64,000 bases of DNA from Desulfovibrionaceae bacterium. Its GTDB lineage: Bacteria > Desulfobacterota > Desulfovibrionia > Desulfovibrionales > Desulfovibrionaceae. The stretch is taken from assembly GCA_029008115.1 (NCBI GenBank), contig JAQXJC010000049.1, positions 91,818 through 155,817 of the forward strand, written 5' to 3'. Position 1 is the first letter of the stretch, and every line of letters begins with the position of its first letter. Of this stretch, positions 1-64,000 are shown one piece after another. A program made the position numbers and the translations under genes. The notes beneath the pieces were generated by a model. That model made no database searches and was not told the origin of the DNA. It saw nothing but the letters and a program-made list of their open reading frames with translations.

Positions 1-1584
1 GTCCATGTCAAAGGGCGCGTCCGTATTGCGGGCGGAGGTGTAGCGCGCGAAGTACCACGAGGATTCCACGAAGGTATCCATGGTGTCAGTTTCGCGGCGG
101 GCCTTGCCGCCGCAGCGGGGGCAGGTGCATTCCACAAAGGGGGCATGCTCCGGCAGAGGGGAGCGGCCGTCTTCGCGGGTCTTCACGTCCATGGGCAGGG
201 TGACGGGCAGATGTTCCTCCTGTTCCGGCACGACGCCGCACGTTTCGCAGTACATGACCGGAATGGGCGCGCCCCAGTAGCGCTGGCGGGAAATGTTCCA
301 GTCGCGCAGACGGTACTGCACTGTGCCCCTGCCCTTGCCTTCCTGCTCCAGCCGGGCAACGATGGCCTGCTTGGCGTCCTCGCTGTCCATGCCGGTGAAG
401 GGGCCGGAATTCACCAGCACGCCGGGATCGTGATAGGCCGCCGTCATGCTCGCGCTGTCCAGCTCCTCGTCCCTGGGCTGGACCACGACCCTGATGTCGA
501 GGCCGTATTTTCTGGCAAATTCAAAGTCGCGCTGGTCGCCGGAAGGCACGCCCATGACGGCGCCCGTACCGTATTCGGCGAGCACGAAGTTGCCCAGCCA
601 CAGCGGCACCTTTTCGCCCGTGAGCGGATGCACGGCATAGGCGCCGGTGAAGATGCCCTCTTTTTCCAGCGTGTCGGACTGGCGTTCCAGACGATCCATG
701 TTATGGATGCGCTGCACAAAGGCCCGCACGGCATCCGCGTTTTCATATCCCTCGATGAGGTGCTCTACCAGCGGATGCTCCGGCGCCAGCGTCATGAAGG
801 TGACGCCGTACAGCGTGTCCGGCCTGGTGGTGAACACGTCGATGGAATCCGCGCCGCCGCAGGGCTTTTCCAGGCCGAAGGTAATCTGCGCGCCTGTGGA
901 GCGGCCAATCCAGTTTTTCTGCATGGCCAGCACGCGATCGGGCCAGCCTGCTTCCAGGCGGGAGAGGTCCTGAAGCAGCTCGTCCGCATAGGCCGTGATG
1001 CGCAGGAACCACTGCGTCAGGTCCTTCTGTTCAACCTTGGAGTCGCAGCGCCAGCACAGGCCGTCAATGACCTGTTCGTTGGCCAGTACGGTATGGCAGG
1101 AAGGACACCAGTTCTGCGGCGCCTTCTTGCGGTACACCAGACCCTTTTCCAGCAGACGGAGGAAGAACATCTGCTCCCATTTGTAGTATTCGGGGCGGCA
1201 GGTGGCGATTTCGCGCTGCCAGTCATACGAATAGCCCAGACGCTTGAGCTGGGAGCGCATATTGTCAATATTGGAGTAGGTCCACCTGGCGGGATGCGTA
1301 TTGTGCTTGATGGCCGCATTCTCCGCCGGCAGGCCGAAGGAGTCCCAGCCGATGGGATGCAGGACATTGAAGCCCTGCATGCGGCGGAACCGGGCCACTA
1401 CGTCGCCGATGGAATAGTTGCGGACGTGCCCCATGTGCAGGTTCCCGGAGGGATAGGGAAACATTTCCAGCACGTAATACTTGGGCTTGTCCGATTCATG
1501 GGAGCAGCGATACACGCCGGACTCCGTCCAGCGCTGCTGCCATTTCTTTTCAATCGCTTCAGGAGAATAGCGTTCTTGAATCAT
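1..1584 (-). CDS. leuS: Leucyl-tRNA synthetase, N-terminal part (runs off left edge)
   Basis: Charges tRNA-Leu with leucine in the cytoplasm. The frame is open from the ATG at 1584 to base 1, giving 528 codons of a protein that normally has about 830-870. The N-terminus has the class I catalytic signature HMGH at residues 50-53 inside [11 protein letters not shown], followed by [16 protein letters not shown] and cysteine pairs (WCPSC, CWRC) of the zinc-binding insert. The last visible residues, [12 protein letters not shown], match the region before the KMSKS loop. KMSKS and the anticodon-binding part therefore lie outside the window; nothing suggests a broken gene. It follows nusB by 24 bp and is probably the last or a late gene of the unit starting at the dCMP deaminase. 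Confidence 0.97.
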
Positions 1585-1608
1585 GGCTCGTCTTTTGCCT
1601 GAGGGTTG

Positions 1609-2118
1609 TTATCGGTGGGTGGCGTTACCGCTGGACTCCAGCTCGTGCACCACGGAATCCAGAATGCCGTTGATGAAGCCGCAGGCGTTCTGGTCGCCGA
1701 ACTGCTTGCCCAGTTCCAGTGCCTCGTTGATGGCAACCTTGGCGGGGACATCGCTGCGGTACAGCATTTCAAAGACCGCCAGGCGGAGCAGGGCCGCCTC
1801 AATGCGTCCCATGCGGTCAACGCGCCACTTGCGGGAGTGCCTGCCGATGATGACATCCAGTTCCGCGCAGTGCCGCCACACGCCTTCCACCAGCTCCCAG
1901 GCGAAGCCGGAGGGATACAGCGTCTCGCCGCTGCGGCCCTCCTTGGCCTGCATGTCCAGCGCCGCCTCAAGCTGCGCGGCATTGTCCGGCGTCTGCCAGT
2001 AGGCTTCGCGCAGATCGCCGATGGTGGTGGCGGGGCTGAAGGAGATGCCGTACAGTACCTGGAAGGCCAGCGCGCGCTCGCCGCGGCGGGTGGATGTTTT
2101 TCCTTTTCCCGCGGACAT
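1609..2118 (-). CDS. nusB: Transcription antitermination factor NusB
   Basis: NusB binds boxA RNA together with NusE (S10) and supports antitermination of rRNA operons. The 169-residue product has the family pattern throughout: RRGERALAFQVLYG near the N-terminus, then FAWELVEGVWRH, RMGRIEAALLRLAVFEMLYR and VAINEALELGKQFG. It is slightly longer than typical (about 140-160 aa) because of a polar tail. Its ATG directly abuts the ribH stop codon (TAA at 2121-2119, ATG at 2118), which suggests translational coupling. The ribH-nusB pairing is common in bacteria. Confidence 0.97.
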   Translation of the reverse strand: MSAGKGKTSTRRGERALAFQVLYGISFSPATTIGDLREAYWQTPDNAAQLEAALDMQAKEGRSGETLYPSGFAWELVEGVWRHCAELDVIIGRHSRKWRVDRMGRIEAALLRLAVFEMLYRSDVPAKVAINEALELGKQFGDQNACGFINGILDSVVHELESSGNATHR

Positions 2119-2589
2119 TTACATCTGCTCCAGAACGCGGATGGTTTCCAGCATGGCGGCGGCGGCCTCCACGCCCTTGTTGCCGCCCTTGGAGCCGGCG
2201 CGCTCAATGGCCTGTTCCAGATTGTCCGTGGTCAGCAGGCCGAAGCCTACGGGCACGCCGCTGGACAGCGTCACCTGCCCTATGCCCTTTGCGGCTTCAG
2301 CGCACACATAGTCGAAATGCGGTGTTCCGCCGCGGATGACGGCGCCCAGCGCCAGCACGCCGTCATATTTTTTGGAGGAGGCGGCCTTCTGGCAGACCAG
2401 CGGCAGTTCAAAGGCGCCGGGAATGCGGACGATGGTGATGTCGGACTTCTTGGCGCCGTGGCGGGTCAGGTAGTCTACCGCGCCGCCCACGAGGCGATCC
2501 ACGATGATGTCGTTGAAGCGGGTGGCTACGATGGCGAACTTCAGGCCGGCGGCAGACATCTGCCCTTCGATAGTCTTGATTTCAGACAT
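2119..2589 (-). CDS. ribH: 6,7-dimethyl-8-ribityllumazine synthase
   Basis: Condenses 5-amino-6-ribitylamino-uracil with 3,4-dihydroxybutanone phosphate, the penultimate step of riboflavin synthesis. The 156-residue product shows [36 protein letters not shown], the phosphate-binding stretch [15 protein letters not shown], and [22 protein letters not shown]. The reading frame is open further upstream, but the family N-terminus and a GGGAG ribosome site place the start at the ATG at 2587-2589. It lies 86 bp after ribE. No ribBA gene stands between them, although ribBA is often found there. Confidence 0.97.
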
Positions 2590-2675
2590 GGAGATCTCCC
2601 TGTTGAATGCTGGTGTGTCGTGGGCGCGGCAAGGCCGGTGAACCTCCGCGCGTCCGTGGGGCGGCGTCCCGCCCG

Positions 2676-3332
2676 CTAGAAAAATCCGTGTTCCGCAAGG
2701 AACTGCTCCGTGACGCGGGAGGCGGCGGGCCGGGCTTCCCGCTGCCAGGGCTGGAGCATGCCGCGCACATATTTGCCGATGACGTCCGTTTCCATGTTCA
2801 CGAGGACGCCGGGCTTCCAGCCGCCGATGGTGGTGCGGCGCTGTGTGTCCGGGATGACGTTCACGGTCAGAAAGTCCGGGCCGCATTCGTTGACGGTCAG
2901 GCTTACGCCGTCCAGCGTCACGGAACCCTTGGCGATGACTTCCGCACCCCGCTCCGGCGGAAAGCGCAGCGTGATACGGCAGGATTCGCCAGCCGGCTCC
3001 ACGGCGTCCACCGTGGCGAGGCAGTCCACATGTCCGCTGACAATATGTCCGCCCAGGCGATCACCCACGGCCAGGGCGCGCTCAAGATTTACCGTTGCGC
3101 CGGGGGAAAGCAGGCGCAGGCTGGTGCGGCTCATGGTCTCCGCCGAGGCATAGACGCTGAACTCCCGCTCCGCGTGATGCTCCACGGAAAGGCATGCGCC
3201 GTTCACGGCTATGGATTCGCCATCCACAATGTGATCCAGCGCAAAGAGGGCGCGGATGGTCAGGCGGCATTCGCCGCCCCGGCGGTGCATGGCGAGTATT
3301 TCGCCCTGTCCCTGAATGAGTCCTGTGAACAT
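2676..3332 (-). CDS. ribE: Riboflavin synthase, alpha subunit
   Basis: Dismutates two molecules of dimethylribityllumazine to riboflavin. The 218-residue protein has the two lumazine-binding repeats of the family. The first starts [12 protein letters not shown] and contains [11 protein letters not shown]; the second contains [14 protein letters not shown] and [15 protein letters not shown]. The C-terminal tail (after VIGKYVRGM) is family-like and then extends into a short variable segment. It starts 16 bp after the ribD stop, in the same unit. Confidence 0.96.
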
Positions 3333-3348
3333 GCGGGCTCCTTTTGCC

Positions 3349-4476
3349 TCAGCCGCGCGGGCGCAGCGTCAGATGCATATCGCCGCCGCAGATTTCGGAG
3401 TGGATAATCCGCAGGCCGATGCCCTCCTCCAGCCGCAGGGGCGAGAGGCCGTCGAACAGCGGCCGGGCTTCATTGTCGCCAAGGATACGCGGGGCGATAT
3501 GGATATGAAATTCATCGACAAGGCCGGCGTGCAGCAGCGTCAGGCCCAGCTTGCCGCCGCCCTCGCACAGAATGTAGCGGCACTGGTGCTCCGCATAGAA
3601 CTGCCGGAACAGAGAGCCGAAGTCCGGGACACGGTTGGGCTGCTCCACCGTGAGAACGCGCACGCCGTTTTTGCGCAGGGCCGCCGCCGCCGGAGAAGCC
3701 GCCGCCGCGGGCGAGGACAGGAAGAAGGTTTCTTCGGGGCGTTCGCGCAGCAGTTTGCAGTCGGCGTCTGCGGCAGGCAGCCGGCTGGTGACCACGCAGG
3801 CCAGCGGCTGCGGCCCGGCGTAGCCTTCCAGACGGGCGGTGAGCGCAGGGTTGTCGGCGCGGAAGGTGCCGCCGCCAATGAGCACCATGCCGCCGCAGCG
3901 CCCCACGCTGGCGCGCAGCGCGTGCACCTGCGAGCGGCTGGCCTCGCTGCTGATCCACTGGGAATGTCCGGTCCGGGTGGCGATGCGCCCATCCAGCGTG
4001 GCGGCCATCTTCAGGATGAGGTATGGCCTGCCCTCCTGCCAGCAGAGGAAGTCCGCCACCAGATCGCGGCATTCCTGCTCGCACAGGCCGCTGTCCACGC
4101 GGATGCCGGCTGCACGGAGCTTTTCCAGGCCGCCTGCCGCGGCAGGATTGGGATCGCGCATGCCGATGATGACATGCCTGATGCCCGCCGCAATGACGGC
4201 ATCGGAGCAGGGGGGAGTCTTGCCATAATGGTTGCAGGGCTCAAGCGTGACCAGCAGGGTGCATTCCGCAGGATCGACGCCCCTGGCTGCGGCATCACGC
4301 AGGCATTCCACTTCGGCATGCGGCCCGCCGGCGGCGTGATGCCAGCCTTCCGCCACAATATGTCCTCCGCGCACGAGCACCGCCCCCACCGTGGGATTGG
4401 GGCAGGCTGTCCAGCGTCCCCGCTCGGCGAGGGCGATGGCGTGGCGCATGAACGGTTCGTATGCAATAACTTCCAC
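3349..4476 (-). CDS. ribD: Bifunctional riboflavin deaminase/reductase RibD
   Basis: Performs the second and third steps of riboflavin synthesis: deamination of the pyrimidine, then reduction of the ribosyl side chain. The N-terminal deaminase domain has the zinc signature HAEVECL plus TLEPCNHYGKTPPC, and the C-terminal reductase domain runs from YLILKMAATLDGRIA to HIAPRILG. At 375 aa the length is normal. The start appears to be GTG (4474-4476), with an AGGA about 11 bp upstream. The ATG at 4447-4449 (MRHAIALAERG) is an alternative but has no ribosome site. It sits 66 bp downstream of the dCMP deaminase gene. Confidence 0.96.
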   Translation of the reverse strand: MEVIAYEPFMRHAIALAERGRWTACPNPTVGAVLVRGGHIVAEGWHHAAGGPHAEVECLRDAAARGVDPAECTLLVTLEPCNHYGKTPPCSDAVIAAGIRHVIIGMRDPNPAAAGGLEKLRAAGIRVDSGLCEQECRDLVADFLCWQEGRPYLILKMAATLDGRIATRTGHSQWISSEASRSQVHALRASVGRCGGMVLIGGGTFRADNPALTARLEGYAGPQPLACVVTSRLPAADADCKLLRERPEETFFLSSPAAAASPAAAALRKNGVRVLTVEQPNRVPDFGSLFRQFYAEHQCRYILCEGGGKLGLTLLHAGLVDEFHIHIAPRILGDNEARPLFDGLSPLRLEEGIGLRIIHSEICGGDMHLTLRPRG

Positions 4477-4542
4477 TGGCTGAATGTTCCTGTGACCGGC
4501 AGTGTGAACGCGGCTGCCTGGCAGGCCGCACGCGGGCCGAGA

Positions 4543-5028
4543 CTATGTGGCGTCCTCTGGCTTCCAGTCGATGGTTATAGGTGTGAAGCGTGCTTTTTCC
4601 AGAGCGATGTCGGCTTCCCGCAGCAGTTGCGCCGCCAGCTCGTCAGGATAGTCCTGAACATAAAAAATTTTTCTGATCCGGCAGTTGATCAGCATTTTTG
4701 CGCAGAGCGCACAGGGATGCGTCGTGCAGTACAGGTCGGCGCCGGAAATATCAATGCCGTTGATGGCCGCCTGTATGATGACATTCTGTTCGGCATGCAG
4801 CGCGCGGCATATCTCGTGCCGCTGCCCGGAAGGAATGCCCAGCTCCTCGCGCATGCAGCCGACATCAAGGCAGTGCGGCACGCCTGAAGGAGCGCCGTTA
4901 TACCCTGTGGCCAGTATCCGCTTGTCCTTGACGGCGATGGCTCCCACCTGCCGCCGCCGGCAGGTGGAGCGCTGCGCTACCAGAAAGGTGATGTTCAGAA
5001 AATAGTTGAGCCACGACGTGCGCTGCAT
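4543..5028 (-). CDS. dCMP/deoxycytidylate deaminase family protein
   Basis: Zinc-dependent cytidine/deoxycytidylate deaminase, 161 aa, likely converting dCMP to dUMP for dTMP synthesis. The zinc site is clear: HAEQNVI supplies His and the catalytic Glu, and [11 protein letters not shown] supplies the two cysteines. The extra N-terminal [23 protein letters not shown] matches the dCMP deaminase/ComEB group. A GGAGG lies 4 bp before the ATG. It is the first gene of the unit that continues through ribD, ribE, ribH, nusB and leuS. dCMP specificity is inferred from family resemblance. Confidence 0.9.
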
Positions 5029-5067
5029 ATACCCTCCGCCGGCTACCTTACTGTTCCGGGGAGGGAA

Positions 5068-5096
5068 AGTCTACACCGCGTGGGCGCAAAAGCCAA
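5068..5096 (-). promoter_or_regulatory. Candidate sigma-70 promoter for the dCMP deaminase-rib-nusB-leuS unit
   Basis: On the minus strand TTGGCT (5096-5091) and TAGACT (5073-5068) are separated by exactly 17 bp, each matching 4 of 6 consensus bases. The site is 40 bp upstream of the dCMP deaminase start and just downstream of the glyA terminator. Confidence 0.5.
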
Positions 5097-5114
5097 GTGC
5101 GGTGGCGGAAAAAG

Positions 5115-5142
5115 AAAAAGGAGGCGGCACGGCCTCCTTTTT
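5115..5142. terminator. Bidirectional intrinsic terminator after glyA
   Basis: Perfect 11-bp stem AAAAAGGAGGC/GCCTCCTTTTT around a 6-base loop. The A-run and T-run ends make it a terminator in either direction. It lies 28 bp past the glyA stop and separates the fab-glyA unit from the dCMP deaminase unit. Confidence 0.85.
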
Positions 5143-5169
5143 CGGAAGATGAAAATACCTGTTCGCGGC

Positions 5170-6408
<1,239 letters not shown>

Positions 6409-6440
6409 GGTGGGGTTTTCCTTTCTGAAAGAACGGGGCA

Positions 6441-6462
6441 GGAGGGGGCCTTTTCCCCCTCC
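6441..6462. other. Stem-loop between fabF and glyA
   Basis: GGAGGGGG and CCCCCTCC form a perfect 8-bp stem with loop CCTTTT. In the minus-strand transcript no U-run follows, so an mRNA stabiliser or processing site is likelier than a terminator. Confidence 0.4.
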
Positions 6463-6479
6463 CTCGCTGTGAAATACTG

Positions 6480-7730
6480 TTAGGCGCCGTCCCAGCGCTT
6501 GAAGATGAGGCTGGCGTTGGTGCCGCCAAAGCCGAAGGAATTGGACATGGCGTACATGCAGTCCATTTTTTCGGAACCATGCGTCACGTAGTCCAGATCG
6601 CATTCGGGATCAGGCGTTTCCATGTTGATGGTGCCCGGCGCCATGCCTTCCTGCAGGGCCTTTACCGTGAAAACGGCCTCCACACCGCCGGCCGCGCCGA
6701 GCAGATGCCCGGTCATGGACTTGGTGGCGGATACCTTGATCTTGTCGGCATGACTGCCGAAGACCATGCGGATGGCCTTGCTTTCGGCGGCATCGTTCAT
6801 GTGGGTGGAGGTGCCGTGCGCATTGATGTGGCCAATATCCTCGGGGGAGATGCCGGCGTCCCTGAGGGCATTGCGCATGCAGGCGGCCATGCCTTCGCCG
6901 CTTTCCAGCGGGGCGGTCATGTGGTGCGCGTCGCAGGAGGCGCCGAAGCCGACGATTTCCGCGTAGATTCTGGCGCCGCGCGCGGTGGCGGATTCCAGCG
7001 ACTCCAGCAGGAGCAGGCCCGCGCCCTCGCCGATGACAAAGCCGCTCCGGTTTTTGTCAAAGGGACGGGAAGCGTGCTGGGGGTCATCGTTGTGGTCGCT
7101 GCACAGGGCCTTCAGCGCGGTGAAGCCGGAAACCCCCATCTCCGTGATGGTGGCTTCCACGCCGCCGGTGACTATTGCGTCACAGCGGCCCATGACAATT
7201 TCCGTCCACGCGCTGCCCACGGCATGCGTGCCGCTGGCACAGGCGGAGGTGCAGACCTGATTGGTTCCTTTGGCGCCAATGGCAATGGCCATCTGGCCGG
7301 GGGCCATATTGGAAATGAGCATGGGAATCATGAAGGGGGATACCTTGGAAGGACCGGCCTTCATGAGCTTTTCGTGAAAGATTTCGATGGTTCGCAGGCC
7401 GCCGATACCTACCCCCACAATGATGCCCAGCCTGTCGGCATTGCCTTCGCCGACGGAATAGCCGCTGTCTTCCATGAGCATTTTGGCCGTGGCCACGCCA
7501 AACTGGGTGAAGCGATCCATGCGCCGCGCCTGCTTGGCATTGATGTGGTCTTCAGCCTGAAAGCCCTTGACTTCTCCGGCAATGCGGGAGTCGAAAGCGG
7601 AGGCGTCAAACTGGGTGATAGGGGCGATGCCGGAAACGCCGGCGAGCAGGTTTTCCCAGCTGGTCTGCACATTGAGGCCCAGCGGAGTGAGGGCGGCAAG
7701 GCCGGTCACAACGACACGTCTGCGATCCAT
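6480..7730 (-). CDS. fabF: Beta-ketoacyl-ACP synthase II
   Basis: Elongating condensing enzyme of fatty-acid synthesis, adding malonyl-ACP to acyl-ACP. The 416-residue protein starts [16 protein letters not shown] and carries the nucleophile cysteine in [14 protein letters not shown], the two catalytic histidines in [15 protein letters not shown] and [13 protein letters not shown], and the closing [21 protein letters not shown] precedes the ATG. It follows acpP after 98 bp that hold two strong hairpins. Confidence 0.97.
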
Positions 7731-7749
7731 GAGAACTCCTTGAATACGG

Positions 7750-7808
7750 CGGGGGGAGGCGGGCGCGCTCCCCCCGTGGAAAGTGAAAGCGGCCGCGCAT
7801 GGCGGCCG
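7750..7808. other. Tandem stem-loops between acpP and fabF
   Basis: Two GC hairpins lie in the 98-bp acpP-fabF spacer: CGGGGGGAG/CTCCCCCCG at 7750-7758 and 7768-7776, and CGGCCGC/GCGGCCG at 7790-7796 and 7802-7808. Neither is followed by a U-run. ACP is normally needed in far larger amounts than FabF, so 3'-end protection of acpP mRNA is a reasonable inference. Confidence 0.45.
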
Positions 7809-7828
7809 TGGGATGCAGGGAAGGAGGA

Positions 7829-8065
7829 TTAGCCCTTCTTGCTTTCGATGTAGGCGATGGCGTCCTTCACCTTCAGCAGCTTGGTGGCGTCGTCATCAGC
7901 GATTTCGATGTCGAATTCTTCTTCCATGGCCATGATCAGCTCAGTCAGGTCCAGGGAGTCGGCGCCCAGGTCTTCCACGAAGGATGCTTCGGGCTTCACC
8001 TGCTCGGCGGAAACACCCAGCTGATCCACGATAATTTCAGTCACTTTGGCAGCGATGTCAGACAT
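7829..8065 (-). CDS. acpP: Acyl carrier protein
   Basis: Small acidic carrier of growing acyl chains, 78 aa. The phosphopantetheine attachment serine is in the standard context [20 protein letters not shown]. The ATG at 8063-8065 ([11 protein letters not shown]) was chosen over an upstream extension because it matches the family N-terminus. It lies between fabG and fabF in the fatty-acid unit. Confidence 0.97.
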
Positions 8066-8165
8066 AATAGCCTCCAATGATTGGCAATGATATAGGCGCG
8101 GTTGGTTCCGCGGCAATCAGCGGCGTGCCGCCGGCACAGGCCCGGCAGCGGCGCGGATTAGTTCT

Positions 8166-8909
8166 CTAGCAGTACATCCCGCCATTCACGGCGAGCACCT
8201 GTCCGGTGATGTACTCGGCCCTGTCCGAGGCCAGGAAGGCCACGGCGTCGGCCACATTCTGCGCGGTGCCCAGCCGCTTGAGCGGGATGGCGTCCGCATA
8301 GCTTTTTTTGACCTCTTCCGGCAGGACGGCAGTCATGTCGGTTTCAATGAATCCGGGGGCCACGGCATTCACCGTGATGTTTCGCGCGGCAAGCTCCTTG
8401 GCGGCGGATTTGGTGAGGCCCAGCAGGCCTGCCTTGGCGGCGGCATAGTTGGCCTGGCAGGCGTTGCCCATCTGCCCCACGACGGAAGATATGCTGATGA
8501 TGCGCCCGTGCCGCTGGCGGCTCATGATCTTCGCTGCCTCGCGCAGACAGACAAAGGCGCCGCGCAGATTGACGCCCAGCACGGCATCGAAGTCCGCCTC
8601 CTTCATGCGCACCAGAAAGCCATCTCTGGTGATGCCGGCATTGTTGACCAGCACGGCCAGGTCCACCTTGTCCTTGATCTGTTCCGCGAAGAAGGAAGCC
8701 ACGGCGGCGGCATCTCCCACATTCAGCTGGAAGGCGGCGGCCCTGCCGCCGGCGGCGGCGATTTCCGCAGCGACGGCTTCCGCTTCCTGAGGCTTGCTCA
8801 CATAGGTCAGAAATACCTGATAGCCTTCGCGGGCCAGCGTCAGCGCCACGGCCCTGCCGATGCCGCGCGATCCGCCAGTGACCAGCGCGGTGGGAGTCAA
8901 CGTCGTCAT
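8166..8909 (-). CDS. fabG: 3-oxoacyl-ACP reductase
   Basis: NADPH-dependent short-chain dehydrogenase that reduces 3-ketoacyl-ACP. In 247 aa it shows the nucleotide-binding TGGSRGIGRA, the NNAG motif (VLVNNAGITRDG), the catalytic serine in ISSVVGQMGN and YxxxK in YAAAKAGLLG, then NAVAPGFIETDMT. It fits the operon, between fabH and acpP. Confidence 0.97.
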   Translation of the reverse strand: MTTLTPTALVTGGSRGIGRAVALTLAREGYQVFLTYVSKPQEAEAVAAEIAAAGGRAAAFQLNVGDAAAVASFFAEQIKDKVDLAVLVNNAGITRDGFLVRMKEADFDAVLGVNLRGAFVCLREAAKIMSRQRHGRIISISSVVGQMGNACQANYAAAKAGLLGLTKSAAKELAARNITVNAVAPGFIETDMTAVLPEEVKKSYADAIPLKRLGTAQNVADAVAFLASDRAEYITGQVLAVNGGMYC

Positions 8910-9016
8910 GTGAATACCTCGTATGATTCTTTGCCGTATCTCGAAAGCCGCGAAGCGGCAATATGAAGTGTGCGAGTGCTACTCTATTTATCAGGAAAAA
9001 GCAACCACAGGACAGA

Positions 9017-10003
9017 CTAAAATTCCATCAGCGCGGCGCTCCAGGTCAGCCCGGCGCCGAAGCTGGTGCACAGCACGCGCTGGCCGGGGAGGATAGCCCC
9101 CTTTCCCAGGGCATCATCCAGTGCCAGAGGCACCGAGGCGGCGGAGGTATTGCCATAGTCGGCCACGTTGGTAAAAACCTTTTCCGGCGCAATGTGCAGC
9201 CGGTCGCCCACGGCCTCGATGATGCGCATATTGGCCTGATGCGGCACGAGCACATCCACGTCATCAATGGAAAGTCCGTTGCGGGAGAGCGCTTCCTGGC
9301 AGATGTCCGCCATGCGCCGCACAGCATGCTTGAAAACTTCGCGTCCCTGCATTTGCAGGAAATAGTCTTCGCCAATGGGATCGCCCACGTTCCGCACATG
9401 CTCCGTGCCGCCGCCAAAGGTGATGAGCCTGCCCAGGGAGCCATCGCCGGCGCAGAGCACGTCACGCAGCACGGCCAGAGGGGCATTGGCATCCGCGGAG
9501 AGCACGCAGGCGGCTGCACCGTCGCCGAAGAGCACGCAGGTGCTGCGGTCGCTCCAGTTCATGCGGCGGCTCATGGCTTCGGCACAGATGAGAAGGATGC
9601 GGGCCTGCGGTTCGGCCAGCAGCAGGCCGCGGCAGATGGACAGGCCGTACAGATAGCCGGAACAGGCGGCGTTGAAGTCAAAGGCCATGCAGTGCCCGGC
9701 CCCCAGCTTCCCGGCGGTGAGGCTGGCCACGGAAGGGCAGAGTTTTTCAGGCGTGCAGGTGCCAACAATAATGTGGGTGATGTCGGAAACCTGGAGGGAG
9801 GCCCGCTCCAGAGCCTGCCGTGCGGCGGCAACAGCCATGTCCGAGGTCGTTTCCGTGTCGGCCATCTTGCGCCGGAATCTGATGCCGGTGCGCGAGGTAA
9901 TCCATTCGTCGCTGGTATCCACCAGGGCGCAGAGATCGTTGTTGGAGAGTATATGCTCAGGCGTATACACGCCCAGGGCCGTCAGACAGCAGCGATGGTT
10001 CAT
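9017..10003 (-). CDS. fabH: Beta-ketoacyl-ACP synthase III
   Basis: Starts fatty-acid chains by condensing acetyl-CoA with malonyl-ACP. The catalytic Cys lies in FDFNAACSGYLYGL, His in VPHQANMRII and Asn in VADYGNTSAAS; the arginine region SRTGIRFRR is also present. The ATG at 10001-10003 gives 328 aa and agrees with the family start. An in-frame GTG at 10016-10018 would add five residues, but no ribosome site precedes it; the GGGGAGG inside that extension is the likely site for the ATG, though unusually close. It starts 29 bp after the plsX stop. Confidence 0.96.
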   Translation of the reverse strand: MNHRCCLTALGVYTPEHILSNNDLCALVDTSDEWITSRTGIRFRRKMADTETTSDMAVAAARQALERASLQVSDITHIIVGTCTPEKLCPSVASLTAGKLGAGHCMAFDFNAACSGYLYGLSICRGLLLAEPQARILLICAEAMSRRMNWSDRSTCVLFGDGAAACVLSADANAPLAVLRDVLCAGDGSLGRLITFGGGTEHVRNVGDPIGEDYFLQMQGREVFKHAVRRMADICQEALSRNGLSIDDVDVLVPHQANMRIIEAVGDRLHIAPEKVFTNVADYGNTSAASVPLALDDALGKGAILPGQRVLCTSFGAGLTWSAALMEF

Positions 10004-10032
10004 AGCCTCCCCGTCCACAGGAAGAAAGACAT

Positions 10033-11070
10033 TTACAGGGCCTTGCTGAAACGGGTCAGTTCCTCGTTGGCGAGAATTGTTTCCGCAAGACGGGCGTTGG
10101 TGCCCTTGCGCACGAAGGTGCCGCCCATTTTGATGGCAGCGGTAATGGCCTTGGCATTGGAACGGCCGTGCCCGACAATGGCCAGCCCCTGAAGGCCGAG
10201 CAGCGGGGCGCCGCCGTACTCGGAATAGTCTACCTTGCGTGCGAATTTCTTGAAGGCGCTCTTGGCCAGCAGCGCGCCCAGAGTGGGCAGAAGACCGGAG
10301 GTGAGGAGCTTCCGCAGCATGCGCGTGAGGGAGGAGGCCAGCCCTTCGCTCATCTTCACCACCACGTTCCCCACGAAGCCGTCGCAGACGACCACGTCCA
10401 CATCGCCGGTGAAAATGTCGCGTCCTTCCGCATTGCCGATGAAGTTGAGATTCTGCGCCATCTTGAGCAGTTCGTAGGCTTCCTTGACCTGCGAGTTGCC
10501 CTTGCCTTCCTCCTCGCCGATGCTGAGGAGGCTGACGCGGGGCGCTTCATAGCCCAGCAGATCGCGGGCAAAGGCATCGCCCATGAGGCCGAACTGGAAG
10601 AGATGGTATGGACGGCAGTCCACATTGGCGCCCACGTCCAGCACGACGACGGGCTTTTTTTCCGTGGGCAGCAGGGTTGCCAGAGCGGGACGCTCCACCC
10701 CGGGCAGGCGGCCCATGATGAACATGCCGCAGGCGACGGCTGCGCCGGAATGCCCGGCGCTGACCACACCGTCGGCCCCGCCGTCCCGCACCAGCCGGCA
10801 GGCCACCTGAATGGAGGCGTCCTTCTTGCGGCGCAGAATGTCCGAGGGCTTTTCGTTCATGTGCACCACGTCAGAGGCGTGGACAATCTCATAGGATGCG
10901 CCGTCCAGGGACAGCTTCTCCAGCTCGGCCTCCACGCGGGGAGTATCCCCCACGAGAAGGACGTGCAGATCGTTCTCACGGGACGCCGTGATGGCGCCCG
11001 GAACCACCACGGAGGGGCCAAAGTCCCCCCCCATGGCGTCCACGGCAATGATGGGGCGCTTGCCTTCCAT
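10033..11070 (-). CDS. plsX: Phosphate acyltransferase PlsX
   Basis: Converts acyl-ACP to acyl-phosphate, feeding PlsY in phospholipid synthesis. The 345-residue protein has the family landmarks IAVDAMGGDFGPSVVVPGA, SAGHSGAAVACGMF and VVCDGFVGNVVVKMSEG. The rpmF stop overlaps its ATG by one base (TAATG arrangement at 11068-11072), so translation of the two is probably coupled. The rpmF-plsX-fabH order is widely conserved. Confidence 0.97.
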   Translation of the reverse strand: MEGKRPIIAVDAMGGDFGPSVVVPGAITASRENDLHVLLVGDTPRVEAELEKLSLDGASYEIVHASDVVHMNEKPSDILRRKKDASIQVACRLVRDGGADGVVSAGHSGAAVACGMFIMGRLPGVERPALATLLPTEKKPVVVLDVGANVDCRPYHLFQFGLMGDAFARDLLGYEAPRVSLLSIGEEEGKGNSQVKEAYELLKMAQNLNFIGNAEGRDIFTGDVDVVVCDGFVGNVVVKMSEGLASSLTRMLRKLLTSGLLPTLGALLAKSAFKKFARKVDYSEYGGAPLLGLQGLAIVGHGRSNAKAITAAIKMGGTFVRKGTNARLAETILANEELTRFSKAL

Positions 11071-11252
11071 TATTCGGCTTCGGTCTTCGCCACTACCTGG
11101 CGGCCCTTGTAGGCGCCGCAGCTGGGGCAGACAGAATGGGGAATGGTGGGTTCGCCGCAGGAGCAGATGACGACGGTGGGGGTGGCCACGCGGTCGTGAG
11201 AGCGGCGCATGCCCTTGCGAGAGCGGGATTTCTTGTTCTGCTGAACAGCCAT
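11070..11252 (-). CDS. rpmF: 50S ribosomal protein L32, zinc-binding form
   Basis: Large-subunit ribosomal protein of 60 aa. The N-terminus AVQQNKKSRSRKGMRRSHD is typical. Four cysteines (CSC and CPSC) make this the zinc-ribbon form rather than the cysteine-free form that some bacteria use under zinc shortage. It lies between the DUF177 gene and plsX and overlaps the plsX start by one base. Confidence 0.97.
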   Translation of the reverse strand: MAVQQNKKSRSRKGMRRSHDRVATPTVVICSCGEPTIPHSVCPSCGAYKGRQVVAKTEAE

Positions 11253-11273
11253 GAGAGTCTCCTTTGCTTCAGG

Positions 11274-11822
11274 CTAGCTGCCTGAATTTGTTATCGTGAT
11301 ATTGCGCAGGACGGCCAGTCTGGGGTCGCCCTCGTCGCGCACGCAGGTGCAGGAACCTGCATTCAGATTGGCTCCGCAGGAGGAGCACAGGCCCTTGCAG
11401 TCGGGCTTGCAGAGCGGATTGACCGGCAGTGCGAGGGAGAATTCTTCCCAGCAGACAGCGGCAATATCCAGCATGGGCGCGCCTTCTTCCAGCAGGATGT
11501 GGCTTTCCTCGCCGAAGGGGGCGTCGCCTTCCTCCCCGTCCGTATCGGTGCCGGGCAGGCATTCGAAAGTTTCAAACGCATCGTCAAGGGCAACGATGGC
11601 ATCTTCCGCGCAGCGGTTGCAGGGCAGGGCAATTCTGCCGGACAGCCTGCCGCGCACCAGGCAGCCATTTTCCACAGGAATGACCGTTACTGTGGCTGAA
11701 ATAGCCTCCAGAACGCGGCAATCCATGTGGAATTCCGCCATGGGCGCCGCCCAGACGGCCGGGTCGTCAATGACAAATTCCTGCCCCTGCGGCGGGAGGT
11801 TGTTGATGGAAATGCGTTGCAT
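11274..11822 (-). CDS. DUF177/YceD family protein
   Basis: A 182-residue member of the YceD/DUF177 family, which is nearly always encoded just before rpmF. In some bacteria the family has been linked to 23S rRNA maturation. Two cysteine clusters are visible, CNRC in the middle and CKPDCKGLCSSCG near the C-terminus, suggesting a metal-bound domain. It is the first gene of the rpmF-plsX-fab-glyA unit and sits under a good promoter. Its role in this organism is inferred from family and position only. Confidence 0.88.
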   Translation of the reverse strand: MQRISINNLPPQGQEFVIDDPAVWAAPMAEFHMDCRVLEAISATVTVIPVENGCLVRGRLSGRIALPCNRCAEDAIVALDDAFETFECLPGTDTDGEEGDAPFGEESHILLEEGAPMLDIAAVCWEEFSLALPVNPLCKPDCKGLCSSCGANLNAGSCTCVRDEGDPRLAVLRNITITNSGS

Positions 11823-11848
11823 AGCTCGGATACCCCTGCGGACTGTGC

Positions 11849-11877
11849 CTTTTACCTGTCAAGCCAGATGCTGTCAA
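11849..11877 (-). promoter_or_regulatory. Sigma-70 promoter for the DUF177-rpmF-plsX-fab-glyA unit, with tandem repeat
   Basis: On the minus strand a perfect TTGACA (11877-11872) and TAAAAG (11854-11849) are 17 bp apart, 27 bp before the DUF177 start. The nonamer GCTTGACAG occurs twice, 15 bp apart; one copy holds the -35 box and the second lies in the spacer, so it may also be an operator. Confidence 0.65.
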
Positions 11878-11886
11878 GCTGTGTTT

Positions 11887-12516
11887 TCAGGCGTGGCCTG
11901 TAAAGAGGAGCATTACCGCGAGCGCGCAGAAAACGCAAGCGGCAAGCCGGTTCAGGAATATCTGCGCGCGCGGCGACTGATTGAAGCGCGAGGCCAGCCT
12001 GCCGGCCAGCAGGGCCGTGCTGCCAAAAACCAGCAGGGTGGCCAGCATGAAGAGCAGGCCCAGCTGGAGTATCTGGGCGGTGACGCTGCCGTGGGCCGGA
12101 CTGGCAAACTGCGGCAGGAAGGCGAGAAAGAACAGCGAAACCTTGGGATTGGTGATGTTCATGATCACCCCGCGCCGATACAGGGCCATGCAGCCGGTAA
12201 AGGCGGCGGCCTGCCCGGGAGCCCGCACGCTGCCCGCACGGAAGGAAAGCCAGGCAAGATAGAGCAGGTAGGCCGCGCCTGCCACCTTGAGCAGGGTAAA
12301 GGCCAGCGCAGAGGTCTGGAAGATGACGGCCACGCCCAGAGCCACGAGCGCGGTATGGAAGAACAGGCCGCTGATCAGCCCCAGCGTGGTGGCAAGGCCC
12401 GCCCGCGCACCGTGCACGGCGGACTGGGTCAGCACAAAGATAATGTCGGGGCCGGGCGCCAGCCCCAGGATGATGGCGGCGATGAAGAACTGGAGTGCGG
12501 TGTCAGGAGAAAGCAT
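11887..12516 (-). CDS. LysE/RhtB family amino-acid exporter
   Basis: Inner-membrane efflux protein of 209 aa with about six hydrophobic segments. The family signature LAPGPDIIFVLTQSA follows the first helix, and GLISGLFFHTALVALG and ITNPKVSLFFLAFLPQF are also typical. Members export amino acids or their derivatives; the substrate here cannot be told. It ends 10 bp before the promoter of the fatty-acid unit and has the same orientation. Confidence 0.9.
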   Translation of the reverse strand: MLSPDTALQFFIAAIILGLAPGPDIIFVLTQSAVHGARAGLATTLGLISGLFFHTALVALGVAVIFQTSALAFTLLKVAGAAYLLYLAWLSFRAGSVRAPGQAAAFTGCMALYRRGVIMNITNPKVSLFFLAFLPQFASPAHGSVTAQILQLGLLFMLATLLVFGSTALLAGRLASRFNQSPRAQIFLNRLAACVFCALAVMLLFTGHA

Positions 12517-12549
12517 GATATTCCCTTATGGGTGCCCGGATGCTGGCAG

Positions 12550-12894
12550 CTAAGTTGCAACCGGGGAATGAGCCTGCGCCGGCGCCGCAAGGTCGCGGCG
12601 GGGGACGTCCCTATTCCCGGGCGCGGCGTCAGCGGCGGCAAAGAATGCCGGTTTTCTGGCGCGGGGCAGTCGTTTTACAAGGGCTTCCTGCCGCTGGGCT
12701 TCCGCACGCCCGGCACAGCGCCGGGTGGCAAGCAGGCGCACAGGACGCCGGGTGCGGGTATATTTTGCGCCGCCGGGAAGACTGCCGTTGTGCTGGGCCA
12801 GACGACGCTCCATGTGGCAGGTGCAGCCGCAATAATAGGTTCCGTCCGCGCATTCCAGCAGGTAGACCTGCCAGTCTTCCGCGCGGGCGGTCAT
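12550..12894 (-). CDS. GIY-YIG nuclease-fold protein (UPF0213-like)
   Basis: A 114-residue protein with a single GIY-YIG fold: [18 protein letters not shown] (a variant of the two motif halves), RRLAQHN, and a glutamate in [14 protein letters not shown] that fits the catalytic position. Small stand-alone members of this family are of unclear function. The ATG at 12892-12894 overlaps the stop of the upstream zinc-ribbon membrane gene by one base, so the two are probably co-translated. The C-terminal tail after AARKP-like residues is basic and of low complexity. Confidence 0.8.
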
Positions 12895-13385
12895 TATCCC
12901 GCCAGCCATGCGGTGAGCAGCCAGCAGACTGTCCAGTTGCAGATGCGGACGAACCACGGATTGACGGCAAAGCCACTCATCAGGCGGTTGACGGTGAAGA
13001 GCATGCCGAGAGCGGCGGCAATGCCGTAAAAGACCATGAAGCCGATGGCCGCCAGGACGCCGAAGCGGAAGCCGCAGGCCAGCATCAGGCCGAAGGTGAT
13101 CCAGAACGCCATGCCGGCACTGCCGCCCAGGCTCTGGAACCCTCCGGAGAAGGCTCGCCCCCCGCTCCCTTCCGAGCGCCAGGAAGTCCAGCTGAAGCCT
13201 TGCGTGGAGCCGGAGCTCCATTGCCCGGAGCGGAAACCGGACTGGTCGTCGTCATCATGGATGACTTCAGCATCCACGGCGTCCTGCGCGTGGCGCCGTG
13301 ATTCCTCCCGCGCGGCGGGCAGGTGGGTGACGCAGTTGGGACAATGGGGGCCGTTATATTCACTGCCGCAGATGGGGCAACGCAT
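12894..13385 (-). CDS. Zinc-ribbon membrane protein of unknown function
   Basis: A 163-residue protein with a zinc ribbon at the very N-terminus ([18 protein letters not shown]), a Ser/Gly/Trp-rich linker to about residue 90, and two or three hydrophobic segments in the C-terminal half ([48 protein letters not shown]). The arrangement suggests a cytoplasmic metal-binding head on a membrane anchor. Function is not recognised. The last bases overlap the start of the GIY-YIG gene. It begins 26 bp after the recJ stop and may belong to the recJ unit. Confidence 0.75.
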
Positions 13386-13411
13386 GGATTCTCCTTGGGG
13401 CGGTCGAACCG

Positions 13412-15136
13412 TCAGTCCGCCGGCTTCCAGTCTTTGATATTGACGTCCACCGAGGTAACGCCGTTGTAGGTGTCGATACGCGGGGTGTAGGCCACGCGGA
13501 TACGCGTGCCGCAGAGAGATTCAGGCAGCAGCGCGGCCTGCCGCCAGGCCTTGGCCTGAAGGGTGTGCCCGGTACTCTCGTCCAGCAGGCGCAGCAGCAC
13601 ATGCTCCCCCGTGCGCCCCAGCGGCATGCGGGCCACAACCTTCAGCGGAGGAGAGGCAAAGACAGGCTCGCTGTTGCCGGGGCCGAAGGGCTGGAGCATT
13701 TCCAGTTCCCGGAGGAATACCAGAGAGCTGGCCTGCCTGAAGTCCAGCTCGCATTCCAGCGTGAGGGAAGGGAAGAGGGGGGCGCTGCCCAGTTCCGCAC
13801 GCACTACCGCGTCAAAGGCGTCACTGAAGGCAGGGAGATTGCCGGGAGCAAGGCGTACCCCGGCGGCCTGCCTGTGCCCGCCAAAGCCAAGCATGAGATG
13901 GGCCATGCGGCTGAGGCCGGCATGCAGATCAAATTCCCGCACGGAACGGCCCGATCCCTTGATGGCGTCCTGATCATCGCAGAGGATGATGGTGGGGCGA
14001 TAGAATTCATCCACAATGCGCGAGGCCACAATGCCGATGACGCCGGCATGCCAGTTGCCGCCGTACAGCACCAGCCCGGCCCGGCCCGCCGCCACCTGCC
14101 GCAGCGCTTCCTCCCGCGCCTCCCTGCCGATGCGATCCTCTTCCATGCGGCGCTCCGTATTGAGCTGATCCAGTTCTGTGGCCAGCCGGAGGGCTGTGGC
14201 GGCATCCCTGGCGCGCAGGAGGCGCAGGGCCAGATCGGCATGGCCCATACGGCCGGCGGCATTGATGCGCGGCGCTAGGCGGAATACGGTCTGTCCGCTG
14301 CTGACAGGAGCAGATGCCTCGAAATTGCTCACTTTCTTGAGTGCGGCCATGCCGGGGCGGCGTGCTTCGTGTATCTGGCGGAGACCGCCCTTGACGAGAA
14401 TGCGGTTCTGCCCGGAAAGACGCATCACATCTGCCAGCGTACCCAGCGCCACCAGATCAAGCACGGTGTCCATCTTGCATTTGCTGCCCCTGGCCTTGTG
14501 CAGCAAGGCGTCCACCGCGGCCATGAGGAAGAAGGCGACGCCCACACCGGCCAGATGGGGGCAGGGGCATGTCCCGCGGTCTGCGATGCGCGGATTGCAG
14601 ATGGCCGAGGCGGCGGGCAGGCTTTCCGGCGGCAGGTGGTGGTCGGAGAGGATGACTGTCATGCCCAGCTCGCGGGCACGCTGGATGGGAAGCGTGTCGG
14701 AAATGCCGCAGTCCACGGTGAGCAGGGTGTCGATGCCGGCAGCCGCCAGTTTCTCCAGCGCGGGGATGTTCAGGCCGTAGCCCTCGCAGCGGCGGTCCGG
14801 CAGATAGGGCACGGCCTCGATGCCATGGGCTTCCAGCACGTCCAGCACCAGCGTGGTGGCTGTGATGCCGTCCACATCGTAATCGCCCCAGACCGCCAGC
14901 TTGCCGCCGTCCAGCAGGCGCCGGGCCAGCAGCTCAGCCGCCTGGGGAATGCCGGGCCACTGGCCGGGATGCACCAGCCGGGAAAGACTGGCTGACAGGA
15001 AGGCATCAATGGCCTCCCTGCTGTCCAGCCCGCGGGCCCACAGCAGGGAGAGCAGCAGCGGGGAGATGTGCAGCTGTTCCGCCCAGCGCGGATCGGGTGC
15101 TTCGGCAGGTGCGTCGCGGAATTTCCAGATTTTCAC
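13412..15136 (-). CDS. recJ: Single-stranded-DNA-specific exonuclease RecJ
   Basis: 5'-3' single-strand exonuclease of recombination and mismatch repair. The 574-residue protein has the DHH-family metal motifs: GDYDVDGITAT near residue 82, VDCGISD, SDHHLPPESLP and NPR; the DHHA1 motif GFGGHRQAAGVRL is further on, followed by an OB-like C-terminus. The start is GTG (15134-15136), with AGGGA 5 bp upstream. It follows pyrF by 48 bp in the yicC-gmk-pyrF-recJ series. Confidence 0.96.
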   Translation of the reverse strand: MKIWKFRDAPAEAPDPRWAEQLHISPLLLSLLWARGLDSREAIDAFLSASLSRLVHPGQWPGIPQAAELLARRLLDGGKLAVWGDYDVDGITATTLVLDVLEAHGIEAVPYLPDRRCEGYGLNIPALEKLAAAGIDTLLTVDCGISDTLPIQRARELGMTVILSDHHLPPESLPAASAICNPRIADRGTCPCPHLAGVGVAFFLMAAVDALLHKARGSKCKMDTVLDLVALGTLADVMRLSGQNRILVKGGLRQIHEARRPGMAALKKVSNFEASAPVSSGQTVFRLAPRINAAGRMGHADLALRLLRARDAATALRLATELDQLNTERRMEEDRIGREAREEALRQVAAGRAGLVLYGGNWHAGVIGIVASRIVDEFYRPTIILCDDQDAIKGSGRSVREFDLHAGLSRMAHLMLGFGGHRQAAGVRLAPGNLPAFSDAFDAVVRAELGSAPLFPSLTLECELDFRQASSLVFLRELEMLQPFGPGNSEPVFASPPLKVVARMPLGRTGEHVLLRLLDESTGHTLQAKAWRQAALLPESLCGTRIRVAYTPRIDTYNGVTSVDVNIKDWKPAD

Positions 15137-15184
15137 AAATGTCCCTGTATTTCCTTGTCCGGCGGGGCGGCTGGCCCCGGAGGG

Positions 15185-15868
15185 CTAGCTGCCCATGTCC
15201 CGCAGGATGTCTTCAGCGGCGCGAACCGGATTCTCCGCACGGGTGATGGGACGGCCCACCACGAGGAAGTCCGATCCGGCCTGTACGGCTGCGGCGGGCG
15301 TCATGACGCGCTTCTGATCGTTGGCCGCGGCGGATGCCGGGCGGATGCCAGGCGTCAGGCAGCGCAGGCCGGAGCAGGCTTCTTTAATGGTACGGACTTC
15401 ATGCCCGGAACAGACCACGCCGTCCAGTCCCCATTCCTGCGCGCCCTGTGCCAGGCGCACGGCCAGCGCGCCCATGTCTCCACTAAAGGCGGGCAGATCG
15501 CCCGGGCCCATGCTGGTAAGCACAGTCACGCCGAACAGCAGGGGCCGGGGGCCGGCGCATGCTTCCAGTGCGGCGCGGGCGGCACGGCACATGGCCTCCC
15601 CGCCCTGCGTGTGCAGGGTGAGCATGTCCACCCCCATGCGGGCGGCAGCCGAGACGGCGGAGGCCACGGTATTGGGGATGTCATACATCTTCAGGTCCAG
15701 AAAGACCTGAAAGCCCATGTCCTTGTAGGTGGCCACGCACTGCGGCCCGCCAAGAACGAACATTTCCAGCCCGATCTTGACCCAGCGAACCGTGCCCCGC
15801 AGGCTCCGGGCAAGGCGGATGCCGGCATCAACCTCGGGCATGTCGAGAGCGACAATCAGTTCTGCCAT
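15185..15868 (-). CDS. pyrF: Orotidine 5'-phosphate decarboxylase
   Basis: Last step of UMP synthesis. At 227 aa it has the family length and residues: LIVALDMPEVDAG at the N-terminus, the catalytic DLKMYDIPNTV (Asp-Lys-Asp array), GVTVLTSM, and the phosphate-binding LTPGIRP and GRPITRAENP. It starts 18 bp after the gmk stop and is followed by recJ. Confidence 0.97.
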   Translation of the reverse strand: MAELIVALDMPEVDAGIRLARSLRGTVRWVKIGLEMFVLGGPQCVATYKDMGFQVFLDLKMYDIPNTVASAVSAAARMGVDMLTLHTQGGEAMCRAARAALEACAGPRPLLFGVTVLTSMGPGDLPAFSGDMGALAVRLAQGAQEWGLDGVVCSGHEVRTIKEACSGLRCLTPGIRPASAAANDQKRVMTPAAAVQAGSDFLVVGRPITRAENPVRAAEDILRDMGS

Positions 15869-15886
15869 GAAACGTCTCCTTTGCGA

Positions 15887-16507
15887 TCAGCCCGCGGGGG
15901 CAAGAATGGTGCGCAGCAGGCCGGGGCGCAGGGTCGGGGCCAGCGTGGCGGCGAGATAGGCGGCACGCAGTTCTGCATAGGCCGTGTCAAGATCATCGTT
16001 GACAATCCAGGTGCTGAACCAGTGCGCTTCGGCAATTTCCCTGGCGGCACTGTCCAGACGGCGGCGTATGACCTCCTCGTCATCCGTGCCGCGCCCGCGC
16101 AGACGCTGCTCCAGCACGGGCAGCGAGGGAGGCAGAATGAAGATGCACTGCGCCTGCGGGATGTTCAGACGCAGCTGCGCCGCGCCCTGCACATCAATTT
16201 CAAACAGGACATCCTGCCCTCGGGCCAGCATGTCCAGGGTGGGCTGGAGCGGAGAGCCGTAATAGTTGCCGTAGACTTCGGCCCATTCCGCAAAATAGCC
16301 GGCGTCGCGACGGCGGAGAAATTCCTCCCGGGAAAGGAAGTGATAGTCCCGGCCATCCACTTCACCGGCGCGCGGCGGGCGTGTGGTGCAGGAAATGGAG
16401 TAGCCGAACCGCGGAAATTCCGCGAGCAGTCTTTTGACCAGAGTTGTTTTGCCCGTGCCGGACGCGGCGCTGATGACCAGCACGATCCCCTTGCGCTGCA
16501 TGTTCAC
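15887..16507 (-). CDS. gmk: Guanylate kinase
   Basis: Phosphorylates GMP to GDP. The 206-residue protein has the P-loop SAASGTGKTTLVKRL, the GMP-binding SCTTRPPRAGEVDGRDYHFLS, and FEIDVQGAAQLR. The start is taken as GTG (16505-16507) because AGGAG lies 8 bp upstream; the ATG two codons later would be too far from it. It follows yicC by 22 bp. A remA/DUF370 gene, common between yicC and gmk in many bacteria, is absent. Confidence 0.96.
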   Translation of the reverse strand: MNMQRKGIVLVISAASGTGKTTLVKRLLAEFPRFGYSISCTTRPPRAGEVDGRDYHFLSREEFLRRRDAGYFAEWAEVYGNYYGSPLQPTLDMLARGQDVLFEIDVQGAAQLRLNIPQAQCIFILPPSLPVLEQRLRGRGTDDEEVIRRRLDSAAREIAEAHWFSTWIVNDDLDTAYAELRAAYLAATLAPTLRPGLLRTILAPAG

Positions 16508-16529
16508 GCTTGCTTCTCCTCGGCGGCCG

Positions 16530-17411
16530 CTATTCCAGGTTCTGCACCTGCTCGCGGCATTTTTCCAGCTCGTTCTTGAAATCTACCACCAGGCGGGAGA
16601 GCTGCACGTCCGGGGTCTTGTTGCCGCAGGTGTTGATTTCGCGGAAGCATTCCTGAAGGGTGAAGTCCAGGCGGCGCCCTGCGTCCCTGCCCGCGGAGAG
16701 CAGCTCCCGCAGCCGATCCAGATGCGTGCGCAGCCGGGTGAGCTCCTCGCTCACGTCCAGCCTGTCGGTAAGGATGGCCACTTCCTGCAGAAAGCGTCCT
16801 TCTTCCAGCTCCGCATCCGTGCCGGCCAGCGCTTCGGAGAGCCGGTCGCGCAGCTGCGCCATGCGTTCCTCCCGGATGGCCGGAGCGCGCAGCGTGATGA
16901 CATCCAGCCATTCTTCCATGCGCAGGATGCGGGCGTTCATGTCCTGTGCCAGCGCCCGGCCCTCGGCAGAGCGGGATTCGTTCCAGTCTTCCAGCGCGGA
17001 GGCCAGCCCCGCCTCCAGCTGGCGCACTGCCTCCTCATCCATTTCGTCCGCGGCGTCTCCCCACAGGAAGGGCAGGGACAGCAGCGCGCTGTAGTCCGGG
17101 GAGAAGGTGTCCCCGCGTGCCGCGGCCAGCTGCCGGAGCGCGTCAAGCATGGCTGAAGCCTGCATGCTGTCGAAGCAGGGTTCGGGCACCGAGCCGGCAG
17201 TATGCTGGAGCATGAGGCTGATGTCCACACGGCCGCGCGAGGCATGGGCGCGCACGACCTTTTCCAGGCGGGCCTCCAGGCCGCGCACAGCTGCTGGCAG
17301 GCGCCATTTCAGAGCAAGATGACGGCTGTTGACGCTTTTGATTTCCCACTGCTGGGTAAAGTGCGGCGTTTCTGTCAGGCAACGCCCGAATCCGGTCATG
17401 CTGCGAAGCAT
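16530..17411 (-). CDS. yicC: YicC family endoribonuclease
   Basis: A 293-residue protein with both YicC halves: MLRSMTGFGR at the N-terminus, EIKSVNSRHLALKWRLP, and the C-terminal DUF1732 part KTPDVQLSRLVVDFKNELEKCREQVQNLE. YicC of Escherichia coli has been described as an endoribonuclease acting on small RNA. The upstream open frame is ignored because the family starts at MLRSMTGFGR (ATG 17409-17411). It heads the yicC-gmk-pyrF-recJ unit, with a good promoter about 55 bp upstream. Confidence 0.93.
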   Translation of the reverse strand: MLRSMTGFGRCLTETPHFTQQWEIKSVNSRHLALKWRLPAAVRGLEARLEKVVRAHASRGRVDISLMLQHTAGSVPEPCFDSMQASAMLDALRQLAAARGDTFSPDYSALLSLPFLWGDAADEMDEEAVRQLEAGLASALEDWNESRSAEGRALAQDMNARILRMEEWLDVITLRAPAIREERMAQLRDRLSEALAGTDAELEEGRFLQEVAILTDRLDVSEELTRLRTHLDRLRELLSAGRDAGRRLDFTLQECFREINTCGNKTPDVQLSRLVVDFKNELEKCREQVQNLE

Positions 17412-17466
17412 AGGCACCTCCGCAATCTTCCCGCACAACTGCGCGGGGGCAGGCAATATTTTTTCC

Positions 17467-17495
17467 AATCTAGGGCAATGCCTGCACAAATGCAA
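17467..17495 (-). promoter_or_regulatory. Sigma-70 promoter for yicC-gmk-pyrF-recJ
   Basis: On the minus strand TTGCAT (17495-17490) and TAGATT (17472-17467) are separated by 17 bp. The site is directly after the fmdB terminator hairpin and about 55 bp before the yicC start. Confidence 0.6.
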
Positions 17496-17530
17496 GCGCG
17501 CCGTGCGGCAGGATTTTTCGCACGGCGCGC
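17496..17530. terminator. Terminator hairpin after fmdB-like gene
   Basis: Perfect 12-bp stem GCGCGCCGTGCG/CGCACGGCGCGC with an 11-base loop, 9 bp past the fmdB-like stop. The minus-strand tail after the stem is TTGCATTTG, only moderately U-rich. Confidence 0.6.
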
Positions 17531-17539
17531 CTTTGGCTG

Positions 17540-17812
17540 TCAGTTTCCGCCGCCAGCGCTGGGGCAGGTGGCGCACTGGCCGCCGCACCCGGGGGAGGGC
17601 TGGCCGCCGCCCATCATCTTCGCGGCCAGCGGATGCACCGCGCCGGGCTTGGGCGGATAGGGGAAGGCGCCGGTTTTCAGGGGGCTGGGTATGGACATCT
17701 GGCGTTCCGTGGGGGCATGTCCGCACTGGGGACAGGCCGGATTGTCATCGCCGAAGACGAGTTCTTCAAACCGTGCGCCGCATTTGGGGCAGACAAAATC
17801 AAACATGGGCAT
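17540..17812 (-). CDS. FmdB-family zinc ribbon protein
   Basis: A 90-residue protein with the FmdB-type putative regulatory zinc ribbon: MFDFVCPKCGARFEELV followed by CPQCGHAPTERQMSIPSP. The C-terminus adds a second cysteine set (CGGQCATC) in a glycine-rich tail. The start at 17810-17812 (MPMFDF) has AGGA 7 bp upstream. Small proteins of this type are common in sulfate-reducing bacteria, and their function is unknown. It has its own terminator, and the MtaB gene lies 136 bp upstream. Confidence 0.85.
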   Translation of the reverse strand: MPMFDFVCPKCGARFEELVFGDDNPACPQCGHAPTERQMSIPSPLKTGAFPYPPKPGAVHPLAAKMMGGGQPSPGCGGQCATCPSAGGGN

Positions 17813-17948
17813 GGGAATGTTCCTGCTGTAAAGCGCGGAGCCGGCCGCGCTGCTGAAAGGTGGACAGGCGCGGTGAGGCCGGCGGGGCCGCCCGCGATGC
17901 TGTAACATATAGGCCCGGCCTGCGGGAAGGCAAGGGCGGGACGCCGAC

Positions 17949-19277
17949 TCACAAAAGCGCGACGCGCACGCCACCGGGGGTCACTTCTGCCGCGCGGGCC
18001 CGAATCAGGCCATGTCCGCCCGCCGCCGGGGCCGTGTCCAGCAGGCAGGGTATGTAGCACTGGTCAACACCCTTGCAGGGGCTGCCGGGCCGGTGTTCAT
18101 CCGGACTGTCCGTTGCGATTTCCAGCATGGCCTGTGTCTGCACGGCCTGTTGCCAGAAGGCGAGCTGCCTGCTGCGGATGCGTTCGCGTACCCGTGCGGC
18201 CCGCGCGGCCTTTTCCGGCTGGGGAACATGATCCGGAAAGCTGTCGGCGGCAGTGCCGGGGCGGCGGGAATAGGGGAAGACATGGGCATAGGTGAAGGGC
18301 AGGGCATCCACCAGCGCCAGCGTTTCCCGCACATGCTCTTCCTTTTCGCCGGGAAAGCCCATCAGGATGTCTGCGCCAAGGCCAAAGCGGGGCCGTGCGC
18401 GCACGATGGCCGCCAGCGCATCCGCCAGCAGTTCGGGGCGGTAGTGTCCGCGTCCCATGCGCCGCAGCACGGCGGGGCTGCCGCTTTGCAGGGAGACATG
18501 CAGATGCGGGCAGAGCATGCGGCTTTCGGCCAGCAGTTCCAGGCCGCGTCCCTGCAACTGCTTCGGTTCCAGAGAGCTGATGCGGAAGCGCGCCCGTCCG
18601 GCCCATTCCGGAGCCAGCTCCCGTTCCAGCGCGGCGATCAGGGTCCAGAAGTCCGTCGGCGTGCTGAAGTCCCGGCCGTACAGGAGCAGGTTGATGCCGG
18701 AGATCATGATTTCCCTGTGCCCGGCCTCCAGCAGGCGGCGGGCCTCGGCCACGGCTTCATCCACGGGACGGCTGGAGGCCACCGGACGCATGCTGGGGAC
18801 GATGCAGTAGGTGCAGCGGTGCGTGCAGCCTTCCTGCACCTTGAGCACGGGACGTGCGCGGCGGAAGGCGCGTATCTGAAAGGGCGGATAGGCGCCTTCC
18901 TGCCGGGGCGGCTCCTCTTTAGCCCGTGCTGCCGGCAGATGGCGGGGATCGGCGAGTAGCCGCGCCTTTTCCACAACGGGGAAGATGCCGTGGCACAGGC
19001 CGCGCAGTCCTGGATCGGCGGCCAGCAGGGAGGCGGAGCAGCCGGTGAGGAGGCGGCGGCAGTGCGGCGCCTCGCGTTCCAGCCTGTAGAGAGCGGCGCG
19101 GGCGTCGCGTTCGGCGCGGGCGGTGATGGCGCATGAGTTGATCAGCGCGAAGTCCGCCTCCGCGGGGCTGTCGGTTTCCTCGCCCCCGTGAGACTGCCAG
19201 CATTCGCGCACGGACTGGCTTTCGTACTGGTTGACCTTGCAGCCGAAGGTGAGGATGACAAATTTCCAGGGTTTCAT
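17949..19277 (-). CDS. mtaB: tRNA t6A37 methylthiotransferase MtaB-like radical SAM protein
   Basis: Likely adds a methylthio group to t6A37 of tRNA. The 442-residue protein has the MiaB-family layout. The N-terminal UPF0004 domain has cysteines in FGCKVNQYES, INSCAIT and TGCSA; the radical-SAM core has EGCTHRCTYCIVPSMRP near residue 150; then ISGINLLLYGRDF and SLEP follow. The ATG at 19275-19277 was preferred because GGAGG lies 9 bp upstream; the in-frame ATG three codons earlier abuts that site. MtaB rather than MiaB or RimO is inferred from the motif variants. Confidence 0.88.
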   Translation of the reverse strand: MKPWKFVILTFGCKVNQYESQSVRECWQSHGGEETDSPAEADFALINSCAITARAERDARAALYRLEREAPHCRRLLTGCSASLLAADPGLRGLCHGIFPVVEKARLLADPRHLPAARAKEEPPRQEGAYPPFQIRAFRRARPVLKVQEGCTHRCTYCIVPSMRPVASSRPVDEAVAEARRLLEAGHREIMISGINLLLYGRDFSTPTDFWTLIAALERELAPEWAGRARFRISSLEPKQLQGRGLELLAESRMLCPHLHVSLQSGSPAVLRRMGRGHYRPELLADALAAIVRARPRFGLGADILMGFPGEKEEHVRETLALVDALPFTYAHVFPYSRRPGTAADSFPDHVPQPEKAARAARVRERIRSRQLAFWQQAVQTQAMLEIATDSPDEHRPGSPCKGVDQCYIPCLLDTAPAAGGHGLIRARAAEVTPGGVRVALL

Positions 19278-19356
19278 GCGGTGCATCCTCCGGATACATG
19301 ACGGTGAAGACCGCCTGCGGCAGGCGGGGCGGAATGCGCGACAGGCCGGGGACGGG

Positions 19357-19382
19357 AAACGGCAGAGCTGGTCTGCCGTTTT
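19357..19382. terminator. Intrinsic terminator after pgl
   Basis: AAACGGCAGA and TCTGCCGTTT form a 10-bp stem around GCTGG, with A/T runs on both sides, 28 bp past the pgl stop. Confidence 0.7.
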
Positions 19383-19409
19383 CTGCGTACTGCCGGGGTG
19401 ACGAAGCGC

Positions 19410-20162
19410 CTATTCGGGAACCCGCCCCGTGGCGGCGGCCTCGTCCACAATCCAGATCAGATCGCCGAAGGTGGGGCGCACCATCTGGGCAGGCAGAGAA
19501 GGCGTTTCCAGCAGGTTCAGGGCCCTGGTCAGCACCTCGTGCTTTTCCCTGCCGGTGACAAGGAACATGCAGCAGCGGGCGTTGTTCAGCACGGGCAGCG
19601 TCAGCGTCACACGGTCGTACTTGCGCTCGGACAGATACTGGTCAATGACGAGGCGCTTCTTTTCCATGATGGCCGGAGAGCCCACGGAAAGGGAGCCGGT
19701 ATGGCCGTTCTGCCCCATGCCGAGCAGGACAAAGTCAAAGCGGGGCAGCTCGCCCTCTTTCAGGTGAAAGTCGGCGCGCAGCAGCTTTTCATACTGCCGG
19801 GCGGCTTCCACGGGATCGTTCTCCGCCTTGATGCGGAAATAGTGCGTGGCCGGAATGTGGGACAGCAGCTCGCGGCGGATCATGCCGAAGTTGCTCTCGG
19901 GCGATTCGGGTTCCACGCTGCGCTCGTCAACAAAGTAGATGTTGATTTTTTCCCAGGGCAAGCGTTCGGCCCAGTCCGCGCCCGCCAGCAGGCGGTAGAA
20001 GGGAACGGGCGTGGCCCCGCCGGAAAGGGCGATGTTGAATACGCCGCGCTCGGCGATGGCTTCCTCGCAGCAGCTGGCCATGATGTGCGCGGCGCGCTCC
20101 GCCATGGCCGCGGGATTCTTGTGAATATGGACGGACAGATGAATAGAACGGCTACCGGGCAT
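19410..20162 (-). CDS. pgl: 6-phosphogluconolactonase
   Basis: Hydrolyses 6-phosphogluconolactone in the oxidative pentose phosphate pathway. The 250-residue protein shows NIALSGGATPVPFYRLL, FVDERSVEPESPESNFGM and FVLLGMGQNGHTGSLSVGS. The last motif is normally GMGxDGHTASLFP; here Asp is Asn and the following Phe-Pro is lost, so activity is likely but not certain. GGAGAG lies 8 bp before the ATG. It follows the methyltransferase gene by 77 bp and is followed by a terminator. Confidence 0.88.
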   Translation of the reverse strand: MPGSRSIHLSVHIHKNPAAMAERAAHIMASCCEEAIAERGVFNIALSGGATPVPFYRLLAGADWAERLPWEKINIYFVDERSVEPESPESNFGMIRRELLSHIPATHYFRIKAENDPVEAARQYEKLLRADFHLKEGELPRFDFVLLGMGQNGHTGSLSVGSPAIMEKKRLVIDQYLSERKYDRVTLTLPVLNNARCCMFLVTGREKHEVLTRALNLLETPSLPAQMVRPTFGDLIWIVDEAAATGRVPE

Positions 20163-20239
20163 GATGAGTCTCTCCTTTAGTGGAACTGCATCTGGCAGGG
20201 GCTACCTTGCCATAGAGCGCCGGGCAAGGGAAGCGGCAA

Positions 20240-21004
20240 TCATTGTTTTCCTGAAATTTTCGTGGCGCAGCGCCCGCATCCTCCGCCCTCCATGAGCGCG
20301 GAGGCGTCCCGCGGGCGCAGGCGATCCAGCAGGGACAGGGGCAGCGAGGGGCGCACGGCCTGACTGCCGAAGTCTGCCCGCACTGCCATGAACATACCCA
20401 GAGGCAGCGGTATGGAGACGGCGTCAAGGTTCGCCAGCAGGGGAAGACGCTGGCAGAAGCCCGGCAGGGTCAGCGTGCTGCGCAGAAGACAGCGGCTTTC
20501 CGGCTGGAGCGTTTTCAGCGTGCGCCATGCCCGCCACCAGTTCGGGGCGGGCCGGGATTCCTGCGGAAGCCAGCCGGGGAGCAGGCGGGAGGGGGAAAGG
20601 GAGTTCCAGCCCAGCAGAAGAATGCTGCGCGCCGTCACGCGCCATGCTTCGCGCAGCGCAGCCTCGTCGTCCTCTCCCCGCAGGGAAAGGACGGTGTAGT
20701 CGAAGGCATCGTCATCATAGGGCAGGCTGTCGGCCGCGCCGCCGCCCACCTCCGCCCGCAGGGGCCGCCGCTGTGCCGCCCGCAGGCGCAGCTCCGGGTC
20801 CGGTTCATAGGCGCTGACATCAAAGCCGCATTCCCACAGGTGTTCCAGCATGGCGCCATCGCCGCAGCGCAGATGCAGCAGACGCCGGCCGCGCCGGGGC
20901 CATGCCGCCAGCATGCGGCACAGCAGGCGGTGCTGGCAGCGCAGGACATGGCGCACACGGGCGCGCGGATCGGCAGATGCGAAGAGCTGTCTCATGCACT
21001 TCAT
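20240..21004 (-). CDS. Class I SAM-dependent methyltransferase
   Basis: A 254-residue protein with a Rossmann methyltransferase core: LLHLRCGDGAMLEHLWECGFDVSAYEPDPEL matches motif I and the acidic end of strand 2 in pattern, followed by ADSLPYDDDAFDYTVLSL (post-I/II) and a Trp-rich C-terminal half. The first motif has Arg-Cys in place of the usual Asp-x-Gly start. Substrate is unknown. The start at 21002-21004 has GGGAGG 6 bp upstream. It lies 35 bp after the SPOR-domain gene, probably in one transcript from dnaE or queD. Confidence 0.78.
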   Translation of the reverse strand: MKCMRQLFASADPRARVRHVLRCQHRLLCRMLAAWPRRGRRLLHLRCGDGAMLEHLWECGFDVSAYEPDPELRLRAAQRRPLRAEVGGGAADSLPYDDDAFDYTVLSLRGEDDEAALREAWRVTARSILLLGWNSLSPSRLLPGWLPQESRPAPNWWRAWRTLKTLQPESRCLLRSTLTLPGFCQRLPLLANLDAVSIPLPLGMFMAVRADFGSQAVRPSLPLSLLDRLRPRDASALMEGGGCGRCATKISGKQ

Positions 21005-21039
21005 GTAGGGCCTCCCGGGAGAAAGGCAAGGGCGGCGCG

Positions 21040-21729
21040 CTATTGCAGCGGAGTTTTCTGGCGCAGCCACGGTTCGCCCAGGTTCAGGCGCCTGGCCACG
21101 CGGGCCACATCCTCTTCCACGCTGGAGGTGCCGCGCACCACCAGCTGCACGGCCCGCTTGGAGCCGGTGCGCTTCACGCGGGTACGGAAGCCTTCGCCTT
21201 CCAGACTTTCCCGCAGGGAGTCGATCTTGCGTTCCTCGCTGGCCTGAAAGGTAGCCAGCTGATAGACGTAGTCGTAGCGCTGATTCTCTGGCGCGGAGGT
21301 GCCTTGCAGCAGCTGCTGCCGATCTGCGGCCTGCGGCGCCGTTCCTCCTTCCGCCTTGGGCGCGGCTGCCTGCGCGGGAGCCACGGCAGGCTTGAACGGC
21401 GCCGCCTTGTCCGGGGCCGGGTCGGTCAGTCCCTTTCGCTTCAGGGTGCGCTGGTAGCGCAGGTCCGTGGGATTGATGATGGCCGCCGCGGTCCCGCTTT
21501 CCTGTGCATCGGAGGCCGCTTCCCCCTGACGGGAGGCTACCGGCGGAAGGGCGGTCTGTTTTTCCGCGCTGCTGCGTCCGGCCATGACGCCCAGAATGAA
21601 GATGCCCGTCCAGCAGATCAGCAGGACGATGAATCCGGAAATCACGAACGCGGGGCGGAAGCTCACGGTAAGCGTGCGTTTGCCCCAGCTGGTCTGTTCC
21701 CCGCCGCGCGGGGTGGTGGCCTGAGCCAT
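21040..21729 (-). CDS. SPOR-domain membrane protein
   Basis: A 229-residue single-pass protein with a cytoplasmic N-terminus (residues 1-26), a transmembrane segment at about 27-50 (AFVISGFIVLLICWTGIFILGV), an Ala/Pro-rich linker and a C-terminal SPOR-type domain from about residue 150 (YDYVYQLATFQ to GEPWLRQ). SPOR domains bind denuded peptidoglycan glycan at the septum, so a role in division or cell-wall remodelling is inferred. It sits 25 bp after queD. Confidence 0.82.
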   Translation of the reverse strand: MAQATTPRGGEQTSWGKRTLTVSFRPAFVISGFIVLLICWTGIFILGVMAGRSSAEKQTALPPVASRQGEAASDAQESGTAAAIINPTDLRYQRTLKRKGLTDPAPDKAAPFKPAVAPAQAAAPKAEGGTAPQAADRQQLLQGTSAPENQRYDYVYQLATFQASEERKIDSLRESLEGEGFRTRVKRTGSKRAVQLVVRGTSSVEEDVARVARRLNLGEPWLRQKTPLQ

Positions 21730-21754
21730 GATGTCCTCCTCCGTGTGCGCGGGG

Positions 21755-22147
21755 CTATTCCTCCGTTTCCATGTAGGTGGCGGACTGGGCGCCTTTTTCC
21801 GAGACGGTCACGCTGTACAGGCGCACGGCCTGCCCCCGCAGGGCCTCTTCCATGCCCCTCCAGATATGGCGGGCAAGGTTTTCCGAGGAGGGATTGAGCA
21901 GATCGAAGGGGGGAGTCTCGTTCAGCACCTGATGATCCAGGGCATCAAGCACACGTTTGAGCTCCTGCTTGAGAATTTTGAAATCCAGAAGAAGCTCGGT
22001 GCCTTCAGCGAGCTTTTCCCCCTGTACGGTCAGCTCCACACCGAAGTTGTGGCCGTGCAGGTGTTCGCATCTGCCCTCGTAATGGCGCAGGGCATGCGCG
22101 GCGGAAAATTCGGAACGGACGGTGAGACGCCAGAATTTGCGGGACAT
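21755..22147 (-). CDS. queD: 6-carboxytetrahydropterin synthase QueD family
   Basis: QueD makes 6-carboxy-tetrahydropterin on the way to queuosine. The 130-residue product has zinc histidines at 18, 31 and 33 (EFSAAHAL and CEHLHGHNFGV), the catalytic cysteine 27, LLDFKILKQELK, LDHQVLN, and PSSENLARHIW with the substrate glutamate. The ATG at 22145-22147 was chosen over a longer open frame that overlaps dnaE sequence. It lies 64 bp after dnaE. Whether it is QueD or a PTPS of another pterin route rests on size and motif. Confidence 0.9.
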   Translation of the reverse strand: MSRKFWRLTVRSEFSAAHALRHYEGRCEHLHGHNFGVELTVQGEKLAEGTELLLDFKILKQELKRVLDALDHQVLNETPPFDLLNPSSENLARHIWRGMEEALRGQAVRLYSVTVSEKGAQSATYMETEE

Positions 22148-22211
22148 AGCTACCTCTGTGATATGGCCGCATCTGCGGCCTGACGTTGCGGGATTGCGGC
22201 GGGGAAGGCCG

Positions 22212-25200
22212 TCAGCGAGCCTGCGCCCATGCGCTGAGCTCCTTGTCCAGGTTCGGGCCGGGAGCCACGCCGAGGCGCGGCCCCACGCGCAGCACGCAGC
22301 GGTGCCCGTCCAGCAGCACGATGGCTCTGGCCTCGTTGGCGCCGGGATGCGCTTCAAGGATGCTGCGCAGTTCCAGCAGGCGCTGCCGGGTGCAGTGCGT
22401 GTCCGGAATAGTGATATTGATGGGAGCATCGCTGCGCTGGCAGACATCCGCCAGCAGCTGCACCTTGCCGCCCAGCATTTTCACTTCGCGCACCACATCC
22501 CCGTCCTCGCTGTCGCTGCGCTCTTCGGCGGCATCCAGCCGGGCCTCCACATAGAGAGGCTGCTCCGAGGCAAAGAGCTCGCGATGCTCGGCATAGGTGC
22601 GCGGAAAAACCGTCATTTCCGCATGCCCTGTGAGGTCTTCCACGCTGACAAAGGCCATGCGCTCCCCTTTCTTGGTGGTGATCTCCTTGATGCCGGTTAC
22701 GAGCAGGGCGCATTTGATTTCCGCGCCGGGGAACATGTCCCGCGCATCTTCCAGCGTGGTCAGGCCCAGGCGCGGGATTTCGCGGCGGAAGGGTTGCAGG
22801 GGATGGGAGGTGAGGAAAAAGCCCAGCGCCTCCTTTTCGCCCCGGAGCTTCTCGTCATCGGGCATTTCCGGAAGATCGTTCTGCGGGCAGTCCATCCCGA
22901 TGCCGGGCATGGTCGGAGCCTCGGTCTGCGGCGTCATGGAAAGCAGGGAAATCTGGTTCGAGGCCTTGTCTCTGGCCTTCTTCTGCGCACGGGCCACCAC
23001 AGTATCGATGGCATCCAGCATGGCGGCGCGAGGCGCGCCGAGGCAGTCGCAGGCGCCACCCTTGATCAGATTTTCCAGAACCCGTTTTGTCACCTTGCGC
23101 AGGTTCACGCGGCAGGCCAGATCAAGCAGAGAGGTGTAGGGGCCGTCCCTGCGGGCCTCGGTGATTTCATTGATGGCTTCGCCGCCCACGTTCTTGATGC
23201 CGCCAAGGCCGAAGACCACGCGCCCCTCCCGGGCGGTGAAGGATCGCAGGCTCTCGTTGACCGAGGGCTGCACCACGTCGATGTCCATGTCCCTGCAACA
23301 GGAAATATATTTCAGCACCTTGTCCTGATTGCCCATTTCAGAGGTAAGCAGGGCGGCCATGAACTCAACCTTGTGGTGAACCTTGAAATAGGCAGTGAAA
23401 TAGGACACCAGCGCATAGGCGGCGGAGTGTGACTTGTTGAAGCCGTAGGCCGCGAACTGTTCCATCAGGTCGAAGATTTCATTGGCCTTGCTTTCGGAAA
23501 TGCCGTTTTCCGCCGCGCCCGCCACGAACTTGACGCGCTCGGCGGCCATGGCCTCGGCCTTTTTCTTGCCCATAGCCCGGCGCAGCAGGTCGGCTCCCCC
23601 CAGCGTGTAGTTGGCCACAATCTGGGCGATCTGCATGACCTGTTCCTGATAGACAATAACCCCGTAGGTATCCTTCAGGCAGTTTTCCAGCGTGGGCACA
23701 GGATAGCTCACGGGCAGCAGGCCGTGCTTGCGCTTGATGAATTCATCCACCATGCCCGAACCCAGCGGGCCGGGACGATACAGGGCCAGCATGGCGATGA
23801 TGTCCTCGAAGCAGGAGGGCCGCAGCTTGCGCAGATAGTCGCGCATGCCTGAGCTTTCCACCTGGAAGACCCCGTCCGTATCGCCGCGCCCGAAGAGCTC
23901 GTAGGTCGCCATGTCGGTGAGCGGCAGGTTGTCCAGATCCGGCGGGGTCTGGCCCTGAAGCGAGATGTTGTCCAGCGTATCCTGAATCAGGGTCATGGTT
24001 TTCAGGCCGAGGAAGTCGAACTTCACCAGGCCGGTTTTTTCGGTCATGGGCCCGTCGAACTGGGTCACGATTTCGCCGTTCTTCCCGCGATACAGGGGCA
24101 GGAAGTTGTCCATGGCCTCGGGGGAGACGACAAGACCGGCGGCATGGATGGAGGCATGGCGCGTGAGCCCTTCCAGCCGCAGGGACGTGTCGATAAGATG
24201 CCGGATTTGCGGATCGTTCTTGTACATGTCCGCCAGCTGCGGCTCCATGTCCATGGCCTTGCTGATGGTCATCTTGAGATCATCGGGGATGAGCTTGGCG
24301 ATGCGATCCGTTTCCGCAAAGGAAAAGCCCAGCGCGCGTCCCACGTCGCGCACCACGCCCTTGGCCTTCATGGTGCCGAAGGTGGTAATCTGCGCCACGG
24401 AGTCCGCGCCGTAGGTATCCACCATGTACTGGATGACGCGGGCGCGGCGGCGCTCGCAGAAGTCCACATCAATATCGGGCAGGGAGACGCGTTCAATGTT
24501 CAGGAAGCGCTCGAAGAGCAGATTGTAGGGCAGGGGGTCGAGGTTGGTGATGCGCAGCGCCCACGCCACCAGCGAGCCTGCGGCGGAGCCGCGCCCCGGC
24601 CCCACGGGGATGCCGTGGTTCTTGGCCCAGTTGATGAAGTCCTGCACAATGAGGAAGTAGCCGGGAAAGCCCATTTCCAGAATGACCTTCAGCTCATATT
24701 CCAGTCGCTCACGGTAGCGGGCGGGATCAAGATGTTCCCGGTCGGGGTGCTTTTCCAGCCGCTTTTCCAGACCTTCGCGGGCCAGCTTCACAAATTCCGT
24801 CTCAATGGTCATGCCTTCGGGCAGCTTGTATCGCGGAAAGTAGTGGTGCCCGAAATCAAGCGTGACATTGCACATGTCGGCAATCTTTGCCGTATTGGCA
24901 ATGGCCTCAGGCACATGGGCAAAGGCCTTTTCCATCTCCTCCGGGGACTTGTAGTACAGCTCGCGCGTTTCAAAGCGCATGTGCTTCGGGTCGTCCATGG
25001 TGGTCTGCGTCTGGATGCAGAGCAGCACTTCATGGGCGTCCGCGTCATCGGCATTGAGGTAGTGGCAGTCATTGGTGGCCACCAGCGGCAGCCCGGTGGC
25101 GTCCGCCAGTTCCAGCAGCCTGGCGTTGAGAATTTCCTGCTCCTTCAGGCCGTTGGACTGGAGTTCCAGATAGAGGCGGTCGGGAAAGATGTCCATGTAT

Positions 25201-25679
25201 TCACGGGTGACGGCCAGCGCCTCGTCCATGGACTGATGCAGAAGCGCCTTGGGAATCTCGCCGGCGATGCAGGCGGACAGCGCAATAATCCCTTCGCTGT
25301 ACTGGGCCAGCAGCTTCTTGTCCACGCGGGGCTTGTAGTGAAAGCCCTCCATGTAGCCCTTGGTCACCAGCTTGACGAGATTGTGGTAGCCGGTCTGGTT
25401 CTGGGCCAGCAGCACAAGATGGTTGCGCCGGCGGGCAAATTCGGAGGTCTTGTCCAGATGATCCTTGCAGACGTAGACCTCGCAGCCAAAGATGGGCTTG
25501 ATTTCCGCCGCTTTGCAGTGGGTGAAGAAATAGGCCGCGCCATACATGTTGCCGTGATCGGTGATGGCGGCCGCAGGCATGCCGTATTCCCTGGCGCGGG
25601 CGCACAGATCCTTCAGGCGTATGGCCCCGTCAAGCAGGCTGTATTCCGTATGACAGTGCAGATGAACGAAGTCGGACAT
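22212..25679 (-). CDS. dnaE: DNA polymerase III alpha subunit
   Basis: Replicative polymerase catalytic subunit, 1155 aa. Domains in order: PHP (FVHLHCHTEYSLLDG at residue 4), polymerase palm with the catalytic aspartates in LPDIDVDFCERRR, fingers with AAYGFNKSHSAAYALVSYFTAYFK, the helix-hairpin-helix region, and an OB fold (KKGERMAFVSVEDLTGHAEMTVFP) near residue 980. The start at 25677-25679 has GGAG 5 bp upstream, though the frame is open further. The promoter lies about 80 bp upstream, in a spacer shared with the divergent HD gene. Confidence 0.98.
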   Translation of the reverse strand: MSDFVHLHCHTEYSLLDGAIRLKDLCARAREYGMPAAAITDHGNMYGAAYFFTHCKAAEIKPIFGCEVYVCKDHLDKTSEFARRRNHLVLLAQNQTGYHNLVKLVTKGYMEGFHYKPRVDKKLLAQYSEGIIALSACIAGEIPKALLHQSMDEALAVTREYMDIFPDRLYLELQSNGLKEQEILNARLLELADATGLPLVATNDCHYLNADDADAHEVLLCIQTQTTMDDPKHMRFETRELYYKSPEEMEKAFAHVPEAIANTAKIADMCNVTLDFGHHYFPRYKLPEGMTIETEFVKLAREGLEKRLEKHPDREHLDPARYRERLEYELKVILEMGFPGYFLIVQDFINWAKNHGIPVGPGRGSAAGSLVAWALRITNLDPLPYNLLFERFLNIERVSLPDIDVDFCERRRARVIQYMVDTYGADSVAQITTFGTMKAKGVVRDVGRALGFSFAETDRIAKLIPDDLKMTISKAMDMEPQLADMYKNDPQIRHLIDTSLRLEGLTRHASIHAAGLVVSPEAMDNFLPLYRGKNGEIVTQFDGPMTEKTGLVKFDFLGLKTMTLIQDTLDNISLQGQTPPDLDNLPLTDMATYELFGRGDTDGVFQVESSGMRDYLRKLRPSCFEDIIAMLALYRPGPLGSGMVDEFIKRKHGLLPVSYPVPTLENCLKDTYGVIVYQEQVMQIAQIVANYTLGGADLLRRAMGKKKAEAMAAERVKFVAGAAENGISESKANEIFDLMEQFAAYGFNKSHSAAYALVSYFTAYFKVHHKVEFMAALLTSEMGNQDKVLKYISCCRDMDIDVVQPSVNESLRSFTAREGRVVFGLGGIKNVGGEAINEITEARRDGPYTSLLDLACRVNLRKVTKRVLENLIKGGACDCLGAPRAAMLDAIDTVVARAQKKARDKASNQISLLSMTPQTEAPTMPGIGMDCPQNDLPEMPDDEKLRGEKEALGFFLTSHPLQPFRREIPRLGLTTLEDARDMFPGAEIKCALLVTGIKEITTKKGERMAFVSVEDLTGHAEMTVFPRTYAEHRELFASEQPLYVEARLDAAEERSDSEDGDVVREVKMLGGKVQLLADVCQRSDAPINITIPDTHCTRQRLLELRSILEAHPGANEARAIVLLDGHRCVLRVGPRLGVAPGPNLDKELSAWAQAR

Positions 25680-25755
25680 GCAGGCTCCATGTATATGCGG
25701 CGAGGTGGCCGGTGCCGGCCATGCTGGTTTGCGGAAAGTGGTTGCCGAAAGAAGA

Positions 25756-25784
25756 AGCATAGCAGAAGGCCGCGCCGCCCTCAA
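25756..25784 (-). promoter_or_regulatory. Candidate promoter for dnaE
   Basis: Minus-strand TTGAGG (25784-25779) and TATGCT (25761-25756) with a 17-bp spacer, 76 bp before the dnaE start. Confidence 0.5.
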
Positions 25785-25833
25785 GTGCGGAGGCAGGCTT
25801 GCCACGGGGAGCCGGCGGACGTACACTCATTTC

Positions 25834-26658
25834 ATGAATACCGCATCCGCATTTCTGACGATGGAAGAGCATGAGGCATGGTTCCGCGCCTATGCGCTGC
25901 GCCTGCGGGCGCAGGCGCACGACGCTCCCGGCCCCATGACGCTGAAGCTGGAGCACACCTTTGCCGTGCTGGCCCGGGCCCGCCGGATCGCGTCGGCGGA
26001 AGACCTGCCGGAGCATCTGCTGCGCGCGGCGGAACTGGCGGCGCTGTATCACGACGTGGCCCGCTTCGAGCAGTATCTGCGCTGGCATACGTTCAGGGAT
26101 TCCGTCTCGGTCAATCACGGCCTGCTTGGTGCGCAGCTGCTGAAGAGGCTGCGCCGCCTGGAAGGGGAGGAAAAAAACACGCGCGTGCTGGTGCGCGCGG
26201 CGGTGGCCCTGCATAATCGGTATGCGCTGCCGCCCTCCCTGCCGGACGAGGCGCGGCTGGTGACGGGCATAGTGCGCGACGCGGACAAGCTCGACATTCT
26301 GCGGGTCATGGAACAGCATCTTTCCGGAACGGAGCGGGATGCGACGGTGGTGCTGCACGTGGCCGACGAGCCTGACAGATTTTCGCCGGAGGTGGTGGAG
26401 GCGGCGCTGACAGGCAGGCTGGCCTCCTATGGGCAGCTGCGCTATGTGAACGACTTCCGCATACTGCTGGGCACATGGATACATGATCTCTCCTTTGCAT
26501 CCAGCCGCCGCATGATGGCGGAGGAAGGATACATCCGCCGCATTCTGGACGGCCTGCCCGATCTGCCGCCCCTGCGCCGCGCACGGCATGCCCTGCTGGA
26601 AAAGATTGAGGCCGACGGCGCTTCCGGACAGCCCGCCCGCGGGCAGGTATCCGGCTGA
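25834..26658 (+). CDS. HD-domain phosphohydrolase
   Basis: A 274-residue soluble protein of the HD superfamily. Metal ligands are visible as LEHTFAVLARA, AALYHDVARFEQ (the HD pair), AVALHNRYALPP and IVRDADKLDILRVMEQ. The family hydrolyses phosphate esters or nucleotides; the substrate here is not known. The start is uncertain: ATG at 25834 or 25861, neither with a strong ribosome site. The gene is divergent from dnaE and is followed 10 bp later by a small unknown ORF. Confidence 0.82.
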   Translation: MNTASAFLTMEEHEAWFRAYALRLRAQAHDAPGPMTLKLEHTFAVLARARRIASAEDLPEHLLRAAELAALYHDVARFEQYLRWHTFRDSVSVNHGLLGAQLLKRLRRLEGEEKNTRVLVRAAVALHNRYALPPSLPDEARLVTGIVRDADKLDILRVMEQHLSGTERDATVVLHVADEPDRFSPEVVEAALTGRLASYGQLRYVNDFRILLGTWIHDLSFASSRRMMAEEGYIRRILDGLPDLPPLRRARHALLEKIEADGASGQPARGQVSG

Positions 26659-26668
26659 CGGGGGCGGC

Positions 26669-27034
26669 ATGTACTATAGTCCGCTGCACTGGCTGGACAG
26701 GCGGTTGCGGCAGGCGGCGCAGGCATTTCCGGGCGTGCCGTGGGGAATGCCGCCGCTGGCCCTGAGCCGTGGGGCGGCCGTACCGCTGGCCTTCCCCGCG
26801 GGAGATTTTCTGCTGGGGGAGGTCAAGATGCCGGAGCGCAATCTTGAATATCCGGCGGCGCTGGCGCTGCGGCTGGCCATGCTGCCGCTCGGGGGGAGGC
26901 AGACCCGGGCCTGCGCCGCGTTTCTGGAGGCCGGCGGCGTGGAGGCCGTGCTTCTGGCATGCAGGCTGGCGGCGCGGACGCGCCTTACCGTGGCCGGCGG
27001 CGCCGGCATCCTCCTGCTGTGCCGGCAGTGCTGA
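26669..27034 (+). CDS. Hypothetical protein
   Basis: A 121-residue ORF starting 10 bp after the HD-domain stop. GGGGCGG is the only upstream purine stretch, so initiation is weakly supported. The product is rich in Ala, Leu and Arg, with an acidic/polar centre (GDFLLGEVKMPERNLEYPAALALRLAMLPL) and a Cys pair at the end (LLLCRQC). No family is recognised. Its position suggests co-expression with the HD protein. A spurious ORF in GC-rich DNA remains possible. Confidence 0.45.
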   Translation: MYYSPLHWLDRRLRQAAQAFPGVPWGMPPLALSRGAAVPLAFPAGDFLLGEVKMPERNLEYPAALALRLAMLPLGGRQTRACAAFLEAGGVEAVLLACRLAARTRLTVAGGAGILLLCRQC

Positions 27035-27472
27035 AATCTGGTGCGGCGGACGGAAAATGGCACGGGAACCTGAAATATGACATCGTGTCCCGGAGCATTC
27101 CTGTCACAGGGATGATGCGGACATGCGGAGAGCGTGGCGCCGCCGCGCTCCTTCCTGAAGCCTTTGCGGCAGGATGGCCTGCGAGGCTGGATGAGTCCTT
27201 TTGGGCTGTCCCGACGGGAACGCGGGGTGCCGCCAGGCAGGCCGCAGCCTGGGGAAATGCGAGAAAAAAGGCGACCTCGTACATCGTACAGGAGATCGCC
27301 TTTTGTCAATAAGCCTGAAGAGCTTCACTGCGAAGACATGACAGAGGGACAGACCCGGGAATGCCGCGCATGGACGCCGGCCCGGTGTCAGGGGCTTTCG
27401 GGAACCTGCCCGCTGCATGCCATGCCGCCATGCGCGCCGGGCATGACAGCCGGCAATGCGGGGCGCGGCGGA
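27035..27472. other. Convergent intergenic region with no gene seen
   Basis: Between the plus-strand HD/ORF pair and minus-strand dapA. Apart from the bidirectional terminator at 27264-27304, no coding potential, RNA or repeat was recognised. The open frames here are extensions of shadows. Confidence 0.5.
27264..27304. terminator. Bidirectional terminator between HD/ORF unit and dapA
   Basis: AAAGGCGA (27267-27274) pairs with TCGCCTTT (27296-27303). The inner CTC/GAG and GTAC/GTAC pairs extend the stem, and A- and T-runs flank it. The position between convergent genes fits a shared terminator. Confidence 0.75.
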
Positions 27473-28354
27473 TTAGAGCAGCCCGGAATCCTTCATGACG
27501 CCCTTCAGTCTGGCGAGGTTCGCCTCCTGCATGGGGCAGAGGGGCAGGCGGAACTCCAGCTCCGGCATGAGGCCCATGAGGGCGGCGGCAGTCTTCACGG
27601 GAATGGGATTGGTTTCCACAAACATGGCGCGATGCAGGGGGCAGAGTTCAAAGTGGAGCCTGCGGGCGGCCGCATAGTCACCCTTGCGCTGCGCTTCGCA
27701 CATGGCGGCCATCTTGGCCGGGGCGATATTGGATGTCACGGAAATGACGCCGGCGCCGCCCATCATCATGGAAGGCAGGGCGGTAAAGTCGTCGCCGGAA
27801 AGCACGGCAAAGCTCTCGGGGCACTGTTCCAGCACATCGGAGACCTGGGCAAGATTGCCCGTGGCTTCCTTGATGCCGACGATGGTGGGCAGCTCGTTGG
27901 CCAGCCGGGCCACGGTGGCGGGCAGCATGTTGCAGCCGGTGCGGCCGGGCACGTTGTACGGCACGAGGGGGAAGTCCACAGCGCGGGCAATGGCCTTGAA
28001 ATGCTGATACAGGCCCTCCTGCGTGGGCTTGTTGTAGTAGGGGGTGATGAGCAGCGCGCCGTCCGCCCCAGCCTTCTTGGCGAAGCTGGTCAGGCGGATG
28101 GCCTCGTCCGTGTTGTTGGAGCCGGCCCCGGCCAGCACCGGCACGCGGCCTTTGACCTGATCGATGCAGATTTCGATGACGCGCTCATGCTCTTCATGCG
28201 ACAGCGTGGCGGATTCGCCGGTGGTGCCGCAGGGAACCAGCCCGTGAATCCCCTGTTCGATCTGCCATTCGATGAAGTTGCGGTAGGCCTCCTCATCCAC
28301 GGCGCCGTTGCGGAACGGCGTGACAAGGGCGGTCAAAGCTCCGGAAAACAGCAT
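27473..28354 (-). CDS. dapA: 4-hydroxy-tetrahydrodipicolinate synthase
   Basis: Condenses pyruvate with aspartate semialdehyde in lysine and meso-diaminopimelate synthesis. The 293-residue TIM-barrel protein has [14 protein letters not shown], the tyrosine motif [21 protein letters not shown] and the Schiff-base lysine in [10 protein letters not shown]. Length and motifs are normal. It is the last gene of the minus-strand series prfB-HU-dapA, 69 bp after the HU gene. Confidence 0.97.
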
Positions 28355-28423
28355 ACGGAACCTCCTGTCAGGCTCTTGGCGGTGTGGCGCGGCCGGAGGG
28401 CGGCGCGCAGACCGCGCGCATGG

Positions 28424-28699
28424 TTACTGATTGAGAAAATCCTTCAATTCCTTGCCGGCGCGGAAGAAGGGCAGGCGTTTGGGAACGACGGTGACACTTT
28501 CGCCTGTCTTGGGGTTGCGCCCGGCATAGCTGGAATATTCCTTCATCTTGAAGCTGCCGAATCCGCGAATTTCCACGCGGTCTCCCTGGACCAGCGCTTC
28601 CTTCATGCGGTCCACAAAGGTGTTGACCACCAGCGAGGCATCCTCCAGAGGGATGCTCGTCTCCTCGGCCAGCGTTTTGATCAGTTCGCTTTTGTTCAT
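28424..28699 (-). CDS. HU/IHF family DNA-binding protein
   Basis: A 91-residue nucleoid protein. MNKSELIKTLAEETSIPLEDA, the beta-arm start VEIRGFGSFKMKEY, and GRNPKTGESVTVVPKRLPFFRAGKELK are all family hallmarks. HU versus an IHF subunit cannot be settled by eye; the GRNPKTGE arm tip with proline fits either. The open frame extends far upstream, but the ATG at 28697-28699 is the clear family start. Confidence 0.95.
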   Translation of the reverse strand: MNKSELIKTLAEETSIPLEDASLVVNTFVDRMKEALVQGDRVEIRGFGSFKMKEYSSYAGRNPKTGESVTVVPKRLPFFRAGKELKDFLNQ

Positions 28700-28869
28700 A
28701 CGTGGCTCCTTGGGGGTGATGGGATGCGGCACAGCGCCCCGGGACAAGGGGCGGCTTCCTGATATGAGTAGCGTAATTGGAAGCCGAGGTAAATAGCCCT
28801 GGGCGGATATTCTGGAAAAATATCTGAAAAATGAATACGTTCCACGCCGGCAGGAGGTTCCCGTTCCGA

Positions 28870-29986
28870 TTAGCTCCGCCGTTCGTGCAGATGGATGAGA
28901 TAGTCGTGCTGAAAGATGTCGATGCCGCCGTCCAGCACGGCATCCACGTCGCTCACTTCCGTACCGGTGCGGTGATCCTTGGCCAGCCGGTAGGGATGCA
29001 GCGTGTAGGTACGTATCTGGCTGCCGAAGGCAATGGCATCCTTGCCGGCGTATTCGGCCTGCTTTTCCGCGTCGCGGCGTTCGCGCTCCAGATTGTAGAG
29101 ACGGGCGCGCAGCACGCGCATGGCGCTTTCCCTGTTGCTGTGCTGGGAGCGGTCGTCCTGGCACTGCACCACGATGCCTGTGGGAATGTGCGTGATGCGC
29201 ACGGCGGATTCCGTCCTGTTCACGTGCTGTCCACCTGCCCCGCTGGCACGGTAGACATCGATATGCAGGTCTCCTTCCTTGATGTCCACCACGATGTCGT
29301 CACGGACTTCGGGAATGACATCCACGGAAGCAAAGGAGGTGTGCCGCCGTCCCGAGGCGTCGAAGGGGGAGATGCGGATGAGGCGGTGGATGCCCTTTTC
29401 ACTCTTGAGCAGCCCGAAGGCATAGGGCCCTTCGAAGCGCAGGGTCACGCTCTTCAGGCCGGCTTCGTCACCGGGCAGATAGTCCAGCTCGCGCACGGCA
29501 AAGCCATGCGCCGCGCCCCAGCGGACATACATGCGCAGCAGCATTTCCGCCCAGTCCTGCGATTCCGTGCCGCCCGCGCCGGGATGGATTTCCAGGATGG
29601 CATGGCAGTCGTCCTCCTCGCCGGAGAGCAGCATGACAAGCTCCGTCTCCTCAATGCTGTGCTGAAGTGCGTCCGAAGCGGCATTCAGGGACTCCAGAGC
29701 CTCGTTGTCCGCGGGATCGGCCTCAGCCAGCTCCAGCCACACAAGCATGTCGTCATGGCTGGCCTTCAGGGCGTCCAGCCGGGCACGGTCATTTTCCAGC
29801 CGGCTCTTTTCCTGAAGCAGCGGCGTCAGCCTGTCCGGCTGATCCCATGCGCCGGGGCGGGAGAGGCTTTCCTCAATTTCGCGCAGACGCCTGCCGGTGG
29901 CTTCGCCGTCAAAGACGCCCCCAGAGAGTTGCGAAGCGTTGGTCAAGCGACTGGCAGCGGGCGCGGAGTTCGGAAATCTGTAGCAT
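28870..29986 (-). CDS. prfB: Peptide chain release factor 2, with programmed +1 frameshift
   Basis: RF2 ends translation at UGA and UAA. Synthesis starts at the ATG at 29984-29986 and runs 25 codons (MLQISELRARCQSL to TLWGRL) to an in-frame TGA at 29911-29909. The stop lies in the classical slip site CTT-TGA-C with a TGGGGG Shine-Dalgarno-like element just upstream. A +1 shift continues as DGEATGRRLREIEE to the true stop, giving 371 aa. The body has the SPF anticodon tripeptide (ISPFDASGRRH) and GGQ at residues 251-253. A single-frame start at 30039 would give a non-family N-terminus and is rejected. It lies 12 bp after lnt. Confidence 0.95.
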
Positions 29987-29998
29987 AGTTGTACGGGG

Positions 29999-31534
29999 TT
30001 AGAGTGTGGGGCGCTCTCTGCCCGCGGGCAGGGCCGCAAGCAGGAGGAACAGGCAGATGGCCAGCAGCGGCATCCAGGGACCCAGAGCGTGGAAGACCGT
30101 TGTGTCCGACAGCATGCGCACGCGCGCGGGCACGGCTTCGGCAGTATCGCGCCTGCCTTTGGTCACGATGCGCCCGTAGGCGTCGCAGACGGCGGAAATG
30201 CCGGTATTGGTACCGCGCAGAAGCCAGCGGCCCTGCTCCACGGCGCGCAGAGCCGCAAGATACAGGTGCTGGACGGGGGCGGCAGTGGCGCCGAACCAGC
30301 CGTCATTGCTGATATCGGCCAGGACGTTGGCTCCGGCCGTGACGGCCTCTGCCGCAAGCTCCGGGAATATGGCTTCATAGCAGATGAGCATGCCCAGCGC
30401 AAGTTCGCCGGCATGCAGGGGGCTGCTGTCCGTACCGCGGGAGTATATGCCCACGCCCTGCAGGAGAGGCCTGAGCACGTCAATATCCAGCCATGCCGGC
30501 AGATATTCCCCGAAGGGGACGAGATACTGCTTGTCATAGAATCCGGTTATCTGGCCCTGCGGACTGATGAGAAAGGCGCGGTTGAAAATGTCCGCGCGCG
30601 GCTGGCCGGGCCGGCGCGCATAGCCGGGCGCGCCAATGAGCATGGGCGTCTGCTGCTGTGCCGCAAACTCCAGTATGCGCGGCGTATGCAGGGGATGGGA
30701 CTGGAAATGGAAGGGCATGGCTGTTTCCGGCCAGATGACCAGCGGACGTTCACCGGGCATGGCGGCCAGTCCCTGCCGCGTCAGCGCAAGGTAGGTATCC
30801 ACGGTCTGGAGCTGGAAGGCCGGGTCCCATTTCCGGTTCTGGTCGATGTTGCCTTCCACGAACAGCACGGCGGCCGTATCCGGCCCCTGCGGCAGGGCTT
30901 CCGCGGGATGGGCATGCAGCCGCCATGCGGCGGGCAGAAGCAGCACGGCAGCCAGCAGCATGGCGGCGCCACGGGCGGCCCGGCTGCCGCGGCAGTCCGC
31001 CAGCAGCAGGATCAGCATGGCGTACAGACCGCTCACGGCATAGGCGCCCAGCACGGCGGCGGGCTGTATGCACACCGGCCAGGCGGCCAGTGCGGCGGCC
31101 AGCGGGAACCACGGGAAGGAAAAGACCAGCGCGCAGACATGTTCCAGCAGATACCAGGCAATGCCCAGCAGGCAGGCACGGCGCACGGGCGGACGGCCGC
31201 GCAGGCGGTACGCCGCCCAGGCAAAGACGCCTCCCGCCAATCCGAGGCCGGCAGACACGAGGAGCGCGCAGGCGCCGGCCAGCGGCCACGGCAGCCCCCC
31301 CACCACATGGACAGGCCGCGCCACCCAGTACATGACGGCCAGGGCGGAGGCCATGCCGCACAGCCAGCCGCGCCGGAAGGCCGCGCCCGCGCCGGGAGAG
31401 GCCGCGCCAAGGCGGAAGAGGGCAAGGGGAAAGAGCAGCGCCAGCGGAGGCAGCTGGGCGAGCCCGTTGGGAAAGCCGGCCCACAGGCCAAGCATGCCGG
31501 CCAGTCCCCAGAGGAAGGCGATGCGCGCGTTCAT
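29999..31534 (-). CDS. lnt: Apolipoprotein N-acyltransferase
   Basis: Adds the third acyl chain to lipoproteins at the inner membrane. The 511-residue protein has an N-terminal membrane part of about six helices (residues 1-200), then a nitrilase domain with the expected triad: Glu in VIWPETAMPFHF, Lys in FYDKQYLVPFGEYLP and Cys in LGMLICYEAIFPEL. A last helix anchors the C-terminus. It starts 18 bp after the CorC-like gene, a pairing also known from other proteobacteria. Confidence 0.96.
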   Translation of the reverse strand: MNARIAFLWGLAGMLGLWAGFPNGLAQLPPLALLFPLALFRLGAASPGAGAAFRRGWLCGMASALAVMYWVARPVHVVGGLPWPLAGACALLVSAGLGLAGGVFAWAAYRLRGRPPVRRACLLGIAWYLLEHVCALVFSFPWFPLAAALAAWPVCIQPAAVLGAYAVSGLYAMLILLLADCRGSRAARGAAMLLAAVLLLPAAWRLHAHPAEALPQGPDTAAVLFVEGNIDQNRKWDPAFQLQTVDTYLALTRQGLAAMPGERPLVIWPETAMPFHFQSHPLHTPRILEFAAQQQTPMLIGAPGYARRPGQPRADIFNRAFLISPQGQITGFYDKQYLVPFGEYLPAWLDIDVLRPLLQGVGIYSRGTDSSPLHAGELALGMLICYEAIFPELAAEAVTAGANVLADISNDGWFGATAAPVQHLYLAALRAVEQGRWLLRGTNTGISAVCDAYGRIVTKGRRDTAEAVPARVRMLSDTTVFHALGPWMPLLAICLFLLLAALPAGRERPTL

Positions 31535-31552
31535 GGCGGCGCTGGAACAGGA

Positions 31553-32395
31553 TCAGCCGCGCGCGCCGTCCTGCGGCGCGGGGGTCACCTGAATGCGGCG
31601 GATGGTCTTGGCGTCCGCCTCTTCCACAGTGAAGAGCCAGCCGTCCAGGGTAAAGGTCTCTCCCTGTACGGGCACATGGCCGGAAAGCATGCACAGATAG
31701 CCGCCGATGGTATCCACCTCATCGGATTCCAGCACGATGCCCAGGTCTTCAAGGTCTTCCAGCATGGCGCGGCCGGTCAGCTCGAAGTGATTTTCTCCCA
31801 CGGTGCGGATATCCTCCACGCGGGGGGCGTCGTGCTCGTCCTCGATATCGCCGACGATTTCCTCCAGCACGTCCTCAATGGTAATCAGGCCGGAGGTGCC
31901 GCCGTATTCATCCAGTGCGATGGCAATATGCAGCTTGCGGCTGCGAAACTCCTGAAGCAGCTCGCGAATACCCTTGGTTTCAGGCACGAAGAAGGGTTCG
32001 CGCATGATGCTTGCCACGGGAGCGTTCTGCTGATCCGGCTCAAGCAGGAAGCGGAGCAGATCGCGCGCGTGCACGATGCCCACGATATTGTCGCGGGTCT
32101 CCTGATAGACAGGAATACGGGAATGGCCGGATTCCGCAATGCAGCGGGCCACGTCGGGCAGATCGCTGTCCACAGAGACGCAGTCTATGTCCGTGCGGGG
32201 CGTCATGGCATCCTGCACCTGGAGATCGTTGAAGCGCAGAATGCTGAGCAGCATGGATTCCTCTTCAGCTTCCACGGCTCCTTCCGCGCGGGCTTCGCTG
32301 ATGGCCTTTTCCAGAAATTCGTCGTCGTCGCGCCGCGTGAAAAACCTGGCGATGCGGGACCACAGGCTACTGTGACTCTCGGAGCCGCTGTCCAA
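31553..32395 (-). CDS. CorC-like CBS-pair protein
   Basis: A 280-residue cytoplasmic protein with two CBS repeats (MTPRTDIDCVSVDSDLPDVARC and the IMREPFFVPETKGIRELLQEF part) followed by a CorC_HlyC transporter-associated domain. There is no CNNM membrane domain, so it belongs to the CorC type linked with magnesium/cobalt tolerance and, in Escherichia coli, encoded next to lnt. The start is TTG (32393-32395) with AAGGAG 6 bp upstream, the best-supported rare start here. It lies 106 bp after mnmG. Confidence 0.9.
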   Translation of the reverse strand: MDSGSESHSSLWSRIARFFTRRDDDEFLEKAISEARAEGAVEAEEESMLLSILRFNDLQVQDAMTPRTDIDCVSVDSDLPDVARCIAESGHSRIPVYQETRDNIVGIVHARDLLRFLLEPDQQNAPVASIMREPFFVPETKGIRELLQEFRSRKLHIAIALDEYGGTSGLITIEDVLEEIVGDIEDEHDAPRVEDIRTVGENHFELTGRAMLEDLEDLGIVLESDEVDTIGGYLCMLSGHVPVQGETFTLDGWLFTVEEADAKTIRRIQVTPAPQDGARG

Positions 32396-32501
32396 AATCC
32401 TCTCCTTATGGAATGGCGCCTCCCGCCGCCGGCGCAGGAGGTCTGTCTGTTCCCTGGTGGAGGTGATGCGCCTGCCCCCGTCCGGCGGGAGGGCAGTCCT
32501 G

Positions 32502-34367
32502 CTACAGCAGGCCGAGCCTGCGCAGGTGGATTTCCAGACAGGCCACGGCGGCCGGGGTCACGCCGGAAATACGTCCGGCCTGCCCCAGGCTGACGGGGCG
32601 AACCCGGGAGAGCTTTTCCTGCACCTCGCGGGAAAGCCCCGGAATTTGGCTGTAGTCCATGTCATCGGGCAGGGGCGTGCCTTCCAGCCGCGCACCGCGC
32701 GCCACCATCTGCCGCTGGCGTTCCAGATAGCCGGCATACTTGACGTTGGTCTGGGCCGTATCGCGCACATCGGCAGTGTATTCGTTCACAGCGGAGCATA
32801 TCCCGGCGAGTGCCTCAAGCGCAATATCCGGACGGCGCAAAATTTCCGCCAGCGTTTTTCCCAGCGGCGCGGCTCCCTCCGTCAGGGCCGCCGGCGCGGC
32901 AGCGAGCATGTCCGCCGAAATGCGCGTTGTTTCCAGCAGGGATTCCAGACTGCTGATGCCGTCCTGACGCCGCTGAAAGTCTTCCCAGTGCCTGTCATCC
33001 ACCAGTCCGGCCTCGCGGCCCAGCGGCGTGAGGCGGGCGTCCGCATTATCCTCGCGCAGCAGCAGGCGGTGCTCCGCACGTGAGGTAAACATGCGGTACG
33101 GTTCCTGCGTGCCCAGCGTGACCAGATCATCCACCAGCACGGCCATGTAGGCCTGATCGCGCCCGGGCAGGAAGGGGGCGGCCTCCCGCAGCGCGCCGGA
33201 GATGTTCAGCGCGGCCCACAGACCCTGGGCGGCGGCTTCCTCATAGCCGGACGTGCCGTTGATCTGTCCCGCCAGCCAGAGGCCGGGGATGTCCCTGGCT
33301 TCCAGCGTGGGGCGCAGCTGCACCGGGTCCACGTAGTCATATTCGATGGCATAGCCGGGACGTACCATGACGGCCCGCTCCAGTCCCGGAATGCTGGCGA
33401 TCATGGCCAGCTGGATGTCCAGCGGGAGGCTGGTGGGGATGCCGTTGGCATAGCATTCCGCGCTGTCCAGTCCCTCGGGCTCGATGAATATCTGATGCCT
33501 GTCGCGCTGGGGAAAGCGGGCTACCTTGTCCTCGATGGAGGGGCAGTAGCGCGCCCCTGTGCCCTTGATGACGCCCGTGAACATGGGGGAGCGGTCGAAG
33601 CCGGAGCGGATGATTTCATGGGTACGCGCCGTTGTCCAGGTGACATGGCAGGCCACCTGCGGCAGCACAGGTCCCGGACCGTGGAAGCTGAAGCCGGGAG
33701 GGGGCGTGTCCCCGGGCTGCTCTTCCAGTACGGCAAAGTTGATGGAAGATTTCAGCAGGCGCGGCGTGGTGCCTGTTTTCAGCCGGCCCAGCCGCAGGCC
33801 CAGCTCCCGCAGGGAGGCGGACAGCCTGCGGGCCGGAGCGTCGCCCAGGCGGCCGCCGGGCATGCTGGTGAGCCCGATGTGAATCAGCCCTTCCAGAAAT
33901 GTCCCCGTGGTCAGCAGCACGGCCCGGGCGGAAAATTCCATGCCCTGCGCGGTTCGCACGCCGCGGACGCGGCCGCCCTCTGCCAGCAGGCCGTTCACGC
34001 TGTCCTGCCAGATGCGCAGATGCGGCTGGCGGAACAGGCTCCCCTTGACGGCGCGCTGGTAGGCGTCGCGGTCGATTTGGGCGCGGGTGGCCCGCACGGC
34101 AGGGCCCTTGCTGGTGTTCAGAGTGCGGAACTGGATGCCGGCGGCATCGGCCCACAGGCCCATCATGCCGCCCAGTGCGTCGATTTCCCGCACCATGTGT
34201 CCCTTGGCCAGTCCGCCGATGGCTGGATTGCAGGAAAGATAGCCCAGCCTGTCCACATTGCCGGAGATGAGGAGCGTCTCGTGTCCCAGCCGGGCAAGGG
34301 CCATGGCCGCTTCACAGCCCGCATGGCCGCCGCCGACAACGATGCAGTCGAATATTTGGTTACTCAT
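32502..34367 (-). CDS. mnmG: tRNA uridine-5-carboxymethylaminomethyl modification enzyme MnmG (GidA)
   Basis: FAD protein that, with MnmE, modifies U34 in tRNA. In 621 aa it shows the FAD site [44 protein letters not shown], the catalytic-cysteine region [13 protein letters not shown], and [17 protein letters not shown]. The ATG at 34365-34367 matches the family start; it overlaps the stop of the M20 peptidase gene by 8 bp, so the two are co-translated. Confidence 0.97.
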
Positions 34368-35586
34368 GGCTGAAAAGCATGCTGGCGAACACCTGCGCGT
34401 CGCCAAGCGCGGAAGAAATGAGCGCCGTTTCGTCGGGCGCATGGCAGTTGTCCAGAACGCGCGACCACACGGCGGCCGGCAGGCCGCGGGCACGCAGCAG
34501 GCAGGCCACTGTACTGCCGCCTACGCCCACGGCGCGCGGCTCCACGGCATAGACTTCCCGCACGGCCTGCGCCAGAGCCAGCACCACGGGACTGTCCGGC
34601 GGCGTGGGGGCGGTGGAAGGCAGCCAGTGATGCGTTTCCACCAGTACGGATACGCCGCGCCGGGCGGCCACGGCGTCGCAGCGGCGCCGCACGGCGGCCA
34701 GCACCGTCTCCCTGTCCAGCCCGGGCAGCAGGCGGCAGTCCATATAGAAGACATCTTCAGCGGGCACAGTGTTCACATTGGGCACGTTGGCGTCATGGCG
34801 CGTGGGCGTGAAGGTGGAGCAGGGCGGCGAGAACAGCGCGTCCTCCGCAGGAAATTCATGCGCCAGCCCTTCCAGCTCCAGCGCCAGATCGGCGGCGGCA
34901 AGGAAGGCGTTCCTGCCCTTGTGCGGGGCGGAGCCATGCGCCTGAAGGCCGCGTACCGTAATCCTGAGCCAGAGCACGGCCTTTTCCGCCACCTCAATGG
35001 CCGATCCATCCGGCGAACCGGAATCAGGCACGACAAGCAGATCATCGGCATGAAAAAGGTCGGGGCGGGTGCGCAGCACGTGCGCCAGTCCGTGATCGTT
35101 GCCGCATTCCTCGTCCGCCATGAAGACCATGCCCAGCGTGAGGGGCGGCGTGATCCGCAGGGCATGCAGCGCTTCCGCCACCAGCAGGGCGGAGACAATG
35201 GCCTGCTGATTGTCTTCCACGCCCCGTCCCACGAGGCTGTCGCCGTCCACGCGCACCTGCCAGGGATCGCCGTGCCAGGATGCGGCATCGCCGGGGGGTA
35301 CCACGTCCATGTGTCCGAAAATCCAGAGGGTGCGGGGGCTGGCGCCGGGGATGCGGGCGACGATATTGGGGCGCAGGCCGGAAGTGACGCGCGCGTCCGG
35401 GGAATCCACATGCGTGATGTCCGTAACGCCGCAGGCGCGGAGCTGCTCCTCAATGTAGGCGGCCTTGGCATGCTCGCCATCGCCGCCATTTTCCGGGCCC
35501 AGGGCGCGGAAGGCCGTCAGGGCCGTCTGGATCTCAATGACGCGCCCGCGCTGGGAAGCTATGTGCTGGAGACAGGATGTTTTCAT
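34360..35586 (-). CDS. M20 family metallopeptidase/deacylase (ArgE/DapE type)
   Basis: A 408-residue zinc hydrolase. Metal-site motifs in order: [33 protein letters not shown] (catalytic Glu pair) and the dimerisation-domain segment [20 protein letters not shown]. The substrate could be an N-acyl amino acid, N-succinyl-diaminopimelate or a dipeptide; the sequence does not decide. The start at 35584-35586 (MKTSCLQHI) was chosen by family alignment. A terminator hairpin ends only 12 bp before the start codon. The 3' end overlaps mnmG. Confidence 0.87.
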
Positions 35587-35598
35587 GGCAGACCTATG

Positions 35599-35622
35599 AA
35601 AAGAGGCTGCCGGAGCAGCCTC
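35599..35622 (-). terminator. Terminator after the PxxKW gene, abutting the M20 start
   Basis: GAGGCTGC/GCAGCCTC 8-bp stem around a 4-base loop, followed on the minus strand by TTTT. It lies 61 bp past the PxxKW stop and 12 bp before the M20 peptidase ATG. Confidence 0.65.
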
Positions 35623-35682
35623 GAAAATGCGATGCGGCAGGGAAGCATCCTTCCTGTGCGGCATGTCTGCGGAAGATGCGGC

Positions 35683-35946
35683 CTACTTGCCCTTGGCGGC
35701 GCGCTTGGACGCCTTCAGCGGGTTGACCTTGGCGGCCTTGGCCACTTCCACCTTCACGTGGGTGGCAAAGTTGCAGCGGCCGGCAGCCCACTTGCGGGCG
35801 GGCAGGGGATAGCTGCCGCAGAATTTTTCGCCTTCAAATTCGCGAATGCGATCGCAGCCTTCGCACTTGTCCACGACGGGCGCGATCACCATACCGTTGA
35901 CGACCACACCTTCGGCGGTCTTGGTGGCATTTTCCAGAAGAGCCAT
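35683..35946 (-). CDS. PxxKW family cysteine-rich protein
   Basis: An 87-residue protein named for its PLPARKWAAGRC motif, found in sulfate-reducing and related bacteria. Four cysteines (CEGC, FCGSYP, GRC) could hold a metal. The tail is basic and Lys/Ala-rich (VAKAAKVNPLKASKRAAKGK), which would suit nucleic-acid binding, but no function is known. GGAGG lies 6 bp before the ATG, and a strong promoter and terminator flank the gene, so it may be abundantly expressed on its own transcript. Confidence 0.85.
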   Translation of the reverse strand: MALLENATKTAEGVVVNGMVIAPVVDKCEGCDRIREFEGEKFCGSYPLPARKWAAGRCNFATHVKVEVAKAAKVNPLKASKRAAKGK

Positions 35947-35999
35947 AATTATCCTCCAATAGCGCGCCTTGGCGCGAATGATTGCTTTTCGGAGCAGTC

Positions 36000-36027
36000 A
36001 GAATAGCCGAAAGCGGGCGCTTGTCAA
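36000..36027 (-). promoter_or_regulatory. Promoter of the PxxKW gene
   Basis: Minus-strand TTGACA (36027-36022, perfect) and TATTCT (36005-36000) with a 16-bp spacer, 54 bp before the start. The leader carries the hairpin CGCGCC-TT-GGCGCG at 35963-35976. Confidence 0.65.
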
Positions 36028-36061
36028 GTCAAAATCTGGATGGCGGCTCATGCCGTCCCGC

Positions 36062-37375
36062 TTAGGCCCTGCCCAGGGTCCAGCGGCGCAGGCTGTCCGC
36101 CTCGCGCAGCAGATCATCATAGCTGAAGCGCGTGAATGCTCCATCCATATAGAGAATCTCGCCCGCGACCATGGTCAGGCGGGTTTCCATGCCCGTGGCG
36201 GCATAGACTGTTTGCGAAACGGCATTATACATGGGGAGCATGTGCGGTTCGCGCAGGGAGAGGACGGCCAGGTCTGCGGGAGCGCCGGGCACAAGTTGGC
36301 CGAGGCCGGGGGCATGCAGGGCCGCCGCGCCGCCGAGGGTGGCCGCATCCAGGGCCTCCTGCGCGGAAAACACTGTGGGATCACCGCCGGAGAGCTTGTG
36401 CATGAGGGCCGCGCGGCCCATCTCCGTGAACATGTTCATACGGTTGTTGCTGGCCGGGCCGTCGGTGCCCAGGGCCACGGGGATGCCGCGTTGCAGCATG
36501 GCCGGGATGCGAGCCGCGCCGGAGGCCAGCTTCATGTTGGAAGAGGGATTGTGCGCCACGACGGCGCCGCTCTGTGCCAGCAGTTCCAGTTCTTCGTCCG
36601 TGACATCCACCACGTGAGCCAGCGTGGCGCGCGGCGAGAGCAGACCCAGATCGGCGCAGTAGGGAATGGGTCGCTTGCCAAACAGGGAAAGGCACTGCTC
36701 CGTTTCCGAGGCCGTCTCCGCCAGATGGATGTGCAGGGGCAGATTCAGCTCTTCGGCCAGATCGCGGCAGCGGGAGAGAATGTCCGGCGTCGTGGTATAG
36801 ACCGCATGAGGGCTGACGCAGACGGACAGCCGATCATGTCCGGCATAGCGTTCCGCCATTGCGCGGGTGCGCTGGAGGGCCTCCTCCGGCCCGGCACAGC
36901 AGGCGGAGGGGAACATGAATGTGACCTCGCCGCCCATGCAGCGGATGCCGGCGGTACGGGCGGCATCCAGCACCTGTTCCTCGAAGAGGTACATGTCCAG
37001 GCAGGCCGTGGTGCCGGTACGCAGCATTTCCGCAAAACCGAGCAGCGCGCCCATCCGGGCCACTTCCGGAGTGAGCCGGGCTTCCACCGGGAAGATATGC
37101 TCCGTAAGCCATTGCATGAGGGGCAGATCGTCCGCGCGGCCGCGCAGGAAGGTCATGGAGACATGGCTGTGGCTGTTGATCAGGCCGGGAACAATCATGC
37201 CGCCGCCCATGTCCAGCGTGCGGGCCGGAGCCCAGGCCGCGCGCACCTCGTCGGCTTTGCCCACGGCGGCAACAAGACCGTCCTTGACCGCCACGGCGGC
37301 ATCTTCCAGAATGTGCCGCTCATGATCCTGTGTCAGGACATAGTCGGCGGCAAGCAGCAGATCGCAGGTGTGCAT
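36062..37375 (-). CDS. mtaD: 5-methylthioadenosine/S-adenosylhomocysteine deaminase-like amidohydrolase
   Basis: Metal-dependent deaminase of the amidohydrolase superfamily, 437 aa. Zinc ligands appear in GLINSHSHVSMTFLRG, in LPLHIHLAET with its catalytic Glu, and in ALGTDGPASNN, with HNPSSNMKLASG before the last. This pattern fits the MTA/SAH deaminase group; other nucleoside or purine deaminases of the fold are possible. The start at 37373-37375 (MHTCDLLLAADY) was chosen by alignment. It is the most upstream minus-strand gene of this block, divergent from the alpha/beta hydrolase. Confidence 0.87.
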   Translation of the reverse strand: MHTCDLLLAADYVLTQDHERHILEDAAVAVKDGLVAAVGKADEVRAAWAPARTLDMGGGMIVPGLINSHSHVSMTFLRGRADDLPLMQWLTEHIFPVEARLTPEVARMGALLGFAEMLRTGTTACLDMYLFEEQVLDAARTAGIRCMGGEVTFMFPSACCAGPEEALQRTRAMAERYAGHDRLSVCVSPHAVYTTTPDILSRCRDLAEELNLPLHIHLAETASETEQCLSLFGKRPIPYCADLGLLSPRATLAHVVDVTDEELELLAQSGAVVAHNPSSNMKLASGAARIPAMLQRGIPVALGTDGPASNNRMNMFTEMGRAALMHKLSGGDPTVFSAQEALDAATLGGAAALHAPGLGQLVPGAPADLAVLSLREPHMLPMYNAVSQTVYAATGMETRLTMVAGEILYMDGAFTRFSYDDLLREADSLRRWTLGRA

Positions 37376-37463
37376 GATGCGGAACTCCTTTGCTGGCGGC
37401 AGGGCGGGAAGCGGCAACCTGCCGGAACATGAACAGCGGCGCCCATCCGGGGGAGCGGACGGC

Positions 37464-37492
37464 TTGTCCGTGCGCCGCGCGTGGGCTACTGT
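37464..37492 (+). promoter_or_regulatory. Candidate promoter for the alpha/beta hydrolase
   Basis: TTGTCC and TACTGT with a 17-bp spacer, 68 bp before the GTG start. The match is weak. Confidence 0.3.
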
Positions 37493-37560
37493 TGCGTCTG
37501 CGCACGGGGGGCGCACGTGCGGCGGACAGCCCGGACAGAGAAGATAGCAGGAGGAAGAGC

Positions 37561-38322
37561 GTGTTGCAATGTATGCTGATACATGGCCTGGGGGGAACGC
37601 CGCTGGAAATGCGGTACATTGCGGCGGCGCTGGAGGCTGCCGGCCTGGAGACGCACAGCCTGACCCTGCCGGGCCATGACGCGCGGGTGACGGACTATCT
37701 GCGCGTTTCCTACGCCGACTGGCGGGAGCATGTCCTTGCGGAACATGCACGGCTGGCGGCGCGCGGGCCTGTGCTGTCCGTGGGCTTCTCTCTGGGCGGC
37801 CTGCTTACGCTCGATCTGGCGGAGCAGGTGGCGGAACATTGTCCTCTGGCGGGCATGGCTCTGCTGGCCGCGCCCGTGCGTCTGTTCAGCTGGCATCCCT
37901 TCTTCATGGTGGACTGGCGACTTCCCTTTGCGGGGCTGGTGCGGCGTCTGATGCCGGTTGTGCACTATCCCGCGCGCAGCGAGGAGCAGCAGGCTGTCGC
38001 TCCGTGGCGCGGCTATGACGGCATCACGGTGACGCGGCACGTGGCGGACATGCTGGCGGCCATGCGCAGGGTGCGCGCCGGACTGGGGCGCATCACCGCG
38101 CCGGCGCTCATCTGGCAGGCGCGCGGGGACATGACCTGCCGTGCGTGGAACGCCTTCCACATTGCGCGGCGGCTTGGCTCGGCAGACGTGACCCTGCGGC
38201 TGGTGGATATACGGAACCGTCAGGCCGGGCATCATCTGCTGCCCACGCATGTGGAGACGCGGGAGCCTGTGGCCACCTCCGTGCGGGACTTTGCCGTGCG
38301 CCTGACCGGTGCATGCGGATAA
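37561..38322 (+). CDS. Alpha/beta hydrolase, carboxylesterase-like
   Basis: A 253-residue hydrolase with oxyanion-hole HGLGG (residues 7-11), nucleophile serine in VGFSLGGLLT and the final histidine in AGHHLLPTH. Short-chain carboxylesterases and monoglyceride lipases share this layout. The start is GTG at 37561 with a full AGGAGG 6 bp upstream; the protein then begins right at strand beta-1, so nothing is missing. It is the first plus-strand gene after the long minus block and is followed by yajC. Confidence 0.85.
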   Translation: MLQCMLIHGLGGTPLEMRYIAAALEAAGLETHSLTLPGHDARVTDYLRVSYADWREHVLAEHARLAARGPVLSVGFSLGGLLTLDLAEQVAEHCPLAGMALLAAPVRLFSWHPFFMVDWRLPFAGLVRRLMPVVHYPARSEEQQAVAPWRGYDGITVTRHVADMLAAMRRVRAGLGRITAPALIWQARGDMTCRAWNAFHIARRLGSADVTLRLVDIRNRQAGHHLLPTHVETREPVATSVRDFAVRLTGACG

Positions 38323-38374
38323 CTGCCGGATATGGCTGGAAATTTTTGCCGGCTTCTGACGGGAGGCGCGGCGG

Positions 38375-38403
38375 TTGCATATTTTGTGATGAAAGGGTAG
38401 GGT
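38375..38403 (+). promoter_or_regulatory. Candidate promoter upstream of yajC
   Basis: TTGCAT and TAGGGT separated by 17 bp, about 95 bp before the yajC start. A terminator-like hairpin lies between this site and yajC. Confidence 0.4.
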
Positions 38404-38445
38404 ACTCCGATTCTGTCCTTTCCGGATGGAATCGTCCTGTGTCTG

Positions 38446-38466
38446 ACATGCCTCGGCATGTTTTTT
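38446..38466 (+). terminator. Terminator or attenuator in the yajC leader
   Basis: ACATGC-CTCG-GCATGT stem-loop followed by a further TTTTT, an intrinsic terminator in form. It is 32 bp before the yajC start. It either ends the hydrolase transcript or attenuates yajC-secDF. Confidence 0.6.
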
Positions 38467-38497
38467 CCCGAATGGATTCTCTTTTTGGAGGTACACC

Positions 38498-38872
38498 TTG
38501 TTCGAGTCTCTCGCTTTTGCCATGGGCGCTCCCCAGGCCGGCGGCGGCGCCGGCGGCCCCGCCGACATGCTGGTGCAGTTCATTCCGCTCATCCTGATGT
38601 TCGCGATTTTCTATTTCCTGCTGATCCGTCCGCAGCAGAAGCGCGCGAAGGAACACAAGGCCATGCTGGCCGCCCTGAAGCGCGGCGACTACGTGGTGAC
38701 CGGCAGCGGCCTGCTGGGCCGCATCATGGAAATCGACGAGGACACGGTCGTCATCGAGTGCGCCGAATCCAGGCTGCGCATGACGCGCGGCGCCATCGCC
38801 GGCATGGTGGACAAGAGCGGCAAGCCCCTCTCCGCCGCGCCCGCTCCTGAAGCAAAGAACGACGGAAAGTAG
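38498..38872 (+). CDS. yajC: Preprotein translocase subunit YajC
   Basis: Accessory membrane subunit of the Sec holotranslocon. It has 124 aa, with one transmembrane helix at about residues 26-44 (VQFIPLILMFAIFYFLLI), then the family signature RPQQKRAKEHKAMLAALKRGDYVVTGSGLLGRI in pattern. The start is TTG (38498-38500) with GGAGG 6 bp upstream; the ATG eight codons later has no such site. It is followed by secD and secF. Confidence 0.95.
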   Translation: MFESLAFAMGAPQAGGGAGGPADMLVQFIPLILMFAIFYFLLIRPQQKRAKEHKAMLAALKRGDYVVTGSGLLGRIMEIDEDTVVIECAESRLRMTRGAIAGMVDKSGKPLSAAPAPEAKNDGK

Positions 38873-38957
38873 TCTGTTCCCTCTGGCGGCCGCAGGGATG
38901 ACAGCCCTGCGGCCGGCTTCCATCCTCACGTAGCGAATATTTTCTGGAAGGTGTTGC

Positions 38958-40532
38958 ATGAATGGTCTGCGCTGGCGTATGGCCGTGATATTCGTTGTTC
39001 TGGCCGCGTGTGTGGCCTATTCGCTGCCGAGCCTGCTGGGCGGCAGTACCCTGGGCGGACTGCTGCCGGACAAGCGCGTCAGCCTCGGGCTTGACCTTCA
39101 GGGCGGCATCCACCTCACGCTGGGCGTGGAGGTGCAGAAGGCCGTCAGCAACTCGCTGGCCATGACGGGCCAGGATGTGCGCCGTCGCGCGCTGGATGAA
39201 AAGGTGGTGGTGACGCGCCCCCGGGTGCTGGGCGAGAGCGCGCTGGAATTTGTGCTGCCCAGGGCGGAACAGCGCGATGCGCTGGAAGAGCTGCTGCGCA
39301 GGCAGTTCCCCCAGCTTGCCTATGACGCGCCGCAGGCCGCGGAAGGCGGACAGCTGCGCTATGTGCTGCGCTTCACGCCGGAAGAGGTGCGGCGGCTGGA
39401 AGACATGGCGCAGGATCAGGCGCTGCGCACCATCCGCAACCGCATCGACCAGTTCGGCGTGGCCGAGCCGGATATCCGCAAGCAGGAAGGGCACCGCGTG
39501 CAGGTGCAGCTCCCCGGTATTTCCGATCCGCGCCGCGCCGTCCAGCTCATCGGCCAGACGGCCCATCTGGAATTTCACCTTGTGCGCGACGATATTGACC
39601 CGGCCAGGCCGGTACTGCCTGCCGGGCTGATTTCCCTGCGGTATCTGGACAAGACCGGGGAAGGCGCCGGGGCCAGGCTGGTGGTGGAAAAGGATGCCAT
39701 GCTCACCGGCGAGGATGTGAGCGATGCGCGTCCCTCCTTCGACCAGCTGAACCAGCCCTATGTCCTGCTGGACTTCAACAGCCGCGGGGCGTCGCTTTTT
39801 GATCGCCTGACCAGCGAGAACGTGGGCCGCCGCATGGCCATTGTGCTGGATGGCAAGATTTACTCCGCGCCCGTCATCCGGGAGCGCATCTCCGGCGGGC
39901 GTGCCAGCATCTCGGGCTCCTTCACCACGGCGGAAGCGCAGGACCTTGCCATCGTGCTGCGGGCCGGTTCCCTGCCTGCGCCGGTTACCGTGCTGGAAGA
40001 GCGCACCGTGGGCCCCTCTCTGGGGCAGGAATCCATCGACAGCGGCATTCATGCCGCCTTTGTGGGAGCGGCGGCCGTGGTGCTGTTCATGGCCGTCTAC
40101 TATGGCATGAGCGGCATCATTGCCGACCTCATGCTCTGCTTCACTCTGCTGCTGATACTGGCCGGCATGGCCGCCTTTGGCGCAACGCTGACCCTGCCCG
40201 GCATTGCCGGCGTGGTGCTGACCATCGGCATGGCTGTGGACGCCAACGTGCTGATTTACGAGCGCATCCGGGAGGAGCTGCATAACGGGCTGACGGCGCT
40301 GGCGGCAGTGCGGGCGGGCTTTGAACGGGCCACCATTTCCATCACGGACTCCAACCTCACGACCATCATTGCCACAGTCATTCTGTACCAGTTCGGCACA
40401 GGGCCGATTCGCGGCTTTGCGGTCACGCTGTCCCTTGGCATACTTGCCTCCATGTTTACCGCCATCTTCGTCTCGCGCTGCATTTTTGAATACTGGGCGC
40501 GCAGGGCCGGGGCCAGGGGCATCAGCATCTAG
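38958..40532 (+). CDS. secD: Protein translocase subunit SecD
   Basis: Proton-driven partner of SecYEG that helps release exported proteins on the periplasmic side. The 524-residue protein has an N-terminal helix, the LGLDLQGGIHLTLGVE motif, periplasmic P1 domain, and a C-terminal block of membrane helices with SLGQESIDSGIHAAFVGAAAV, VLTIGMAVDANVLIYERIREE and FGTGPIRGFAVTLSLGI. Its length and order before secF are standard. Confidence 0.97.
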   Translation: MNGLRWRMAVIFVVLAACVAYSLPSLLGGSTLGGLLPDKRVSLGLDLQGGIHLTLGVEVQKAVSNSLAMTGQDVRRRALDEKVVVTRPRVLGESALEFVLPRAEQRDALEELLRRQFPQLAYDAPQAAEGGQLRYVLRFTPEEVRRLEDMAQDQALRTIRNRIDQFGVAEPDIRKQEGHRVQVQLPGISDPRRAVQLIGQTAHLEFHLVRDDIDPARPVLPAGLISLRYLDKTGEGAGARLVVEKDAMLTGEDVSDARPSFDQLNQPYVLLDFNSRGASLFDRLTSENVGRRMAIVLDGKIYSAPVIRERISGGRASISGSFTTAEAQDLAIVLRAGSLPAPVTVLEERTVGPSLGQESIDSGIHAAFVGAAAVVLFMAVYYGMSGIIADLMLCFTLLLILAGMAAFGATLTLPGIAGVVLTIGMAVDANVLIYERIREELHNGLTALAAVRAGFERATISITDSNLTTIIATVILYQFGTGPIRGFAVTLSLGILASMFTAIFVSRCIFEYWARRAGARGISI

Positions 40533-40558
40533 TCCCGCCAGCAGGACAGGAGGACATC

Positions 40559-41659
40559 ATGGGTTTTGCATTCATCAGGCACAATACCAACTATAACTTC
40601 ATGGGCGTGCGTCATTACAGCTACGCCCTGTCCGCCGCGCTGCTGCTGGCCGGCCTGTGCGCCATCATCTTCGGCAGCGGGCTGAAGATGGGGATTGACT
40701 TCGCCGGCGGCGCCATCGTGCAGGTGCAGTTCGCCCAGCCCGTGGAAGACAATGCGCTCAAGAAGAGCATGGATGTGCCGGAGCTGCCGGGCATTTCCAC
40801 CCAGCGCTTCGGGGAAGGCGGCCGGGACTACCTGCTGCGCTTCACTGCCGACGCATCGACCAATGCCTCCGCTCTGCGCACCAGCGTGGCCGAAGCGTTG
40901 CAGAAGGCCTTCCCGGACAACAGGAGCACCATTGAGCGTCTGGAGATGGTCGGCCCCAAGGTGGGCGGCGACCTTGCCAACAAGGCGCTGGAGGCCCTGT
41001 ACTATGCCATTTTGCTCATTGCGGTGTATATCTCCGGCCGGTTCGAGCAGCGCTGGATGGCCGGGGCGGCCATGGCTGCCGCGCTGTGGGGCGGCATGTA
41101 CCTGCTGTCCTTTACCGGCGCGGGCATGGGCCTGCTGGTGTGCGCCGCGCTGGCCGTGACGCTGGCGGTCTGCTGGAAGCTGCGGCTGAACTACGCCCTG
41201 GGCGCCATTGCCGGCCTGCTGCATGACGTGGGCATCACCATCGGGCTGCTGGCCATTCTGGGCGTGGACGTGGACCTCAACGTGGTTGCGGCCCTGCTGA
41301 CGCTCATCGGCTATTCACTGAATGACACCATCATTGTATATGACCGCCTGCGCGAGAATCTGCGGGCGACGCCTGACCTGCCGCTGATCAGCATCATCAA
41401 TGCGGCGGTCAACCAGACGCTGAGCCGCACCATCCTCACCTCGTTCACCACGTTCTTTGCCACGCTGGCACTGTTCGTGCTGGGCGGCGGGGTGATTCAC
41501 GATTTTGCGCTGACCATGATGATCGGCGTGGTGGTGGGGACGCTGTCCTCCATCTACGTGTCCTCCGCCATTCTGCTGGCCCTGGGCGATACGGCCCTGT
41601 ATGTGCGCGCGCAGGAGAAGGAGGAGTATGAGCGTCCCGGCGAGCACGGCATCGTCTAG
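40559..41659 (+). CDS. secF: Protein translocase subunit SecF
   Basis: Forms the SecDF complex with the preceding gene. The 366-residue product has the first helix after NFMGVRHYSYALSAALLLAG, the LKMGIDFAGGAIVQVQF motif, GPKVGGDLANKALEAL, and GYSLNDTIIVYDRLREN with TLSRTILTSFTTFFATLALF in the C-terminal helices. AGGAGG lies 5 bp before the ATG. Residues of about 150-190 form two close extra hydrophobic stretches. A terminator follows. Confidence 0.97.
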   Translation: MGFAFIRHNTNYNFMGVRHYSYALSAALLLAGLCAIIFGSGLKMGIDFAGGAIVQVQFAQPVEDNALKKSMDVPELPGISTQRFGEGGRDYLLRFTADASTNASALRTSVAEALQKAFPDNRSTIERLEMVGPKVGGDLANKALEALYYAILLIAVYISGRFEQRWMAGAAMAAALWGGMYLLSFTGAGMGLLVCAALAVTLAVCWKLRLNYALGAIAGLLHDVGITIGLLAILGVDVDLNVVAALLTLIGYSLNDTIIVYDRLRENLRATPDLPLISIINAAVNQTLSRTILTSFTTFFATLALFVLGGGVIHDFALTMMIGVVVGTLSSIYVSSAILLALGDTALYVRAQEKEEYERPGEHGIV

Positions 41660-41684
41660 CCGGCTTCATTTCCCAGCCTTCATG

Positions 41685-41719
41685 GCGGCGGGCGTCCGAG
41701 GGCGTCCGCCGCTTCTTTT
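41685..41719 (+). terminator. Terminator after secF
   Basis: GCGGCGG (41685-41691) pairs with CCGCCGC (41706-41712) and is followed by TTCTTTT, 25 bp past the secF stop. Confidence 0.65.
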
Positions 41720-41730
41720 GATCCGGAGAG

Positions 41731-41758
41731 TTGACGGCATGTTTTTCAGCCTTATCTG
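41731..41758 (+). promoter_or_regulatory. Candidate promoter for cbpA-cbpM
   Basis: TTGACG and TATCTG with a 16-bp spacer, 32 bp before the cbpA ATG and right after the secF terminator. A heat-shock sigma site was not recognised. Confidence 0.4.
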
Positions 41759-41790
41759 ATCCTCGCCGGATTACGAGGGAGAAACAGAAG

Positions 41791-42690
41791 ATGGCAGTTT
41801 CCTACAAAGATTACTACAAGGTGCTGGGCGTGGAGCGCGGAGCTTCCGCGGACGCCATTTCCAAGGCGTACAAGAAGCTGGCGCGCCAGTACCATCCTGA
41901 CCTCAATCCCAACGACAAGAGCGCGGAAGAGAAGTTCAAGGAAATCAACGAGGCCTATGAAGTGCTGAAGGACCCGGAAAAGCGGCGCATGTACGATCAG
42001 CTTGGTCCCGACTGGCAGAATGGCCAGCAGTTCGGCGGACCGGGCTTTGAGAACATGCACTTCACCTTCAACGGGCAGAACTTCGGCGGCTCCGGCTTTT
42101 CGGACTTCTTCGAGACGCTGTTCGGGCAGCAGCCCGGAGGACGGGGCGGCTTTGGCGGATTTTCCGCTCCGCCGCGCAAGGGACGGGATTACGAGTCCGA
42201 GCTGGCGCTGGCATTGGAAGATGTCATGCGCGGCGGCAGGCACAGCGTCTCCGTACAGGGGAAGACGCTGGACGTGAATGTCCCGGCCGGCATCCGCGAG
42301 GGGGTCAGACTCCGTCTGGCCGGAAAGGGCGGAGCCATGCCCGGGGGGACCCCCGGCGACCTCTTCCTGCGGATTAAATACATGCCGCATCCTGTGTTTC
42401 AGGTGGACGGAGACAACCTCCAGTGCGATGTGTCGGTGGCTCCGTGGGAGGCGGTTCTGGGCGGCACGGTGCGTGTTCCCACGCTGGAAGGGCCGGTTGA
42501 ACTGAAACTTCCGGCGGGCAGCTCTTCCGGGCGGCGCATCCGCCTGCGGGGGAAAGGCCTGGGCGCACCTTCCGCACGCGGCGATCTGCTGGCCCGCGTG
42601 ATGATCAGGGTGCCTTCCTCCGTGAGCGAGGAAGAGGAAGCGTTGTGGCGCAGGCTTGCGGCGAGTTCGTCGTTCAAAGCTGGGGAATAG
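41791..42690 (+). CDS. cbpA: DnaJ-family co-chaperone (CbpA type)
   Basis: Hsp40 co-chaperone that stimulates DnaK. The 299-residue protein has an N-terminal J domain (residues 5-70) with HPD at 35-37, a Gly/Phe-rich linker (QFGGPGFENMHFTFNG to RGGFGGF), and the two C-terminal substrate-binding domains. It lacks the cysteine-rich zinc domain of DnaJ, so it is the CbpA class. The adjacent cbpM gene supports this. The ATG at 41791 fits the family; GGGAGA lies upstream. Confidence 0.92.
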   Translation: MAVSYKDYYKVLGVERGASADAISKAYKKLARQYHPDLNPNDKSAEEKFKEINEAYEVLKDPEKRRMYDQLGPDWQNGQQFGGPGFENMHFTFNGQNFGGSGFSDFFETLFGQQPGGRGGFGGFSAPPRKGRDYESELALALEDVMRGGRHSVSVQGKTLDVNVPAGIREGVRLRLAGKGGAMPGGTPGDLFLRIKYMPHPVFQVDGDNLQCDVSVAPWEAVLGGTVRVPTLEGPVELKLPAGSSSGRRIRLRGKGLGAPSARGDLLARVMIRVPSSVSEEEEALWRRLAASSSFKAGE

Positions 42691-42723
42691 TTCCCCGCGG
42701 ACAGGGAAAGAGCGGAGGGTTCC

Positions 42724-43041
42724 ATGAATATTGTGCAAAAGAATGATAATCTGCCGCGACATTCCAGATACCTGGCGGATACGGAATTTGTGGAACTGAC
42801 GGGTATTCAGCCTGCGCGGCTGGACGAGCTGCTGGAAATGGACTGGGTGCGCCCCCGGCGGACAGAGCAGAACGTCTGCCTGTTCTGCAACAGCGACGTC
42901 TACCGTGTTCGCAAGCTGGAACGCATCTGCTGTGATTTTGAGCTGCCGGCAGTGGGCGGCGCCATCATCGTGGATTTGCTGGATCGCATTGCCAGCCTTG
43001 AGCAGCGCGTGGAGCATCTGCGCCAGATGTGCGGGCGATAG
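42724..43041 (+). CDS. cbpM: Chaperone modulator CbpM-like (MerR-type) protein
   Basis: A 105-residue protein with a small winged-helix/MerR-like fold, of the CbpM type that regulates CbpA: FVELTGIQPARLDELLEMDWVRP, YRVRKLERICCDFELPAVGGAIIVDLLDRIASLEQRVEHLR. The end is a helix fit for dimerisation. It lies 33 bp after cbpA and is followed by a strong terminator. Four cysteines (CLFC, CC) are present, two more than needed for the fold; whether they bind metal is unknown. Confidence 0.85.
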   Translation: MNIVQKNDNLPRHSRYLADTEFVELTGIQPARLDELLEMDWVRPRRTEQNVCLFCNSDVYRVRKLERICCDFELPAVGGAIIVDLLDRIASLEQRVEHLRQMCGR

Positions 43042-43079
43042 CGCGCACGCCGCGCTGCATGAGCGCTACAGACTGGAAT

Positions 43080-43102
43080 GGGGAGCGTATGCTCCCCTTT
43101 TT
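43080..43102 (+). terminator. Intrinsic terminator after cbpM
   Basis: GGGGAGC-GTAT-GCTCCCC, a perfect 7-bp stem followed by TTTTT. Confidence 0.9.
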
Positions 43103-43173
43103 CATTGCAGTATGCCAGCAGACGGAGCACTTTCACATGTATCCTGAAAGATAAAAATGCTGTGTGGAATATC

Positions 43174-43201
43174 TTGACGCAGATAAAACAGCAGTTATTC
43201 T
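43174..43201 (+). promoter_or_regulatory. Candidate promoter for clpB
   Basis: TTGACG and TATTCT with a 16-bp spacer, 49 bp before the clpB ATG. No CIRCE element was seen nearby. Confidence 0.5.
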
Positions 43202-43250
43202 GATATGTGTTGAGAGAAAGAAACAGGCTTTCATTGTGGAGGCACAGTAT

Positions 43251-45863
<2,613 letters not shown>

Positions 45864-45910
45864 TGCCGCGGATGCGGGTGCGTGGCGATGCGCACCCGTC
45901 CTCCAAGGTT

Positions 45911-45941
45911 GGGGGGAAGGGCTGCGGCTCTTCCCCCCTTT
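45911..45941 (+). terminator. Intrinsic terminator after clpB
   Basis: GGGGGGAAG/CTTCCCCCC 9-bp stem followed by TTTCG. A second GC hairpin (about 45874-45899) lies just before it. Confidence 0.7.
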
Positions 45942-45985
45942 CGTGTTCGAGCGTGACGGGGTACGGAGAAAAGTTGCATTTTGTC

Positions 45986-46014
45986 TGGACAGTTGCCGCA
46001 TTGGCGGCTAGATT
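45986..46014 (+). promoter_or_regulatory. Promoter for glmU
   Basis: TGGACA and TAGATT with a 17-bp spacer, 29 bp before the glmU ATG and right after the clpB terminator. Confidence 0.6.
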
Positions 46015-46042
46015 GTCTCCAGCGAAATTCAAGGAGTCTCCT

Positions 46043-47398
46043 ATGGCGCATACCGGCGCAGTCATTCTCGCGGCGGGGAAGGGAACCCGCATGCACTCCG
46101 ACAGGCCCAAGGTTCTGCAAACCCTGCTGGGCGAGTCCATGCTTTCCTATGTGCTGCGCGCTGTGGAGCCGCTGTGCGGCGATTCGGTATGGACTGTGGT
46201 CGGGCACGGTGCGCACATGGTCACGGCGGCCTTCCCGGCCGCGCGTTGCGTGCATCAGGCCGAACAGCTCGGAACCGGGCATGCCGTGATGCAGGCCCTG
46301 CCCGCCGTGCGGGAGGGGGGATGTCATCGCGTGCTGGTGGTCAATGGCGATACGCCGCTGGTCCGCACGGAGACGCTGCGCAGCTTCCTTGAGGCCGCTG
46401 GAGATGCGGATGTGGCCTTTGCCACCATTCATCTGGACGACCCCGGCGCCTATGGCCGGGTGGTGCGTGCTGGCGGCCTTGTGCGGGCCATCGTGGAGGC
46501 CAAGGACTATGATGCCGCTCTGCACGGCACGCCCACGGGAGAGGTCAATGCCGGCATCTATCTGCTGAAGCTGGACGTGCTGGAACGTCTTCTGCCGCAG
46601 CTGGGCTGCCAGAACAGAAGCGGGGAATATTACCTCACCGACGTGGTGGCCCTCGCCGTTGCCGAGGGGCTGAACGTGCTGGGCGTGGACTGCGGCCGGG
46701 ATGCCAGCCTGTTCGGCATCAACTCTCCGCTGGAGCTGGCCGCATCGGAAGAGCGTCTGCGCGCGGATATAGTGCGCGACCTGCTGCGCTCCGGCGTCAT
46801 GATTCATCATCCGGCCGGCGTGGTCGTCGGCCCCCGTGCCGTGGTTGAGCCCGGCGCGGAGCTGTGCGGCCCGTGCGAAATATACGGAGAAAGCCGCGTG
46901 GAGCGCGGGGCCCTGGTGCAGTCGCACTGCGTGCTGCGCAATGCCCGCGTTGCCGGCGGCGCTGAAATCCGCTCCTTCAGCCATCTGGAACAGGCGGAGG
47001 TGGCCGCGGGCGCCCTGGTCGGGCCGTATGCGCGGCTGCGCCCGGGGGCTGTGCTGGAAGAAGACAGCCATGTGGGCAATTTCGTGGAGCTGAAAAAGAC
47101 CCGTCTGGGGCGCGGCGCCAAGGCCAATCACCTGACCTATCTTGGCGATGCGCAGATTGGCGCCGGCACGAACATTGGCGCCGGCACCATCACCTGCAAT
47201 TATGACGGGAAGAACAAGTTTGCCACCATCATCGGGGAGCGCGCCTTCATTGGCAGCAATACCGCGCTGGTGGCTCCCGTTGCCGTGGGCGATGACGCGC
47301 TCATCGGCGCGGGATCGGTCATCACCCGCGACGTGCCGGAAGGGCAGATGGGCATCGCCCGCGCCCGCCAGACCGTGTTGCCGCGCCGCGTCCGGTGA
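46043..47398 (+). CDS. glmU: Bifunctional GlmU (GlcN-1-P acetyltransferase / GlcNAc-1-P uridyltransferase)
   Basis: Makes UDP-N-acetylglucosamine for peptidoglycan and LPS. The 451-residue protein has the uridyltransferase domain (VILAAGKGTRMHSDRPKVL, QLGTGHAVMQA, VVNGDTPLV, GEVNAGIY) and a C-terminal left-handed beta-helix with hexapeptide repeats, HLTYLGDAQIGAGTNIGAGTITCNYDG in pattern, ending RARQTVLP. AAGGAG lies about 6 bp before the ATG at 46043. Confidence 0.97.
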   Translation: MAHTGAVILAAGKGTRMHSDRPKVLQTLLGESMLSYVLRAVEPLCGDSVWTVVGHGAHMVTAAFPAARCVHQAEQLGTGHAVMQALPAVREGGCHRVLVVNGDTPLVRTETLRSFLEAAGDADVAFATIHLDDPGAYGRVVRAGGLVRAIVEAKDYDAALHGTPTGEVNAGIYLLKLDVLERLLPQLGCQNRSGEYYLTDVVALAVAEGLNVLGVDCGRDASLFGINSPLELAASEERLRADIVRDLLRSGVMIHHPAGVVVGPRAVVEPGAELCGPCEIYGESRVERGALVQSHCVLRNARVAGGAEIRSFSHLEQAEVAAGALVGPYARLRPGAVLEEDSHVGNFVELKKTRLGRGAKANHLTYLGDAQIGAGTNIGAGTITCNYDGKNKFATIIGERAFIGSNTALVAPVAVGDDALIGAGSVITRDVPEGQMGIARARQTVLPRRVR

Positions 47399-47427
47399 TG
47401 ATTGTGCTGTCCCCCCGCGGGGTGCCG

Positions 47428-47456
47428 CGCCGCATTGCCGGGCGGCGGACGCTTTT
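47428..47456 (+). terminator. Weak terminator after glmU
   Basis: CGCCGC (47428-47433) and GCGGCG (47442-47447) with TTTTT five bases later. The stem-to-U distance makes it a weak candidate. Confidence 0.35.
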
Positions 47457-47479
47457 TCAAATTTAGACTGGCAGATTTC

Positions 47480-47508
47480 TTGCTATTAAAAGAAGGCGGT
47501 GCTATATT
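47480..47508 (+). promoter_or_regulatory. Candidate promoter whose -10 touches the start codon of the coiled-coil gene
   Basis: TTGCTA and TATATT are 17 bp apart, and the -10 ends at the base before ATG 47509. A transcript from here would start near the second ATG (47515). Confidence 0.45.
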
Positions 47509-47760
47509 ATGGACATGGAACTCCTCGATCTTTTGGAAGACAGGATTGCGACGCTTATCACCGAACTGAATACGCTGCGTGAAACGCACAGGAACACGCT
47601 GGCGGAGCTGGATTCGGTCAGCGCGGCCCGTACTGCACTGGAAGAGGAAAACCGTGCGCTGAAAGAAACGCTGACGCAGGAAAAGGAAGTCAAGGAAACT
47701 GTCTCCCAGCGTATCGACAGGATGCTGTCTCAGCTGGACAGTATTGACGCTCCGAATTAA
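47509..47760 (+). CDS. ZapB-like coiled-coil protein
   Basis: An 83-residue protein that is almost wholly coiled coil: MELLDLLEDRIATLITELNTLRE to IDRMLSQLDS, with heptad leucines. It resembles ZapB, the partner of ZapA in the division-site complex, and is encoded directly before zapA, which supports that role. The start is ATG 47509 (with AGAAGGCGG about 11 bp upstream) or ATG 47515. The assignment is inferred from structure and context, as coiled coils carry little family signal. Confidence 0.75.
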   Translation: MDMELLDLLEDRIATLITELNTLRETHRNTLAELDSVSAARTALEEENRALKETLTQEKEVKETVSQRIDRMLSQLDSIDAPN

Positions 47761-47766
47761 TGATTG

Positions 47767-48039
47767 ATGAGTCAGGGTAGCTTTTCGCTGACCGTTCTGG
47801 GAATAGACATTCCCTTTCGTGCCGGCACGGATCGTGCCCGCATCGAGGCTGTCAAAAACCTGCTCGAAGAGCGGTTCGCAGCGCAAAAACAGAGGTCCCA
47901 CGGAGGGCAGAGCAAGGAAATTCTGCTCACCTTTATGGCCCTCGGACTCGCGGATGATTTGCTGCAGTTGCGCAAACAGCTGACCGGTGCGTGCGAGCGC
48001 ATTGACGTCATCAATGATAAATTGGAAAAAGTTCTTTAA
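47767..48039 (+). CDS. zapA: Cell division protein ZapA
   Basis: Binds and bundles FtsZ filaments. The 90-residue protein starts FSLTVLGIDIPFRAGTDRARIEAVKNLLEERF, typical of ZapA, and ends in a helix. The ATG at 47767 is 7 bp after the stop of the coiled-coil gene. The 6S RNA starts almost at once after its stop, an order known in many proteobacteria (zapA-ssrS). Confidence 0.92.
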   Translation: MSQGSFSLTVLGIDIPFRAGTDRARIEAVKNLLEERFAAQKQRSHGGQSKEILLTFMALGLADDLLQLRKQLTGACERIDVINDKLEKVL

Positions 48040-48042
48040 TTT

Positions 48043-48241
48043 TACCGTATTGCAGCCCTGGGACGTTTGAGCTTGAACCACGGGTGCTGACCTTACAAAC
48101 ATAAAAACGGACGCCGGTCACTGCCTTCGTGTGCATGCCCCCTGCGGGAAGCCTGACAGGGTATATGGGCGCCCCCCTGGGTAACCAGGTTCTGCACCCC
48201 TTGTTTCACACGGCGTCTTGGGGCCGCAATACGGTATTTTT
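48043..48241 (+). ncRNA. ssrS: 6S RNA
   Basis: About 195-nt RNA that binds the RNA polymerase holoenzyme and copies an open promoter. The ends form a long closing stem: TACCGTATTGC (48043-48053) with GCAATACGGTA (48226-48236), one A-C mismatch, then GCCCTGGGACGT (48055-48066) with GCGTCTTGGGGC (48213-48224, counting G-U pairs). Inside, a bubble (about 48067-48081 facing 48200-48212) is followed by the stem GGGTGC/GCACCC (48082-48087, 48194-48199), the 6S layout. TTTTT follows, so the closing stem also ends transcription. Its place right after zapA is the conserved one. A TTTAAT -10 at 48035-48040 could start it, though no good -35 was found. Confidence 0.85.
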
Positions 48242-48264
48242 CAGGCTTTTTGCTGAGCCATAGG

Positions 48265-48287
48265 AAAAGTCCCTCCCTGGGGCTTTT
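48265..48287. terminator. Second terminator after 6S RNA
   Basis: AAAAGTCCC (48265-48273) pairs with GGGGCTTTT (48279-48287) around TCCCT. A-run and T-run ends allow use in both directions. It isolates 6S RNA from rny. Confidence 0.65.
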
Positions 48288-48481
48288 CTTCGCCTCTGCT
48301 CCGATCTCCCGCTGGAACGTCCTGTTCCGTCCGTGCGGCTTTTCTGGTTGTCCTCCGGCAAATGAACGCTGCGATGCGGCGACGCTCTGCCGCGCCGGCA
48401 GTCCGGCGCCTGTTTTGTCGCCTGTCCCGCATCGATGCCTACCGGAGTCATCTCCGTTTTCGTATAAGGAGAATCCTGTTC

Positions 48482-50041
48482 ATGGATTTGCTGCACATCA
48501 TGTATATCGCCGTGGCCGTGGTGCTGGGCGCATGCGCGGGAGGGGCATTCTACCGCCATGTATCGGTCAAGCGCATCGGGGACGCGGAAGGGCTGGCCCG
48601 GCGCATTGTCGAGGAAGCCCGCAAGGAAGCCCAGGCGCAGAAGAAGGAAATCCTGCTTCAGGGACAGAACGATTTGTACAGCCAGAAGCGGGAGCTTGAG
48701 AATGAATACAAGGAGCGCGAGCGCGAAATGAAGGCCCGGGAGCGCAAGCTCTCCGAGAGTGGCGACCGCCTGGAAGAACGGCTGGAGAAAGTTTCGCAGA
48801 AAGAGCATGAAGTTCTGGCCGTGGAAAAGGAGCTCACCCGCAAGGAGCGCCAGCTGGCCGAATCGGAAGAGTTCCTGAATGCGCGCATCAGCGAGGAAGA
48901 GAAGAAGCTGGAAGAGATTGCGGGGCTGACCACGGAAGAAGCCCGGGAGCGCCTGCTTGCGGAGGTGGAGGCAAAGACCCGGCACGAAGCCGCACGCATG
49001 ATCCGGCAGATTGAGACGGAAGCTAAGGAGACAGGCGATCGCAAGGCCAAGGATATTCTGTGCAACGTCATCCAGCGCTATGCGGGCGATTACGTGGGCG
49101 AGCAGACGGTGACCGCCGTGTCCCTGCCCAGCGAGGATATGAAGGGCCGCATCATCGGGCGGGAAGGCCGCAACATCCGCGCCATAGAAGCCGCCACCGG
49201 TGTTGACCTGATTATCGACGATACGCCGGAAACTGTCATCCTTTCCGCATACAGCCCCCTGCGCCGTCAGGTTGCCAAAATGGCGCTGGAACGCCTGATT
49301 CAGGACGGGCGCATCCATCCGGCCCGCATCGAGGACATTGTGCAGAAGTGCGAGCAGGAGCTGGACGTGCAGGTGCGAGAAGTGGGCGAGCAGGCTACCT
49401 TCGACGCCGGCGTGCACGGCATCCATCCTGAAATCGTGCGCCTGCTGGGGCAGCTGCGCTACCGTACCTCCTTCACGCAGAACGTGCTTCAGCATTCGCT
49501 GGAGGTTTCCGCCCTGTGCGGCATGATGGCCGCGGAGCTGGGCATGGACGTGAAGAAGGCCAAGCGCGCCGGCCTGCTGCATGACATAGGCAAGGCCGTG
49601 GACCATGAAGTGGAAGGGCCGCACGCGCTCATTGGCGCGGACATTGCGAAAAAGTTCAACGAAGGCAAGGATATTGTCCACGCCATTGCCGCGCATCATG
49701 AGGATCAGCGTCCTTCCACGGCGCTGGCCGTGCTGGTGCAGGCGGCGGACTCCATTTCCGGCGCGCGCCCCGGCGCCCGCAAGGAACTGCTGGAGAACTA
49801 TGTGAAGCGGCTGGAAGAGCTGGAGGCCATTGCCACCAGCTTTGATGGCGTCTCCAAGGCCTACGCCATTCAGGCTGGTCGGGAAATCCGCGTGATGGTC
49901 AATCCCGAAAGCGTGGATGACGATGCCACCTATATGCTCTGCAAGGATATTGCCAAGAAGATTGAGGACAATCTGACCTATCCGGGGCAGATACGTGTGA
50001 CCGTGGTGCGCGAGCGCCGCGCGGTCGGCTTTGCCAAATAA
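48482..50041 (+). CDS. rny: Ribonuclease Y
   Basis: Membrane-tethered endoribonuclease that starts mRNA decay. The 519-residue protein has an N-terminal helix (residues 3-24), a long Glu/Lys/Arg coiled coil to about residue 200, a KH domain with [25 protein letters not shown], and an HD domain with [12 protein letters not shown] (HD at 367-368) and HHEDQRP. The frame is open upstream, but the family start is the ATG at 48482, with AAGGAG 10 bp upstream. Its stop overlaps the next start by one base. Confidence 0.96.
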
Positions 50042-50640
50042 TGACGAACACCTTTTCTGCCTTTTGTGATGCGGCGGCCAGCGTGATGCTGGCCGCCTGC
50101 GCTGTTTACAGGGCCCGGCAGTACGGTCACGCACTGGATGGCGCACTGCTGCTGGGCTGTCTGGCAGGAGTCGCCAGCCCTGTGGCGCGGGATGCCTTGC
50201 TGGAGCTGCCGCTCCGGGAAACGCTGGACGGGGCCGCGCTTCCCGCGTCGCTGTGCGGTGCCTTGTGCGGACTTGCCGCATTCCGCTGGAATATCCGATC
50301 GTGGCCGCTCTTTCGCTGGACAGATGCCTGGAGCATGGCGCTGGCGGCGGCGCTGGGCTGTGGAGAAGCCATGCTGTGCGGCTATGGGCCTGCCGCATGT
50401 CTGCTGGTGGGCATGGCCGCGGGCACGGTGGGCGGCCTTGCGCGCGATCTTGCGCTGGGCGATACGGCGCTGGCCGTGCAGCAGCAATGCCACGCGGCGG
50501 CCGTGCTGCCGGGTCTGGCCGTGCAATGGGGCCTGTGGCAGTGGGGACAGCTTCCCCTGTGGGCGGCGGTGCTCATATCCTGTGTGCTCATCGCCGGCCT
50601 GCGTCTGGGCTATGCCTTCTGGAAGGATGGCTACTGGTAG
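50041..50640 (+). CDS. TRIC/UPF0126-like membrane protein
   Basis: A 199-residue very hydrophobic protein of about six or seven helices. Two repeats each carry the pattern G-x3-G-x2-A-R-D (GCLAGVASPVARDALLELPLRETL and GMAAGTVGGLARDLALGDTAL), as in the UPF0126 family related to trimeric intracellular cation channels. The match is divergent, so the function as a cation channel is inferred only. Its ATG overlaps the rny stop (TAATG), so the pair is translationally coupled, which is an unusual partnership. A CTT repeat follows its stop at once. Confidence 0.65.
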   Translation: MTNTFSAFCDAAASVMLAACAVYRARQYGHALDGALLLGCLAGVASPVARDALLELPLRETLDGAALPASLCGALCGLAAFRWNIRSWPLFRWTDAWSMALAAALGCGEAMLCGYGPAACLLVGMAAGTVGGLARDLALGDTALAVQQQCHAAAVLPGLAVQWGLWQWGQLPLWAAVLISCVLIAGLRLGYAFWKDGYW

Positions 50641-50643
50641 TCT

Positions 50644-50674
50644 CTTCTTCTTCTTCTTCTTCTTCTTCTTCTTC
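50644..50674. repeat. (CTT)10 trinucleotide microsatellite
   Basis: Ten perfect CTT units plus one C start three bases after the stop codon of the TRIC-like gene. The last units join CTTCTTCG/CGAAGAAG to form a hairpin (about 50668-50690). It is noncoding in all supported genes. Confidence 0.95.
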
Positions 50675-50690
50675 GCCCTGGCGAAGAAGA

Positions 50691-51282
50691 TGTCTGCGAT
50701 AGAATACCGTTTGGTATGCCCTGTTCAGAAATTGCGCAGATTTCCGGCGAATGATGCCCTTCAGGGCATTGCGTAGCACAGAATTCCGCGCCATGCGGCC
50801 ATCTTCTGCCAGATGGAATCACGGTATAGCTCTATTTTTTCTCTTCCATCTGGTTTAATCTTCAGGCAAATGCAGACTATGCTCCTTTGGAAATATATTG
50901 AAGAGATGTTCCTGCCTGTCGGTATACACTGGTAATACAGTGTTCCCACGTGCGGAAGCAGGCCTGTGCGTCCTGAAATCTGTGATGCGGTAGGGTGGTA
51001 TGCGGCTGCCGGTAGCAGGATGGCCTACGCATGACTGCCGGAAGATGACTGCATTGCAGACGCGGTGGAGGAGGCCATGTCTGGCGGGCGGGATACCTGC
51101 CGGATGTGCGGCGGGCAAAGGATAGGCGTTGCGCCGATGGAAAAAGGAAGCGTCTTTTTCCGATGCTGAAAGTACAGGAAGGCCCGGTACAGGAAGTCAG
51201 GCAGTGAAGCAACCTGTACCGGGCGCGCACAAAAGGATGGTTTTTTTCTGTGCTGTGATCTGTGCCGTCCTGTGGCGGACGG
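50691..51282. other. 590-bp intergenic region with inverted repeats, no gene seen
   Basis: No ORF with a ribosome site or family match was found. Structures seen: ATGCCC-TTCA-GGGCAT (50754-50769), a perfect 10-bp repeat CCAGATGGAA (50809-50818) with TTCCATCTGG (50844-50853) across a T-rich spacer, ACACTG-N6-CAGTGT (50926-50943), GGAAAAAG-N7-CTTTTTCC (51139-51161), and GCCCGGTACAGG with CCTGTACCGGGC (51182-51224). The part around 50820-50930 is distinctly less GC-rich than its surroundings. Confidence 0.6.
51182..51224. terminator. Possible terminator after the porin gene
   Basis: Perfect 12-bp inverted repeat with a 19-base loop, 59 bp past the porin stop. No clear U-run follows in the minus direction; the hairpin at 51139-51161, with T5, may complete it. 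Confidence 0.45.
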
Positions 51283-52689
51283 TTAGAAGCTGTAGATGAA
51301 GGACACGTTGACGTTCCAGGCGTCGGCCTTGTCAAAGCCGCGCTTGATGTCTTCATCCGTGAACAGCGTGACGTAGGCGATGTCAGAGACCAGCTTCAGG
51401 TTGTCATAAATCTGGTACTGCGTGCCCAGGCCCACTTCGAGGGCGGATTCCTGCGTGGCGAGGTTGTTGCCAAGGCTGGTGAGGGCAAAGCCGTTGGTCT
51501 GGTTGTTGCGCACGGCGGTTTCGTCGTTGGTGCCGCCGAAGTAGTTCACGCGCAGGCTGTGCTTCAGGCCGTCCACAAAGCTGATGTCCTTCAGGCGGAC
51601 GCCCAGGCCCCACGTGCCGGCCAGGGACTGTCCCATGACGCCATCACGGGCAACGTTGCTGTTGCTGCCGTTCAGGGCAAACTGGCTGTACTGGTGGCGG
51701 GCGCTTTCCGCCAGCGTGATGAAGCGTTCGGAACCATTGGAGCTGTCGCCGTCCTCACCGGAAGCGTACCATGCGTACAGGCCGGGAGTGGCCCAGTCCA
51801 GCTTGTATTCAGCCAGCAGAGTGCCGAACCAGCCGCACACGTTGTCGCGGTCATAGCCGGTGTCCAGACCGGTGACGAAGAATTCCGCGGACAGGCGGAA
51901 GGGGTCCCACAGGGAAAGCATGCCCGTGACGCCGCCCATGTAGAGGCTGGCATAGTCGTTGTTCTTGGAGCCGTGGCGGTTGACCGTGGTGAAATACTTG
52001 CGATTCATGTAGGTGGTATTGCCGGCGGCATTCTTGCCGACCATGCCGTAGGCCAGCCAGGGCGTGACGCGCACGCCGTCAAAGGTCAGCGGCATGGTGA
52101 GGGCGAAGAGATCCACATTGTCGAGATAGTTGGCGTTATTCTTGCTGGCATGATCAGCATCGGCGAAATTGTCGTTGGAGATGCGTGCCCAGAAACCGCT
52201 GAGGGCCACGTTTTCGTTGAAGCGGTAGCTGGCGGTGATGGCCGCGGCATCGTCATCCTGAATCTGCGAGCCGATGACGGAGGGCAGCGCCACGCTCTGG
52301 AGACCCATGCGCAGCTTCAGATCGGTATTGGGGACAATCCAGTCAATGTAGGCGTTTTTCACCAGCACGTTGGAGCCGTCCGCACCCAGGGCACCGCCGC
52401 CCCAGTTTTCGTTGCCGGCCTTGCCCCACTGGTTGTTGATTTCAAAATAGACCGTGCCGGACAGGGATTCGGAAGCAATGGCATCAAGTTGCAGGCGGGT
52501 ACGCTGGCGGACGTTGACGTCGTCCATCTTGCCGTTGTAGCCATAGGAGTCTTCCCTGAAGTCGCCATGCTGGCCCGCGTCAAAGCTGAGGACGACCTGG
52601 CCCTTGGCCTTGAAGTCTATGGCATGTGCCGGAGCGGCGGCGCTGAACAGCAGGGCTGCGGCCAGCAGCAGTGTATGAAGATTGCGCAT
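51283..52689 (-). CDS. Outer membrane porin (Desulfovibrio homotrimeric type)
   Basis: A 468-residue outer-membrane beta-barrel. The signal peptide ends after LLFSAAAPAHA (residue 23); the mature part starts IDFKAKGQVVLSFDAGQHGDF and alternates amphipathic strands throughout, ending in the C-terminal Phe (VNVSFIYSF) that directs barrel assembly. It matches the large porin family of Desulfovibrio. GAAGGAA precedes the ATG. It is the last gene of the flavoprotein-oxidoreductase-transporter set and would supply passage of the same substrate through the outer membrane, but it could also be a general porin. Confidence 0.9.
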   Translation of the reverse strand: MRNLHTLLLAAALLFSAAAPAHAIDFKAKGQVVLSFDAGQHGDFREDSYGYNGKMDDVNVRQRTRLQLDAIASESLSGTVYFEINNQWGKAGNENWGGGALGADGSNVLVKNAYIDWIVPNTDLKLRMGLQSVALPSVIGSQIQDDDAAAITASYRFNENVALSGFWARISNDNFADADHASKNNANYLDNVDLFALTMPLTFDGVRVTPWLAYGMVGKNAAGNTTYMNRKYFTTVNRHGSKNNDYASLYMGGVTGMLSLWDPFRLSAEFFVTGLDTGYDRDNVCGWFGTLLAEYKLDWATPGLYAWYASGEDGDSSNGSERFITLAESARHQYSQFALNGSNSNVARDGVMGQSLAGTWGLGVRLKDISFVDGLKHSLRVNYFGGTNDETAVRNNQTNGFALTSLGNNLATQESALEVGLGTQYQIYDNLKLVSDIAYVTLFTDEDIKRGFDKADAWNVNVSFIYSF

Positions 52690-52774
52690 GTGATATTCCT
52701 TCTGGCGTATCAGCCCGGAGGCTGGAAACAGTGTGAATCAGAAATAGTCCCGTCCGGGCGTCATGCCGGAGGGC

Positions 52775-52804
52775 GGCAGGGGGGAGGAGGTAGGCCCCCC
52801 TGCC
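52775..52804. other. GC stem-loop between transporter and porin
   Basis: GGCAGGGGGG/CCCCCCTGCC 10-bp inverted repeat, 10 bp past the transporter stop. With no U-run, it may protect or process the mRNA and let porin levels differ from those of the upstream genes. Confidence 0.4.
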
Positions 52805-52814
52805 GTGCGGGGTT

Positions 52815-54284
52815 CTAGAAGAGCGCCCCACCCAGCGTGACCACGATGGTGATGACCAGCTGCGAGAGCAGCAGCACGCAGGGCACGTTCTTCCAGATGC
52901 TCTTGGCGTCAGACCATTCGTTGCCGTGCAGCAGCGCGGCGCTGGCGCTGGCAGCCGGGGTCAGGAAGGCCAGATGCACGCCCATGACGACCATGATCAG
53001 CGGCAGTTCCGGAGACATGCCCGCGGACTTGCAGTAGCTGAAGATGAGAGGCATGAGGGCCACGCCCACGGCGCCGTTGTTCATAATCTGCGTGAGCAGG
53101 GTGGCCACAAGGCCGATGACCACGGCAAAGAACAGGGGGGAGCCGCCGCCGAAGATGGGGTCGACCATCATCATCAGGAAGTTGGTGATGCCGCTTTCCG
53201 GATTGGCCATGGCCTTGGACAGCGGCTGCACGGCAGCCAGCAGCAGGACAATGCCCCACGCCACGCCGGAATCGACCATGGTCTTGAAGCGCATCAGGGG
53301 CTTCCCGTCCACCTTGAGGCAGCACATGATGGTCACGAGCAGGATGCAGATGCCCGTATTGCCGATGGACTTCAGGAAGCGGGTGATGAAGAGCTGCGCG
53401 GGCAGGAAGTTGGGCAGGAGCAGCAGCGCCACCAGAGCGAACAGAAAGCCGAGGACGATTTTCTGCACCTTGGTGAGGCGCAGTGCGCCATCAGTATCCA
53501 GCTTGCTCGCATCCAGGGAGGCCAGCTTGCTCATGTCCGGCTTGAACACGTACTTGCCCACGAGGATGAAGAGCAGGGAGCAGAGCGCACAGCAGACGGT
53601 AGCCACCAGCATGTACTTGGCGTAGTCAATGCTGAAGCCGGACATGGTTTCATAGGCGCTGAAGACGGTGAGGGCGGCCTGCTTGAAGGGAATGAGCGAC
53701 ATGCCCACCTGCGCGGCAAAGACGACCCCGAAGATCATCATGGTCGGGTAGCCCTCGCCCTTCTTGTAGCCGCAGACATCACAGATACCGTAGAGGATGC
53801 TCCATCCGATGAGGGCTGCCGGCGAGGCGCTGGTCAGCCCCCCGAGGATGAAGATCGAACCCAGGAAGGTATAGGTGAATACCCACGGCCTGCCCGCCAC
53901 GAACTTCCGGGTGATGAACCACAGGGAAATGAACTTGGACAGGCCGTAGTAGTTGATGGCGGCACAGAACACGAAGATGAAGAACATCATCAGGACGATG
54001 GGGTCGCCGAAGCTCTTGTTCAGCAGTGCCACGGGCTTCATGCCGCCAATGAGCATGAGGGCCAGCAGACCGGCCATACTCGGCCACACGATGTCGATGA
54101 AGACCCACCCGTAAAGCAGGCCAAGGAAGATACCTGCCAGGTTCATGCCCAGCGGTGTCAGCGGCGCAAAGGGCGGCAGCTGGCCGAAACCGAACATGAT
54201 GGTCAGGCAGATGGCCGTGTGCAGATAGTACTTCCAGTCAAACTGCGGGGACGCGGTGGTCGCAGCGGGGGCAGCTGTACTCAT
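52815..54284 (-). CDS. SLC13/DASS family anion transporter
   Basis: Inner-membrane carrier of 489 aa with about eleven hydrophobic segments. It fits the divalent anion:sodium symporter (DASS/SLC13, CitT-like) fold: two repeats, including SFGDPIVLMMFFIFVFCAAINYYGLSKF and GGLTSASPAALIGWSILYG in the first, and LTQIMNNGAVGVALMPLIFSY with LAFLTPAASASAALLHGNEW in the second. Substrates in the family are dicarboxylates, citrate or sulfate. AAGGAA precedes the ATG. It lies 11 bp after the oxidoreductase gene, so uptake is tied to the two redox proteins. Confidence 0.85.
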   Translation of the reverse strand: MSTAAPAATTASPQFDWKYYLHTAICLTIMFGFGQLPPFAPLTPLGMNLAGIFLGLLYGWVFIDIVWPSMAGLLALMLIGGMKPVALLNKSFGDPIVLMMFFIFVFCAAINYYGLSKFISLWFITRKFVAGRPWVFTYTFLGSIFILGGLTSASPAALIGWSILYGICDVCGYKKGEGYPTMMIFGVVFAAQVGMSLIPFKQAALTVFSAYETMSGFSIDYAKYMLVATVCCALCSLLFILVGKYVFKPDMSKLASLDASKLDTDGALRLTKVQKIVLGFLFALVALLLLPNFLPAQLFITRFLKSIGNTGICILLVTIMCCLKVDGKPLMRFKTMVDSGVAWGIVLLLAAVQPLSKAMANPESGITNFLMMMVDPIFGGGSPLFFAVVIGLVATLLTQIMNNGAVGVALMPLIFSYCKSAGMSPELPLIMVVMGVHLAFLTPAASASAALLHGNEWSDAKSIWKNVPCVLLLSQLVITIVVTLGGALF

Positions 54285-54295
54285 GTCGTTATTCC

Positions 54296-55981
54296 TTAAA
54301 CCTGCATGAAGAGGGGGAAGGTAAAGGCGATGGCGCCGCAGGGGCAGCTGGTGCGGCAGTTGGCGCAGTGCCAGCATTCGTCGCCGTGAAGGACTTCGGG
54401 ACGCTCTTCACCATTGTTTTCACGCATGCCCAGCACGTAGCCGGGGCAGTCCGCCACGCAGGTACCGCACTGCTTGCAGTGGCCGCAGTGGAAGCAGCGG
54501 GCCGCTTCAGCCATGGCCTGCTCGCGGGTATAGCCGGGATGACATTCTTCCAGCGACAGCGGACGGAGGGGACCCTGTTCCACCGGGGCGCAGTCAGCAT
54601 ACTGGGCGACGCCGTAGATTTCTTCAAATTCCACCACATGCGGCGGACGATCGGCGCCCAGCTCGTCACAGGCTTCGATGGCATTGTCCGCATTGATGGC
54701 ATACACGCGGGACTGCTCGCCCGTAAGGTAGGCATGCACGCCGAAGGCGGCCTTGCGTCCCTGGCCGATGGCCTGCGCAATGGAGGCGGGGCCGGAAGCC
54801 ACGTCGCCGGCGGCAAAGACGCCTTCCATGCTGGCGGCCTGTCCGGCGGAGGTCACGATCCAGCCGCGGCTGGTGCGCTGCACATCCTCACCATCGAGGA
54901 AGGCTAGGTCGGTGGCCATGCCCACGGCAAAGATCACGCTGTCACAGGCATGGAACTGTTCGCTGCCGGGCACGATGGCGCAGGTCATGCGGCCTTCGGC
55001 ATCCTTCTGGCAGTCACGCACATCGTGGCAGACGACACCGGTCACCACGCCGTTTTCGGCACGGATTTCCTTGACCACGCGGCAGGTGCGGATGGCCACG
55101 CCCTCGGCACGGGCCTGGGCGATGTCTTCCAGCGGCGCGGGCATGTCCTGCTCGGCGCGGCGGTAGAAGATTTCCACCTGTTCGGCACCCAGGCGGCGGG
55201 CGGTGGAGGCGCAGTCGCAGGCCGTGCCGCCGCCGCCGATGACCACGACGCGGTTGCCCAGGGCGGGACGCTGGCCCAGCGCCGTCCGGTGCAGCAGGTC
55301 AACGCCCTTCAGGGCATATTCGGCGCCGGGGATTTCCATGACCTTTTCCACGGGCGCGCCCGTGGCCACAATCACGGCGTCAGAAGCGGCGCGGATGGCG
55401 GCAAAGGAAATGTCACGGCCCACGGCGGTATTCACGCGGGCATGCACGCCGCAGGCCAGCACGCGGCCCACTTCACGATCCACCACGTCGCGCGGCAGAC
55501 GGAAGGCGGGTACGGCGTGGCGCGGCATGCCGCCCAGCAGGGGGGCCGCTTCGTACACGGTAACGTCGTGGCCCAGGAGGGAGAGGAAATAGGCGGAGGT
55601 CAGGCCGGCGGGGCCGCCGCCGATGACGCTGACACGCTTGCCCGTGGCGGGACGCCGGGTAAAGATGGGCACGTTGCCGCCGAAGTCCACGGCAGCGCGT
55701 TCCAGCTCGCGGGTACGCACGCAGCCGTCCTTCTTGTTACGGTTGCAGGAAGACTGGCAGAAGTGCGGACAGGTGCGTCCGGTCATGCCCGGGAAAGGAT
55801 TTTTCGCATACAGGTAGCGCAGGGCTTCCGCAAAGTCCCCCTTCTCCACAAGGGCGGCCAGTTTCTGCACGGGGTTGCCGGCAGGGCAGGCGATCTCGCA
55901 CGGGGAGGTGCGGAACTGTTCCTTCAGGCTGTCGCCCATGACAATGGGCTGGGTAATTTCTCGGCTATATTTAGGCGGCAT
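54296..55981 (-). CDS. FAD-dependent NAD(P) oxidoreductase with C-terminal 2[4Fe-4S] ferredoxin domain
   Basis: A 561-residue protein related to the small subunit of glutamate synthase. It has an N-terminal cysteine domain (CEIACPAGNP, CPHFCQSSCNR), an FAD site (RVSVIGGGPAGLTSAYFLSLLGHDV), a second dinucleotide site (RVVVIGGGGTACDCASTARRLG), GVFAAGDVASGPASIAQAIGQG, and two cluster motifs at the end: CGHCKQCGTCVADCPG and CWHCANCRTSCPCGAI. It probably moves electrons between NAD(P)H or ferredoxin and a partner. GAAGGAG lies upstream. Its neighbour, 28 bp away, is the flavoprotein it may feed. Confidence 0.88.
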   Translation of the reverse strand: MPPKYSREITQPIVMGDSLKEQFRTSPCEIACPAGNPVQKLAALVEKGDFAEALRYLYAKNPFPGMTGRTCPHFCQSSCNRNKKDGCVRTRELERAAVDFGGNVPIFTRRPATGKRVSVIGGGPAGLTSAYFLSLLGHDVTVYEAAPLLGGMPRHAVPAFRLPRDVVDREVGRVLACGVHARVNTAVGRDISFAAIRAASDAVIVATGAPVEKVMEIPGAEYALKGVDLLHRTALGQRPALGNRVVVIGGGGTACDCASTARRLGAEQVEIFYRRAEQDMPAPLEDIAQARAEGVAIRTCRVVKEIRAENGVVTGVVCHDVRDCQKDAEGRMTCAIVPGSEQFHACDSVIFAVGMATDLAFLDGEDVQRTSRGWIVTSAGQAASMEGVFAAGDVASGPASIAQAIGQGRKAAFGVHAYLTGEQSRVYAINADNAIEACDELGADRPPHVVEFEEIYGVAQYADCAPVEQGPLRPLSLEECHPGYTREQAMAEAARCFHCGHCKQCGTCVADCPGYVLGMRENNGEERPEVLHGDECWHCANCRTSCPCGAIAFTFPLFMQV

Positions 55982-56009
55982 GAGTTTACTCCTTCATGCG
56001 GGAAAGCAA

Positions 56010-57680
56010 TTACAGCAGGGCGTCCTTGCCCCAGAAGTATTCCGGGCCGTCGGCGCCCTTGCGCAGCAGCAGGGGCTTGGCCATGTCGGGATTGAGCGTG
56101 GGGTAGTCCTTCACGCGGTACACGCAGCGGCCGGACTCCTTGCGCTGCAGGGTGGCGCGGATGGCAAGCTCGCAGATTTCCACCACGTCCATGGCTTCGC
56201 GGCAGCGCATGAGCTCGCGCAGGTCGCTGGCGCGGAGCCGGCTGGTCTGCGCGGCGAGGAACCGCATCTTTTCCAGCGCGCGTTCCATGCCTGCCACGGA
56301 GCGGCGCAGGCCCATGTAGTAGTTCATTACGTTGCGGGCGGCGCCTTCCAGCTCCTGCCAGGTCACGTCGCCTTCGCTGTTGTGCAGCGGGGCAAAGGCT
56401 TCGGTGCGGGCGGCAGCCACTTCGGCCTCGTCCACCTTGCCCAGCGCGGTGATGCCGGAGGCGCGCATGGCGGCCTGGCGGCCGGCCTCGTAGCCGCCGC
56501 AGAGAGCGCCGGAGCAGTAGAGGAAGATGCTGCCGCAGAACAGGTTGGGGATGGTGGTTTCGAAGTTGTCCTTGACGGCCATGGTGCCGCCATAGATGAG
56601 CTCGCCGATTTCCACTTCCAGCATCTTGTGCTGGAAGTCCGTGCCGGTGCATTCCGCCCAGTCGCCGAAGGTGGCCTTGTCCCCGGGCATGAGGACGTAC
56701 TGCAATTCCTTGACGACATCTTCGGGCACGTGGCGCATGTCCATGTAGAACGGCGGGCCGGAGCCTTCCATCTGCTCGGTGAAGGTGCCCTGAATCTGGT
56801 TGTTGCGCACGCCGTTTTCCATCATGGGGTCATACTTGCCCATGAAGCGTTCGCCCATGGCGTTCAGTTCGTAGGCGCCGGAGCTGTTGATGCCGTTCAT
56901 GCCGGGGCAGCCGTAGCCCTTGGGCAGCATGGTGGCGCGCTGGTAGGTGTCCAGCTCCGTCACAGCGGCGCCGGCTTCGTAGCCCAGCACCACGCCGGCG
57001 CTGGTATTGTAGGGATACTGCCAGACGTTGAAGGGATTGTGCGTGGAGTTGTCGGCGCCGCGCGTGGCGGAGCGGCCCTGCGCCGAGACCACGGTCTTGG
57101 CCCGCACGGTGCAGAATTCACCGGTGAGCACGTTCCAGCCCAGCGCGCCGCAGGCATTGCCGGCTTCATCTTTGAGGATGCGCACGGCCAGCACGTGATC
57201 CAGCACGTCCACGCCCTGCTCGCGCACCACGCGCCCGATGACGCGCTTGATCATCATGCCGTTGGAAATGTGACACCACCATTTGCCCGGCTGGCCGAAG
57301 CCCTGGGTACGGACGAAGCGGTTCTGGGCATCCTTGCCGAACTGCACGCCGGCCTTTTCCAGCATGAGCAGGATATGCTTCATGTGCTGGAACCAGCCGT
57401 TGAGCAGCATGGTGGGCGTCCATCCGTTCAGCGGCTTGGCATAAAATTTCACAAGGTCATCCGGGCTGTCGTGCTCGCTGTCCTCTTCGAGAATGGCCAT
57501 GTAGTGGTCGTTGCCGCCGCCGATGGCGCCGGAGCTTTCCAGCTTGCCCTTGTCCATGATCAGCACCCGCTGCCCCTGACTGCGCGCGCCCAGGGCGGCG
57601 CCGCAGCCGGATGCGCCGGAGCCGATGACCAGCACGTCAGTTTCGATGACGGTGCCGAGCGAAGATTTGCTTGTATTCAT
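56010..57680 (-). CDS. FAD-binding reductase of the fumarate reductase/AprA superfamily
   Basis: A 556-residue cytoplasmic flavoprotein with no signal peptide or FMN-binding domain. FAD motifs: TDVLVIGSGASGCGAALGARSQG at the N-terminus, SGAIGGGNDHY, KTVVSAQGRSATRG, and the C-terminal NLFCGSIFLYCSGALCGGYEAGRQAAM. GERFMGKYDP resembles the GERF segment of fumarate reductases, where an Arg acts in catalysis. The substrate cannot be named; an unsaturated or oxidised organic anion would fit. It is the first gene of the minus-strand set and is divergent from lysR. The start is the ATG at 57678-57680. Confidence 0.85.
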   Translation of the reverse strand: MNTSKSSLGTVIETDVLVIGSGASGCGAALGARSQGQRVLIMDKGKLESSGAIGGGNDHYMAILEEDSEHDSPDDLVKFYAKPLNGWTPTMLLNGWFQHMKHILLMLEKAGVQFGKDAQNRFVRTQGFGQPGKWWCHISNGMMIKRVIGRVVREQGVDVLDHVLAVRILKDEAGNACGALGWNVLTGEFCTVRAKTVVSAQGRSATRGADNSTHNPFNVWQYPYNTSAGVVLGYEAGAAVTELDTYQRATMLPKGYGCPGMNGINSSGAYELNAMGERFMGKYDPMMENGVRNNQIQGTFTEQMEGSGPPFYMDMRHVPEDVVKELQYVLMPGDKATFGDWAECTGTDFQHKMLEVEIGELIYGGTMAVKDNFETTIPNLFCGSIFLYCSGALCGGYEAGRQAAMRASGITALGKVDEAEVAAARTEAFAPLHNSEGDVTWQELEGAARNVMNYYMGLRRSVAGMERALEKMRFLAAQTSRLRASDLRELMRCREAMDVVEICELAIRATLQRKESGRCVYRVKDYPTLNPDMAKPLLLRKGADGPEYFWGKDALL

Positions 57681-57841
57681 GTTCTGTCCTGTGGTGTGAA
57701 TTTCAAGGTGCGGCCCGTAGCCGGCACAGGGAAACATGTGGGACCCCCCACGTTGTGAAAAAAGAAATTATGAAAAAGTCCTGTATTGTAAAGTTCAAAA
57801 AATTTTGAGATTGTTTGAAAAAATACAACATCGGAGTTGCC
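57681..57841. promoter_or_regulatory. Divergent regulatory region between flavoprotein set and lysR
   Basis: AT-rich compared with its surroundings. TCAAAA (57795-57800) and TTTTGA (57803-57808) make a dyad, and TTCAAA/TTTGAA flank it again (57794-57819), as expected for a LysR-type operator. On the minus strand CATAAT (57772-57767) is a good -10 for the flavoprotein gene; the -35 is not clear. Confidence 0.55.
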
Positions 57842-58774
57842 ATGATAGGAGAGCTGAATGGAGATTTTCTCCAATGGTTACGCGGGTTTTACTATATCGC
57901 GCATACTGGAAGCATCCGCAAGGCCGCCCAGCTGATGAACAGAAACCCTTCCACCCTGAGCTATCAGCTTCACTCGCTGGAGCAGGAGCTCAACGCCGTG
58001 CTTTTTGATCGGCGGCAGAGAACGCTGAGCATTACGCCGGAGGGAAAAAAGCTTTTAGAATGGACTATTTCCATGTTTGAGACCCTTCAGGGCCTGCGCG
58101 CCGAAGTGGGCGCGGCAGACGGGTGTCTGCATGGCTTTGTGACAATTTCCACAACGTTGCCGCCGGCAACCAGGATGGTGGAGACTCTTGCCAGTTTTCA
58201 TAGGAAATTTCCTGATGTTCACCTGAAGATTCGGCGCGCCCTCACCTATGAAGTGGTGGAGGACGTGGAAAGTTCGCGTGTGGACTTCGGCATTGCCGGC
58301 ATCACGGCAGACCCGAGCAACAGCATGCTGGAGGAATTGTTCCGCTCCCGCCCCCTGCTGGTGCTGCGTCGGGACAATCCCTACAGGCTGCCACGCCGGC
58401 CCGGCCCCGAAGACCTGAAGAATCTGCCGTTCATTTCCTTTTTATCCGAGGGGATGGAAGACGAGGCCGATCCCTACTTCGGGCTCAATGCCCGCAGCCT
58501 GCCCTATACCAAGCATTCCGTGCTGAACGTCAACAATTACCATCTCATGCTGCTCTACGTGCTTCAGGGCGTCGGGGCGGCCATCATGGATGAGATGTGT
58601 GTGAAGGCCAGTACCTCCTTCGGGCGCAACTGGAAGGAGCTTGCCACCTATCCGCTGGACAGCTTCCTGCCGACAACGCGCTATGGCATTCTTGTGCGCA
58701 AGTGCAAGCACCTCAGCCCGCAGGCCAGGGCACTCATGGAAAAAATCCGGACTGAGGCGTTCGTTGGGCTGTGA
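57842..58774 (+). CDS. LysR-family transcriptional regulator
   Basis: A 310-residue regulator with an N-terminal winged helix-turn-helix (FLQWLRGFYYIAHTGSIRKAAQLMNRNPSTLSYQLHSLEQEL in pattern) and a C-terminal effector domain (GFVTISTTLPPATRMVETL to ILVRKCKHLS). The ATG at 57842 has GGAG 5 bp upstream and gives the normal start; an in-frame TTG at 57815 is less likely. It is divergent from the flavoprotein set and therefore its probable regulator. The effector is probably the transported anion or its product, by inference. Confidence 0.92.
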   Translation: MIGELNGDFLQWLRGFYYIAHTGSIRKAAQLMNRNPSTLSYQLHSLEQELNAVLFDRRQRTLSITPEGKKLLEWTISMFETLQGLRAEVGAADGCLHGFVTISTTLPPATRMVETLASFHRKFPDVHLKIRRALTYEVVEDVESSRVDFGIAGITADPSNSMLEELFRSRPLLVLRRDNPYRLPRRPGPEDLKNLPFISFLSEGMEDEADPYFGLNARSLPYTKHSVLNVNNYHLMLLYVLQGVGAAIMDEMCVKASTSFGRNWKELATYPLDSFLPTTRYGILVRKCKHLSPQARALMEKIRTEAFVGL

Positions 58775-58880
58775 TGCCTGCCGCCGGCGGGCAATCCGGC
58801 TTGACATCAGCGAAAAAATGGGAAAGTCTGATATACAGGAGCATAGTTCCTGTTTAAAAAAGAGCATACAGGGAGCAAAC

Positions 58881-59696
58881 ATGAATAAGACAGGCAGCAT
58901 TCTTCTGGTCGCCTTCCTTGCCGGTGCGCTTCTGGTGGCGGACATGGCGGAAGCCGCGCGGCGTCCTGTGGTGCGTCCCCGCACCGTAACGTCCAGTCCG
59001 GTCAGGACACCTGCAAAAACAACGGTTTCGCCGACCACTGCGGCACCGGCTGGAACTACCGCAGCGGGAACAACAGCGGGAACAACCGCACAGCCTTCCA
59101 CGGCAACAAAGACAACGACGGCCGCACCCGCGGCGCAGACGGGAACGGGAACAGCGCTTCAGTCCTCCTCGCCGGTGCAGGCGGGGACATCTGCCGCTGC
59201 GCCGTCTTCCACTGCCACGGCCATGCCGCAGGCCGGGGCGAATGCGGGTACGGCCGCCATGCCGCAGGCCGCGCCCGCCACAGGGGGAGGCATGGGACAG
59301 GTGCTGCTGGGGGCCGGCGCCGGCCTTGCGGGCGGCTATCTGCTGGGCAATGCGCTTTCCGGTACGGAAGCCGCGGCATCAGCCTCCGTGCCGCAGGCCG
59401 GTGATGCCCAGCCTGCACAGGCAGCGGCCGGACAGACCGGCAGCGTCTCTGCCGCGGCCGTGCAGCAGGTGGCCGCCGCGGCAGGCAATCTGCTGGGATA
59501 CGACACGGACGGCTACTGCACGCAGTTCGCACAGGGGGATGCCGCTCTGCGGCAGCAGTGTGCGGATGCGGAAGCCGCATCCATGCAGGTCCTGCGTTCC
59601 TGCGTGGGCATGTCCACCGGGCTGAACGGCATAGGCAGCTACAGCGCGCTGCTGTCCTGCCTGCGCGCAACGCCGGCGGCGCAGCCCGCCCGCTAG
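58881..59696 (+). CDS. Secreted Pro/Thr/Ala-rich protein of unknown function
   Basis: A 271-residue protein with a signal peptide (MNKTGSILLVAFLAGALLVADMAEA, cleavage near residue 25), then about 110 residues of low-complexity Thr/Ala/Pro/Gly, a glycine-zipper stretch (GQVLLGAGAGLAGGYLLGNALSG, about 138-160) that could span or coat a membrane, and a C-terminal part with four cysteines (YCTQF, QQCADAE, RSCVG, LSCLRA), perhaps two disulfides. GGGAG lies 6 bp before the ATG. No family is recognised. Confidence 0.75.
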   Translation: MNKTGSILLVAFLAGALLVADMAEAARRPVVRPRTVTSSPVRTPAKTTVSPTTAAPAGTTAAGTTAGTTAQPSTATKTTTAAPAAQTGTGTALQSSSPVQAGTSAAAPSSTATAMPQAGANAGTAAMPQAAPATGGGMGQVLLGAGAGLAGGYLLGNALSGTEAAASASVPQAGDAQPAQAAAGQTGSVSAAAVQQVAAAAGNLLGYDTDGYCTQFAQGDAALRQQCADAEAASMQVLRSCVGMSTGLNGIGSYSALLSCLRATPAAQPAR

Positions 59697-59872
59697 CGGG
59701 CCGGCATTGGCATGAAACAGCGGCCGGCGGGAAATTCCTGCCGCCGCTGCCGTTGCGTCCTGTCTGCCGCAGGCGGCAGTGGTCATGCTGTGTTCCGGGG
59801 CATCTTGACGCAGCAGCCTTCCTGATGTATGCGGGAAACAATCCCGTTCACTGCAATACGGAGGGAAATGCC

Positions 59873-60202
59873 ATGAAAGTCGGGATCATCCGCTGCCAGC
59901 AGACAGAAGACATTTGCCCGGGGACGACGGATCTCAAATGCGCGGCTGCCGGGAAGGGCGCCTTTGCGGAGCTGGGGCCGTGCGAAGTGGTGGGCTTTGT
60001 TTCCTGTGGCGGCTGTCCGGGAAAGAGGGCTGCTTCCAGGGCGCAGACGCTGGTAGCCCGTGGGGCGGAAGCTGTGGCGCTTGCCACCTGCATCACCAAG
60101 GGGAGTCCCATGGATTTTCCCTGTCCGAACCGCGACGCCATCAGGAACAGCATTGCCAAGGCCCTGGATGACAGTGTTGTCTTTCTTGAATATACGCATT
60201 GA
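59873..60202 (+). CDS. CGGC domain protein
   Basis: A 109-residue protein with the CGGC motif in VGFVSCGGCPGKRA and other conserved cysteines (IIRCQQTEDICPG, LATCITKG, FPCPNR). Such small cysteine-rich proteins are common in anaerobes and are thought to bind metal; the role is unknown. GGAGGG lies 7 bp before the ATG. It stands alone, with a terminator after it and a 176-bp gap of GC hairpins before it. Confidence 0.85.
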   Translation: MKVGIIRCQQTEDICPGTTDLKCAAAGKGAFAELGPCEVVGFVSCGGCPGKRAASRAQTLVARGAEAVALATCITKGSPMDFPCPNRDAIRNSIAKALDDSVVFLEYTH

Positions 60203-60229
60203 GTTTTTTTCCGCATCTGTATCTGCTGT

Positions 60230-60264
60230 GCCTGCGCCTGCTTCCGGCGCAGGCCTTTTGTTTC
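60230..60264 (+). terminator. Terminator after the CGGC gene
   Basis: GCCTGCGCC/GGCGCAGGC 9-bp stem with a 7-base loop, followed by CTTTTGTTT. Confidence 0.8.
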
Positions 60265-60312
60265 GGGGGCGCCGCAGGCACGCATGCCCGGAAGAAAAAT
60301 CTTCCTGCATGC

Positions 60313-60341
60313 TTGGCGAGCAGCGTATTTGTTGCTAGGAT
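60313..60341 (+). promoter_or_regulatory. Candidate promoter for the hybrid kinase
   Basis: TTGGCG and TAGGAT with a 17-bp spacer, about 190 bp before the kinase start. Confidence 0.4.
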
Positions 60342-60532
60342 GGACTCACCGCGGGAATGCGGGCGCATGGACGCCCTGAAGGGGAGATTTTCCACGGTTC
60401 CTTGTGAAGAAATTTTGCATTCTCCGTGCGGATTGCGCGGAGGATGCCGGTTCAGGGCGCGTCCGTTGCGTGCCATGCCGGAGGCATGCCGTAGCAGAGG
60501 CCGGCATGCCGGTGATGAATGAGGTTGACATC

Positions 60533-63500
60533 ATGGCAGACAATGCTGTCTTTCCCAACGATTTCTATGTGATTTCCAAAGACTTCAGGCTGGTACGCTT
60601 CAACGACTCTGTTGCCAGGACGTATCGGGGCATCAAGGTTGGCGATTACTGCTACAAGGCCACCATGAACCGAGATACGCCGTGCCTGCACTGTCCCATT
60701 GCAGGGCATACGGATAACAGCAGCCCTGTCTACTACGATCCCTTTTACAAGACGTGGGTTGAAGCCATCTTCAGCGATATTGGCGAAGGACAGTATGCCG
60801 TCACCTGCCGGCCTGTTTCAGACCGTGGCCAGAGCCTGATTTCAGAAGCCGAGGCAAGGGAGAAGCAGAGCCTGAAATGCTCCGGACAGGATATTAACAG
60901 GCACATGGCGACCATGCTGCGCGACAGGGACAGCAGGAATGCCATTCTTCGGGCAGCCAGCAGCATCTATTACATTCTGTATGACGTGGACATTGTTCAC
61001 GACACCTTTACCGAGGTGTATACCTGCGACGCCATTTCCGCCATTTCCTCCCGCTATGCGAGCGCGCAGCAGTGCTTCCAGCTGCTTTCCCAGTCGCTCT
61101 TCGTGCCTGAAGACAGGGATGCGGCCGGCCACTTTTATGACATGGGCACATGGCGGGAGCGGCTTCGGGACTGCGCCGTGGTGCATGCCAAGTTTCGCGG
61201 CGTCAGCAGCGGCTGGACACGAAACAACCTCATCGTGGCGGAGCGGGACGAGGCGGGGAACGTCACGCATGTGCTGGTGGCCGTGCAGGACATTGACCTG
61301 GAGCAGCGCAAGGTCATCGAGATGGAGGAGCGCCAGAAGATGCACCTGGAAATCATCGAGGCGCTCAGCCGCGATTTCCAGAACGTGTACATTGTCGATC
61401 TGCAGCAGGACACCATCCGCGCCCAGAAAAAGGACGGACGCATCGTGGATGCCAGCCTTGCGGGGCAGGGGTCCTACAGTGACTTCTGCGCATCCTATGT
61501 GGCCGGGGAAATTCATCCCGAGGATGCCCCCACGGTGCTGCTGTCCCTGCATGCCGATACCATCGCGCACCGGCTTGCCGGCGCGGATGACTATGCCTTC
61601 ACCTGCCGCACCGTCTCCGGCGGCGTCACGCAGTACATGCAGGTGAAATGCGCCAGATTCCCGCATTCCAGCAATATCATCCTTGGCCTGCGCAACATTG
61701 ACGCCATCATCGGGGATGAGAAGCGGGCCACAGCCCTGCTGCGGGAGACCAACAGCTCGCTCAGCGCCCTGCTGGACAGGGAGAAGCGGAATACGGAGCT
61801 GGTGGGCTCCATCAGCAGCCTCTTCTTCGCCATGTATCAGCTTGACCTCCAGAGCGGCACCATACAGGAGATTGTCACCCAGGGGAGTATACATGAACGG
61901 CTGGGGCGGCAGGGGGATGCCCGCGAAAGGCTGCGGCGTTCCATTGAGGAATTTGCGACGCCGGAATATCGGCCTGCCCTGCGGAATTTTCACGACATGG
62001 CCACCATTGCCGGGCGCCTCGGCAGCAAGAGCAGCATTTCCGAAGAATTCGTCAGTGAAAACGGAAGCTGGACGCGGGCCATCATGATTGCCTCGGAGCG
62101 CGGCGAGGACGGGGATGCCGTCAAGGTGCTCTATGTCCTTCAGGATATTTCCGCCGAAAAGGACGCGCTGACGCAGGAGCGGCAGAAGGCGCTTGCCGAG
62201 GCCGCCAGGTCCGCGGAAGGCATGAACATTCTCTATGAGGTCATCGGCTCTGCCAAGTGGACCATGGACTTCAACAGCGGGGGCCATATTACCGCCGTGC
62301 ACTGGAGCGATGAATTCAGGCGGCTGCACGGCTATTCCTCCACGGAGGATTTTCCGAACGAGTTCGAAGCATGGTTCAGGCTGGTGCATCCCGACGATCA
62401 GGAGAAGGTGCGCAGGGCCTTTCGCGGCGCCGTGGATGACTATACGGGCGAAACGACCTATGACGTGCGCTACCGGGTGAACACCAGGGACAAGGGCTGG
62501 AAGTGGTTCAGGGCAGCCGGGCGCCTGTCGCGCCGGCCTGACGGCTCCCCGGTCACGTACTACGGCATCTGCAGCGACATTGACACGCAGGTGCGGATGG
62601 AGGAGCAGATTGCGGCGCAGAAGAAGGCCTTGCAGGATGCGGTGGCCGTTGCCCAGTATGCCAACAATGCCAAGACGCTCTTCCTCAACAATATGAGCCA
62701 TGACATCCGCACGCCTATGAACGCCATCATCGGCTTCACGGCGCTGGCGGCCTCCCATCTGGACAACAGGGAGCAGGTGAGCGGGTATCTCGCCAAGATC
62801 GCGACCTCCAGCCAGCATCTGCTGGCTCTGATCAACGACGTGCTGGACATGAGCCGCATCGAGAGCGGCAAATTCAAACTGGAACAGCAGCAGATACATC
62901 TGCCCGACATCCTGCACGATCTGCGCACGATTATTGTCGCGTCCATCACGGCGAAGAACATTGACTTCTTCATCGATACCGTGGACATCGTCAATGAGGA
63001 CATTGTCTGCGACAGGCTGCGCCTGAACCAGATTCTGCTCAATCTGCTCAGCAATGCGGCCAAGTTTACCAGAGCCGGCGGCGCCATCAGCCTGCGCGTG
63101 CTGGAAAAGCCGTCCCGGCGGGCCGGCTATGCCAGCTTCGAATTCCGCGTCAAGGATAATGGCATCGGCATGAGCGAGGAGTTCCAGAAGCATGTCTTCG
63201 AGGCATTCACCCGCGAGGAGAACTCCACCGTCAGCGGCATTCAGGGCACCGGACTGGGCATGGCCATCACCAAGAACATTGTGGACATGATGGGCGGCAC
63301 CATTTCCGTCACCAGCCAGGAGGGGCGCGGTACGGAGTTTATCGTATCCTTCTCCTTTGAAACATGCAGCAGCAATCTGCGCCAGGCTGGCATTCCGCAT
63401 CTGGAGGGCATGCGCGCCTTGGTGGCTGATGATGATGCCAACACGGCCGTCAGTGTCAGCAAGATGCTTTCCAAGATTGGCATGCGGCCGGACTGGACGC

Positions 63501-64000
63501 TGTCCGGCAAGGAGGCCGTGCTCCGAACCCAGGTTTCCAGAGATATGGGAGACTGCTACGGCGTCTTCATCATTGACTGGAAGATGCCGGACATGAACGG
63601 CATCGAGACTGCCAGACAGATCAGAGCGACCATAGGGGACGGCACGCCCATTATTATTCTGACGGCCTATGACTGGACGGATGTGGAGGAGGAAGCCAGA
63701 AACGCAGGGGTCACGGCCTTTGTTTCCAAGCCCATCTTCCTGTCAGACCTGCGGGAAGTTCTGGCCCGCCCCGCCGAGAAGGAAGAGACGCTGGATGCCT
63801 CCGGAAATCCGGCATTCGCCGGCAGGCGCATTCTGCTTGTGGAAGATAATCTGCTGAATCAGGAGATTGCCTGCGCCATGCTCACGGAGGCGGGCTTTGC
63901 CGTGGACGTGGCCAGCGATGGCGACGCCGCGGTGGAAATCATGCGGCAGGCCGTGCCGCATTTCTATGATGTGATTCTGATGGACATGCAGATGCCCCGC
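60533..64000 (+). CDS. Soluble PAS hybrid sensor histidine kinase with two receiver domains (runs off right edge)
   Basis: The frame is open for 1156 codons to the window end. No transmembrane segment is seen, so sensing is cytoplasmic. An N-terminal PAS-like domain has a cysteine group (CYKATMNRDTPCLHCPI) and is followed by further PAS-like units; the one at about 555-680 has the clear pattern FRLVHPDDQEKV. The kinase core has phospho-His 723 in NNMSHDIRTPMNAIIGF, then NLLSNAAKFT, DNGIGM and GTGLGMAI. Two receiver domains follow, with phospho-acceptors Asp1015 (IIDWKMPDMNG) and Asp1151 (LMDMQMP, at the edge). GAGG lies 8 bp before the ATG at 60533. Confidence 0.93.
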   Translation, partial: MADNAVFPNDFYVISKDFRLVRFNDSVARTYRGIKVGDYCYKATMNRDTPCLHCPIAGHTDNSSPVYYDPFYKTWVEAIFSDIGEGQYAVTCRPVSDRGQSLISEAEAREKQSLKCSGQDINRHMATMLRDRDSRNAILRAASSIYYILYDVDIVHDTFTEVYTCDAISAISSRYASAQQCFQLLSQSLFVPEDRDAAGHFYDMGTWRERLRDCAVVHAKFRGVSSGWTRNNLIVAERDEAGNVTHVLVAVQDIDLEQRKVIEMEERQKMHLEIIEALSRDFQNVYIVDLQQDTIRAQKKDGRIVDASLAGQGSYSDFCASYVAGEIHPEDAPTVLLSLHADTIAHRLAGADDYAFTCRTVSGGVTQYMQVKCARFPHSSNIILGLRNIDAIIGDEKRATALLRETNSSLSALLDREKRNTELVGSISSLFFAMYQLDLQSGTIQEIVTQGSIHERLGRQGDARERLRRSIEEFATPEYRPALRNFHDMATIAGRLGSKSSISEEFVSENGSWTRAIMIASERGEDGDAVKVLYVLQDISAEKDALTQERQKALAEAARSAEGMNILYEVIGSAKWTMDFNSGGHITAVHWSDEFRRLHGYSSTEDFPNEFEAWFRLVHPDDQEKVRRAFRGAVDDYTGETTYDVRYRVNTRDKGWKWFRAAGRLSRRPDGSPVTYYGICSDIDTQVRMEEQIAAQKKALQDAVAVAQYANNAKTLFLNNMSHDIRTPMNAIIGFTALAASHLDNREQVSGYLAKIATSSQHLLALINDVLDMSRIESGKFKLEQQQIHLPDILHDLRTIIVASITAKNIDFFIDTVDIVNEDIVCDRLRLNQILLNLLSNAAKFTRAGGAISLRVLEKPSRRAGYASFEFRVKDNGIGMSEEFQKHVFEAFTREENSTVSGIQGTGLGMAITKNIVDMMGGTISVTSQEGRGTEFIVSFSFETCSSNLRQAGIPHLEGMRALVADDDANTAVSVSKMLSKIGMRPDWTLSGKEAVLRTQVSRDMGDCYGVFIIDWKMPDMNGIETARQIRATIGDGTPIIILTAYDWTDVEEEARNAGVTAFVSKPIFLSDLREVLARPAEKEETLDASGNPAFAGRRILLVEDNLLNQEIACAMLTEAGFAVDVASDGDAAVEIMRQAVPHFYDVILMDMQMPR

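Follow-up and report, generated by a model that had tools for sequence, protein, structure and literature searches.

6S RNA (SsrS; Rfam family RF00013) is a well-known small RNA that damps bacterial transcription. It binds the housekeeping RNA polymerase holoenzyme as a mimic of an open promoter and is released by the synthesis of a product RNA, which in E. coli 6S starts at U44. A 6S RNA is also reported for Oleidesulfovibrio alaskensis G20 in a 2024 paper (PMC11124144). The locus described here lies at 48043-48241 on the forward strand of the 64-kb stretch of Desulfovibrionaceae DNA that we analysed (the window; all window features below are on this strand) and is almost certainly a single-copy 6S RNA gene. 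Using cmscan, RF00013 matches positions 48052-48228 over the full length of the model (1-187 of 187), scoring 70.4 bits where the cut-off is 46.4 (E 7.4e-12), and it is the sole Rfam match above cut-off within the window. A family-specific model, R1, built from 28 sequences that include the window 6S itself, gives this RNA 134.2 bits. Both the Rfam search and the R1 search find one copy in the genome concerned; no second copy appeared with Rfam, nor with R1 among the 150 of 915 first-look candidates that were scored. The window RNA shares with other members of RF00013 a full-length match, a closing stem, a central bubble, an apical stem and a single copy, and differs from them at its outer end, where some nine pairs and a T run reach past the model borders. 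It is an ordinary 6S RNA of an already known family with a small, genus-level elaboration of its stem, and it provides a genus little studied so far with a reliable annotation of one of its global regulators of transcription.

The fold agrees with this assignment. The minimum free energy of 48043-48241 is -88.1 kcal/mol, compared with a mean of -68 for shuffled sequences (z -4.73), and none of 200 shuffles folds as well. The rod shape expected of 6S, with a closing stem, a large central bubble and an apical stem, is seen in the fold, in the Rfam alignment and in the consensus of the 28 sequences, with the interior of the single-sequence structure differing somewhat from the 6S model. An initial annotation, made from the letters alone, had described ends that pair over a long stretch with one mismatch, and the computed closing stem indeed begins with 11 outer pairs, which a single A.C mismatch (48054/48225) separates from a run of 15 consecutive opening brackets. 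The two arms of the outer extension, 48043-48053 and 48226-48236, are followed directly by a T5 run at 48237-48241, as had been noted; as a duplex on their own they amount to -15.6 kcal/mol, and an 11-pair run at equal spacing (register within 3 either way) occurs at 2 of 8,972 sampled window positions. The bubble and apical stem lie where the 6S model expects them, in line with the annotation; the central bubble has its 5′ strand at 48093-48108, and its 3′ side contains a small hairpin (CCTGG-GTAA-CCAGG, 48176-48189) of which three pairs appear in the 28-sequence consensus. The significant Rfam match that the annotation anticipated was obtained, but its borders enclose only the 6S core (48052-48228, also recognised by R1) and not the whole of 48043-48241. 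With the borders so placed, about nine outer pairs fall outside the family model, and they are a feature of the window's genus rather than of 6S RNA generally.

The 6S gene is situated between zapA and rny. Upstream lie zapB (47509-47760; PF06005, 33.7 bits, cut-off 31.5) and zapA (47764-48039; PF05164, 32.6 bits, cut-off 23.8), both without an NCBIfam match; zapA is the immediate neighbour, as the annotation had it, and downstream lies rny, encoding ribonuclease Y (48482-50041; TIGR03319, 756.5 bits, cut-off 454.35; also PF12072). In a scan of 47300-48600 the nearest promoter-like site 5′ of the 6S gene is at 47735-47764, with none in closer proximity. A search with the rny protein yielded 44 named loci, and 6S passes the cut-off just upstream of rny in all 35 of those designated L002-L036, which comprise Desulfovibrionaceae, one member of the Desulfohalobiaceae and one genome labelled just Deltaproteobacteria. 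This position is a supporting rather than a defining character of the gene, and for the zapA side the protein search in relatives covered one congener, G026. Across a wider family sample, 6S is matched at E <= 0.01 in 179 of 199 genomes, with 178 scoring above the Rfam cut-off, and closer inspection of some genomes without a match added two more (G034, G098). In an alignment of the window with 27 of the 35 named loci (the near relatives L004, L005, L008, L015, L018, L025, L027 and L036 being omitted), 21 of the 43 consensus pairs are altered at both partners in one sequence or more. Together with the Rfam score and the place 5′ of rny, these paired changes uphold the original 6S call.

The closing stem itself was measured at 104 loci of the family: G034, G098 and 102 genomes drawn from the 179 matched ones for genus spread and given positions (the remaining 77 lie outside the measurement), with the window and G026 among them. 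The measurement takes the end of the Rfam match as its anchor and can overlook a stem displaced from that point. Four of these loci, in two genera, carry an outward extension unequalled by any of 200 shuffles of the flanks, where chance alone would give about half a locus (104 loci, 200 shuffles each). The 6S of other Desulfovibrionaceae, for example of Desulfovibrio piger (L003, L036), occupies the same place just upstream of rny; so marked an extension is seen at these four of the 104 loci, the window's genus included. Within that genus the extension is present in both genomes that hold the locus, the window and G026 (which is L002, by score and sequence). The counterpart in G026 has 10 pairs and lacks the outermost one. 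The two genomes differ by one A-U to G-C double change, and the mismatch that is A.C in one is C.A in the other; the evidence from this genus amounts to two genomes and one double change. The window stem is followed by T5 and that of G026 by six T, the first of which is paired in the stem. The other two loci, G015 and G055 (L118 and L119), belong to another genus and have extensions of 11 and 9 pairs with a different sequence; these two differ from each other by one A-U to G-C double change, and neither is followed by a T run. These observations suggest that two genera of one family each acquired a longer outer end of 6S RNA separately. A near relative, G003 (L035; 82% DNA similarity over positions 41-181), carries T6 immediately behind its plain closing stem but no extension, which hints that the T run may predate the extension.

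Before the role of this extension is considered, two readings that would deprive the locus of a 6S function need to be weighed. That the element is no 6S at all, and is instead an inverted repeat that arose by chance or a terminator serving zapA alone, has in its favour its position directly 3′ of zapA; this reading is contradicted by the Rfam family match (E 7.4e-12) and by an interior that is conserved among relatives, and we give it practically no weight. That it is a decayed, non-functional copy is a little less far-fetched and still very improbable. Its 70.4 bits compare poorly with most relatives and with the 115.7 bits of the family's best, and it departs from the other 27 aligned sequences at 5 of the 60 columns in which these show 90% conservation or more. 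The remaining 55 are kept, however, as are 31 of the 32 columns identical among those 27; the fold is strong, much of the score deficit falls within the closing stem, a part that is different in the congener as well, and this is the only 6S in the genome.

Whether the closing stem also ends transcription, as the initial annotation proposed, is a more finely balanced matter. In favour, a stable stem ending at 48236 is followed directly by the T run, and this arrangement of stem and T run is shared by the two genomes of the genus in which the locus is present; against it, rival hairpins lie downstream, and the closing stem is not among the sites listed by a terminator scan of 47300-48600 with loops of 3-8 nt. 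The outer arms are separated by 172 nt (48054-48225) in place of a short loop, so we do not class the stem as an ordinary intrinsic terminator. Termination by the stem is nevertheless plausible, and that it stops a substantial share of transcripts is a proposal we hold tentatively, leaning very slightly against it. The stronger version, in which the closing stem in the window's genus was rebuilt as a self-terminator such that only transcripts with both ends paired are released as 6S, we regard as unlikely. Taken across the 104 loci, a run of at least five T lies no more than 14 nt from the plain closing stem at 11, in 8 genera. Starts of TTTTT past the plain stem number 18, 4, 6, 1, 0, 14, 7, 13, 10 and 8 in successive ten-base bins from offset 0-9, in counts that come from non-independent loci and register long runs more than once; given the later bins (14, 7, 13, 10, 8), the excess near the stem is local and not unique. 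No statement that a 6S closing stem serves as a terminator was met in passages of PMC11124144, PMC8414754 and PMC4064990, and one may exist in print. If the stem does terminate, it would offer a simple case of coupling between folding and release.

The main competitor holds that the 6S transcript is read on to one of the hairpins further downstream, or into rny, and that its 3′ end is then trimmed back, the extension acting only as a protective clamp; in our judgement the arguments for and against this are evenly matched. Three structures could serve as the stop. The closest is a hairpin of 12 pairs whose 3′ arm is rich in T (48262-48290; 48262-48273 paired with 48279-48290), which begins 26 nt after the stem and of which the inner part, 48269-48283, precedes TTTTCTTC at -7.0 kcal/mol; like the closing stem, it is absent from the terminator scan of 47300-48600. 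The second (48309-48338) precedes TTTTCTGG at -10.8 kcal/mol, and G026 has a hairpin before TTTTGTCC (TTTT) at much the same distance, 89 nt past the end of the 6S model compared with 80 nt in the window. These hairpins (48269-48283, 48309-48338 and that of G026) come from a scan run without a control, and hairpins are frequent in G+C-rich DNA, which weakens their support for read-through. The third, a 7-pair G+C hairpin before CTGTTTTGTC (48392-48409), lies between 6S and rny and was listed by the terminator scan, which gave 4 terminator-like sites where 1.3 were expected. The extended stems of G015 and G055 are further points for trimming, since in the absence of a T run their extension is not tied to termination. 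Against read-through and trimming, the T run falls exactly at the end of the extension in both congeners.

Setting termination by the closing stem beside protection of its end, we arrive at the following model for the window 6S. By analogy with E. coli, the RNA would imitate an open promoter and so be bound by the housekeeping RNA polymerase holoenzyme, with the bubble at 48093-48108 placed in the active site; synthesis of a short product RNA on the 5′ side of the bubble would then set it free. By the same analogy to U44, this product would probably start opposite U48093 or U48094 and read toward the 5′ end of the RNA. The outer extension would then be located beyond the copied part of 6S, which fits a role in setting or protecting the end better than one in altering polymerase binding. 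In the window's genus the closing stem has been lengthened by about 11 pairs and finishes at the T run, and the likeliest role of the added pairs is to set and protect the 3′ end of the RNA. Some transcripts may be stopped by them at 48237-48241, the possible release site, with the hairpins further 3′ as back-up, and they may also block exonucleases.

The distribution of 6S also bears on how far the gene is needed. The third genome of the window's genus, G059, is 76% complete and is uninformative in this respect, since 6S, zapA and rny all lack a match there. In another genus, g22, 6S is absent from six genomes (G107, G141, G079, G057, G150 and G119; L173-L178) that are 97-99% complete: none gives an Rfam match at E <= 1, R1 finds none among the 150 of 437-517 candidates scored per genome, and R1 likewise finds none in their rny loci at E <= 10. 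All six retain rny. Lineage-specific loss of 6S RNA is likely in these genomes, and the absence of 6S but presence of rny in six near-complete genomes points to a gene that is dispensable in some lineages. The spacer upstream of rny in the six shares, by eye, a stretch GTCGGGGCTT. Three other genomes of g22 (G021, G095 and G131) keep 6S upstream of rny. Among the other named loci, a scan covering L037-L041, with L042-L045 outside it, found no 6S. As a separate observation, two Moorella genomes have a cobalamin riboswitch some 2.8 kb 3′ of rny (L038:7318-7491 and L039:7317-7490).
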